In this document: positions 1 through 40,168 of the stretch, one piece after another
Numbering within the stretch: position 1 is the first letter of the stretch
Layout: each line of letters starts with the position of its first letter
Assembly: GCA_018433345.1 (NCBI GenBank)
Contig: JAHDRK010000009.1
Span: 1 to 40,168 of the forward strand
From: Syntrophobacterales bacterium
Lineage (GTDB): Bacteria; Desulfobacterota; Syntrophia; Syntrophales; UBA2210
DNA length: 40,168 nt
Direction of reading: 5' to 3'
Position numbers and translations under genes: made by a program
Notes under the pieces: model-generated
What the model was told of the DNA's origin: nothing
The model's input: the letters and a program-made list of their open reading frames with translations, nothing else
The model's database searches: none

Positions 1-49
1 CCGGCTCATCGAAGCGGTCATGAAAAAAGAGGAGAAAAATCGTGACTAA
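1..49 (+). CDS. C-terminal tail of upstream gene (probably oxidoreductase beta subunit)
   Basis: The frame starting at base 2 is open from the window edge to a TAA at 47-49 and ends in a charged tail (RLIEAVMKKEEKNRD). It overlaps the GTG start of the gamma-subunit gene by 8 bases and carries that gene's ribosome binding site (GAGGAG, 29-34), as expected for translationally coupled genes. In 2-oxoacid:ferredoxin oxidoreductase operons the beta subunit usually precedes gamma, so this is probably its end. Only 15 residues are visible, so the identity is inference from position. Confidence 0.45.
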   Translation, partial: RLIEAVMKKEEKNRD

Positions 50-617
50 ACGATGGGAAGTGCGCTTGATCGGAACAGGAGGCCAAGGGGTCGTGACGGC
101 GAGCATAATTCTCGCGGACGCCGCCCTCAGGGAAGGCAAAAACGTGGTCCAGTCTCAGAACTACGGTCCCGAGGTAAGGGGCGGTCACAGTACGGCGTAC
201 GTCATTATCTCGGAAGAAAGCATTCTCTATCCCAAGGTCGACCGGCCGAACTTGCTTGTGGTTATGAGCGGCAAAGACCATGAACCCTATCTCAAAGATA
301 TATCGGAAGAGGGCCTACTGCTGGTAGACGGGGAGGAGGATTCCGATCCCCTGCCGGCGAACGTGTACCGAATACCGATCACCCACATAGCCCACGACGA
401 AGTGGAGCGCCCCATTACGGCCAACATCGTTTGCCTGGGCGCCATTGTAGGACTGACGGACCTCGTTTCGGTGGGAGCGGCTATAGCTGCCATGGAAGCG
501 AGCATTCCTCCACGGGCCGTTGTGATCAACCGCAAGGCCTTTACCCTCGGTCTCCAGGCCGCTCGAAAGGCGAGGGAGAAGCGGGCCGCCGAATTACAAC
601 AACCAACAACTTTTTGA
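42..617 (+). CDS. korC: 2-oxoacid:acceptor oxidoreductase, gamma subunit
   Basis: This 191-residue protein matches the gamma (catalytic-domain) subunit of the pyruvate/2-oxoglutarate:ferredoxin oxidoreductase family. The N-terminal glycine-rich motif GTGGQGVVTA (about residues 11-20) and the GPEVRGGHS motif (about 43-51) are the family hallmarks. The enzyme oxidatively decarboxylates a 2-oxoacid to acyl-CoA and passes electrons to ferredoxin in the cytoplasm of anaerobes. Length is typical for a separate gamma subunit. It starts at GTG with GAGGAG 7 bases upstream and overlaps the preceding gene by 8 bases, so it is the last gene of an operon entering from the left. Substrate (2-oxoglutarate, pyruvate or a branched 2-oxoacid) cannot be told from this subunit alone, so the symbol is provisional. 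It converges on glpD with 14 bases between stop codons and no visible terminator. Confidence 0.85.
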   Translation: MTKRWEVRLIGTGGQGVVTASIILADAALREGKNVVQSQNYGPEVRGGHSTAYVIISEESILYPKVDRPNLLVVMSGKDHEPYLKDISEEGLLLVDGEEDSDPLPANVYRIPITHIAHDEVERPITANIVCLGAIVGLTDLVSVGAAIAAMEASIPPRAVVINRKAFTLGLQAARKAREKRAAELQQPTTF

Positions 618-631
618 GGAAAAACACCGCC

Positions 632-2194
632 TCATTCAAGGAGATATCCCCGCGCCAGGTCGATGTATTCCTTGACTTGGTTTTTCTGCCATTTTCGCGA
701 GAACTTCAGCTCCTTGGCCATGATCTTTGCCGCCTCCGGCGCCATCCTTATACTGGCCCGGGCATCGAGAAACAACGCCCGCGTTCTCCTGGCAAGGGCG
801 TCCTCCACTGTCCTGGCCATTTCGTTACGCGTAGCCCAGAGGATTTCCGCCCGGACGATCGGTAGCGCGGGATCGAGTCTCTCACCCAGTTCCGGCTTGT
901 TCCTGATAAGACGTTTGATCGCGATGGCGTCGGAACCATAGGAATGGAGAAATTCGCCCGTATCGACATTTTTCAACCATCCGTGAATGCGGAGATTCGC
1001 CGTCGTGCTGGGGCGTTCTTCAAGACCCGCTACCAGCGCCGCCTTGTCTATGGTGTCTTCACCCATTTTGCGATAGGTCGTCCACTTTCCCCCCACAAGG
1101 GTGACCAGTCCGGAGAGCGACACGAGCACCTTGTGACTCCGGGAAATCTCCTTCGTGGGTTTTCCCCCTTCGGGCGGCGCCGCCAGAGGCCTCAAGCCGG
1201 CAAAGACGCTGAGCACGTCGCTTCGGGACGGTACCTTTTCCAGGTACTTGCCCGCCGTTTTGAGGACGAAGTCCACTTCTTCATCAAAGGCGCGGGGTTC
1301 CAGGCTGGCCTCTTCCACGGGCGTGTCCGTCGTTCCCACCACGACCTTTTCCAGCCAGGGGACGGCGAAGAGCACCCTCCCGTCGTCGGTGTGGGGCACC
1401 ATTATGGCCGTGTCGCCGGGTAGAAATTCCTTGCCCAGGACCAGGTGGATGCCCTGGCTCGGTTTTATCATATCCTGCGCGTGGGGATCGTCCATCTTGA
1501 CGATTGAATCGGCGAAGACACCGGTGGCGTTTATGACCACCCGACCATGTATTTCGTATTCTTCTCCCCTTTCCATATCTCTGGCCAGGACGCCGCTCAC
1601 CATGCCGCCCGTCTTTAGCAGGCCTGTAACCTTCATGTAGTTGACGGGGGTGCCGCCTTTTTCTTCCAATGTCTGTGCCAGGTTCACCGCCAATCTGGAG
1701 TCGTCGAACTGACCGTCGTGATAGACGATGCCTCCCCGCAGTCCCTTTCTTCTGAGGGTGGGAATCGCGGCGAGGGTCTCCTTTTTCGACAAACTCTTCG
1801 AGGGTCCCAGCCCCAATTTCCCCGCCATGATATCGTAGACCTTAAGGCCCACCCGGTAAAAGGGGCCGTCCCACCATTCATAATTGGGAACGACGAACTT
1901 CTGGTTGCTGACCAGGTGCGGCGCGTTCTGACGTAGAAGACCCCTTTCGTGAAGGGCTTCGAGGACGAGCGAAACGTCCCCCTGCTGAAGGTAACGCACA
2001 CCGCCGTGGATAAGCTTGGTACTTCGGCTCGACGTTCCCTTGCTGAAGTCGGACTGTTCGAGAAGGACACAGGTGTAACCGCGGGACGCCGCTTCGATGG
2101 CCACGCCGAGGCCCGAGGCGCCTCCGCCTATCACAATGCAATCCCAGACGTCGTAATAGGTATTAATCTTTTCAATCATGTCGTCTCTGTTCAT
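632..2194 (-). CDS. glpD: FAD-dependent glycerol-3-phosphate dehydrogenase
   Basis: A 520-residue flavoprotein of the GlpD/GlpA family, which oxidises sn-glycerol-3-phosphate to dihydroxyacetone phosphate at the membrane and feeds electrons to quinone. The N-terminus has the dinucleotide-binding signature IGGGASGLG (about residues 22-30) followed by the family-typical SSRSTKLIHGGVRYL segment (about 55-69). A second GlpD-type signature, GTTDTP, lies near residue 290. Length agrees with GlpD (about 500). The ATG start has AAAGGAAAGGG 6-17 bases upstream. It lies 31 bases after glpK on the same strand, so the two form an operon converting glycerol to dihydroxyacetone phosphate. No glpF or glpB/C partners are visible. 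The electron acceptor cannot be read from the sequence. Confidence 0.92.
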   Translation of the reverse strand: MNRDDMIEKINTYYDVWDCIVIGGGASGLGVAIEAASRGYTCVLLEQSDFSKGTSSRSTKLIHGGVRYLQQGDVSLVLEALHERGLLRQNAPHLVSNQKFVVPNYEWWDGPFYRVGLKVYDIMAGKLGLGPSKSLSKKETLAAIPTLRRKGLRGGIVYHDGQFDDSRLAVNLAQTLEEKGGTPVNYMKVTGLLKTGGMVSGVLARDMERGEEYEIHGRVVINATGVFADSIVKMDDPHAQDMIKPSQGIHLVLGKEFLPGDTAIMVPHTDDGRVLFAVPWLEKVVVGTTDTPVEEASLEPRAFDEEVDFVLKTAGKYLEKVPSRSDVLSVFAGLRPLAAPPEGGKPTKEISRSHKVLVSLSGLVTLVGGKWTTYRKMGEDTIDKAALVAGLEERPSTTANLRIHGWLKNVDTGEFLHSYGSDAIAIKRLIRNKPELGERLDPALPIVRAEILWATRNEMARTVEDALARRTRALFLDARASIRMAPEAAKIMAKELKFSRKWQKNQVKEYIDLARGYLLE

Positions 2195-2225
2195 GAATTT
2201 ATCCCTTTCCTTTCACACGCTTTTG

Positions 2226-3722
2226 TCACGAAGGCTCGGTCCATCGGGAGACCCGGGAAAGGGCCTTCCTCCAAGTCTGCATAAGTTCCTCCACCCTGTC
2301 CCGGGGCATGGAGGGTGTAAATGAGCGGTCCTGTTTCCAGTTCGCCTCCAGTTCCTCTACATCGCGGTAAAAACCGACGGCAAGACCGGCCAGGGATGCG
2401 GCGCCGAGGGCCGTGGTTTCCAGCACCGTGGGGCGTACCACTGGAATCCCCAGGATATCCGCCTGAAACTGCATGAGGGTGTTGTTGAAGGCGGCCCCCC
2501 CGTCAACTCGTAGTTCCTCCGCGGCTATTTCCGAGTCGGCGCTCATGGCCTGAATCACGTCGTATACCTGGAAGGCTATGCCCTCGAGGGCCGCCCTCGC
2601 GATATGGCCTGCCTGGGTTCCCCTGGTTATGCCCATGACGGCACCTCTGGCGTAAGGGTCCCAGTGAGGAGCGCCGAGACCGGTGAAGGCGGGCACCAGG
2701 CATACTCCGCCGTTGTCGGGAACGGTCAGAGCAAGTCGCTCCACCTCCTCCGATCTCTTGATGATTCCCAATCCGTCCCGAAGCCATTGAACGACCGCCC
2801 CGGCGACAAAGATACTTCCTTCCAGGGCATAGGAGGTTTGATTGTTACGGGTGAGGGCGATGGTGGAAAGGAGCTTGTTTTTCGAAGAGATTTTCCTTGG
2901 GCCCGTGTGCATCATGACGAAGGATCCCGTGCCGTACGTGTTCTTGATCATGCCCTTTTTTGTGCAGACCTGGCCGAAGAGGGCTGATTGCTGATCTCCG
3001 GCGATGCCGGCGATGGGGAGTTCATCTCCGAAAACCTCTCTATCGGTTGTCCCGTATACTTCACTGGACGAGCGAACTTCAGGCAGTATCGACGGCGGAA
3101 TGTTCATCAATTCAAGCAGGTCTTTATCCCAGGTGAGACGGTTTATGTCGAAGAGCATGGTCCTACCGGCGTTGGTGGTGTCCGTTACGTGCACCCTTCC
3201 GCCGGTCAGGTTCCAGACCAGCCACGAGTCGATAGTACCCGCGGCGAGCTCTCCCGCTTCCGCCCTTTTTCGGGCACCGGGTATGTTTTCCAAAAGCCAC
3301 CGGATCTTTGGGCCGGAAAAATAGGCGTCGATCACCAACCCGCAGCGGTCCTGGATCATTTGTTCGAATCCTCTTTCGCGGAGCTCTTCACAATATTCCG
3401 CCGTACGCCGGTCTTGCCAGACTATGGCCCGTGACAGGGGCTCCCCCGTTTTTCTGTCCCAGAGAACCGTCGTTTCCCGCTGATTGGTTATGCCCATTGC
3501 AACCACACCGCCCTTTTTGATCCCTTTCTTTTCCAACACCTCCCGTGCCACGGCGACCTGGGTGTCGATAATTTCCCGTGGATCATGTTCAACCCACCCG
3601 GGGCGAGGGTAGTGCTGGGTGAACTCCTTTTGGGCGGCGGCCGCCACTGCCCCGCCGCGGTCGAACAGAATGGCCCGCGAGCTGGTTGTTCCCTGGTCGA
3701 GTGCTAGGACGAATGTCTCCAT
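2226..3722 (-). CDS. glpK: Glycerol kinase
   Basis: This 498-residue FGGY-family kinase phosphorylates glycerol to sn-glycerol-3-phosphate with ATP in the cytoplasm. It opens with the glycerol kinase signature [15 protein letters not shown] (residues 7-21), and carries GWVEHDP (about 42-48), the FGGY signature around [12 protein letters not shown] (about 260) and the ATP-site glycine-rich stretch RVDGGAA in the C-terminal third. Length is the family norm. The ATG start has AAGAAAGG upstream. It is the first gene of glpK-glpD; the product is handed directly to the downstream dehydrogenase. The 121-base leader between a possible short ORF and the VKOR gene may contain its promoter, but none stands out. 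Confidence 0.95.
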
Positions 3723-3743
3723 CGAAAAACCTTTCTTGTCTAT

Positions 3744-3836
3744 TCAGGTGTTGTTTCGGTCCTGTCGGAGCGGGCGCTGCCGTTGAAAAAGCCCGTCACG
3801 TCGGGACCCTTCGATTTCGCGCTTCTGTTTGTTCAT
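3744..3836 (-). CDS. Possible 30-residue short ORF in the glpK leader
   Basis: An ATG at 3836 preceded by AGGG (6 bases away) opens a 30-codon frame ending in TGA at 3744, 21 bases before glpK. The predicted peptide is strongly basic and hydrophilic (start MNKQKREIEG, many Arg and Gln), with no membrane segment. Two shorter ATG frames, each behind a good purine-rich ribosome binding site, lie further upstream near 3865-3915. This could be a leader peptide or a small regulator, or simply chance. I do not recognise the sequence. Confidence 0.2.
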   Translation of the reverse strand: MNKQKREIEGSRRDGLFQRQRPLRQDRNNT

Positions 3837-3929
3837 GGGAAGCCCTGCCTTTTTATTTGGGCCTTGTTAACATCCACCTCCCTTCATTATTTCCATTGAT
3901 CCAATTTCATGGTTTTCATACCTCCCGGG

Positions 3930-3939
3930 GAGATATCTC
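3930..3939. repeat. 10-bp perfect palindrome GAGATATCTC
   Basis: A perfect 10-base palindrome lies 18 bases beyond the stop codon of the VKOR-like gene and about 210 bases upstream of glpK, in a purine-rich region on the minus strand. It could be a repressor operator for glpK-glpD. Position is the only support. Confidence 0.25.
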
Positions 3940-3957
3940 TCCGGCTGAAGAAATGTT

Positions 3958-4404
3958 TCAAGAAAACAGGGGCATGACCACCGAGCCTTGGAAAAAGAAA
4001 AAAAACAAGACCAAGCCGCCCAGGAAAGATGCCAGGGCCGGATAGCGGTTCATGGATTTAAAATTGAGAGCGAAGAGGATGAGCACGATAAAACCGAAGG
4101 CCAGGCAGAAGCGGCAATAAAGGTCATTGATTATCTGGAACCGCACCAAAATGGTTTCTCCGCCCAGCGCGCCGCAGAGAAGCATGGTTCTGAGGTGATT
4201 CCCGGCGGTGGGGGTAAAGTTCAGGACAAACAGGGCGGCCATGAAGAGAATTCCCACGACGGCGAGGTCCACGCCGAAAAGCGTGCCCCTCAAATAGGAG
4301 CAGGAAGAGCCGCAGGTCTTGTAGTAAAGGATAATAATAATCGCCGCTACAGGTAGGGCGACATTGCCTGTTTTGATTATTCGAGGATTCTGTAATCCGG
4401 GCAT
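3958..4404 (-). CDS. VKOR-like integral membrane disulfide oxidoreductase
   Basis: A 148-residue protein with four or five hydrophobic segments (about residues 14-28, 44-62, 71-92, 98-115 and 123-145). It has a paired-cysteine loop after the first segment (C31 and C35) and a CxxC motif (C97-R-F-C100) at the start of the fourth, preceded by a stretch resembling the VKOR membrane entry. That arrangement, loop cysteines followed by a CxxC at a helix start, is the layout of bacterial vitamin K epoxide reductase homologues, which reoxidise a periplasmic thioredoxin-like partner and pass electrons to quinone. The partner is plausibly the exported CGPC protein encoded 43 bases upstream. The loop-cysteine spacing is shorter than in well-studied VKORs, so the family call is moderate. 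Confidence 0.6.
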   Translation of the reverse strand: MPGLQNPRIIKTGNVALPVAAIIIILYYKTCGSSCSYLRGTLFGVDLAVVGILFMAALFVLNFTPTAGNHLRTMLLCGALGGETILVRFQIINDLYCRFCLAFGFIVLILFALNFKSMNRYPALASFLGGLVLFFFFFQGSVVMPLFS

Positions 4405-4447
4405 TTATCGCTCCTAAAGGCGACCGAGGTATCGCAAAGGCTGCGGT

Positions 4448-5014
4448 TCATCGGAGTTCTTCCAAGGCGCCGATTATTGATTTTTTCCCGGTGTATTTTT
4501 TCTTTTCGCCCCTTTTTATTATCACCAGGGTGGGGGTGGAGGTCAACTCATCGTTTTTGATGAGCCTGTTGAAATAGGGATACAGGATCGGCGCGTCAAA
4601 TATCTCGTAGTCGATCCCCTTTTCTTCGAACAAGCGCTTTAATGCCTCTTCCGTCTGCGCTTCCTTCGAGCGAGCCGCCTCGAAGAGTATCTTTCTGACA
4701 TGAAGCGCCCTATCGAAGGTGTTTTCCGCCTTCAGGGCATAAAGAAAAAAGTTGCTGTAGGTTACCGATCCGGGTACGTCGACGAGGGTGAGGCGGATGA
4801 TATCTCTGTCGATCAGGTCCTTGAGAATCGGTTCTAACTTGGGTTCCAGGGAACGGCAGGGACCGCAGAAAAGATTGGAGTACAACCGTACATCGATTGG
4901 TCCTTTTCCATAGGCGGGGAAAGGGAGCTCGCTCTGAACGGCCGACGTCCATGGCGAAAAATGGAGAGGAAAAAGCATTGCCGCGACGAACACTACCGTA
5001 AAAAATCTTTTCAT
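4448..5014 (-). CDS. Exported DsbA/thioredoxin-like disulfide oxidoreductase
   Basis: The preferred start is the ATG at 5014, behind GGTGAG; an in-frame TTG at 5038 would add eight residues ahead of the signal peptide and is less likely. The 188-residue product begins with a Sec signal peptide (MKRFF then a hydrophobic core to about residue 25). It has a thioredoxin active site C50-G-P-C53 followed by a helical stretch, and ends with the thioredoxin-fold cis-proline loop in STPTLVI (about residues 160-166). The long helical insert between them is DsbA-like. It probably catalyses disulfide formation or isomerisation in exported proteins. It is followed by the VKOR-like gene, the expected reoxidising partner. 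Confidence 0.72.
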   Translation of the reverse strand: MKRFFTVVFVAAMLFPLHFSPWTSAVQSELPFPAYGKGPIDVRLYSNLFCGPCRSLEPKLEPILKDLIDRDIIRLTLVDVPGSVTYSNFFLYALKAENTFDRALHVRKILFEAARSKEAQTEEALKRLFEEKGIDYEIFDAPILYPYFNRLIKNDELTSTPTLVIIKRGEKKKYTGKKSIIGALEELR

Positions 5015-5176
5015 AGTCTCACCAACCTTGCAACACAAAGGGCAGGGTTATGGGTGCGGTCGGTTCTCCTTGCCCGGCACCATTTTAATTATTCTGTGAA
5101 TCAAGGCATAATAGACGAAGGACGGAATTTCTGTCAATCAGTGCGGTGTAGGCTTCATCGGTGGAAGAATGGTTTT

Positions 5177-5857
5177 TCATTTGATCCGCCTTTTCAGTCG
5201 CTCCATGTTGTGAATTTTGAGCAGTCCTTTTTCCACCGAGATCAATCCCTTTTCACGAAGCGTGCGCAGTTCCTTGTTGACGCTTTCCCGCGAAGCGCTT
5301 ATCATATTGGCCAATTCTGACTGGGTGAGAGACAACTCGAAGGAGGCCTGGTTGTTTTCAAGGGCGCCCCGTTCTTCCACCATTTGCACCAGCTTTTTCG
5401 CCAATCTGCCCGATACATTGAGGAAGCAGGTATCCTCCAGGAGATCGTCGGTTTTTCTCAGCCTGAGTGAAAGAGATCGAAGTACCGCCTTGAGCGCCCC
5501 TTGGCTGTGTTGTAAAAAGGTGATAAAATCAGAGCCTTCGAGCGAAAGAAGTTCGGTTTTTTCCAATGCGACGGCGTCGGCGGAGCGAGGCATGCCGTCC
5601 AGGAGAGACATTTCACCGAAAAAATCACCATCCGAGAAGACGGCGAGAACCACTTCTTCGCCCAGTGTTGAAGGAAGAACGATTTTTATCTTTCCGCTAA
5701 TGATGATGTACAGTGTGTTTCCTTCAGAATCTTTCCGAAAAAGGACATCACCCTTTCGAAGGGATAGGTGCTTAAGGGATCGCCGTAACCGCTCCTTCTC
5801 TTCCGGCGGAAGTGCCTGGAGGAGAGGGATATCGTTCAAGAGACACTCCACTGCCAT
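5177..5857 (-). CDS. Crp/Fnr-family transcriptional regulator
   Basis: A 226-residue two-domain regulator. Residues about 10-125 form a cyclic-nucleotide-binding beta-roll with the phosphate-binding cassette FFGEMSLLDGMPRSA (about 79-93), including the Glu and Arg that contact cAMP or cGMP in true nucleotide-binding members. A helical linker follows, then a C-terminal winged helix (about 150-220) with the recognition helix in SASRESVNKELRTL. No Fnr-type cysteine cluster is present, which argues against an oxygen-sensing iron-sulfur role. The ATG start has GGAAGG 9 bases upstream and a good promoter 45-80 bases away. It is divergent from the T2SS operon and upstream of the thioredoxin/VKOR pair, so it may control either. 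The ligand is unknown. Confidence 0.88.
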   Translation of the reverse strand: MAVECLLNDIPLLQALPPEEKERLRRSLKHLSLRKGDVLFRKDSEGNTLYIIISGKIKIVLPSTLGEEVVLAVFSDGDFFGEMSLLDGMPRSADAVALEKTELLSLEGSDFITFLQHSQGALKAVLRSLSLRLRKTDDLLEDTCFLNVSGRLAKKLVQMVEERGALENNQASFELSLTQSELANMISASRESVNKELRTLREKGLISVEKGLLKIHNMERLKRRIK

Positions 5858-5909
5858 GCCGTGGTTCCTTCCCTGTCGATTACCACTCTTTCTTTCACCA
5901 TACGCCGAT

Positions 5910-5938
5910 TCTATAACCGTTATTCCCTATACGGTCAA
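5910..5938 (-). promoter_or_regulatory. Predicted sigma70-type promoter of the Crp/Fnr gene with internal inverted repeat
   Basis: On the minus strand TTGACC (-35, 5933-5938) and TATAGA (-10, 5910-5915) are separated by exactly 17 bases, which predicts a start near 5903 and a leader of about 45 bases. The spacer and -35 edge contain an inverted repeat, ACCGT (5916-5920) and ACGGT (5931-5935), ten bases apart. A protein bound there would block the promoter, so autoregulation is plausible. Prediction by eye only. Confidence 0.5.
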
Positions 5939-5963
5939 GGCGCGAGATGGGCGTGACCACTAA

Positions 5964-5983
5964 AGGCAAAGATGGCTTTGCCT
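5964..5983 (+). promoter_or_regulatory. Perfect 8-bp stem-loop upstream of gspI
   Basis: AGGCAAAG (5964-5971) and CTTTGCCT (5976-5983) form a perfect 8-bp stem with a four-base loop, 46 bases upstream of the gspI start. It is not followed by a T run, so it is not an intrinsic terminator in either direction. It could be an operator for the T2SS operon or a leader structure. No clear sigma70 promoter was found for gspI. Confidence 0.35.
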
Positions 5984-6029
5984 CGATAGTCTTTGACGAA
6001 GAAGTTTAAACCGGATATCGGGTGGCGAG

Positions 6030-6455
6030 ATGAACAATTGCCTGAAAAGAAAAAATGAAAAACCTGAACCGCACGCATCATGTAAGTTTGCGGGGCAAAA
6101 GGCCTTTACGCTCCTGGAAGTGATGTTTGCATTGTCCATCCTGGCGATTGCCCTGGTTGCCGTGTTCCAGTTGCAATCCCAGGGTCTTTCCATGCTGGGA
6201 CAGGCACGGTTCGAAACGACGGCCTCCCTTCTCGCAAAAGGTAAGATGGCCGAACTGGAAATCGCCGATTCAATTGAACTGACCTCGGGAACCGGAGAGT
6301 TCGGAGATGACTACCCCGGCTATTCATGGGAGGTTATCGTTGAAAGCACCCCCCTCGAGGCCATGGTCAAGTTGACTGTCCTCGTGACCAACGATCTGCT
6401 GACGAGGAACAACACCTATCATCTTGAATTGTTCAGGACCGTTGCAACGGAGTGA
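6030..6455 (+). CDS. gspI: T2SS minor pseudopilin GspI
   Basis: A 141-residue type IV pilin-like protein, first gene of the main T2SS block. A 25-residue basic leader ends at QKA, followed by FTLLEV and a hydrophobic helix (about residues 26-48), the substrate for prepilin peptidase; Glu30 is the conserved +5 residue. The cleavage site has Ala at -1 instead of the usual Gly, which family members tolerate less often. Order before gspJ and gspK, and size, identify it as GspI, a minor pseudopilin of the GspI-J-K tip complex. The ATG has GGTGG 6 bases upstream. Confidence 0.85.
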   Translation: MNNCLKRKNEKPEPHASCKFAGQKAFTLLEVMFALSILAIALVAVFQLQSQGLSMLGQARFETTASLLAKGKMAELEIADSIELTSGTGEFGDDYPGYSWEVIVESTPLEAMVKLTVLVTNDLLTRNNTYHLELFRTVATE

Positions 6456-6459
6456 AGAA

Positions 6460-7161
6460 ATGACATCGGGGGGAAGGCGCTTTAAGCGAGGGGTCCGTGG
6501 CTTTACGCTGGTGGAGATCATGTTGGCAATGTTGTTGCTTGGTATCGTGATTTCCACCGTTTGCGCCGCTTGGACGGGTACGCTCAGGATTGCCGAGGAG
6601 GGGGATTACGTGGACGAGGTATATGCCATGGCAAGGAATGCCATGACGCATCTCTCGGAAGATATGGAATCGCTGGCGCCTTGGGGAGGGGCCTTCGTTC
6701 TTGAAGGAGGACCCATGGATCAATTGGACGAGTCTTTCGTTGATTTGCGATTCGTGACATCCCGGCGCCTGGGTTTCAGCGGCACAAGAGGAGGATTCCC
6801 GGAGGTCGTATGGTTCGGAGTCGAGGATACGAAAAGGGAGGGAGAAGAAAAGAGTTGGACCCTCATGCGAGAGGAGCGAACCTATCAATCAAGAGTGGAA
6901 GAGGGGTATTCGGATCCCTATGACCGGGAAGAGGCCTTTATTGTGGCGAAGAACCTCAAATCTTTCCGCTGTCTGTTCATTGACGAAAACAGCGACAGTC
7001 ACGATCGCTGGGATTCGGTATCGGATTTGGGGGAACAGAAGGATAGGATCCCCAGGATGATCGTGATCGAGATGGAATTCCACAATCCTGATAATTCAGA
7101 GAGACCTTGGCGATTTATGACCGGGGTGACTGTTCCCCGCTCCGAGGGAGGTTCCAAATGA
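6460..7161 (+). CDS. gspJ: T2SS minor pseudopilin GspJ
   Basis: The ATG at 6460, four bases after the gspI stop and behind GGAG, is preferred to an upstream TTG inside gspI. The 233-residue product has a short basic leader ending in RGVRG, then FTLVEIMLAMLLLG with Glu at +5, a standard class III signal and assembly helix. The remaining 200 residues are acidic and periplasmic. GspJ binds GspI and GspK in the pseudopilus tip. It overlaps gspK by four bases (ATGA), indicating translational coupling. Confidence 0.85.
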   Translation: MTSGGRRFKRGVRGFTLVEIMLAMLLLGIVISTVCAAWTGTLRIAEEGDYVDEVYAMARNAMTHLSEDMESLAPWGGAFVLEGGPMDQLDESFVDLRFVTSRRLGFSGTRGGFPEVVWFGVEDTKREGEEKSWTLMREERTYQSRVEEGYSDPYDREEAFIVAKNLKSFRCLFIDENSDSHDRWDSVSDLGEQKDRIPRMIVIEMEFHNPDNSERPWRFMTGVTVPRSEGGSK

Positions 7162-8162
7162 CTCGATCCGTTCGCCCGGAGAAGATAAACGAGCGCGGCG
7201 CAGCCCTTATCCTGGTTGTCTTTATAATGGCCGTGATCGTAGCCGCAGCCCTTCAATTCAACAGGGCGGCGCGGCTCCAGGTCTACGAAGCGGCGGGTAT
7301 AGGTGACGGAATAGTACTTGAACATATCGCCAAGTCGGGCATCTATATAGGAAAGTATGTGTTGAAGGAAGAAGATGAAGAAGTTGTCACTCTCAGGGAC
7401 GATTGGGCCCGGGCGGAAGAAGTCAGTTTCCAGTCGGCCGCCTTTTTCAGTGTGGGACACTGTGAAGTGCGTGTGGTGGATGAATCGGGCAAAATTCCCG
7501 TGAACAAACTAGTTGATGGGGAAGGCGAAATCAACGAGAGCATACGAGACTTGCTGGTTAGATTTTTCACACTTCCCGAGTTTGGGTTGAATGATCTAGA
7601 CGCTTATGATATTGTAGCAGCTATTGCTGATTGGATTGATGAGGATGACGAGATAACCATCGGCGATGACGGAGGTTTGGGAGCCGAACAGGGTTACTAC
7701 CGAAGCCTCGACCCCCCCTACGACTGCAAGAACGCACCTTTCGACTCCATAGACGAACTCATGCTGATCAAGGGTATTACAGAAGAGCTGTACCACGGAG
7801 CGGACGGCCTTCCCGGGATCAGGGATTACCTTACCGTGCGAAAGACGGAGAGGATCAACATCAACACGGCACCGCTGCTCGTTCTGAGAAGCCTGTCCCC
7901 GGATATGACGGAAAAGATGGCGACATGGATGGACGAGTACCGGAGGGACGACAACAACGAGCTGGACAGTCCGAGCTGGTACCTGAACATCTCTGGGATG
8001 GGAGGCGTCGAGATCGATTCCCTTCTTATCGGCACGTCGAGCGATGTCTTTTCCATTCAATCGACGGGGCGTCTCGACCGCATGATAAGGAGAATCACCG
8101 CAGAGGTAGAGCGCAAGGAATCCGGAGACATGCCTGTTGTACTATCCTGGACGGTTCATTGA
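7158..8162 (+). CDS. gspK: T2SS minor pseudopilin GspK
   Basis: The start is the ATG at 7158, overlapping the gspJ stop, with GGGAGG upstream. The 334-residue protein has a leader ending in NERG and then AALILVVFIMAVIVAA. As in all GspK proteins it lacks the +5 glutamate, which marks it as the pseudopilus tip. The large insert domain contains several acidic loops (rich in DEDDE near residue 160), probably the calcium sites, and the family motif INTAPLLVL (about residues 233-241) that follows the helix-hairpin-helix region. It lies in the invariant gspI-J-K order. Confidence 0.88.
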   Translation: MTRSVRPEKINERGAALILVVFIMAVIVAAALQFNRAARLQVYEAAGIGDGIVLEHIAKSGIYIGKYVLKEEDEEVVTLRDDWARAEEVSFQSAAFFSVGHCEVRVVDESGKIPVNKLVDGEGEINESIRDLLVRFFTLPEFGLNDLDAYDIVAAIADWIDEDDEITIGDDGGLGAEQGYYRSLDPPYDCKNAPFDSIDELMLIKGITEELYHGADGLPGIRDYLTVRKTERININTAPLLVLRSLSPDMTEKMATWMDEYRRDDNNELDSPSWYLNISGMGGVEIDSLLIGTSSDVFSIQSTGRLDRMIRRITAEVERKESGDMPVVLSWTVH

Positions 8163-8203
8163 GTGGTAAATAACTCTTATCGGTGGGGGCGGATTGAATA
8201 ACG

Positions 8204-9730
8204 ATGCCTGAAAGAGTAACGGGGCTGGATATCGGTCGGGACGGCATAAAGGCCGTTTCAGTCTCGCCGGGCCTTAAGGGGTATCATGTAATAGACGTGG
8301 TATCCGTGAGGATAGCTGAATCGGGCGGTCTTGAAAAGGCGCTGGAGAAGGTTTTTGAACGTGAAGCATTCAGGAATAGTCCCTGTGTGACGGCCATACC
8401 CCTTGATCGTTGCTCGTTTCGCAATGTCCGAATGCCCTTCAAAGATCGGAAGCGAATAAACCAGACCCTTCCATATGAGCTGGAGCAGTCCATTCCCTAT
8501 CCAATCGAACGGGTCGTTATAGACTACCTTGTAACAGGTCGTTCGGATCAAACGGAAATGTTGGCGGCCATAGTCCGGGAGAATGAACTCGCCGAGCGTT
8601 TGGAGTCGCTTTCGAAACACGTATCGTCCTTCCCGGTGGTGGACGTGGAAGAAGCGGCCCTGGCCTATTGGCTCATCACCGATTCCGGGGAAGACGGGGC
8701 GGGTGTTCTGATCGACGCGGGTGCAGCCGGCACGTCCCTCGCTATTGTCGACCGGGGGCGGATAGTCCATCTCCGGTCCTTCCCATTCGGTGGGAACATG
8801 GTTGTAGAATCGGTGGCTGCGGAACAGGGAATTGATCTTGAAGAGGCGGGAAAGGTGGTTCGCTCGGGGGATCCCCGTTCAAAGTCGGCTTGGGTAAAAC
8901 TTTGCTCGGAACTTCATCGGGAGGTGCAAAGGACGATAGACCTTCTTCGCCTGAGGGGACTTATCGAAGAGGCGCCCCGCAAGCTGTGTCTTGCCGGTGG
9001 GTGCTCCCAGTCCGCCGTATTTAGAGACGAAATGGGTCGTCTCTTTTCACTTTATCCTCAGGCCCCCGTTGTCCCTCAGGAACAATCTTTCCAGTTTACC
9101 GGAGAGGCGAAAGAAAACTGGAACCCGGCGCTTTTTAACCAGGCGCTTGCCCTCGCTCTCCGGGAGGCGGGGAAGGTCCGGGGATTCAATTTTGTGAGGG
9201 GAAGAAGCGCGGCCAAGGGAATCGTCGACAGGCTCCGCGAAGAGCTGCCATGGCTTGCCCCCATGGCGGTAGGCATTACCCTGCTTCTTGGAGCGAACCT
9301 CTATTTTGATTATCGCAACGACACACGATATCTCGCGTTGCTTCAAGCCGAGACGAGAGCCATCTTTCAAGAGACCCTTCCCGGGATCACCAGGATCGTT
9401 GATCCCGTGCAGCAGATGCGCACGGCCCTGGAAGAGGTCAAGCGGATGTCGGCGGGGCAGGAACAGGGAACTTCCAGGACGGTCCTTTCAATCCTTAGAG
9501 ATATGTCGGTACTTGTTCCCGCCTCGGTGGAATTTGTCATCACCAATTTTACCTATGACGGGCAGACGATCCGTCTCCAGGGAGAAACCGATAACTTCAA
9601 CACAGTCGATGCCATACGGGCTTCCCTGGAGCGCAGTGATGCCTTTGAATCTGTCACCATAACGTCCGCGAATATGATGCGGCAAGGAGGGCGGGTCACT
9701 TTTGATCTAAGGATGGAACCCGGGCGATGA
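8204..9730 (+). CDS. gspL: T2SS inner-membrane platform protein GspL (PilM/PilN-like)
   Basis: A 508-residue protein with a cytoplasmic actin-like (PilM-type) domain: VTGLDIGRDGIKAVSV (residues 5-20) is the first phosphate loop and VLIDAGAAGTSLAIV (about 170-184) the second. One membrane segment (about 348-366) follows, then a periplasmic ferredoxin-like domain like PilN. This is the GspL form seen when PilM and PilN functions are in one chain. GspL recruits the GspE ATPase to the membrane and pairs with GspM. The 41 bases after gspK hold only a ribosome binding site-like G-rich stretch. It overlaps gspM by four bases. Confidence 0.82.
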   Translation: MPERVTGLDIGRDGIKAVSVSPGLKGYHVIDVVSVRIAESGGLEKALEKVFEREAFRNSPCVTAIPLDRCSFRNVRMPFKDRKRINQTLPYELEQSIPYPIERVVIDYLVTGRSDQTEMLAAIVRENELAERLESLSKHVSSFPVVDVEEAALAYWLITDSGEDGAGVLIDAGAAGTSLAIVDRGRIVHLRSFPFGGNMVVESVAAEQGIDLEEAGKVVRSGDPRSKSAWVKLCSELHREVQRTIDLLRLRGLIEEAPRKLCLAGGCSQSAVFRDEMGRLFSLYPQAPVVPQEQSFQFTGEAKENWNPALFNQALALALREAGKVRGFNFVRGRSAAKGIVDRLREELPWLAPMAVGITLLLGANLYFDYRNDTRYLALLQAETRAIFQETLPGITRIVDPVQQMRTALEEVKRMSAGQEQGTSRTVLSILRDMSVLVPASVEFVITNFTYDGQTIRLQGETDNFNTVDAIRASLERSDAFESVTITSANMMRQGGRVTFDLRMEPGR

Positions 9731-10266
9731 ACCTCAATATGCTCAAAACCATGAAATTAAGCCGCCGGGAGCGGAGCTGTTTGGTCCTGTGCGCGGTGGC
9801 GGTCTTTCTATTCCTGCTTTTCCAGTTTGCCATCTTTCCTTTTGCCGATGCCAGGGAAAGAACCAAGCGTTCCATCACAAGGGCCGAATCCACGCTCCGG
9901 GACCTGGCCGTGCTAAGCGCTGAATACCGTTCTCTGGGCGCGGCCTCTCTGGAAGTAGACCGATTGATAAAAGACCGCCCCAAAGATTTTTCACTTTTTT
10001 CCTTTCTCGAACAACAGGCAGGAGAGGTCGGTATCAAGCCCAACATCAGTTACATGAGACCTTCGGAAACGATAGACCAGGGTTCATACCGTGAATCCTC
10101 GGTGGAGATGCGACTTGAAAATATCACCATGAGCCAGCTCGTGGAATATCTCCGGCGGGTCGAGTCGGAGGAACACCTGGTGAGGGTGCGACGTATAGTG
10201 ATAAAGAGGACGGAGGTGCCCCGCGGCTGTTTCTCGGTGTTGATCCAGTTGGTTACGGTGGTTTGA
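9727..10266 (+). CDS. gspM: T2SS protein GspM, with repeat-derived or duplicated 3' end
   Basis: A 179-residue bitopic protein: basic cytoplasmic start, membrane helix about residues 18-40, coiled region 45-75, and a periplasmic ferredoxin-like domain. It partners GspL. Its last 16 codons lie in the first copy of a 92-93 bp tandem repeat that continues for about 190 bases after the stop. The final residues (CFSVLIQLVTVV) have the alternating hydrophobic pattern expected of the last beta strand of GspM, so the repeats may be copies of the gspM 3' end rather than an insertion. The first copy lacks one T found in the others (before GGTGG), which places the TGA in this frame. The ATG overlaps the gspL stop. 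Confidence 0.72.
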   Translation: MNLNMLKTMKLSRRERSCLVLCAVAVFLFLLFQFAIFPFADARERTKRSITRAESTLRDLAVLSAEYRSLGAASLEVDRLIKDRPKDFSLFSFLEQQAGEVGIKPNISYMRPSETIDQGSYRESSVEMRLENITMSQLVEYLRRVESEEHLVRVRRIVIKRTEVPRGCFSVLIQLVTVV

Positions 10267-10455
10267 ATGGATTGGGGGTCTCGGGGCTGTATGATGGCCG
10301 CGGGACTTTGCCCCGCGGCTGTTTCTCGGTGTTGATCCAGTTGGTTACTGGTGGTTTGAATGGATGGCTGGTTTGAGTGGGGGGCGTTGGCCGCGGGACT
10401 TTGCCCCGCGGCTGTTTCTCGGTGTTGATCCAGTTGGTTACTGGTGGTTTGAATT
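10217..10455 (+). repeat. Three-copy 92-93 bp tandem repeat at the gspM-gspN junction
   Basis: A core of about 50 bases starting GCCCCGCGGCTG occurs at 10218, 10310 and 10403, and each copy ends in GGTGGTTTGAAT. Copies 2 and 3 are identical over the core; copy 1 lacks a single T. The stretch between cores also shares GGCCGCGGGACTTTG, giving each later copy an 8-bp GC-rich stem (10297-10304 with 10312-10319, and 10390-10397 with 10405-10412, seven-base loops). Copy 1 lies inside gspM and lacks the left arm of the stem. The middle of the unit is diverged between repeats. No transposase or target duplication is visible. Confidence 0.9.
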
Positions 10456-10519
10456 AGTAGTGAGGTTAACTCCATATTTTCTAATAAAAATGGCGCCGCT
10501 GTTTGAGGGGATAAGCGAC

Positions 10520-11344
10520 ATGAAAGGTAAAGCCCTCCTGGGATACACGCTCTACGGGATTATCGTGACGGTTTTTTTCCTCTATTTGCTCTTGCCGTCG
10601 GCGATTCTGGAGCGGTCCATCGAGTCATTCGCCGCAGAGCAATACGGTATCGTAGTTCATGCCAGTGCGGCGGGTTTGACCGTGCCGCCGGGTATGCGCA
10701 TGGAGCGGTGCAGGGTTTCCCTCCCCGGACGTCCGGACATTATGATTGTGGTCCAGGACGTAGTGGTCAGGGCAAAACTGGGCCGTCTCTTGGGAGGCAG
10801 ACTGTCGGCTCTTTTCCATTGCAGGACTTACGGAGGAACCCTTGAGGGATCGGCGGCCCTTAACAGGAGGTTCACCCTTACAGGACCGATGGATGCCCGG
10901 GTATCGGCGAGCGGTGTAGACCTGGCCCAGGCGACCTGGCTGGTAAAACTTTTGGAACGGCGGGTCGAGGGAACGCTCAAAGGGGTCGTGGAGGTGGAGC
11001 GGATTACCCCGGTCCTTACAGAGGGGGAGGGAAAGTTGGACATGGTCCTCGAAAGAGGAAGTATTTACATGTTGGAACCCTTTATGGGATTCGAAAGACT
11101 GGATTACGATAAAATCGAGATAAAAGCGGACTTGGTCGAGTCGGACTTGACCGTCAGGAACATCACCCTCGAAGGCCCCGACATCATGGGAACTTTCAAC
11201 GGCAAGATAAGCCTGCATTCCCACATACCGAGCAGCAGGATGGCTTTCAAGGGGAGCGTTTCCCTCCCGGCCATGGGGGTTTCCCTGCCGTTGACGGTGG
11301 GAGGCACGCTCGCCGATCCCAGGGTTCGAGTGGGGAGGTCATGA
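10520..11344 (+). CDS. gspN: T2SS-associated protein GspN
   Basis: The preferred start is the ATG at 10520 with GAGGGG 9 bases upstream; longer in-frame versions begin inside the tandem repeat. The 274-residue protein has an N-terminal membrane anchor (about residues 7-27) followed by a beta-rich periplasmic domain similar to AsmA-like repeats, with the motif MGTFNGKISL near residue 225. GspN is found in only some T2SS, commonly in Desulfobacterota, and its exact role is unsettled. It lies between gspM and gspC and overlaps gspC by four bases. The 253 bases before it hold the repeat array and a short AT-rich stretch. Confidence 0.75.
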   Translation: MKGKALLGYTLYGIIVTVFFLYLLLPSAILERSIESFAAEQYGIVVHASAAGLTVPPGMRMERCRVSLPGRPDIMIVVQDVVVRAKLGRLLGGRLSALFHCRTYGGTLEGSAALNRRFTLTGPMDARVSASGVDLAQATWLVKLLERRVEGTLKGVVEVERITPVLTEGEGKLDMVLERGSIYMLEPFMGFERLDYDKIEIKADLVESDLTVRNITLEGPDIMGTFNGKISLHSHIPSSRMAFKGSVSLPAMGVSLPLTVGGTLADPRVRVGRS

Positions 11345-12216
11345 TGGGGGCGACTTTCGCGAGGGCCGTTATGATACTTGCTACGATCACCGTGGCTTCA
11401 TGGCTTGCCGTTGATACCTTTTACAAGGCCGTCACTCCGCTTCCCGCTGTCGTGGTTGAGGATGACCGCTATCTTGCCTCGGCACCCGAGACACCTGCCG
11501 AGCATCCCGCCAAGTCGAGCGCCGATTACGGGATAATCCTGGAAAGGAATCTCTTCGGATCCGCCGAAAAAGAAAAGGAGGAAAGGGCGGAGGTTGAGAT
11601 AGACATAGATGCCCTCGAGCACACGCAGCTGGACTTGGTGCTCTTGGGGACAGTGGCCGGCGACAACGGTTACGACTATGCCGTCATAGAGGAGCGGGGA
11701 AAGAGCGGCCAGACACTGTTTCGAGAAGGAGACGTGGTTTCGGGGGCGCTCTTGGTGAAGATCATGCGGACCAAGGTGGTGCTCAGGGTGGATGACAAAG
11801 AAGAGGTCCTGTCCATGGAAGATGAGCGCCGAAAAAGCCCGTCTTCCACCGCCTCGGCCGCGGGGGAGCGCCCGTCCGTTGTTTCCGATTCGGAACAGGT
11901 CATCACGTTGCAGCGGAGCAAGGTGGATGCGGCGGTCCAGGACATGGGACGCCTCATGACCGATGCCCGCATTCGCCCCTTTTTTTCCGGGGGAAAGGTT
12001 GACGGTATCATGATAAGCAATATTGTTCCGGGAAGTATCTTCCAACAATTGGGTTTGAGGAACGGAGACGTAATACGGGGGATCGACGGCCGTCCTCTGC
12101 AGAGCCCCAATGATCTTATGGAAGTATACAAGAGCCTTGAATCGGGGACGGAACTGGCGGTGGACATCAAGCGCCGTGGGAGGGACCAGCTCTTACAGTA
12201 CCAGTTTATCGACTGA
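11341..12216 (+). CDS. gspC: T2SS protein GspC with PDZ domain
   Basis: A 291-residue inner-membrane protein: membrane helix about residues 7-25, a proline-rich linker, the homology region (about 57-150, beginning near the conserved RNLFG) that contacts the N0 domain of GspD, a serine-rich linker, and a C-terminal PDZ domain (about 205-285; GSIFQQLGLRNGDVI is the peptide-binding loop). GspC couples the inner-membrane platform to the secretin and helps select substrates. Two adjacent ATGs (11341, 11344) follow GGGGAGG. It starts within the gspN stop. Confidence 0.9.
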   Translation: MMGATFARAVMILATITVASWLAVDTFYKAVTPLPAVVVEDDRYLASAPETPAEHPAKSSADYGIILERNLFGSAEKEKEERAEVEIDIDALEHTQLDLVLLGTVAGDNGYDYAVIEERGKSGQTLFREGDVVSGALLVKIMRTKVVLRVDDKEEVLSMEDERRKSPSSTASAAGERPSVVSDSEQVITLQRSKVDAAVQDMGRLMTDARIRPFFSGGKVDGIMISNIVPGSIFQQLGLRNGDVIRGIDGRPLQSPNDLMEVYKSLESGTELAVDIKRRGRDQLLQYQFID

Positions 12217-12271
12217 TTGTCACAGCGCGCGGTCCTGTTGCGCCGTTCATGGCGGGTAAAGAGAAAGGCCT

Positions 12272-13237
12272 ATGTACACCACATATTTCGGCTTGAAAGA
12301 AAAACCCTTCAACCTGACCCCTGATCCCCGCTTTTTCTATCTTTCCCCCCGACACCGGGATGTAATGAATTATCTCATATACGGAATCACCGAACGCAAG
12401 GGGTTCATGGTTATAACGGGGGGGATAGGAACGGGGAAGACGACCGTCAGCAGGGCCTTGCTGGCGAACCTCGACGATGGGGTCGATACGGCCCTGGTGT
12501 TCAATCCCGCTCTTTCCAGCATGGAACTGCTTTCAACGATCGTCCGGGAATTCAATGTGAAGATGGGGCGCGGACGTCCGACGCGCAAGGCATATATAGA
12601 TGCTCTCAATCGTTTTCTCTTGGAAAATTTCGCGTCCGGTCGCAATGCCCTTTTGCTTATCGACGAGGCCCAAAACCTTTCTCCAGAGGTCCTGGAACAG
12701 ATCAGGATGCTGTCGAACCTGGAGACGGGACAGGAAAAGCTGCTCCAGATCGTCCTCATGGGACAGCCGGAGTTAAAAACCATGCTTGCGTCTCCATCGC
12801 TCCGCCAGCTCAATGAAAGAATAGTCGTCCGCTACGAACTGAAACCTTTGGACCGAGACCAGGTGGGTTCCTACGTGAGACATAGAATATCAGTCGCCGA
12901 CGGTAAAGGATCGAAGGTCCGCTTTACATTACCCGCGCAGAGGCTTCTTTATCGTGCCTCGGGAGGAAATCCCCGTCGCATCAACGCCCTGTGCGATCGG
13001 GCGTTGCTGATCGCCTATGCCGGGGGCGATCGCGTGATCGACTACGGGATTCTGCGAAAGGCGGTACGCGACATGGGTTGTTCCTATTTGGGCAAAAGGT
13101 CCGTGGGGAGGGCCTTCTTCGGATTTGGAGTCCCGGCGGTGATCCTTGCGGGGGCGGCGCTCGTTCTGTGGGCCGGCCGTTCCCGGGACCTGTGGTCGGG
13201 GATTCGATCGCTGCTTTCAGGTGTGGGTTTACCATGA
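12272..13237 (+). CDS. ExeA/GspA-type AAA ATPase
   Basis: A 321-residue AAA-family ATPase. It starts with the family signature YFGLKEKPFNLTPDPRFFYLS (shortened here, residues 5-25), has a Walker A GGIGTGKTT (about 50-58), Walker B LLLIDEAQ (about 127-134) and a C-terminal membrane segment (about 282-303). ExeA works with ExeB to place or assemble the secretin through the peptidoglycan in Aeromonas. Here it lacks the large periplasmic peptidoglycan-binding extension of ExeA, stopping soon after the membrane helix. It overlaps the next gene, a GspB-like protein, by four bases, which fits an A/B pair. Confidence 0.82.
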   Translation: MYTTYFGLKEKPFNLTPDPRFFYLSPRHRDVMNYLIYGITERKGFMVITGGIGTGKTTVSRALLANLDDGVDTALVFNPALSSMELLSTIVREFNVKMGRGRPTRKAYIDALNRFLLENFASGRNALLLIDEAQNLSPEVLEQIRMLSNLETGQEKLLQIVLMGQPELKTMLASPSLRQLNERIVVRYELKPLDRDQVGSYVRHRISVADGKGSKVRFTLPAQRLLYRASGGNPRRINALCDRALLIAYAGGDRVIDYGILRKAVRDMGCSYLGKRSVGRAFFGFGVPAVILAGAALVLWAGRSRDLWSGIRSLLSGVGLP

Positions 13238-13896
13238 GTTACATTCACGACGCGCTCAAGCGTGCCCAGGAAGAAAAAGACAGCCTCTACGCGGGGTATG
13301 GGAGGATCATCGACGACGGTAAGAGGGAGCGGCGACGCCGCCTCAAACCGACTGTCTTCGGTTTGTTGGTTCTATTGGGGTTGGTGGTCGCCGCTATGTC
13401 GCCCTTCGATTCCATGCTTTTGGGAAGTAAAGAGAGAAAGGCCCCTTCGACGATGTCCGGGTCGGCGGAGCCGGCGGCGGCCATGTACCCGCGATTTGAC
13501 CGTGAGTCGGGAGAAGAAATCTACAGGCGGGCCCTGGATTTGCATGAACGTGGGAAACTTGCCGAAGCGGAAGCCCTGTACCGGAAAATTCCAGCGGGAG
13601 ATGAAAGGTACATGTTTGCCTTAAATAACCGGGGGGTTGTTCACTTAACGCGGGGCGACAGGGAAGGAGCGAGAGTTCTCTTCCTCAAGGCGCTCGAGGG
13701 AAACGAGACATACGTCGATTCCTGGTACAATCTGGCCTGTCTTTACGCCGCGGAGGGAGAAAAGGAGCGGGCCGTGGAATACCTGGAAAAGGCGCTTGCC
13801 ATCAGCAGTGAGGTGAAAGAGTGGGCCGAGGTTGACGAAGATCTGGTCGGATTGAGATCATTGCCGGAATATAAGGCATTGATGGAACGTTATTAA
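13234..13896 (+). CDS. GspB-like TPR membrane protein
   Basis: The ATG at 13234 overlaps the ATPase stop (ATGA). The 220-residue protein opens with SYIHDALKRAQEEKD, the start signature of GspB/ExeB-type proteins, followed by a membrane helix (about residues 37-58). Instead of the usual short C-terminal GspB domain it has about 140 residues of tetratricopeptide repeats (from IYRRALDLHERGKLAEAEALY, shortened here, to the end). TPR domains bind partners, so it may connect the ATPase to GspD assembly. It is the last gene before a 154-base gap and gspD. Confidence 0.75.
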   Translation: MSYIHDALKRAQEEKDSLYAGYGRIIDDGKRERRRRLKPTVFGLLVLLGLVVAAMSPFDSMLLGSKERKAPSTMSGSAEPAAAMYPRFDRESGEEIYRRALDLHERGKLAEAEALYRKIPAGDERYMFALNNRGVVHLTRGDREGARVLFLKALEGNETYVDSWYNLACLYAAEGEKERAVEYLEKALAISSEVKEWAEVDEDLVGLRSLPEYKALMERY

Positions 13897-14050
13897 CGAA
13901 AATCTCTTTGATGTTTTTCCGCAAAGGATGTGACACTGGAAGAAGACCGCAAGGTCGCTCGGTAACGAACGAAAAGGGTGAAGCTGAAGGTAGCTGTTTC
14001 AAGTAAACGGGGGGCAAAAAATATGGTGCCCGTTCCGGCAAAGTGAGGGA

Positions 14051-16237
14051 ATGATGAAACAAGCAGCGGTTTTAACTTTGATGACGATTTTTCTTACGTT
14101 CTGCCTCGTTATGATAGGCACTTCCGAGGGTGCCCGTGTCACTGGAGGCGATTCGCTGGTTACGACCTCCGATGATCCGCCCGAGAGGCGGGAGCCGGCC
14201 GAAGCGCCTCCAACGGTCCTTGAACCGATGAGACCAGCCGTTCCTCCGACAAGGGCTCCGGTGATTCCGTCATTGCGCCGGCTTCCATCCGTTGGCTCGC
14301 AGGAAATAAAACAAGAAGAAGGCGAACCCACCCCCGGGCGGGTCTCCGCCGCGAGGAGCGTCCCGAAGATCCCTGAGGGGGAAGGCCAATACATCACCAT
14401 TGATTTCGATAACGTGGACATCCGGGTTTTTGTGAAGTTTATCAGTGAAATCACCGGGAAAAACTTTATCGTGGATCCCAACGTCCGGGCAAACGTGACC
14501 GTCATTTCGCCAAGAAAAATTTCCGCCCAAGAGGCCTACCGCGTTTTTGAATCCGTCTTGGAGGTCCACGGCTTTACCACGGTTCCTTCGGGAGACGTGA
14601 CGAAGATCATCCCAGCAGTGGCGGCCCGGGAGAAGAGCGTCGAAACCCTGCTACGGGAAGAGGCGATCAGTCCCGAGGACCGGGTAGTCACCCGCATCGT
14701 ACCCCTGCGTTACGCAAATCCCACGGAGATGCAGAAAGTCCTGACACCGCTCGTTTCACGCGCCAGCATAATAATTTCTTACCCTCCGACAGGGACTCTT
14801 ATCATAACCGACGTGCTTTCGAACATTGAAAGGCTTATGAACATCGTCGAGACATTGGACGTGGCCGGCATAGAGGAGCATCTTTCCGTAATCCCTCTGG
14901 ATCACGCCCGGGCGGACGAGGTGGCGGGATCGTTGAACCAGGTGTTTCAGACGGCGCGGCGGCCCCAGGCGGGTGTCGTGGAGGGGCCCGTGACCATAGT
15001 GCCCGATGCCCGGACAAACGTGATTATCGTATATGCAAGCGACTACGAAACCTACCGAATCAGGCAGCTTATCGAGCTGCTCGACCGGGAGGTGCCGCGC
15101 CGGGTTGATCGGATACGGGTGTACCGCCTGCAGAACGCCGAGGCGGAATCGCTTGCCCAGGTACTCATGGACATCCCGCGTGGCGATGACGCCCAGCGTG
15201 CTGAAGGTGGGGTTTCAAAGGGCAGTGTGTTGTCCAAGGACGTACAGATCATTCCCGACAAGGCGACCAACTCGCTCATTATCACCGCCGGTATGGACGA
15301 CTACCTGGCCCTCGAGGAAGTGATACAAAAGCTCGATATACCCCGTGCCATGGTTTACATCGAGGCCCTCATCATGGAAGTCAACGTGGATAGGGATTTC
15401 AGGTTGGGGACGGAATGGACGGGGGCGGAATACATAAGCACCACCGAGGGTCGAGCCAAGGTCTACGGAGGGGGGTTCAGGGGACGCGGCATTATTCCCG
15501 TACCGGATAGTGATACCGGTCTCATAACCATGCCTGAGGGATTTTCCCTGGGTGTCATGGGGCAGGACATCAAAATCGGCGATATCAGCTTTCCCAACCT
15601 CGGCGCCGTGTTCCAGGCATACCAGAAAGACTCAAACGTTCACATACTCTCCACTCCCCAGCTTCTCACCCTGGATAACGAGGAGGCGGAGATCTACGTG
15701 GGTGAAAACGTTCCCTATCAAACCAGGGCGGAGACCACGGATACCCTTAGGGACTATTCGAGCTACGAATACAGGGACGTGGGTGTAACTCTTCGCATCA
15801 CGCCTCAAATCAACCAGGAACAGTTCGTGCGGCTCGCTATTTTCCAAGAGATCACAAAACTGACGAGTTCGGCGCAGGCAACAAATTTCAGGCCCTCGAC
15901 GTTGAAGCGCACGGCCACCACGACGGTTAGCGTCAAGGACAAAAACACCGTGGTCATCGGCGGCCTCATAGGCGACGACGTGGAGACCTCCACTTGGCAG
16001 GTGCCCTGTTTCGGGCGTCTGCCCCTTTTGGGATGGTTCTTCAAGCAAGAAACCGAAACCCGGGAAAAACGCAACCTTTATATATTTATCACACCGCACA
16101 TCTTGGAGAATCCCGAGGAGGCCGCGGCCCTTTACGAGGAGAGAAAAGAACGTATAGATTCCTTGGAAGAGGCAACGGTCAAGCCAAAGCGCCTGCAGCG
16201 ATTACTCCAGGGCGACGAGGGGGGCTTTTATGACTGA
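14051..16237 (+). CDS. gspD: T2SS outer-membrane secretin GspD
   Basis: A 728-residue secretin. Signal peptide to about residue 28, a proline-rich variable region to about 110, N0 domain (about 115-195), then N1, N2 and N3 ring domains (about 210-430), and the beta-barrel secretin domain (about 436-690). The secretin signature reads VPCFGRLPLLGWFFK (about residues 645-659), with Cys and Phe where LLG or SLG is usual. No S-domain for pilotin binding is apparent at the short C-terminus. GspD forms the outer-membrane channel. The start is one of two adjacent ATGs behind GAGGG. It overlaps gspE by eight bases. Confidence 0.95.
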   Translation: MMKQAAVLTLMTIFLTFCLVMIGTSEGARVTGGDSLVTTSDDPPERREPAEAPPTVLEPMRPAVPPTRAPVIPSLRRLPSVGSQEIKQEEGEPTPGRVSAARSVPKIPEGEGQYITIDFDNVDIRVFVKFISEITGKNFIVDPNVRANVTVISPRKISAQEAYRVFESVLEVHGFTTVPSGDVTKIIPAVAAREKSVETLLREEAISPEDRVVTRIVPLRYANPTEMQKVLTPLVSRASIIISYPPTGTLIITDVLSNIERLMNIVETLDVAGIEEHLSVIPLDHARADEVAGSLNQVFQTARRPQAGVVEGPVTIVPDARTNVIIVYASDYETYRIRQLIELLDREVPRRVDRIRVYRLQNAEAESLAQVLMDIPRGDDAQRAEGGVSKGSVLSKDVQIIPDKATNSLIITAGMDDYLALEEVIQKLDIPRAMVYIEALIMEVNVDRDFRLGTEWTGAEYISTTEGRAKVYGGGFRGRGIIPVPDSDTGLITMPEGFSLGVMGQDIKIGDISFPNLGAVFQAYQKDSNVHILSTPQLLTLDNEEAEIYVGENVPYQTRAETTDTLRDYSSYEYRDVGVTLRITPQINQEQFVRLAIFQEITKLTSSAQATNFRPSTLKRTATTTVSVKDKNTVVIGGLIGDDVETSTWQVPCFGRLPLLGWFFKQETETREKRNLYIFITPHILENPEEAAALYEERKERIDSLEEATVKPKRLQRLLQGDEGGFYD

Positions 16238-17912
16238 GAGACCTTTCATAGAGGAGATTCTGGACCGCACCAGGGAGGCGAACCCTCGAGGGAAGGGGGT
16301 TTACCTTCACGGTGACAGCCTTGCCGATGAACTCATCAAGCGGAAGGTGGTTACGGAGGCTGAGTTTCTCGAGGCCATGAGCGAAGGCCTGTCCATGCCC
16401 CTCTGGGCGGAATTGCCCTTGGCGGAGATGAAGGTTGATTTCACGGGCGCCGTTTCCATCCAGTATCTTAAAAGACACTGTATGATACCCCTCGACCTAC
16501 CGGGCGGGCGGTTCCTCGTCCTGCGCGATCCTTCGAATTTTCAACCCCTCGACGACCTGCGCAATCTCTTGGGATGGGACGATGCCACGGCGGTTCTATC
16601 CACTCAGGCCGCCATCCTCTCTGCCATTAACCGGGCCTACGACCAGAAAACCGAGTCCGCCGAAGAGTTCGTCCAGGACATGGCCGAAGAATCCCCCGAC
16701 AGCATCATATCTGAAATCGAAGAGACGGCTGATCTTCTCGACGACACAAGCGATGCGCCCGTCATTAAGTTGGTGAACCTCATACTGTCGCGGGCAGTCA
16801 AGGAACGGGCAAGCGATATCCACATGGAGCCTTACCAGAACGCCTTTATCGTCCGGTACCGTATCGACGGGGTACTTTACAACACCCTTAACCTGCCGAA
16901 GCGCATCCAATCGGCCCTGATTTCCCGCGTGAAGGTCATGGCGAGCCTCAACATCGCGGAAAAGCGACTTCCCCAGGACGGCCGTATCGACATACGGATC
17001 GGCGACAAGGAGGTGGATATACGGGTATCCGTTATTCCTACCGCATTTGGAGAGCGCACGGTGCTCCGCCTGCTCGACAAGGCGGGGGCCATTTTTAGGC
17101 TCGAGGACCTGGGGATCGACGAGGAACGGTTTCATGTTTTTAACGATCTCATACGTTCCCCCCACGGCATCATACTTGTGACCGGTCCCACGGGCAGCGG
17201 CAAGACGACCACCCTCTACGGGGCCTTGACCACCATCAACAATCCCGATATCAATATCATCACCATAGAAGACCCCGTCGAATACCAGATGAACGGCATC
17301 GGTCAGATCCAGGTCAATCCCAAGATCGATCTTACCTTTGCCAGGGGACTGCGGTCCATCGTCCGACAGGACCCGGACGTGATCCTCGTGGGGGAGATCC
17401 GTGACCGTGAAACGGCGGAGATAGCCATTCAGTCGTCGCTCACGGGGCATCTCGTCTTTTCCACGTTGCACACGAACGACGCCGCCAGTGCCATTACAAG
17501 GATCACCGACATGGGAATCGAACCCTTTCTCGTATCATCGTCGGTGATAGCCGTAATCGCCCAGCGGCTGGTGAGGGTTCTCTGCCCGGAGTGTCGGGAA
17601 GCCTACGTACCCGACGAAGCGGCCCTGGCGAAGATAGGCACCGCCCCCTCCGAATTGGAGGGATACACAATATACAGGAGCGTGGGATGTCCCGCCTGCA
17701 TGAACACGGGATTCAGGGGACGTTCCGCCATATTCGAGATGATGATCTTCGACGACGAGCTGAAGAAGCTGATTCTCACCACGTCGGACTCTAACCAGAT
17801 ACGGGCGGCGGCGGTCAATGCGGGTATGGTGACCCTGCTCGGTGACGGGATCAGGAAGATCAAAGAGGGTGTCACCACGATCGAGGAAGTGTTCAGGGTA
17901 ACCAGGATTTGA
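16230..17912 (+). CDS. gspE: T2SS assembly ATPase GspE
   Basis: A 560-residue hexameric secretion ATPase. The N-terminal region binds GspL. The ATPase core has Walker A GPTGSGKTT (about residues 317-325), the Asp box and Walker B DVILVGEIRDRETAE (about 385-399), and His box HLVFSTLHTNDA. Two CxxC pairs (CPEC near 452 and CPAC near 488) form the zinc-binding domain typical of GspE and important for its function. It drives pseudopilus extension from the cytoplasmic side. It starts inside the gspD stop region and is followed 15 bases later by the TrpR-like gene. Confidence 0.96.
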   Translation: MTERPFIEEILDRTREANPRGKGVYLHGDSLADELIKRKVVTEAEFLEAMSEGLSMPLWAELPLAEMKVDFTGAVSIQYLKRHCMIPLDLPGGRFLVLRDPSNFQPLDDLRNLLGWDDATAVLSTQAAILSAINRAYDQKTESAEEFVQDMAEESPDSIISEIEETADLLDDTSDAPVIKLVNLILSRAVKERASDIHMEPYQNAFIVRYRIDGVLYNTLNLPKRIQSALISRVKVMASLNIAEKRLPQDGRIDIRIGDKEVDIRVSVIPTAFGERTVLRLLDKAGAIFRLEDLGIDEERFHVFNDLIRSPHGIILVTGPTGSGKTTTLYGALTTINNPDINIITIEDPVEYQMNGIGQIQVNPKIDLTFARGLRSIVRQDPDVILVGEIRDRETAEIAIQSSLTGHLVFSTLHTNDAASAITRITDMGIEPFLVSSSVIAVIAQRLVRVLCPECREAYVPDEAALAKIGTAPSELEGYTIYRSVGCPACMNTGFRGRSAIFEMMIFDDELKKLILTTSDSNQIRAAAVNAGMVTLLGDGIRKIKEGVTTIEEVFRVTRI

Positions 17913-17927
17913 CGGAGGGACCAAGGT

Positions 17928-18203
17928 ATGTCCGAACAAGAGCTGGTGGAGCTGTTCGCCCGCATTACCGATGTCGACGAAATGGAGCGATTCTTTCGTG
18001 AAATATTCACCGAGAAGGAAAGGGACACGCTGAGCCTGCGCTGGAAGCTCCTCAAAGACCTGCATGCGGGCCGAACCCAGCGCAGCATCGCCGCGGATTA
18101 CAGGATCAGCCTCTGCAAGATCACACGGGGTTCGAAACTGCTTAAGGAGCCGGATTCGTTAATCCGCAACATTCTCGACGAAGAGGTTAAAAAAAGGTCC
18201 TGA
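17928..18203 (+). CDS. trpR: TrpR-family repressor-like protein
   Basis: A 91-residue helical protein of the Trp repressor family. The core LSLRWKLLKDLHAGRTQRSIAADYRISLCKITRGSKLLK (cut to its landmarks: LRWKLL and ITRGS) aligns with the helix-turn-helix of TrpR, where ITRGS carries the Arg and Gly that contact tryptophan. One residue that contacts tryptophan in the E. coli protein (Ser after RGSN) is Leu here, so tryptophan binding is uncertain; the family also contains YerC-type proteins of unknown ligand. It lies 15 bases after gspE in the same operon, behind GGAGGG, an unusual place for a tryptophan regulator. trpB2 is 18 kb away. Confidence 0.72.
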   Translation: MSEQELVELFARITDVDEMERFFREIFTEKERDTLSLRWKLLKDLHAGRTQRSIAADYRISLCKITRGSKLLKEPDSLIRNILDEEVKKRS

Positions 18204-18365
18204 AGACAGGATGAAATCGCAGAGCTTATTTCTCGCAACCACGACGGTTTCTTATAAAGGAACGCGGAAAGACGGGCATGATTCCGTAAAAAGATGTTAA
18301 AGAGGACGAATCATGTCGACGGTCAGATTTTCGACTATTGAAGAAAGGCATGAGTACACCGAACC

Positions 18366-18881
18366 ATGGAACTGCTTGAAGGAATCTATTCGAGAAGAAG
18401 TGTGAGGGAATACACCGGCGAACCGGTAGACAGGGATGATCTTTTGGAGATCGTAAAAGCTGGATCCTGGGCGCCTTCGGGACTGAACAACCAGCCCTGG
18501 CGGTTCGTAATCGTGGAGGATCGGCGGAAGCTCGACGCCTTGGCGGGACTTACCAAGTACCGTCGCATCTTGGAAGACTGCTCCGCGGCCATAGTCCTTT
18601 TCGCCGACACGGCGGCCATGTACAACGAAACGAAAGATTACATGGCGCTCGGCGCCTGCGCCCAGAACATGCTCCTGGCCGCCCATGCCCTTGGACTGGG
18701 CACGGTCTGGATCGGTGAAATTCTCAACCGGGAAGATCGAGTCAAGGAGCTCCTGGGGGTGCCTCCGGGGCTGAAACTCACGGCCCTTATCGCTCTTGGC
18801 CACCCGGCCCGTCGAAACCAATCCTCTCAGAGACGGCCGCTGTCGGAGCTTATCTTGGATCAAAGCCTTGAAAGGAAATAG
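18366..18881 (+). CDS. Nitroreductase-family flavoprotein
   Basis: A 171-residue FMN-dependent oxidoreductase of the nitroreductase superfamily. The FMN-phosphate contact RRSVREYTG (about residues 10-18) and the WAPSGLNNQPWRFVIV segment (about 35-50) are the family marks, and a GTVWIGE motif (about 115-121) follows. Members reduce nitro groups, quinones or flavins with NAD(P)H; the substrate here is unknown. No strong ribosome binding site is near the ATG (GAAAGG is 17 bases away). The gene ends overlapping the convergent RluA gene by 22 bases. Confidence 0.85.
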   Translation: MELLEGIYSRRSVREYTGEPVDRDDLLEIVKAGSWAPSGLNNQPWRFVIVEDRRKLDALAGLTKYRRILEDCSAAIVLFADTAAMYNETKDYMALGACAQNMLLAAHALGLGTVWIGEILNREDRVKELLGVPPGLKLTALIALGHPARRNQSSQRRPLSELILDQSLERK

Positions 18882-19687
18882 TTTCTTTTTTCCCCCGTGA
18901 AAGGGCAGATGAATCGCAGTGAACAGGCCTCCAGCCGGAGACCTTCCCGGTTTTTGTTTCTCCTTCCGTAGCGGGGATCTCCTATGATGGGATGACCGAT
19001 CATCGCGAGATGGCGCCGTATCTGGTGGAGCCGTCCCGTTTCGATGGAAGCGGCGACGCGGGCGATATCGGTTTGTTCGTCATACGCCAAAACACGAAAA
19101 ACAGTTGCCGCCCGCCTGCCGTCCAGGGGAAAGTCAACGCGGCGGAGCTCCCCCGGCTTACCGGGTTTCCCCCGAACCTCCGCGAGATATCCTTTTTCCA
19201 GCCCGCCGGTTTGGATAAGTTTCGAGAAGGCGGCGGCGGCAGGGCGGTCGTGGGCCACTATGAGCAATCCGCCCGTTTCCCGATCCAGGCGGTGCACCGG
19301 GTGGTCGGGGCGAGGGGGGTCGAAGAAGAGTTCCACCCGGCGAAGGAGAGAACAGTGGTCTCCCTCCCTCGTACCCTGGGTCATGAGTCCCGGCGGTTTG
19401 TACCACACGCTGTAACGTCCCCTGTCGTCCACAAGTTCCGCCGCCGGGGGAACTCTGGCGAGCAGTCCCTCGTTGTAGTGGAATTCCAATCGGTCCCCCC
19501 TTCGAAGGACGGTTGAAGGATCCCGTAAGCGCTCCCTACGCCGGCCTTTACGCCTGAGCAGGAGGGCGCCCTTGGCGAGGGCGTCCTCGATCCGCTCGGG
19601 GGGGAGATCCGAAAGTGCACCCAGCACCTCCAAGACAGTGGGCTTTTTATCGGAATCGATAGTCGTTGTGATGGATAGTTTTTTCAC
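18860..19687 (-). CDS. RluA-family RNA pseudouridine synthase
   Basis: A 275-residue pseudouridine synthase. An N-terminal S4-like RNA-binding region (about residues 20-75) precedes the catalytic domain, which contains HRLDRETGGLLIVA (about 130-143) with the catalytic Asp, KGYLAEV (about 164-170) and the C-terminal RLHQIRRHLAMIGHPIIGD (about 215-233). It isomerises uridines in rRNA or tRNA; which site cannot be read. The chosen GTG start at 19687 follows an in-frame stop; a strong AGGAGG lies 25-30 bases upstream but is not placed for it and is part of an inverted repeat (19710-19730). The 3' end overlaps the nitroreductase gene. Confidence 0.85.
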   Translation of the reverse strand: MKKLSITTTIDSDKKPTVLEVLGALSDLPPERIEDALAKGALLLRRKGRRRERLRDPSTVLRRGDRLEFHYNEGLLARVPPAAELVDDRGRYSVWYKPPGLMTQGTREGDHCSLLRRVELFFDPPRPDHPVHRLDRETGGLLIVAHDRPAAAAFSKLIQTGGLEKGYLAEVRGKPGKPGELRRVDFPLDGRRAATVFRVLAYDEQTDIARVAASIETGRLHQIRRHLAMIGHPIIGDPRYGRRNKNREGLRLEACSLRFICPFTGEKRNYFLSRL

Positions 19688-19881
19688 TCCCGTTTCCCAC
19701 CGAGGCCTTTATGTAGACACCTCCTGGGAGTCTATCTTGTCCCGCGGAGGATGGCCTCGCTTAAAAAATACCACAGGGTGGCAAGAAATCCAAAACAAGA
19801 AAGGAAAAACAATGTTGTGGATTCATTGACCCTGTCGCTTCATCTTCATCCCTTTCACTAGGGTGAGAAGGTGCAAAAATA

Positions 19882-20661
19882 TCATGAAATATCCGAGATA
19901 TGGCCGTTCCTTTGAGATGAAGACACTTTTTTTCTCAATGCGAGCAGGACTATGGCGAGAAATACCACAATGATAACTGCGAAGTAGGCACGGGGAGAAA
20001 AAAATTCTATCACGATTCTTTCCCCGAAAAAGGAATAGATTGTCATGGATGGCAGGACCCCCACGAGGGTGGCCTTCATGAAGTCCCTCCATTCCACGCC
20101 TGCGGCGGCGGCGGCGGAATTGACGGCCACAAAGGGAAAAACGGCGACCAACTGGAGGACGAGGACAATGGGATATCCGTGTCGCTGTATGGACTTTTTG
20201 ATCGCGGCCTGGCGGTCTTTATTCCCCCAACGGTCCTCCACGCCGAGGGCCTTTACAAGGAAGAATGCGATGTTGGCATTGATCAAGGATCCCAGGTAGG
20301 ACAAAATCAATCCCGGCAGGGCTCCGAAGGTCGCCGAACCGGTGACGATCAGTAGGCTCAAGGGCGAAAAAAGAGGCAGAACGGCAACGAGGAGTATAAA
20401 AACAAGCGGTCCGGCAAACCCCATCTCCTGAAGGCTGAGCCGCAGGTAGTTCCAGTCTTTGAGGGGATAGGGATCGATGAGACTCAGAAAACTCAGAACC
20501 GCCAGAAAGGTCGCGCATGAGAAGACGGCGAAACTTAGAGCGCGGCGTAACGGTGAAGGAGAATACATGAATCCGAGGTACCAGTGCAAAAAGGTGCTGC
20601 CGTACCTTTTCATCACGAGAAAAAGGGTTATGAAGTATCTTCCTCCCATCGAGTTCATCAT
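19882..20661 (-). CDS. TVP38/TMEM64 (VTT domain) membrane protein
   Basis: About 259 residues with six hydrophobic stretches. The middle portion, LLIVTGSATFGALPGLI and the later VAVFPFVAVNSAAAAAG, matches the VTT domain of TVP38/TMEM64/DedA-like proteins, which form re-entrant loops and are linked to lipid or undecaprenyl-phosphate movement across membranes. The substrate is unknown. The start is uncertain: two adjacent ATGs (20661, 20658), a third at 20649 and one at 20613 are all in frame, none with a strong ribosome binding site. The gene stands alone between kamA and the pseudouridine synthase gene, with 190-200 base gaps on each side in which I see no terminator or promoter. Confidence 0.72.
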   Translation of the reverse strand: MMNSMGGRYFITLFLVMKRYGSTFLHWYLGFMYSPSPLRRALSFAVFSCATFLAVLSFLSLIDPYPLKDWNYLRLSLQEMGFAGPLVFILLVAVLPLFSPLSLLIVTGSATFGALPGLILSYLGSLINANIAFFLVKALGVEDRWGNKDRQAAIKKSIQRHGYPIVLVLQLVAVFPFVAVNSAAAAAGVEWRDFMKATLVGVLPSMTIYSFFGERIVIEFFSPRAYFAVIIVVFLAIVLLALRKKVSSSQRNGHISDIS

Positions 20662-20865
20662 AATCGAGACAATGCCCCATGACAACTAAACCTTGATTGA
20701 AACCGAGAGTACGGTGAAAGCGCCGAAAGTCCGCGGGAGAAAGCCCGGGTTGATCCACATGGTGGACACGGATTCGTGCCAGAGCCGTCGATTTTTGTCG
20801 GCGGATGTAATATCGTCTTCGGAACTGACAGGAAAAGAGGCATGATTTTTCTAAGAGGCATCGCT

Positions 20866-22044
20866 TCAGGTCTTTCTCCGTTTTAGAGAAAAGGACAGTG
20901 TGGCGTCATCGTGGTAGGGACCGCTTTCTTCCCCCCGCTCGTTCACCAGGACCAGGGACTCCCCCCGAGCCGTGAGGCATCCACCCATGATGGGAATCTT
21001 ACCCCCGTCTCCCGGCGGATCGATCGCGTAGACAGGAACAGCCATGCCGGACGTGGACCTCCGGAGATTCGCCATGATCTCCAGGCCTCGTTTGACAGGG
21101 ACGCGGAAGTGTCCGGATCCCTCGACGGGGTCGCACTGAAAGAGATAGTAGGGACGCACCCGCAGGCGAAGCAGTCCGTGAAAAAGTTCCTTGAGCGTGG
21201 AGACTTCGTCATTGATTCCCCTTAGGAGAACGGTTTGGCTCTGCAAGGGGATACCGGCGTCGGCCAGCATTTCGAACGCCCTTCGTACCTCGCCGGTGAG
21301 CTCCGCCGGATGGGTGCAGTGGAGACTCATCCAAAGAGGCTGGTGTTTTTTCAGCACCCTTACAAGGGATGGGGTTACCCTCTGTGGAAGAACCACGGGC
21401 GCCTTCGTTCCGATCCGGATAATCTCCACGTGCTCGATCTCCCGCAAATCCGTAAGTAGCTTGTCCAGTACGCCGTCGTCAAGAATGAGAGGATCTCCTC
21501 CGGACAGGAGCACCTCGCGAATCTCGTGATTCGCCCGAATATATTCGATACCCGACGCCGGGCGATCTTCAATAGCCGGTTCTCCCGTTTGTCCCCGGCC
21601 GACCCGCCGAGACCGTGTGCAATAACGGCAGTAGACGGCGCAATGATCCGAGACGAGGAAAAGAACCCGGTCAGCGTAACGGTGAACGATGTGAGGCGCG
21701 GGGCTGTAATCTTCTTCCGAAAGCGGATCGTTCCGTTCCCCCGGGCTATGGACACGCTCCGCTACCGTGGGGACGACTGTTCGGCGGAGAGGGTGTTCGG
21801 GGTCATGGGGATCGAGCAGTCCCGCATAGTAAGGGGTCACAAGTGTCGGAAGGCCTTCAATTACCGACGAAAGGGCGGATCGCTCGCCCTCGCTCAGGTG
21901 GATGAGACGTCGAAAGTCTTCAAGGTTTTTCAGGCTGTTTTTTCTCTGCCAGCGCCAGTCGTTCCATTCGTCGTCACCCACGTCGGGGAAGTGTCGCTCT
22001 CGAAAGGAGACCCTGGAACTGAACTTGCATCTCACCTTTGACAA
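20866..22044 (-). CDS. kamA: Lysine 2,3-aminomutase (radical SAM, PLP)
   Basis: A 392-residue KamA-family enzyme that converts L-lysine to L-beta-lysine. The radical SAM cluster motif is C135-AVY-C139-RY-C142. The PLP lysine is K349 in DPPGDGGK. Two aspartates, D305 (in QCDPVEGSGHF) and D342 (in AIDPPG), sit 37 apart and 7 before the PLP lysine, the same spacing as the substrate ammonium-binding aspartates of clostridial lysine aminomutase, which supports lysine over glutamate as substrate. The N-terminal WNDWRWQ motif is also typical. The start chosen is a TTG at 22044 behind AGGAAGAGG; a GTG at 22035 is possible. One glycine of the GGGGK motif is Asp here. No beta-lysine acetyltransferase is adjacent. 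Confidence 0.88.
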   Translation of the reverse strand: MSKVRCKFSSRVSFRERHFPDVGDDEWNDWRWQRKNSLKNLEDFRRLIHLSEGERSALSSVIEGLPTLVTPYYAGLLDPHDPEHPLRRTVVPTVAERVHSPGERNDPLSEEDYSPAPHIVHRYADRVLFLVSDHCAVYCRYCTRSRRVGRGQTGEPAIEDRPASGIEYIRANHEIREVLLSGGDPLILDDGVLDKLLTDLREIEHVEIIRIGTKAPVVLPQRVTPSLVRVLKKHQPLWMSLHCTHPAELTGEVRRAFEMLADAGIPLQSQTVLLRGINDEVSTLKELFHGLLRLRVRPYYLFQCDPVEGSGHFRVPVKRGLEIMANLRRSTSGMAVPVYAIDPPGDGGKIPIMGGCLTARGESLVLVNERGEESGPYHDDATLSFSLKRRKT

Positions 22045-22190
22045 TTTCCTCTTCCTGTAAATCTTATGATCGCTGTTCGCGGCCGCATAAGGAAGCAGAA
22101 GTGATGGTTGCCCCGGGACATGACTTCTAGTATCCTTTTGTTCGTAATACAAGGATTTTCACGAACCCCCGGCGGTTTTTTTATTTGTGC

Positions 22191-22211
22191 GGCGGTCCGA
22201 AGGGGACCGCC
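22191..22211 (+). other. 8-bp stem-loop in the DUF3343 gene leader
   Basis: GGCGGTCC (22191-22198) and GGACCGCC (22204-22211) pair perfectly around a five-base loop, 28 bases before the DUF3343 start. There is no T run after it on either strand, so it is not an intrinsic terminator. Function unknown. Confidence 0.3.
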
Positions 22212-22239
22212 CCGGCGGATGGGTTCGGAGAGGGGGTCT

Positions 22240-22494
22240 ATGATTATGACGGACGACAGAGAAGACCTTGCGGGTGAAGAGCCTTTCGGGGTCGTCCTTT
22301 TCGATTCAACCAGCGCCGTGCTGGCCGCCGAGCGCCTTCTCAAGAAGGCGGGAGTTCCCTTCAAGATAATTCCCGTTCCCCGGCATTTGAGTTCCGATTG
22401 CGGCGTCTGCCTTCGCTTTTCACTCTTCGACCGGGAGCGTCTCGAGAAACTTTTGGATGGACGCCTGGATCACTACAGGCTCGTTGAACTGTAG
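22240..22494 (+). CDS. DUF3343 protein (putative Se/S carrier-like)
   Basis: An 84-residue protein of the DUF3343 family, whose members are often annotated as putative selenium/sulfur carrier-like. It has the family pattern: FDSTSAVLAAERLLKKAG near the start, IPVPRHLSSDCGVCLRF with two Cys (about residues 53-56), then a short helix. The CGVC pair suggests thiol chemistry or metal binding; experimental function is lacking. The ATG at 22240 follows GGAGAGGGGG; a longer in-frame ORF extends upstream without a ribosome binding site. It is divergent from kamA and overlaps gspH by 22 bases tail to tail. Confidence 0.75.
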   Translation: MIMTDDREDLAGEEPFGVVLFDSTSAVLAAERLLKKAGVPFKIIPVPRHLSSDCGVCLRFSLFDRERLEKLLDGRLDHYRLVEL

Positions 22495-22997
22495 TAGGTC
22501 CCGTCGCGGTCGCGGCGGAGGATGCCTTTTTCGACCTTGACCCGAGGCAGGAAAGGTTCGAATATGATCGTGTAATGATCCTTGTCGCGGGCCACGTAAA
22601 GCAGCGCTGGATCTCGGTATCCCCGGCCGTAGAACCTGACGACGGCCTCTCCGTCGCGGATGATCTCTCCGTTGAATCGCGCCAGACCCACGATTCGCAC
22701 TCCCTTGGGGAAATGCCAGGCCTCTTCCTCCCTGTCGCGTATCGCCTCCGGGGTCATGTCGGAAGTGATGGACCAAATCCGCCGGCCTTCCAGGTCAATG
22801 TGAAGCGAGACGTCCACCCGTTCCCTCCTTGCTTCAACGCCAAGGCTCTCGGCGGTGTTGACTATCCGGTTCACCGTTGTTTTGAGCGGATCCGCCACCA
22901 GGGTGTGTCTCAGGGCGGGAAGGGTCAGGGTCATCATTATTCCAACCAGGAAAATGACGATCGTTAACTCGATAAGGGTGAACCCACAGCTGCTCAA
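22473..22997 (-). CDS. gspH: T2SS pseudopilin GspH
   Basis: A 174-residue pseudopilin, third gene of the gspF-G-H block. A very short leader (MSSCG) is followed by FTLIELTIVIFLVGIMM with the +5 Glu, and a 140-residue beta-rich domain that matches GspH, a minor pseudopilin next to the GspI-J-K tip. The start is unusual: TTG at 22997 is the only recognised in-frame start before the leader, and its ribosome binding site is poor. The frame continues upstream from the gspG stop without ATG or GTG, so an ATT start cannot be excluded. It overlaps the DUF3343 gene tail to tail. Confidence 0.75.
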   Translation of the reverse strand: MSSCGFTLIELTIVIFLVGIMMTLTLPALRHTLVADPLKTTVNRIVNTAESLGVEARRERVDVSLHIDLEGRRIWSITSDMTPEAIRDREEEAWHFPKGVRIVGLARFNGEIIRDGEAVVRFYGRGYRDPALLYVARDKDHYTIIFEPFLPRVKVEKGILRRDRDGTYYSSTSL

Positions 22998-23063
22998 GGC
23001 CGCCCGGCCATGGCAAGGAGGCTTTCGAAAGAATCCCCTCTTGAGAATCTTCTTGAGAATCCG

Positions 23064-23504
23064 TCAATCCTCGTCCCAGTTGGTTATGTCCCTGTTTCGT
23101 CCCTCGCCTCCCGGTTCTCCGTCGGCGCCGTAAGATATGATGTCGAATTCACCGATGGTGCCGGGATAGAGGTAAACGTACTCGTTGCCCCAGGGGTCTT
23201 TCGGTACCCTTCCCCCTTCCAGGTATCCTCCCTCGCGCCACCGCCGAGGCAGCTCTCCGACCGTGGGCGGCTCGACCAAGGCCTGGAGACCCTGTTCCGT
23301 GGAGGGATAGGTCCCATTGTCAAGGTGGTAAAGGCGCAAGGCCGTTTCGATGCTCTCGATCTGGATGCGCGCCTTCGCCTGGCGGGCTTCCTCCGGCCGG
23401 CTCATAATCCTGGGCACGATCAGGCCCGCCAGGATTCCTAGAATGACGATGACCACCATCAACTCGATAAGGGTGAACCCACGTGCTCCTATTTGTGATT
23501 TCAT
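23064..23504 (-). CDS. gspG: T2SS major pseudopilin GspG
   Basis: A 146-residue major pseudopilin. The nine-residue leader ends in RG before [17 protein letters not shown], with Glu at +5. The C-terminal region has the GspG pattern: [13 protein letters not shown], then a DPWGNEY stretch and a calcium-site loop with D, N and D residues (around [15 protein letters not shown]). GspG polymerises into the pseudopilus that pushes substrates through GspD. The ATG has AGGAG 9 bases upstream. It precedes gspH by 66 bases and follows gspF by 58. Confidence 0.95.
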
Positions 23505-23562
23505 ACTCTTTTACTCCTAGTTGTTTTACTTTTACCGCTCCTATGTACGGTTTGACCTTGTT

Positions 23563-24792
23563 TTACCGAATCAGCTGGTTCATTTCGAATATGGGCAACA
23601 TTATTGATATTACCACGAATCCCACGAAAAGCCCCATGACCAGGATCATGATCGGTTCCAGGAGTGACATTATCTGAAATATGCTCGCTTCAACCTCGCT
23701 TTCATAACCGTCGGCGATTTTGGCGAGCATGTTTTCAAGGGCGCCGCTCTGTTCGCCCACGGAGATCATCTGGATTACAAGGGGGGGGAAAAGAGCGCTT
23801 TTCGACAGAGAGGCGGAGAGGCTCATGCCCTCGGCCACGTCCTTGGCCGCCTCTTCTATGACGTCGGCGATAAGTCGGTTGTCGACCACGTTTTTGACGA
23901 TCGAAAGGGCGTTCAGAAGGGTTACACCGCTTCCCAGGAGCGTGGAAAGGGTCCTGCTGAAACGGGCGATCGCCATCCTGTGGATGAGCCCCCCTACCAG
24001 GGGGAGGCGGATTTTTATCCTGTCACGGAGATACCGGCCCTTCAGGGTTTTTCTGAAAAAATACCGGGTAGAGAGGACAAACACCGCAATCAAAAGAAGG
24101 AAGAACAACCAGTATGATTGAAGAAAGGAACTCGCGGAGATGAGGAAGATGGTTATGGCCGGTAGAGTCTGGCCCATTTCGTCGAATATGGACGTTATCT
24201 GGGGGACGACGAAAGCGGTGAGAACGAAGAGCACGACTATGCCCACGATAAACATGAAAAAAGGATAGGTGAGGGCCGCCCTCACCTTGCTGCGCAGGAG
24301 ACGTTGCTTTTCGTTGAAATCTGCGAGACGTTCGAGAACGATATCGAGAGCCCCCGAGGCCTCGCCGGCACACACCATGTTGATATAAAAAGGAGAGAAT
24401 ACCTTGTCGAAGCGGGCAAGACTCCGGCCAAGGCTGTTTCCTTCGTTTACATGATCCTTTACCTGGGCCAACGTTTTTTTTAGATGCGGGTTCGACGTTT
24501 GGGCTATCAGGGCTGTGAGAGATGAGACCAGGGGGATACCGGCGCCGAGGAGGGTGGCCAACTGGCGGGTCATGGTGGCGATCTCGGCCTGGCTGACCTT
24601 CGAGAAATAACTTCCCAGGTTCCTCCTCCCGGAATGCCCGCTTTCCCGGGTTGCAGATGTTTCTTTCAGTTCGACGGGATAGGCGTCCCGCTCACGAAGT
24701 TTCCGGCGGGCCGCGAAGACACTTTCGGCATCGATTATCCCCTTCAGTCTTTTTCCGCTTTTAGCGATTGCACTGTATTCGAAAACGGGCAT
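23563..24792 (-). CDS. gspF: T2SS inner-membrane protein GspF
   Basis: A 409-residue polytopic platform protein. It begins with the family start PVFEYSAIAKSGKRLKG, has two homologous T2SSF domains (about residues 75-195 and 275-400), each preceding membrane segments (three in total, near 170-190, 220-245 and 375-400), and the repeated GEASGALDIVLERLA and GEQSGALENMLAKIA motifs. GspF connects pseudopilin assembly to the GspE ATPase. The ATG has AAGGGA upstream. It is the first gene of a minus-strand gspF-G-H operon. Confidence 0.95.
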   Translation of the reverse strand: MPVFEYSAIAKSGKRLKGIIDAESVFAARRKLRERDAYPVELKETSATRESGHSGRRNLGSYFSKVSQAEIATMTRQLATLLGAGIPLVSSLTALIAQTSNPHLKKTLAQVKDHVNEGNSLGRSLARFDKVFSPFYINMVCAGEASGALDIVLERLADFNEKQRLLRSKVRAALTYPFFMFIVGIVVLFVLTAFVVPQITSIFDEMGQTLPAITIFLISASSFLQSYWLFFLLLIAVFVLSTRYFFRKTLKGRYLRDRIKIRLPLVGGLIHRMAIARFSRTLSTLLGSGVTLLNALSIVKNVVDNRLIADVIEEAAKDVAEGMSLSASLSKSALFPPLVIQMISVGEQSGALENMLAKIADGYESEVEASIFQIMSLLEPIMILVMGLFVGFVVISIMLPIFEMNQLIR

Positions 24793-24825
24793 TATAATCT
24801 TGTTCCCTTCGGTTCCCGATGATAT

Positions 24826-24854
24826 TTACTAACACAGAAGGGGACGCAATTCAA
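24826..24854 (-). promoter_or_regulatory. Possible promoter of gspF-G-H
   Basis: On the minus strand TTGAAT (24849-24854) and TAGTAA (24826-24831) are separated by 17 bases, about 34 bases upstream of the gspF start. Each hexamer is imperfect, so this is a weak prediction. It lies between gspF and the G14 tract. Confidence 0.3.
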
Positions 24855-24900
24855 CAGGGTTCCGTCAAGGAGCCTTTCGTTTCCGGCATCCGGTGACGCC

Positions 24901-24914
24901 GGGGGGGGGGGGGG
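24901..24914 (+). repeat. G14 homopolymer tract between gspF and xthA
   Basis: Fourteen consecutive G bases, in the 196-base gap between divergent gspF and xthA, about 75 bases before the xthA start. Such tracts are prone to slippage; here it could vary spacing of promoter elements or it could be an assembly artefact. Confidence 0.9.
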
Positions 24915-24988
24915 CGACAAAATCCTATACATGGAGGCGATGATATTGTACTGTGACGATCAATAAACTCTGGTCCGGGAGCAGGATA

Positions 24989-25786
24989 ATGGATTCCTTT
25001 ATCGTTGCGACCTTCAACGTCAATTCGATCCGTTCGCGTCTCCACGTGGTGATCCCATGGCTTGAGGCGAATCGTCCCCGTTTTTTCTGTATGCAGGAGA
25101 CAAAGGTGTCGGACGATGAATTCCCCCTGTCCCCCTTCGAAGACCAGGGGTATCACGTTGTCTTCAGGGGTGAAAAACGTTACAACGGTGTGGCCGTGGC
25201 ATCTCTCGAAAAGCCCGGGCACTTTTCGGCGGGTTTCGATGACGGGGAACCTCCCGATGAAGACAGACTGATCTGCGCCCGTTACGACGACCTCACGATT
25301 CTGAATATCTATGCGCCTCAGGGAAGAAGCAGGGATCACGAACAGTTCCGGTACAAGCTCCGGTGGTTCGAACGCCTGTTGATGTATCTGGAGAGAAATC
25401 ATTCCCCCGATGAACCCCTCTTGTGTTGCGGCGATCTGAACATCGCCCCGGAGGAAATAGACGTGCACGATCCGAAACGGCTGTTGGGGCACGTGGATTT
25501 CAATCCCGAGGTCTGGGAGGCCTTCGACCGTCTCAAGGCCTGGGGTCTGGAGGACGTTTTCCGCAGGCACCATCCGGGAGAGCCCGGCCGGTATACCTTT
25601 TTTGATTACCGTGTTCCCGATTCACTTGGCCGAGGGCTTGGGTGGCGCATCGACCATATCTTGGCCACCCCGCCGTTGAGTTCCCGTTCGGCGGACAGTT
25701 TTATCGATCTGGAGACGAGGGCCGCGGAAAGACCCTCGGATCACGCAGTCTTGGCGGCGCGCTTCCACTGGTGCTGTGACGGATGA
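24989..25786 (+). CDS. xthA: Exodeoxyribonuclease III (AP endonuclease)
   Basis: A 265-residue enzyme of the exonuclease III/AP endonuclease family, which cuts DNA at abasic sites and degrades 3' ends in base excision repair. Landmarks in order: [11 protein letters not shown] (about residues 7-17), the metal ligand Glu in CMQETK (E37), YAPQGR (about 109-114), [11 protein letters not shown] with catalytic Asp and Asn (about 151-161), RIDHILAT, and the final SDHAVL with the catalytic His (about 252-257). The ATG at 24989 has GGGAGCAGG upstream and is preferred to an earlier GTG. It is followed by an unknown gene 20 bases on, probably cotranscribed. Confidence 0.93.
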
Positions 25787-25805
25787 CCACAAAAAGGGAA
25801 CCGAG

Positions 25806-26234
25806 ATGGAAGCGGGCAAGCGGACTGACAGCCGGTACGACATGAATCGGCAGGTAAAGATGATTCTCGTCCGCCATGGAGTGGACCTTACATTGTTGAA
25901 GTGGTCAAGCTCCAGGTCAACGGTTAATTTCTACGGCATGTTGAAAAAAGATCAAAATAAAGACTTTACAGTAACGGAGCTGGAGGGCCTCGTTAAAGAG
26001 CTTGTCCACGTGCCCCGTGCTCCGCGGCTCAATTTCAACCTCGACAACTGGTACATCTCTTCCGAATCGGGGTCATGGAAGGTATCGAAAAGGAAAATGC
26101 CGGTCTCCGGAGGGGGTGTCGAAGATCGGCCCAGAACGGTATTCATCCGAAGAACGGAAAAAGTAGAGGATATTTTGAGAGAGATACGGGAAAGAAAGGA
26201 ATCACAGAGGAGCGCGAAAAGGCCCGGCACGTAG
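25806..26234 (+). CDS. Unknown protein with BON-like repeat pattern
   Basis: A 142-residue protein I do not recognise. It has no signal peptide or membrane segment. Residues about 15-90 alternate beta strands and a helix: VNFYGMLKK, then a TVTELEGLVKELVHVPRAPRLNFNLDNWYI helix-strand unit (trimmed), reminiscent of BON-like domains but without certain similarity. The C-terminus is highly charged. The ATG at 25806 follows AAGGGA. It lies directly after xthA and the strand and spacing suggest an operon. Its role is unknown. Confidence 0.55.
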   Translation: MEAGKRTDSRYDMNRQVKMILVRHGVDLTLLKWSSSRSTVNFYGMLKKDQNKDFTVTELEGLVKELVHVPRAPRLNFNLDNWYISSESGSWKVSKRKMPVSGGGVEDRPRTVFIRRTEKVEDILREIRERKESQRSAKRPGT

Positions 26235-26303
26235 CCCGCTGTGGATGGAGTAGGCGCATAAGGGCTTGTTCCGTCCATCTCCCCGCCAGCCGGCCGGGAA
26301 GTC

Positions 26304-27779
26304 TCAAGGCTTGTTCTCTTTTCCGCTCTCTTTACCCTCTTCGTCGGCCTTGGCCGAGACATTGATTGTTACCGTTACAACCGGCGGTTTACGGTCGGCA
26401 AAGATGATGTTTGGCGGTAGTATCAGGCTAGGCGTAAGGCGAGTCGAGGCCTGTATGGAATCCAGCAAAATGGGTTCCGTGAGGATCTTGATATCCTTCA
26501 TATTTTGGCCCGTAGTCAGTATCTTGACCGTTTCCGGGCTCACTTCAATCCCTTCCAGGACGAGGCCTTCCTTCAGTGACCCCGTGGTTTGGACCTGCAC
26601 GGGAACTTCCCGGGGGGTCAGCTCGTGGGCCGTCAGGGTGATTGAATCCGGCAGGATGCCCACGACGGTAAGGTTGGAGGGATGCTCCACGTTGCGAGGG
26701 GTCAAGGGAATTTCCTGTTTTCCTTCCCGAATGTTCGACATGTCCACCGTCAGGCGCAGTGTGCTTTTGTCAAAGAGATCGAAGGCCTGTTTAGATCCCA
26801 TGAGCGAAATGGTGGCCTCCCGCGGCTCCTGGCTTTCGATTATCCAGTCGGCGGGAAGATTGCGGTATGTCACCGGGATAGTGAAATCCCGGCGGATCGT
26901 CTCGGTCTCGAAACCGAACGCAAGCCACAGAATGGCCGCCAGTCCTACGGCTATCCCCTTTTCCCAGGAGTTGGAACGCAGCCACGAGAAGCTTTTTCCC
27001 CGCTCTTTCTCGGGAGACCGCAACCTATAGAAACGGTCTATTTCCTCCTCAATATCCTCGAGCTTTTCCAGAGTTCGGATGTCACCGTTCATGGCGACCG
27101 AAATGGTGCCCCGTTCCTCGGAGACGACAATGCAAAGGGCGTCCGTCAGTTCGGAAAGCCCTAGGGCGGCGGTGTGTCGAAGCCCCAAGCCTGCCGCCTT
27201 GGTGCTGTTTCGTGAGAGGGGGAGATGGCAGCCGAAGCGGGTCACCCGTTCCCCATCGATAATGACGGCCCCGTCGTGACCAGCCGAGTGGGGGTCGAAA
27301 ATGCTTTCAATGAGAGCCGTGCTCACCTTTCCGTCCAGGGGGATTCCGCCCGCCAGGTGGCGTTCCAGGGGGTCCTTCCCCTTTATTATAATCAGCGCCC
27401 CCCGCCGTTGCCGTGCGAGCCTCATGATCGCCGTTACAAGAGGTTCGGTGGGTGATTCCAGGAGTTTAGGGCTACCCTTCCCCGGCCGCCAGATGGCGAG
27501 GCGTTCAAAGAATCGCCGGAGATCTTCCTGGAAGATAATGACGATCGCTATGAGGAAAATGGCAAAAAATCCCCGTAGGACATATTCAGTGAGATACATG
27601 TGGAAGAAACGGGCCGCGGTGTAAACGACACTGAGGATGATGATTCCTATAAAAACGAACCGGGATGCGGTTTTCTTCAGCCAGATGAGCACACCATAGA
27701 TCAGGACAGCGATGACACCTATGTCCAGGATGTCTGAAACGCGGATACTGTTTAAAAGGTGAAGCAGTTGTTCTTTCAT
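26304..27779 (-). CDS. cdaA: Diadenylate cyclase (CdaA-type) fused to YbbR-like domains
   Basis: A 491-residue fusion. Three N-terminal membrane helices (about residues 17-36, 41-59 and 67-84) lead into a DAC domain with the catalytic DGA (169-171) and RHT (201-203) motifs that make c-di-AMP from two ATP. A fourth membrane segment (about 273-291) is followed by about 190 residues of YbbR/CdaR-like repeats outside the cytoplasm. In Firmicutes these parts are normally separate, adjacent proteins (CdaA and its regulator CdaR); here they are one chain, which may make the cyclase sense the cell envelope directly. The ATG has GAGGG upstream and a good promoter 28-56 bases away. Divergent from the DHH phosphoesterase. 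Confidence 0.87.
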   Translation of the reverse strand: MKEQLLHLLNSIRVSDILDIGVIAVLIYGVLIWLKKTASRFVFIGIIILSVVYTAARFFHMYLTEYVLRGFFAIFLIAIVIIFQEDLRRFFERLAIWRPGKGSPKLLESPTEPLVTAIMRLARQRRGALIIIKGKDPLERHLAGGIPLDGKVSTALIESIFDPHSAGHDGAVIIDGERVTRFGCHLPLSRNSTKAAGLGLRHTAALGLSELTDALCIVVSEERGTISVAMNGDIRTLEKLEDIEEEIDRFYRLRSPEKERGKSFSWLRSNSWEKGIAVGLAAILWLAFGFETETIRRDFTIPVTYRNLPADWIIESQEPREATISLMGSKQAFDLFDKSTLRLTVDMSNIREGKQEIPLTPRNVEHPSNLTVVGILPDSITLTAHELTPREVPVQVQTTGSLKEGLVLEGIEVSPETVKILTTGQNMKDIKILTEPILLDSIQASTRLTPSLILPPNIIFADRKPPVVTVTINVSAKADEEGKESGKENKP

Positions 27780-27806
27780 CGCCGGCCCTCTTTCTTCGCC
27801 GTTCAC

Positions 27807-27835
27807 AGTATGCAACACGGCGCCGCGGTTGACAA
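27807..27835 (-). promoter_or_regulatory. Predicted promoter of the cyclase-YbbR gene
   Basis: On the minus strand TTGTCA (27830-27835) and CATACT (27807-27812) are separated by exactly 17 bases. The predicted start near 27800 gives a leader of about 20 bases to the ATG at 27779. It supports that ATG over the longer frame, whose first codon lies upstream of the promoter. Confidence 0.55.
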
Positions 27836-28021
27836 ATAAAAAATAATGAAAGCTTGTAATGCCTTTCACTGTCTGATCGATAGGATCTGCATGCTTCGTC
27901 CCGCCCCCATCGAGGGGTTACCCCTGTGGGATCTTTAGGGGAAACGGCGGGAAGATGCCGTTCGGGTTCCCGACAGCTCCCATTATCTTTGAAACTCATC
28001 ATTTTTTGGATTGATTGCGAG
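27836..28021. other. Structured intergenic stretch between divergent c-di-AMP genes
   Basis: This is the core of the only gap over 300 bases (27780-28089). Read on the plus strand it holds AGGGG-TTA-CCCCT (27913-27925), a 6-bp stem AACGGC/GCCGTT (27943-27948 with 27957-27962) and TCGG/CCGA (27962-27965 with 27970-27973). The first stem competes with an alternative, CCCC/GGGG (27905-27908 with 27914-27917). Alternative pairing is a feature of regulatory RNA, but predicted promoters flank the region on the outside, so it may act as DNA. No known riboswitch consensus was recognised. Confidence 0.35.
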
Positions 28022-28050
28022 TTGCTTTGGGGGGGCACTTTGGTTAAGAT
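28022..28050 (+). promoter_or_regulatory. Weak predicted promoter of the DHH phosphoesterase gene
   Basis: TTGCTT (28022-28027) and TAAGAT (28045-28050) are separated by 17 bases, placing transcription start near 28057, about 33 bases before the ATG. Both hexamers are imperfect. Confidence 0.35.
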
Positions 28051-28089
28051 ACCGTGACTGTTCGAAAAAGAAAAAAGGGAGAATATATT

Positions 28090-29148
28090 ATGAACCAGGA
28101 TTCCGGAGCGCCGGTACATCCTGCCCGTGTTCTTCTCGAGTACGCGGCCGATAAACGCTCCATTCTCATTGTCTGCCATAACAACCCCGATCCTGATTCC
28201 ATGGCCGCCGCACAAGCCTTGAAACACCTCTTTTTTTTGAAGTTGCCGAGGAGGAAGGTGGTCATCGCCTACGGAGGAATCGTGGGAAGGGCCGAAAACC
28301 GCCAGATGATGCGTCGCCTGAAAATCGAGATGGAAAACATCAATGATATTGATTTCAAGTCCTTTTCTCTTGTTTGTCTTGTGGACAGTCAACCACGTAC
28401 AGGCAACAGCGACATCCCCCGCTCAGTGATTCCCCAGGTGGTGATCGATCATCACCCTGCAAGGTCTTTCACGAAGAAGTGCGCCTTTGTGGATATACGG
28501 CCCGATTACGGCAGTTCGTCAACGATCATTCTGGAATATCTTCGCGAACTGGATCTTCCCGTCGATCGTAAGCTGGCCACCGCCCTCTTTTATGGATTAA
28601 AAACCGACACGGGTGGGTTTTCAAGGTCTCTTAGCAAGGCGGATCTGGAGGCGTTGAACTATCTTTCGCCACGCATAGCGCCGCGGACACTGGGGTTGAT
28701 CGAGAATCCCCCCGTCCCCAAGGGTTATTACCTGAAATACGTGGAGGCGATCGAGCAGGCGAAACAGTACCAGGATGTAATCGTCACTGACATGGGTAAG
28801 CTGAACAATCCCGATATGGTGGCTGAACTGGCGGATTTCCTTCTTCGCATGGAGACCATACGGTGGGTGCTCGCCATGGGGGAATACAAAGACGAGCTGA
28901 TCCTTTCTGTCCGGACATCACGGCGCGGATGGTGGGCTGGGAAAATAGCCCTCCGGGTTCTGCGTGGACTGGGGACGGGTGGAGGTCACGAGCGGGCCGC
29001 CGGTGGAAAAGTTTCCTTCAATGAGGTGTCTCCTGAAGAACGGCGCAAGATACGGGATCGCGTGGCAGAACGTTTTCTTAAAATTGTGGGGGTCGGGGGC
29101 GTGGAAGGTAAACCCCTTTTCCCCCTCCGATCCCAGGATCAACCTTGA
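28090..29148 (+). CDS. DHH/DHHA1 phosphoesterase (NrnA/GdpP-type)
   Basis: A 352-residue cytoplasmic phosphoesterase of the DHH superfamily. Motif I is HNNPDPDSMA (H30 to A39), motif II VDS (D99), motif III DHH (120-122), and the C-terminal DHHA1 domain has GGGHERAAGG (about 296-305). Members hydrolyse c-di-AMP, pApA or short oligonucleotides; no PAS or GGDEF domain is present, so it resembles DhhP/NrnA rather than GdpP. It is divergent from the c-di-AMP cyclase, suggesting messenger breakdown. The ATG has AAGGGAG upstream; an earlier GTG is less likely. It is followed 23 bases on by a glycosyltransferase gene. Confidence 0.82.
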   Translation: MNQDSGAPVHPARVLLEYAADKRSILIVCHNNPDPDSMAAAQALKHLFFLKLPRRKVVIAYGGIVGRAENRQMMRRLKIEMENINDIDFKSFSLVCLVDSQPRTGNSDIPRSVIPQVVIDHHPARSFTKKCAFVDIRPDYGSSSTIILEYLRELDLPVDRKLATALFYGLKTDTGGFSRSLSKADLEALNYLSPRIAPRTLGLIENPPVPKGYYLKYVEAIEQAKQYQDVIVTDMGKLNNPDMVAELADFLLRMETIRWVLAMGEYKDELILSVRTSRRGWWAGKIALRVLRGLGTGGGHERAAGGKVSFNEVSPEERRKIRDRVAERFLKIVGVGGVEGKPLFPLRSQDQP

Positions 29149-29171
29149 AGAGAAATGCGGGGACTATAATC

Positions 29172-30410
29172 ATGAAAATATTGATGTTCGGCTGGGAATT
29201 TCCTCCTTCCATCAGCGGCGGTCTGGGGACCGCCTGCCGGGTATTAACGGAGGGACTTGTGGGGGAAGGTACCGAGATCGTCTTTGTCGTCCCCGGGGCG
29301 TCCGTCCCTGTTGCACTCGATGGCTTAACAATGATCGACGCCTCCCGCCTGTATTTCGATGGGGAATGTACGATGCCGGAGTGTCTGCCGGACCGTTCCT
29401 TTGGGTTGCCTTTGACTCCCTATCTGACACTTGAGGGCGGTCAAGGATTTCTTCCTGCTTTGGGGAACATGGGGGAGAACGATAATCATTACGCCCATGA
29501 CCTGTATGACGTGGTGTCCCGCTACGCGGGGTGCGCGAGGCGAATAGCGCGTGAGGATTCTTTCGACGTTATAGTTACTCACGACTGGATGGCGGTTCCC
29601 GCCGGTCTGGCGGCCCGGGAAGAATCGGGTCGACCGCTGGTGGTTCACATCCACTCACTTGAATCGGATAGAAGTCCCCTGCGGATCAATGAATACATTT
29701 ACGGCGTGGAAAGGTCGGGCATGCACGAGGCAGACCGGGTTATCGCCGTCAGTTACTACACGAAGAAAAAAATCATGGATCAATACGATGTCCCGGAAAG
29801 TAAGATAACGGTCATTCATAACGCGGCGCCGTATCACCCGGCGGGGGCGGCGCCGGCTCTCCGGCGTCATCGTGGTAAAATTGTTCTCTTTCTCGGCAGG
29901 GTCACCCGGCAGAAGGGACCCGATTTTTTCGCTGAGGCCGCCGAGAGGGTGTTGTCCATGGATCCGGCAGTGCGCTTTATAATGGCTGGATCGGGGGAGA
30001 TGCTTCCTACGATCCGGGACCGTGTTGAGGCGGCCGGAATAGCGGATAGATTCGAATTCACGGGATTTCTGTCGGGGGAGGAAGTGACCCGGGTTTTTGC
30101 TCGGAGTGATATTTACGTCATGCCGAGCCTTTCGGAACCCTTCGGGATTGCCGCGCTGGAAGCCGTGATTCACGGAATTCCACCCGTCCTTACAAAAGGG
30201 TCGGGTGTGTGTGAGGTGCTGAAGAGTTGTCCCATCGTCGATTATGGAGATGTGGATGCCTTGGCGGAGACCATAATACAAATGCTTTCGGACGAAGAAC
30301 TGCGATTCCGAGTACTTGAGGCCGCGCAGAGAGATATGGCCGGCTTGACCCCGCGGAAACAGGCCCTCGAGTCACTCGCACTCTATCGTTCGCTTATAAA
30401 CGAAGGCTAG
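29172..30410 (+). CDS. GT4-family glycosyltransferase (glycogen synthase-like)
   Basis: A 412-residue GT-B fold transferase. The N-terminal ILMFGWEFPPSISGGLGTACRVL pattern (trimmed, about residues 3-25) with a GGLG loop is typical of glycogen synthase-like and GT4 enzymes; VTHDWMAV (about residue 140) and the acceptor-side HIHSLES follow. The C-terminal donor site has VLFLGRVTRQKGPDFF and SEPFGIAALEA (about 320-330), with the conserved Glu-x7-Glu. The donor is a nucleotide sugar, probably ADP- or UDP-glucose; acceptor unknown. The ATG at 29172 follows GGGGA. It is followed after 59 bases by the GH57-GT5 fusion, a likely partner in glucan metabolism. Confidence 0.8.
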   Translation: MKILMFGWEFPPSISGGLGTACRVLTEGLVGEGTEIVFVVPGASVPVALDGLTMIDASRLYFDGECTMPECLPDRSFGLPLTPYLTLEGGQGFLPALGNMGENDNHYAHDLYDVVSRYAGCARRIAREDSFDVIVTHDWMAVPAGLAAREESGRPLVVHIHSLESDRSPLRINEYIYGVERSGMHEADRVIAVSYYTKKKIMDQYDVPESKITVIHNAAPYHPAGAAPALRRHRGKIVLFLGRVTRQKGPDFFAEAAERVLSMDPAVRFIMAGSGEMLPTIRDRVEAAGIADRFEFTGFLSGEEVTRVFARSDIYVMPSLSEPFGIAALEAVIHGIPPVLTKGSGVCEVLKSCPIVDYGDVDALAETIIQMLSDEELRFRVLEAAQRDMAGLTPRKQALESLALYRSLINEG

Positions 30411-30469
30411 CAAAATATAAAACGGGAAAGTCGCCCCGCCGGGGTGTCCATCTTCCGGGAGGAAATTTC

Positions 30470-33169
30470 ATGCCGCTTGTAACCCTATATTTTCAGATTC
30501 ATCAGCCTTTCAGACTCCATCCCGATAGAGACAAGTTTTTATGGGAAGAGATGAACCGCGACGTGTTCAAAAAGGTGGCGGCCAAGTGTTATCTGCCGGC
30601 CCTCGAGCTTTTTCGCGAGATGGTTGCGGGAGAACCTTCGTTCAAGGTTACCTTCAGTTTTTCCGGGACCTTCCTGGAACAGGCCGAGCTTTACTGCCCC
30701 GATGTCATCAAGGCCCTTCAGCGTCTTTTGGATGCCGGACAGGGGGAACGCGTCGAGTATCTCGATGAAACTTATTACCATTCGCTTACTTCCCTTTTCG
30801 AGGACCCGAAAAAACAAGAATTTCGCGACCAGGTATCGCTCCATCGCGACATGATGCGCAAGATCTTTGGATTGCTGCCCACTTCCTTTAGAAACACGGA
30901 GCTTATGTTTAACAACAACATAGCCGACGCGGTTCATGACATGGGGTATAAGGCCATTCTTTGCGAACAGCGCCGTGACATGTACGAGAAGGGCAACTTG
31001 TCGGTACCGCCTGACTCGGTGTTCAAATCCGTTGAAAACGATCTCGTTGTCATTCCCCGTAACCGTGATCTAAGCGATGACGTGGCCTTTCGGTTTACGC
31101 ACCGGCCGCTCGCCCCCGATGAATACGCCCTAAATATATCCCGTATCGACGGTCCCGCGGTGTTGTTGGGTTATGATTTTGAGCACATCGGCGAACATCT
31201 TTGGGAAGACACGGGAATATTCCAGTTTTGGCGCGAGATTCCACGGGCCTTCGCGAGACAACCCTCAATCGTTCCGGCCGTCCCCACGGAGATAGCCCAA
31301 ATCTTCCGCGACGTGGAATGCCCGCGGGTGGATATTCCGGGCCTTTCCACGTCCTCTTGGGCCGATGCCACGCGGGACACTCACGGCTGGCTGGGGACGA
31401 TGACCCAGTACAGGCTTTTCAAGGACATTGAGCGTCTGGAAGGAGAAGCGAAGCGGGCGGGCGGCGAATTGCTTACGCAGTGGAGACATCTGACAACCTC
31501 GGATCACATCTATTTTCTTCATGAGCGGCTAGGCGAGGATCACACAGTACATTCCTACTTCAACCCCTATGGTGGTTCCATTACCGAAGCCGCCCACGTG
31601 TTGACCCGCAAAATAGACGACTTGGAGCAGGCCCTGCGGCGTTTTGAAGTACTGAAACGTCGAGAGAGGACGACGGTTTTGATTATCGCCCCCGAAACGG
31701 GGCGTTTGCCCGAGCAGATGGGTCCCTTGGCGGCTTATATATCGGGAAAAAGCGGGGGCATGGGCGAGGTGGTTTCCGCTCTTTGTGAAGGGCTCTGTGA
31801 GCGAAACGTGGAGGTTCACCTGGCGACGATCAACCTCAAGAAGCGTTTTCAGGAGGAAAGCGGGATCGACGAAGATCGCTGGCGTGAGATCCGCTACAAC
31901 GTCGATCCCGGCCGTATACATTTGGTGAGCTCGGCGGTCTTTGCGGAGCTGCCTGGAGCCTACGCCGGCAATCCCTTGCTCAACGCCGCGGAGTTCCAGA
32001 AAGCAGTGGTTAACAACATTATCAAGTACGTGCGTGGCAAGAGCCATGGCAATATGATTGTACACAGCCACGACTGGATGACTGGAGGCGTCATATCGGC
32101 CTACGTGAAGTCCCGGGGCATTCCGCTTCTCCATACGGTGCACAACACTTTTACAGGGCACATTCCCCTAGAGATGTTTTTCGGAGTCCATATTGAAGAA
32201 CTGGCGCCCTTTTTATATTTTTCAGAGGATCAGGGGAGGCGCTGTGTAGAAGCCCAAGCCACGGCCATAAAAAATGCCACCATGATTAATTTCGTTGGTA
32301 AGCGGTTTTTGGAAGAGGTGGTAAACGATTATTTCATGGATCAACCCATCATTCCTCCAAGTGTCCGGACGGAAGTGAAGGCTAAGTACGCCGTTGGGGC
32401 CGCCACGGCAATAATCAACGCGCCGTCGCGCGCGATGTATCCGGAAAATTGTCCCCACCTTGTGAGAAACTATGGCCCCGACGCTGACGTGCTGGCGGCG
32501 AAACGCGAAAATCTCCTTGAATTTCAGCGGCGGACCGGGCTCAACGTGAATTCCGACGCAATCCTTTTTTACTGGCCGTCGCGATTGGACCCCTTTCAGA
32601 AGGGGGTGACAATCCTTGAAGAGGTTCTGCTTCGTTTCGCCATAGAAAATCCAGACGTTCAGATAGGCATCGTCGCCGACGGCGTGGGCGGAGATCGGAC
32701 CCACGAGGAAATCCTGGGACGCATAGCATGGGTTTCGGGAGGCAGAATAGCGTACCACCGCTACCGGGAAGACCTTTCGATGCTTGGGTATGCCGCGGCA
32801 AACGATGTTTTTGGTGTGTCCCTCTACGAACCCTGCGGTCAAATCGACCAGGTGGGCAATCTATTTGGTGCCACGGCCACGAACCGCGATACGGGAGGAT
32901 ATCACGACAAGATAAGGGAGCTTCGCCTCAAGGCGGACGGATCGCCCCAGGACGTGGGAAACGGGTTTCTCTTCAGGGATTACGATCCCGGTGGATTGCT
33001 GTTTGGTCTAAACAAGAGCCTCCATTTCCACCGCAAACCGGCCTCTGAGCGGGAGCCGCAGATCAGGCGGATAATGCGGGAGGCGCGGAAAAATTATGAT
33101 CTTGGAACCATGATCGCCAGCTATATAAGCCTCTATGAAACCATCAGCGGAGGAAGGCCGCTGGTATAA
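30470..33169 (+). CDS. GH57 glycosidase fused to GT5-like glycogen synthase
   Basis: An 899-residue two-domain protein. The first about 390 residues are GH57: HQP (11-13), the candidate nucleophile E144 in RNTEL, and the acid D236 in YDFEHIGEH. From about 410 a GT5-like synthase starts (KSGGMGEV near 427, where GT5 proteins have KTGGL) and ends with YEPCGQ (about 786) and a TGGY motif, the donor site of glycogen synthase. GH57 enzymes trim, branch or transfer alpha-glucan and GT5 extends it, so both steps could be in one chain. GT5 synthases usually start with KxGGL at the N-terminus, so the fusion is real by position. The ribosome binding site is GGAGG. It converges with the next gene nine bases on. 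Confidence 0.85.
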   Translation: MPLVTLYFQIHQPFRLHPDRDKFLWEEMNRDVFKKVAAKCYLPALELFREMVAGEPSFKVTFSFSGTFLEQAELYCPDVIKALQRLLDAGQGERVEYLDETYYHSLTSLFEDPKKQEFRDQVSLHRDMMRKIFGLLPTSFRNTELMFNNNIADAVHDMGYKAILCEQRRDMYEKGNLSVPPDSVFKSVENDLVVIPRNRDLSDDVAFRFTHRPLAPDEYALNISRIDGPAVLLGYDFEHIGEHLWEDTGIFQFWREIPRAFARQPSIVPAVPTEIAQIFRDVECPRVDIPGLSTSSWADATRDTHGWLGTMTQYRLFKDIERLEGEAKRAGGELLTQWRHLTTSDHIYFLHERLGEDHTVHSYFNPYGGSITEAAHVLTRKIDDLEQALRRFEVLKRRERTTVLIIAPETGRLPEQMGPLAAYISGKSGGMGEVVSALCEGLCERNVEVHLATINLKKRFQEESGIDEDRWREIRYNVDPGRIHLVSSAVFAELPGAYAGNPLLNAAEFQKAVVNNIIKYVRGKSHGNMIVHSHDWMTGGVISAYVKSRGIPLLHTVHNTFTGHIPLEMFFGVHIEELAPFLYFSEDQGRRCVEAQATAIKNATMINFVGKRFLEEVVNDYFMDQPIIPPSVRTEVKAKYAVGAATAIINAPSRAMYPENCPHLVRNYGPDADVLAAKRENLLEFQRRTGLNVNSDAILFYWPSRLDPFQKGVTILEEVLLRFAIENPDVQIGIVADGVGGDRTHEEILGRIAWVSGGRIAYHRYREDLSMLGYAAANDVFGVSLYEPCGQIDQVGNLFGATATNRDTGGYHDKIRELRLKADGSPQDVGNGFLFRDYDPGGLLFGLNKSLHFHRKPASEREPQIRRIMREARKNYDLGTMIASYISLYETISGGRPLV

Positions 33170-33178
33170 GTGTGGATC

Positions 33179-34420
33179 TCAGGGAGTGCCCGAGTCCCAC
33201 AAATCGATGAGATAGCCTTTCTGTTCTTCGAATTCTTCGGCTACCTCTTCCACGACTGATTCCGCCTCTTCGGATGTCATATCCAGGGTTTGCCTCACGA
33301 AGGAAGCCACCCGCGCGTAGTAGAGGGGTGTCATGACATCGATTAGCTTGTTTCGGTTAACCTTCCAACGGTGGAAGGTGGCGGCAAGCTCGTAGACAAG
33401 CTTAACCCAGGCTTCCGAAGGGAGGGTGAAATTCTCGGTGTCCAGGGAGGCCGATTCCTGGATAGCTTCGAAGGTTTCTTCACTGAAAATGTCTTTCCAT
33501 AGCGCTGAAAACTGGCTGAATCCCACCTTGAAATGTTCAACCAAGGCTTCTAAATTGACTTTTATTGGTTCGGGCTCCATGGTTCCTTCGAAACCGAAAG
33601 TTTCCACCGGTTCGCTGCCGGTTATCTTTTTCCAAAAGGATTCGTTTGTTTCCATGAGTGAAAATACCGTCCACAAGACTTGCCGGAACATGGGACCCAG
33701 GTGCGTGCTCGGATCCTTGGCGTCGTGAATTTTAACCCCCAGGTTGGACTGGCATATACGATAATTGGCGGTTATGGCGCTGGTGGTCATCCATATGTCG
33801 ATACCGAAACGGGCCACATCGGTTTCCCACACATCCTGTTCCGTGAAAAACTTTGTGATATCCCGTGACAAGGCAAAGTCTCCCCCGATGGGTTGGCGTA
33901 TTCGCTTTCCGTAGAGAGCCCTCGTAAGATTGTAGACGATGTTATTTGTTATGGTGCCGTCATACTTATGCCGGACATAAACGGGGGCCACAAACTGGTA
34001 ACCCCTTTCCAGCACGGGATCGAGGAGGTAATATATCCAGTCGGGGGTTATGCTCCTGAGGTCGGAATCTACCACTACACAGGCCTCTGTCTGAAGCCGA
34101 GTGGCGGCCTCGAAGATGGATCGTAAGGCCGTGCCCTTGCCGGCAGGTCCCCGGTATATGGAAACGACCTTTTCCTGCCAGGGTTTTATCTGGAATTCCT
34201 TTGCCACTTCCCGGGTATCGTCGGTGGAACCTCCGTCGGCTATGAAAATAACACTGCGACGCTGCTTGTAGTGTTTTGCAAGTCCGTGGGTGAGCATCTG
34301 GACAACATGTTCGATTGTCGATTCATTGTTGTAGCAAGGTATCCCTACCAGGATGTCGGCTGATTCGATTTCCTCCAGGCGCTTGGCGCTGTAAGATCTT
34401 AGAGCTGTGTTGTAGTGCAT
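33179..34420 (-). CDS. GT-A glycosyltransferase, GT78/GT81-like (glycerate-type)
   Basis: A 413-residue GT-A enzyme. Residues 23-35 (ILVGIPCYNNEST) and DGGSTDDT (62-69) are the donor fold start, the metal motif is D118-S-D120, and QPIGGDFALSRD (about 183-194) and RFGIDIWMTTSA follow the pattern of mannosylglycerate synthase (GT78) and glucosyl-3-phosphoglycerate synthase (GT81). These make compatible solutes from nucleotide sugar and glycerate or phosphoglycerate. A helical C-terminal tail of about 200 residues is present. The ATG at 34420 has AAGGG 12 bases upstream; a TTG at 34432 is possible. Substrates are inferred. The 176 bases upstream are AT-rich without a clear promoter. Confidence 0.7.
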   Translation of the reverse strand: MHYNTALRSYSAKRLEEIESADILVGIPCYNNESTIEHVVQMLTHGLAKHYKQRRSVIFIADGGSTDDTREVAKEFQIKPWQEKVVSIYRGPAGKGTALRSIFEAATRLQTEACVVVDSDLRSITPDWIYYLLDPVLERGYQFVAPVYVRHKYDGTITNNIVYNLTRALYGKRIRQPIGGDFALSRDITKFFTEQDVWETDVARFGIDIWMTTSAITANYRICQSNLGVKIHDAKDPSTHLGPMFRQVLWTVFSLMETNESFWKKITGSEPVETFGFEGTMEPEPIKVNLEALVEHFKVGFSQFSALWKDIFSEETFEAIQESASLDTENFTLPSEAWVKLVYELAATFHRWKVNRNKLIDVMTPLYYARVASFVRQTLDMTSEEAESVVEEVAEEFEEQKGYLIDLWDSGTP

Positions 34421-34596
34421 GTTAGAAATCAACCCTTTTTATCATTAGCGACTATTTCAATATCAAAACATCAACAAAAGAGCAAGCAGCCGCCTTAAAC
34501 GCGCGGAAAAATGGACGAACCTTTTTATCATTCAGTGTCGAGGTATAAAGTCCTGCTCAAGGTTCCTTGGTCAGGTGAAGCAGGAGATCCGGTGGA

Positions 34597-36009
34597 TCAC
34601 TTGTTTCTTCGTTTTTGTTCCTTCCAGAGGCGGAGTCGTTCCCTGATCCGGGTTTCATATCCCCTGTCAGTGGGTCGGTAAAAAGTCCGGTCGCGCAGCC
34701 TGTCCGGCAGGGCGTCCTGCTCGACCTGGGCGCCCGGATAATCGTGGGCGTACTTGTAGTTTTTCCCGTAACCTAGGTTTTTCATCAACCCCGTGGGCGC
34801 GTTTCTCAGGTTCAAGGGAACAGGCAGGGATCCTGTTTTTTCGATTGTTTCCCGGACCTCCCCCATTGCCCGATACAGAGCGTTGCTCTTGGGGGCCGTT
34901 GCGAGATAAACGGCCGCTTCCGCCAAGGCCAGGTCCCCCTCGGGGGATCCCAGGAAACGATAGGCATTCACGGCGTTCAAGGCCACCGACAGCGCCGCCG
35001 GGTCGGCGAGTCCCACGTCTTCGGAGGCGAAGCGCACCATTCTCCGGGCGATATAGAGAGGATCCTCGCCGGCCTCAAGCATGCGGGCGAGCCAGTAGAG
35101 AGAGGCGTCCGGATCGCTTCCGCGCAGGCTCTTGTGAAGGGCGGAGATGAGGTTGTAATGTTCTTCACCACTCTTGTCATAGCGAAGCGCCCGCTGCTGA
35201 ACCGCCTTTTTCGCTATAGCCAAAGTGATGAGGGGTGTTCGGATGTCTGTTTCGTCCGCAAGCAATGCGGCAGCCTCCAGGGAGTTGAGTGCGAGCCGGG
35301 CGTCACCGTCGGCCGTACCCCCCAGGTGCGCGAGCGCTTCCGGTTCCACAGCCAGGTTCATGTTCCCCAGTCCCCGCTCGTGGTCGCCGAGAGCCCGTCT
35401 CAGAATTTCGGTGATGTCCTCTTCCGGGTAAGGATGGAGAATCAAGACCCGAACCCTCGAAAGAAGCGGGGCCACGACCTCGAAGGAGGGGTTTTCGGTG
35501 GTCGCCCCTATGAGGGTGATCAATCCTTTTTCCACGTGTGGGAGAAACGCGTCTTGCTGTGCCTTGTTGAATCGATGTATTTCATCGACGAAGAGAATGG
35601 TTTTCCGTCCACTTACTCGAAGTTCTTCTTTTGACCTGTCCACGACGGCGCGAATCTCCTTCACGCCGGAAAGGACCGCCGAGAAGGTTTCGAACAGGGA
35701 TTTCGTCTCCGTCGCCACCAGCCGTGCCAAGGTGGTTTTTCCGGATCCCGGCGGCCCCCAGAATATCATCGAAAAAAGCCGGTCTCGTCGGAGTGCCTGT
35801 CGCAGGATTCCACCCTCGCCTGTCAAGTGTTTCTGCCCGATGAATTCATCGAAGGAACGGGGACGCATGCGGTCCGCCAGGGGAGCGGCGGTGTCGAGGA
35901 CACCCCGTCCCCCTTCGCTTCCGTCGCCTTCCTCTACTTGCCCCCGGGAAAACAGCCCTTTATTCAGGGCGACTTTACCGGCCGATTCTTTCTTCTTTTC
36001 GGACGACAC
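34597..36009 (-). CDS. rarA: Replication-associated recombination protein A (AAA ATPase)
   Basis: A 470-residue RarA/MgsA/WRNIP1 family clamp-loader-like ATPase acting at stalled replication forks. Walker A GPPGSGKT (85-92), Walker B ILFVDEIHR (138-146), sensor 1 GATTENPSFEV, and the C-terminal tetramerisation region with LRGSDPDASLYWLARML and GYGKNYKYAHDYPG (trimmed) are all present. About 45 residues precede the usual start region, longer than in E. coli. The GTG start has GAGGGA 8 bases upstream. It stands alone, with 176 and 178 base gaps on either side. Confidence 0.95.
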   Translation of the reverse strand: MSSEKKKESAGKVALNKGLFSRGQVEEGDGSEGGRGVLDTAAPLADRMRPRSFDEFIGQKHLTGEGGILRQALRRDRLFSMIFWGPPGSGKTTLARLVATETKSLFETFSAVLSGVKEIRAVVDRSKEELRVSGRKTILFVDEIHRFNKAQQDAFLPHVEKGLITLIGATTENPSFEVVAPLLSRVRVLILHPYPEEDITEILRRALGDHERGLGNMNLAVEPEALAHLGGTADGDARLALNSLEAAALLADETDIRTPLITLAIAKKAVQQRALRYDKSGEEHYNLISALHKSLRGSDPDASLYWLARMLEAGEDPLYIARRMVRFASEDVGLADPAALSVALNAVNAYRFLGSPEGDLALAEAAVYLATAPKSNALYRAMGEVRETIEKTGSLPVPLNLRNAPTGLMKNLGYGKNYKYAHDYPGAQVEQDALPDRLRDRTFYRPTDRGYETRIRERLRLWKEQKRRNK

Positions 36010-36187
36010 AGGTCATTTCCCTCGGTTTCTGCCGATAAAATAGAATAATCGCACAGCTTCGTCTCAAGGGCAACAATTCGGACGGTTTATCTTCCGGGAC
36101 CGGCGGGCAAAGGAGGCGGCGCTGAGAAACATCCCCGAGGACCATCATCAAAAAATCGGACAGATACCCCTCGGTCCGGCACCCATG

Positions 36188-36466
36188 TCATTGTCCGCCG
36201 CCCTTCTCCCCGGCGCCGGGTTTTTTCTTCAATGATTCCAAGGTCTGGAAAATAATGGAGAGCCTATCCCCCGATGGCTGCTCGCCCAAGGATTTCAACA
36301 CTTCTGGAGGATATGTCTCCCGGAGCCAGGCTGCCACAGGAAGGGAAGGCCAGCAGGAAATGATGCGAGTGCATGGGAAATTTCTCTGCTCCACCCGGCA
36401 GTAGGAAAAGGTTACTTCGTTACCCAGCTTGGGGCAGCGGGTCATAAGACTGTCGAAGCGTTTCAT
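36188..36466 (-). CDS. Small cysteine-containing conserved-looking protein
   Basis: A 92-residue hydrophilic protein with no signal or membrane segment. Four Cys lie in the first 40 residues (C11, C23, C32, C38): RCPKLGNEV, SYCRVE, PCTR and SCW. The pattern resembles small Cys proteins seen in Desulfobacterota, whose function is unknown; metal binding is possible. The ribosome binding site is weak. It lies between rarA and trpB2 on the same strand with gaps over 100 bases, so it may be monocistronic. Confidence 0.6.
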   Translation of the reverse strand: MKRFDSLMTRCPKLGNEVTFSYCRVEQRNFPCTRIISCWPSLPVAAWLRETYPPEVLKSLGEQPSGDRLSIIFQTLESLKKKPGAGEKGGGQ

Positions 36467-36568
36467 CGTCTTTTTTTAGTCCGCAGATTTTTCCTCATAC
36501 CGGCGGAAAGGAGAAGTGAAGGCGGACCGACTTATTTCGTGGCGATCCGCCGTAGCGCACCTCTATTT

Positions 36569-37930
36569 TTAAGGTTTGGGAAACCGTGATACCGTCTCCT
36601 TCGCCCTCTTTATATCTTCGTCCGGCAGGGAGTAGTTGACCAATTTGCCCGAGAGATAAGCATCGTAGGAGGCGAGATCCACCAGGCCGTGTCCGCTCCA
36701 GTTAAAGAGGATGGTCTTTTCCCTGCCTTCTTCCTTGGCGCGTCTCGCCTCTTCCACGACGGCGGCGATGGCGTGGTTCGTTTCGGGCGCCGGGATAAAA
36801 CCTTCCGCCCGCGCCCACTTTACGCCGGCGTCAAAGGTTTCCAGTTGGTTGTAGGCGCGTGGTTCCACAAGCCTTTCCTTGACCAGGTGGCTTACTATGG
36901 GCGCCATGCCGTGGTAACGGAGTCCACCCGCGTGAATGGGGGCGGGGACGTAGTCGTGCCCCAGGGTATACATGGCGAGAAGCGGCGTTGTCATTGCCAG
37001 GTCCCCGAAATCGTAAGCGTACGGTCCCCGTGTCAGTGTTGGACAGGATGTCGGTTCAGCGGCCACGACAGAAACTTCCCTGCCGTGAATCTTGTCCCGG
37101 ACGAAAGGAAGTGCAAGACCGGCGAAGTTGCTTCCGCCGCCGGCGCAACCTATGACGACGTCAGGGTAGACACCGATCTTTTCCATCTGGCGGTGTGCCT
37201 CGAGACCGATGATCGTCTGGTGGAGAACCACGTGATTCAGGACGCTTCCCAACGCGTAGCGGCAGTCCTCCTTGTCCATGATGTCCTCGATGGCCTCGCT
37301 GATTGCGATTCCTAGGCTGCCGGGCGAGTCGGGGTTATCAGCGAGTATGCGTCTGCCCGTTTCCGTTATTTCACTTGGGCTTGGGAAGCAGTCGGCACCC
37401 CAGGTCTGCATCATCAGCCGGCGGTAAGGCTTCTGGTCGTAGCTGACGCGCACCATGAATACGCGGCATTCGATACCGAACATATTGCAGGCCATGCTGA
37501 GCGCGCTTCCCCATTGACCGGCCCCCGTTTCTGTTGATATGCGCTTTATTCCGAAGATCTTGTTGTAGTAAGCTTGGGCGACGGCGGTATTGGGTTTGTG
37601 CGATCCCGCCGGGCTGAGGCCCTCGTTTTTGTAATAGATCTTCACCGGCGAGTCGAGTATCCTTTCGAAATTATAGGCCCGGGAGAGGGGGCTCGGCCGC
37701 CAGAGAAGCAATTTCTCCAAGACTTCTTCGGGAATGTCGATCCATCGTTCCAAACTCATTTCCTGCTCAATGAGGTTCATGGGAAATATGCGTGCCATGT
37801 CCTCCGGGGCCAAGGGTTGACCTGTTCCTGGGTGAAGGGGCGGAGGCATGGGAGTGGGCAGGTCCGCCTGAACATTGTACCATTGCCTGGGAATTTCATC
37901 GTCTTTAAGCAAAACCTTGACTTCTTTCAT
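36569..37930 (-). CDS. trpB: Tryptophan synthase beta chain, TrpB2 type
   Basis: A 453-residue PLP enzyme that condenses indole and serine to tryptophan. The PLP lysine is K112 in GSHKPNTA, the catalytic Glu is E134 in TETGAGQW, and the phosphate loop is GCAGGGSNF (about residue 258). The long N-terminal extension and W in GAGQW mark the TrpB2 class, which often lacks a TrpA partner contact surface and can act alone on indole. No trpA or other trp gene is in the window. The ATG has GAAGGAGC upstream. A 7-bp leader stem and a TTGACA lie 50-110 bases before it. Confidence 0.92.
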
Positions 37931-37977
37931 TTCATTTCAGCTCCTTCGAGGTTACCGCCGGTCTTCCCGGGATTCCT

Positions 37978-38006
37978 GAGAAGCAGCCCGGTGGTTTTCG
38001 CTTCTC
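37978..38006 (-). promoter_or_regulatory. Leader stem-loop upstream of trpB2
   Basis: GAGAAGC (37978-37984) and GCTTCTC (38000-38006) form a perfect 7-bp stem with a 15-base loop in the presumed trpB2 leader. A TTGACA (minus strand, 38033-38038) lies just upstream but has no good -10 at 17 bases. No T run follows, so a simple terminator or attenuator is not supported. Confidence 0.35.
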
Positions 38007-38101
38007 CGCAAAGAAACACAAGGGAAGGCTGCTGTCAAGCGGAAAATAGGTAAGACATCGAAAACAGTACAAGTGGTGGGGAAGGATAAGCACAAAAAGT
38101 C

Positions 38102-38130
38102 TTGACATGACCGATGATAGTTGCTAGTTG
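38102..38130 (+). promoter_or_regulatory. Probable promoter of tRNA-Val
   Basis: A perfect TTGACA (38102-38107) is followed after 17 bases by TAGTTG (38125-38130), a poor -10. It lies 35 bases before the tRNA, the right distance. A CTAGTT segment overlapping the -10 resembles half of a Trp repressor operator, but the other half is missing. Confidence 0.4.
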
Positions 38131-38164
38131 AATTAATCGCTTTTCGGTGGTTGTAAAAGCATGC

Positions 38165-38239
38165 AGGCACGTAGCTCAGGGGGAGAGCATCACCTTGACG
38201 CGGTGAGGGTCCAGGGTTCAAATCCCTGCGTGCCTACCA
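38165..38239 (+). tRNA. tRNA-Val (anticodon GAC)
   Basis: A 75-base gene including encoded CCA. Acceptor AGGCACG (38165-38171) pairs with CGTGCCT (38229-38235). The D arm is GCTC/GAGC, the anticodon stem TCACC/GGTGA encloses TTGACGC with anticodon GAC at 38197-38199, and the T arm is CAGGG-TTCAAAT-CCCTG. Discriminator A, then CCA. It reads GUC and GUU. It precedes thrS by 124 bases, an arrangement seen in related bacteria. Confidence 0.97.
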
Positions 38240-38259
38240 TTTTTTGATTGCGAAGGCCG

Positions 38260-38291
38260 GGGCATCACCAGGAGCACTGATGATGCCCTTT
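38260..38291 (+). terminator. Stem-loop between tRNA-Val and thrS
   Basis: GGGCATCA (38260-38267) and TGATGCCC (38281-38288) pair perfectly around a 13-base loop and are followed by only three T bases. It may terminate tRNA transcription weakly, or act as a thrS leader structure. Six T bases also lie right after the tRNA at 38240-38245. Confidence 0.4.
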
Positions 38292-38363
38292 CGTCGCTTG
38301 GAAGCAGAGAACTCAGTGTGCCGGCAGGGGAAAATCCGGCCGGTGGTATCGAAAGTGAGCATC

Positions 38364-40168
38364 ATGAAAAATGTTACGGTAACCCTTCCCGGTGGAGCGC
38401 AGGTGGATGTTGAAGAGGGCGCCTCGGTTCGTAAGATACTCGAGCGGTGGGACGAGTCGTCGTTAAAACGAGCTGTGGCGGCGCGCCTGGACGGGCATCT
38501 TGTCGACCTGAGCCGCGAGGTGGTATCGGATGCCTTGCTGGAACCGGTGACGGTGGATTCCACGGAGGGAACAGACATTCTGCGACACAGCATTTCCCAT
38601 GTCATGGCGCAGGCCGTCAAGGAACTGTTCCCATCGGTTCGCGTTACTATCGGTCCATCCATAGAAGACGGTTTTTACTATGATTTCGACTATCCAGATG
38701 GAACTTTCACTCCCGATGACCTGGAGAAGATCGAGTCCAGGATGGAGGAGATCATCGCCCAGGACAGCCCCTTTGTGAGGATGGTGTTGCCCGTGGATGA
38801 GGCGATAGCCTTCTTCCGGGAGTGCGGCGAGAAGTACAAGGTGGAACTCATCGAGGATCTACGGGGAGAAGTCAAGGAAGTAAGCCTATACAACCAGGGT
38901 GGTTTTGTCGATCTTTGCCGGGGTCCCCACATCCCCTCCACTGGAATGATCAAGGCCTTCAAGCTTCTGAGCGTTGCCGGCTCATACTGGCGTGGAGATG
39001 AAGGGAACGCCAGGCTTCAGAGAATTTACGGCACGGGATTTCCTTCCAAAAAAGAACTGAAACAGCATCTCGACCTTCTCGAAGAGGCGAAAAGACGCGA
39101 TCACCGTAAACTGGGCAGGGAACTGGATCTTTTTTCCACCAGCGACGAGGTCGGGCCCGGCCTCATTATCTGGCATCCAAAAGGGGCGTTGCTGCGCACC
39201 ATTATCGAAGACTGGGAAAGGAAGGAACACCTCAAAAGGGGATACGGCATCGTCATGGGTCCTCAGATTCTCAAGGGTGACCTATGGAAAAAATCGGGAC
39301 ACTTCGACCATTACAGGGAGAACATGTACTACACCGAAGTAGATGGCCAACTTTACGGCATCAAGCCTATGAACTGCCTTTCCCACATGCTCATTTACAA
39401 GTCGAAGATCCGCAGTTACCGAGACCTTCCCCTCAGGTATTTCGAGCTCGGTACCGTCCATCGCCATGAAAAGACGGGGGTTCTTCACGGTTTGCTCCGG
39501 GTACGCCAATTCACACAGGACGATGCCCACATACTCTGCATGCCCGAACAGTTAAACGAGGAGATCCGGGGCATAGTCGGTTTTGTGAACGATGCCATGG
39601 GCATATTCGGTTTCGAATACGAGGTGGAATTGAGCACCCGTCCGGAAAAGTCAATCGGCTCCGACGAGGAGTGGGAAATGGCCACCACGGCCCTCAGGAA
39701 GGCTCTGGAGGACATGGATCTCGAGTATGACGTAAACGAAGGGGACGGCGCCTTCTATGGGCCCAAAATCGATTTCAAACTGAAGGACGCCCTGGGGCGG
39801 AAGTGGCAATGCGCCACGATACAGTGCGATTTTACCTTGCCTGACAGGTTTGACTTGAGTTATGTTGGCCCTGACGGTGAGAAGCACCGTCCGGTCATGC
39901 TTCACCGGGTGATCCTGGGGGCGATAGAGCGGTTCATAGGGGTTCTGATCGAACATTACGCCGGAGCCCTTCCCCTGTGGCTTTCTCCCGTGCAGGCCCT
40001 GGTTCTGACTGTGACGGACAGGCACATCGCTTACGGGCAAGAGGTCCTTCGAAGACTGGTCGACGCCGGTGTGCGTGCCGAGGGTGATTTTCGCAACGAA
40101 AAACTTGGTTTCAAGATTCGAGAAGGGCAGATCCAGAAGGTGCCCTTCATGCTGGTCATAGGGGATCG
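38364..40168 (+). CDS. thrS: Threonyl-tRNA synthetase, 3' end cut by window
   Basis: The first 601 residues of a class II aminoacyl-tRNA synthetase that charges tRNA-Thr; about 35 residues are missing at the C-terminus. The TGS domain spans about residues 1-62. The editing domain has H75-x3-H79 and C185-x3-H189. The catalytic core has the zinc ligands C338, H389 and H514, and motif 2 around [19 protein letters not shown] (trimmed). The anticodon-binding domain starts near 535 (WLSPVQ). The ATG follows a GTGAG 8 bases upstream. The next genes outside the window would be expected to include infC, by comparison with other bacteria. Confidence 0.97.

Follow-up and report, generated by a model that had tools for sequence, protein, structure and literature searches.

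The stretch of DNA analysed here (the window, 40,168 nucleotides in length) raises the question of whether a diadenylate cyclase and its regulator are combined in one protein at this locus and, if so, what such a protein would do beside a divergent phosphoesterase gene. DAC domains form c-di-AMP by bringing their active sites together in pairs, and in most bacteria the CdaR-type regulator is encoded separately from the cyclase. The features of the locus are as follows.

26304..27779, minus strand: fused diadenylate cyclase, 491 aa (CdaA_N membrane domain, DAC, TM4 and two YbbR domains); start ATG 27779 from ribosome site and alignment
27534..27740, minus strand: three N-terminal TM helices, CdaA_N (residues 14-82), from Pfam CdaA_N, model helices and hydropathy
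27081..27434, minus strand: DAC catalytic domain (residues 116-233), from Pfam DAC (E 3.2e-37) and structure match to B. subtilis CdaA
27267..27275, minus strand: DGA motif (residues 169-171), preceded by AGH instead of PLH, from sequence
27171..27179, minus strand: RHT motif (residues 201-203) replacing RHR, from sequence
26907..26969, minus strand: TM4 (residues 271-291), the joint between cyclase and YbbR part, from model helix and alignment of 19 fused proteins
26619..26900, minus strand: YbbR domain 1 (about residues 294-387), predicted periplasmic, from structure match to 3lyw
26364..26606, minus strand: YbbR domain 2 (residues 392-472), from Pfam YbbR and Z 8.8 to 2kxy
27780..28089, no strand: 310-bp divergent intergenic region between the two starts, from the start choices; no Rfam riboswitch
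27807..27835, minus strand: cyclase-gene promoter, sigma-70-like (TTGTCA-N17-CATACT), conserved between the window and its three closest relatives
28090..29148, plus strand: DHH-DHHA1 phosphoesterase, 352 aa, candidate c-di-AMP/pApA phosphodiesterase, from Pfam, motifs and structure comparison
28162..28596, plus strand: DHH domain, from Pfam DHH
28777..29067, plus strand: DHHA1 domain with the GGGH motif inside, from Pfam DHHA1

One reading frame for cyclase and regulator

The open frame on the minus strand can be read from 26304 to 27869, with 521 open codons counted from a GTG. ATG 27779 is the better start: it has a AGAAAGAGGG ribosome site and gives an N-terminus that aligns with those of relatives, which do not have the 30 residues by which GTG 27869 would extend the cyclase. 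Pfam searches of both proteins placed CdaA_N, DAC (E 3e-37) and YbbR (E 1e-13) on a single chain, and DHH and DHHA1 in the partner; the CdaA-YbbR fusion proposed in an earlier, sequence-only reading of this DNA is therefore borne out, as three domains in one uninterrupted frame. Pfam CdaA_N and DAC exceeded their cut-offs; the NCBIfam CdaA model gave 181.5 bits, slightly below its 188.8 cut-off. A profile search of the order's 149 genomes found the fused protein in 112 (in 76 of the 92 good-quality ones), which argues that the fusion is not a matter of chance. Nearly all full-length matches in these 149 genomes are one open frame of ~470-550 aa, with shorter pieces mostly at contig ends. YbbR searches across the order returned almost only fused frames; one genome (G428) has a separate cdaA-cdaR pair in addition to the fused gene.

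An error of sequencing or assembly at the joint, such as a missed stop or frameshift, is refuted as the source of the fusion. Nothing was found in favour of such an artefact, third-position GC of coding type runs across the cyclase/YbbR joint, and the same single open frame, with the TM4 joint aligned, recurs in over 100 genomes and is seen in several phyla.

In the predicted structure, TM helices occupy residues 14-35, 41-58 and 62-82, the DAC fold spans residues ~111-240, and a further TM helix (residues 271-291) leads to two beta-rich C-terminal domains (residues 294-387 and 388-476). Model confidence is low for the membrane part and mostly pLDDT 80-90 for the DAC and YbbR parts. The DAC model matches B. 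subtilis CdaA with Z 24.8 (2.1 A over 150 residues, 39% identity) and CdaA structures in general with Z 24-25, whereas the scores against DisA are lower (Z 15-16). Structure matches of the C-terminal domains are to YbbR entries (Z 8.8-11.6), and the model of domain 1 reaches Z 11.6 to YbbR Dhaf_0833 (3lyw) over 86 residues at 1.7 A. TM4 could be aligned across 19 fused proteins, in which K274 and W285 are invariant. This order of parts (three TM helices, DAC, TM4, YbbR) supports, as a prediction, the topology put forward earlier, with the cyclase inside and the YbbR part outside the membrane, a direction that we infer.

Firmicutes CdaA (DacA) and CdaR (YbbR), encoded in a cdaA-cdaR-glmM operon, have the same CdaA_N, DAC with DGA, and YbbR behind a TM helix. 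The fused protein differs from these in being one chain with two YbbR domains and in lying outside a cdaA-cdaR-glmM arrangement: glmM is not directly 3' of the gene, and past its 3' end come a 152-aa protein without assigned function and then exodeoxyribonuclease III, both convergent. Chlamydia dacA-ybbR and the cdaA-cdaR of Leptospira and Borrelia, all in Gram-negative envelopes, likewise combine CdaA with YbbR, but as separate genes; the Leptospira and Borrelia operon is without glmM, as is the fused locus. The archaeal-type DacZ of this genome, its second DAC, shares the DAC domain and a non-RHR motif (RHI) and carries a DacZ_P domain instead of the membrane and YbbR parts. Searches of published papers found no description of a CdaA-YbbR fusion, and an earlier listing of it is possible.

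A cross-phylum subfamily with a changed RHx motif

The Gram-negative context that had been singled out for this module stands as a setting, but is not unusual in itself, DAC being present in 354 of 395 Desulfobacterota genomes. The survey of the fusion across this phylum, which had been suggested as a check, gave fused proteins in the order and mostly separate cdaA and cdaR elsewhere; outside the order, the best-scoring DAC genes of the phylum mostly have frames of 250-300 aa, corresponding to separate CdaA, commonly with an adjoining YbbR gene. Scanning 84,980 species genomes and taking the best 80 loci gave 37 fused and 43 separate-cdaA loci. The fused loci among these best 80 come from Syntrophales-type Deltaproteobacteria, Planctomycetota, Nitrospirota, Omnitrophota, Myxococcota, CPR groups and an Acidobacterium.

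In a tree built on the membrane and DAC part only, from sequences sampled for their similarity to the fused query, 50 of 52 fused proteins fell on one side with moderate support (SH-aLRT 83), together with one unfused CPR sequence. When 24 separate Planctomycetota CdaA were added they grouped with other classical CdaA, away from the fused Planctomycete proteins. Moreover, a Phycisphaerae genome (G528) has both fused and classical cdaA genes, and this pair and the tree pattern would fit horizontal spread or an old paralogue. Judged by their sequences, the fused enzymes are a cross-phylum DAC subfamily rather than a one-off. The two fused proteins outside the clade (L115, from genome G406, and L079) are both on long branches and look like separate fusion events. 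Further CdaA-YbbR-type fusions that appear to have arisen separately are the Planctomycete L185/L195 and L192/L196, in which CdaA has a long C-terminal extension starting in a TM helix and the YbbR assignment is by position, not Pfam. A one-chain CdaA-CdaR together with further, apparently separate fusions shows that the coupling is selected.

DGA and RHT had been taken together as identifying the cyclase. DGA is indeed present, but RHT is a deviation and not the standard motif, since DAC enzymes elsewhere have RHR. All fused proteins in the alignment keep DGA, R201, H202 and SEE, and the third residue of RHx is T in 31, A in 11, C in two and S in two of the 56 fused proteins (46/56), as against RHR in 71 of 74 separate CdaA proteins. 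The subfamily is thus marked by the pair xGHDGA and G[LT]RH[TASC] rather than PLHDGA and GTRHR; compared with Firmicutes CdaA, the fused enzymes have GxRH[T/A/S/C] for GTRHR and xGHDGA for PLHDGA. With RHT here, and RHT, RHA, RHC or RHS in most of its relatives, the protein was filed in a variant subfamily and not as a canonical CdaA. That the third RHR residue has been lost throughout the clade is a test of which elements of the DAC signature are required.

The DHH-DHHA1 partner and the divergent region

For the DHH gene the most likely start is ATG 28090 (352 aa) and not GTG 28054. Its metal motifs are complete (HNNPDPD, D99, DHH, TDTG and GGGH), as the sequence-only reading had noted of the divergent gene, and the divergent arrangement is kept in ten genomes of the window's family with gaps of 240-485 bp; in one other genome (G468) the two genes are on the same strand. 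Elsewhere DHH stands in tandem upstream of the apparently separately arisen fusion of G406, directly after the fused gene in Phycisphaerae, before it with overlapping frames in Nitrospirota, and 3.6-4.4 kb from it in Smithella-like genomes. Within the order, 103 genomes have both genes, nine the cyclase only, 16 the DHH gene only and 21 neither (Fisher p 3e-9, kinship ignored), and DHH lies within the examined flanks of nine of 37 fused loci versus none of 43 separate-cdaA loci. The DHH subfamily is found in 273 of 395 Desulfobacterota genomes, being present in 259 of the 354 with DAC versus 14 of the 41 without any DAC (p 1e-6; genomes not independent); its occurrence in these 14 indicates that the subfamily has no strict link with c-di-AMP. 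A strict tie to the fused cyclase was likewise rejected, given the 273 genomes, although the DHH subfamily is still associated with DAC genes of any kind. The pairing with the fused cyclase is real, but looser than the earlier reading had proposed.

The same reading suggested that the two genes may be co-controlled from one intergenic region, which is supported only in part. The genes are divergent and 310 bp apart, but this divergence is kept in this family only, with tandem or unlinked genes elsewhere, and the promoter-like element is on the cyclase side only and is not conserved in more distant family members. A shared operator was considered and rejected: inverted repeats in the region are short and unremarkable, and the cyclase-side promoter, the only conserved element, is conserved in close relatives only. 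Rfam searches found no c-di-AMP riboswitch in the window or the genome, the weak intergenic hits lying far below cut-offs.

Pde2, Borrelia DhhP, T. maritima TM1595, the GdpP catalytic domain and NrnA share the fold and all metal-binding motifs of the DHH protein, which differs from them in forming its own subfamily, with an IENPPxPxxYY signature and ~20% identity to all. Structure comparison gave Z 26.6 to the T. maritima PDE, 25.8 to GdpP and 24-25 to NrnA, scores that do not separate these enzymes. The NCBIfam NrnA model gave 39 bits against a cut-off of 350, and the orthologue in the infB-rbfA-nrnA-truB arrangement is a different gene here. The DHH enzyme is likely to hydrolyse c-di-AMP. 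Its relatives have E for D in the fourth metal motif in Phycisphaerae and DQH in place of DHH in Nitrospirota, so activity may differ there.

Magnesium and osmotic neighbours and a proposed function

CorA, MgtE, CNNM or MscS lies in the examined flanks of 11 of the 37 fused loci versus one of the 43 separate loci (p 0.0009, kinship ignored). In several Syntrophales genomes (L037, L038, L155, L156 and L163) CorA comes directly after the fused gene, MgtE adjoins or is close to it at L046, L049, L054, L055, L059, L064 and L065, and CNNM is near it at L046, L049, L064 and L065. MscS is found at L049, L056 and L064 and near L157, RimK-TrkA_C near the fused gene at L052 and L054, and MgtC, beyond the 11 of 37, follows the fused gene at L050. 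The DHH orthologue (~61% identity) lies beside CorA with no DAC nearby in two genomes of another Desulfobacterota family, f38, accompanied by MscS in G131 and by a Na/Ca exchanger in G272. In the window itself no Mg2+ transporter or MscS gene is beside the pair, the neighbours being exodeoxyribonuclease III and glycosyltransferase genes. The recurrence of Mg2+/osmotic transporters (CorA, MgtE, CNNM, MgtC and MscS) at fused loci in several lineages is new here, as is the pairing of the DHH gene with CorA elsewhere; the Mg2+/MscS neighbourhood and the RHx change are the less expected parts of this analysis. As a side observation, an AmiA-like gene is immediately upstream of the fused gene at L155.

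In other systems, c-di-AMP is reported to bind MgtE, and CBS and RCK_C domains are frequent c-di-AMP binders (PMC8844918); a Borrelia cdaA mutant carried mutations in MgtE and an N-acetylmuramoyl-L-alanine amidase (PMC8316131); and in haloarchaea dacZ is in an operon with mscS2 (PMC6741144). Co-expression of YbbR brought a strong rise in c-di-AMP in Chlamydia (PMC12422730). CdaR exerts its effect on CdaA via the membrane region, in a way described as unclear (PMC8573169), in part since studying it means handling two membrane proteins. A natural fusion of CdaA and CdaR in one chain offers a fixed-ratio protein for structure work.

The locus is probably an osmotic/Mg2+ c-di-AMP module, with CdaR built into the cyclase, the divergent DHH enzyme breaking down the signal and Mg2+/osmolyte transport as output. 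Architecture, conservation, gene pairing and neighbourhoods were established directly, and we infer the activities, the direction of the topology, the signal and the targets. Three TM helices would hold the cytoplasmic DAC, and the fourth would lead to two periplasmic YbbR domains that most likely sense envelope or osmotic state. Their signal, passed through TM4 and the CdaA helices, would shift the DAC pairing that forms the active site, the single chain keeping cyclase and regulator at a fixed 1:1 ratio. The DHH-DHHA1 enzyme most likely converts c-di-AMP and/or pApA to AMP, and would remove the signal together with PgpH. Because the cyclase of relatives adjoins MgtE, CorA, CNNM, MgtC or MscS, c-di-AMP most likely controls Mg2+ and osmolyte transport, with Mg2+ and K+ transport as outputs. 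Against this module stand the departure from RHR, the DHH subfamily in DAC-less genomes, the lack of a c-di-AMP riboswitch in the genome, the further DacZ-type cyclase and PgpH candidate, and the absence of a Mg2+ transporter beside the pair in the window.

The same architecture could also be a plain fusion of CdaA and CdaR that keeps the role in cell-wall/K+ homeostasis which the pair has in Firmicutes; the presence of DHH and Mg2+ genes nearby would then reflect general clustering of envelope and ion genes rather than a dedicated module. Folds and domains are the same as in the separate proteins, and many fused loci (L039-L043, L047, L048, L053 and L058) are without DHH or a Mg2+ transporter nearby. 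What makes this reading unlikely is that the neighbours of fused and separate genes differ, for transporters and DHH alike (11/37 versus 1/43 and 9/37 versus 0/43), and that unrelated Mg2+ transporter families lie beside fused genes in different phyla. It is very improbable that RHT, AGHDGA and the L for T before RH mark a degenerate enzyme or one with an altered product, such as a sensor that binds without cyclising. The clade-wide motif change and the loss of M. tuberculosis DacA activity on changing RHR to AAA (PMC3328451) would suit such an enzyme, but no aligned fused protein varies at DGA, R201, H202 or SEE, this genome's own DacZ-type cyclase has RHI and not RHR, and Haloferax DacZ, whose own RHx residue may differ, yields c-di-AMP (PMC6741144).

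A further alternative concerns the DHH enzyme only and is compatible with the favoured explanation of the cyclase: it may be a nanoRNase or pApA/PAP hydrolase inactive on c-di-AMP, PgpH performing the first step. The structure scores, which leave T. maritima PDE, GdpP and NrnA unseparated, the 14 genomes that have the DHH subfamily but no DAC, and a PgpH-type HD protein in the genome are consistent with this. It is nevertheless rather doubtful, since a canonical NrnA is encoded elsewhere in the genome and the DHH gene both co-occurs with the fused cyclase across the order (103/9/16/21) and repeatedly adjoins it.

Beyond this locus, it is possible, though we propose it tentatively, that the DAC subfamily, with its built-in CdaR and changed RHx, is distinct and has spread horizontally, and that it forms with DHH and Mg2+/mechanosensitive channels a self-contained Mg2+/osmotic c-di-AMP module, present alongside the classical CdaA of some hosts. 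That Mg2+ transporters and MscS recur near fused genes points to Mg2+/osmotic balance as a c-di-AMP output, in bacteria in which c-di-AMP has hardly been studied, and this is directly testable.

The genome further holds a second DAC of DacZ type with the RHI motif, a PgpH candidate (the HD protein) located after phoH, and the separate NrnA between rbfA and truB. Given the DacZ-type cyclase and the PgpH candidate, the fused cyclase and DHH pair would not be the sole control. TrkH-TrkA, and a Na+/H+ exchanger adjoining a TrkA_C protein, are also encoded in the genome and are candidate targets of c-di-AMP.

Genes and intergenic region around the cyclase–phosphoesterase pair

The pair of genes encoding the fused cyclase and the DHH-DHHA1 phosphoesterase is flanked in the window by the following genes.

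25776-26234 (+), 152-aa protein, for which searches of Pfam and NCBIfam gave no matches
29145-30410 (+), GT4 glycosyltransferase
30470-33169 (+), 899-aa protein combining a GH57 domain with a glycosyltransferase of the starch-synthase type

In the close relatives at loci L033 and L035 the gene for the 152-aa protein is likewise adjoined by those for the fused cyclase and exodeoxyribonuclease III. On the (+) strand the DHH gene is followed by the GT4 glycosyltransferase gene and then by the GH57-glycosyltransferase fusion. The DHH and GT4 reading frames overlap by 4 bp, and the two genes may be co-transcribed.

The divergent intergenic region contains G+C-rich inverted repeats (window 27893-27981), for which an Rfam search of the region gave no matches. 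The corresponding sequence in L033-L035 differs, yet is also G+C-rich.

DHH homologues and probable further CdaA fusions at other loci

The metal motifs are altered, with TE instead of TD in motif IV or DQH instead of DHH, in DHH homologues adjoining fused cyclases in Phycisphaerae (L046, L049 and L064) and Nitrospirota (L052 and L054). Elsewhere a DHH orthologue (∼ 61% identity) directly adjoins CorA.

L217 5670-9207 (G131:C32), DHH orthologue and CorA
L218 2789-6309 (G272:C14), DHH orthologue and CorA

MscS or a Na/Ca exchanger is also present in these surroundings, and no DAC was found near the orthologue at either locus.

Four Planctomycetota loci (L185, L195, L192 and L196) encode CdaA proteins in frames of ∼ 680–800 aa, with a TM helix, a long tail and the classical RHR motif. 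These are probably additional CdaA-YbbR-type fusions, separate from the others.

Further genes of the window's genome with a possible link to c-di-AMP

L002 1471-2361 (C28), second diadenylate cyclase, DacZ (archaeal) type
L165 1363-3204 (C61), Na+/H+ exchanger, 413 aa, then a 151-aa TrkA_C protein in another frame

The DacZ-type cyclase carries an RHI motif and is flanked by genes for a ClpB-like ATPase and an RNA polymerase sigma factor. The exchanger and TrkA_C protein together resemble a CpaA-type c-di-AMP-controlled antiporter in two pieces, through either a split gene or a frameshift.
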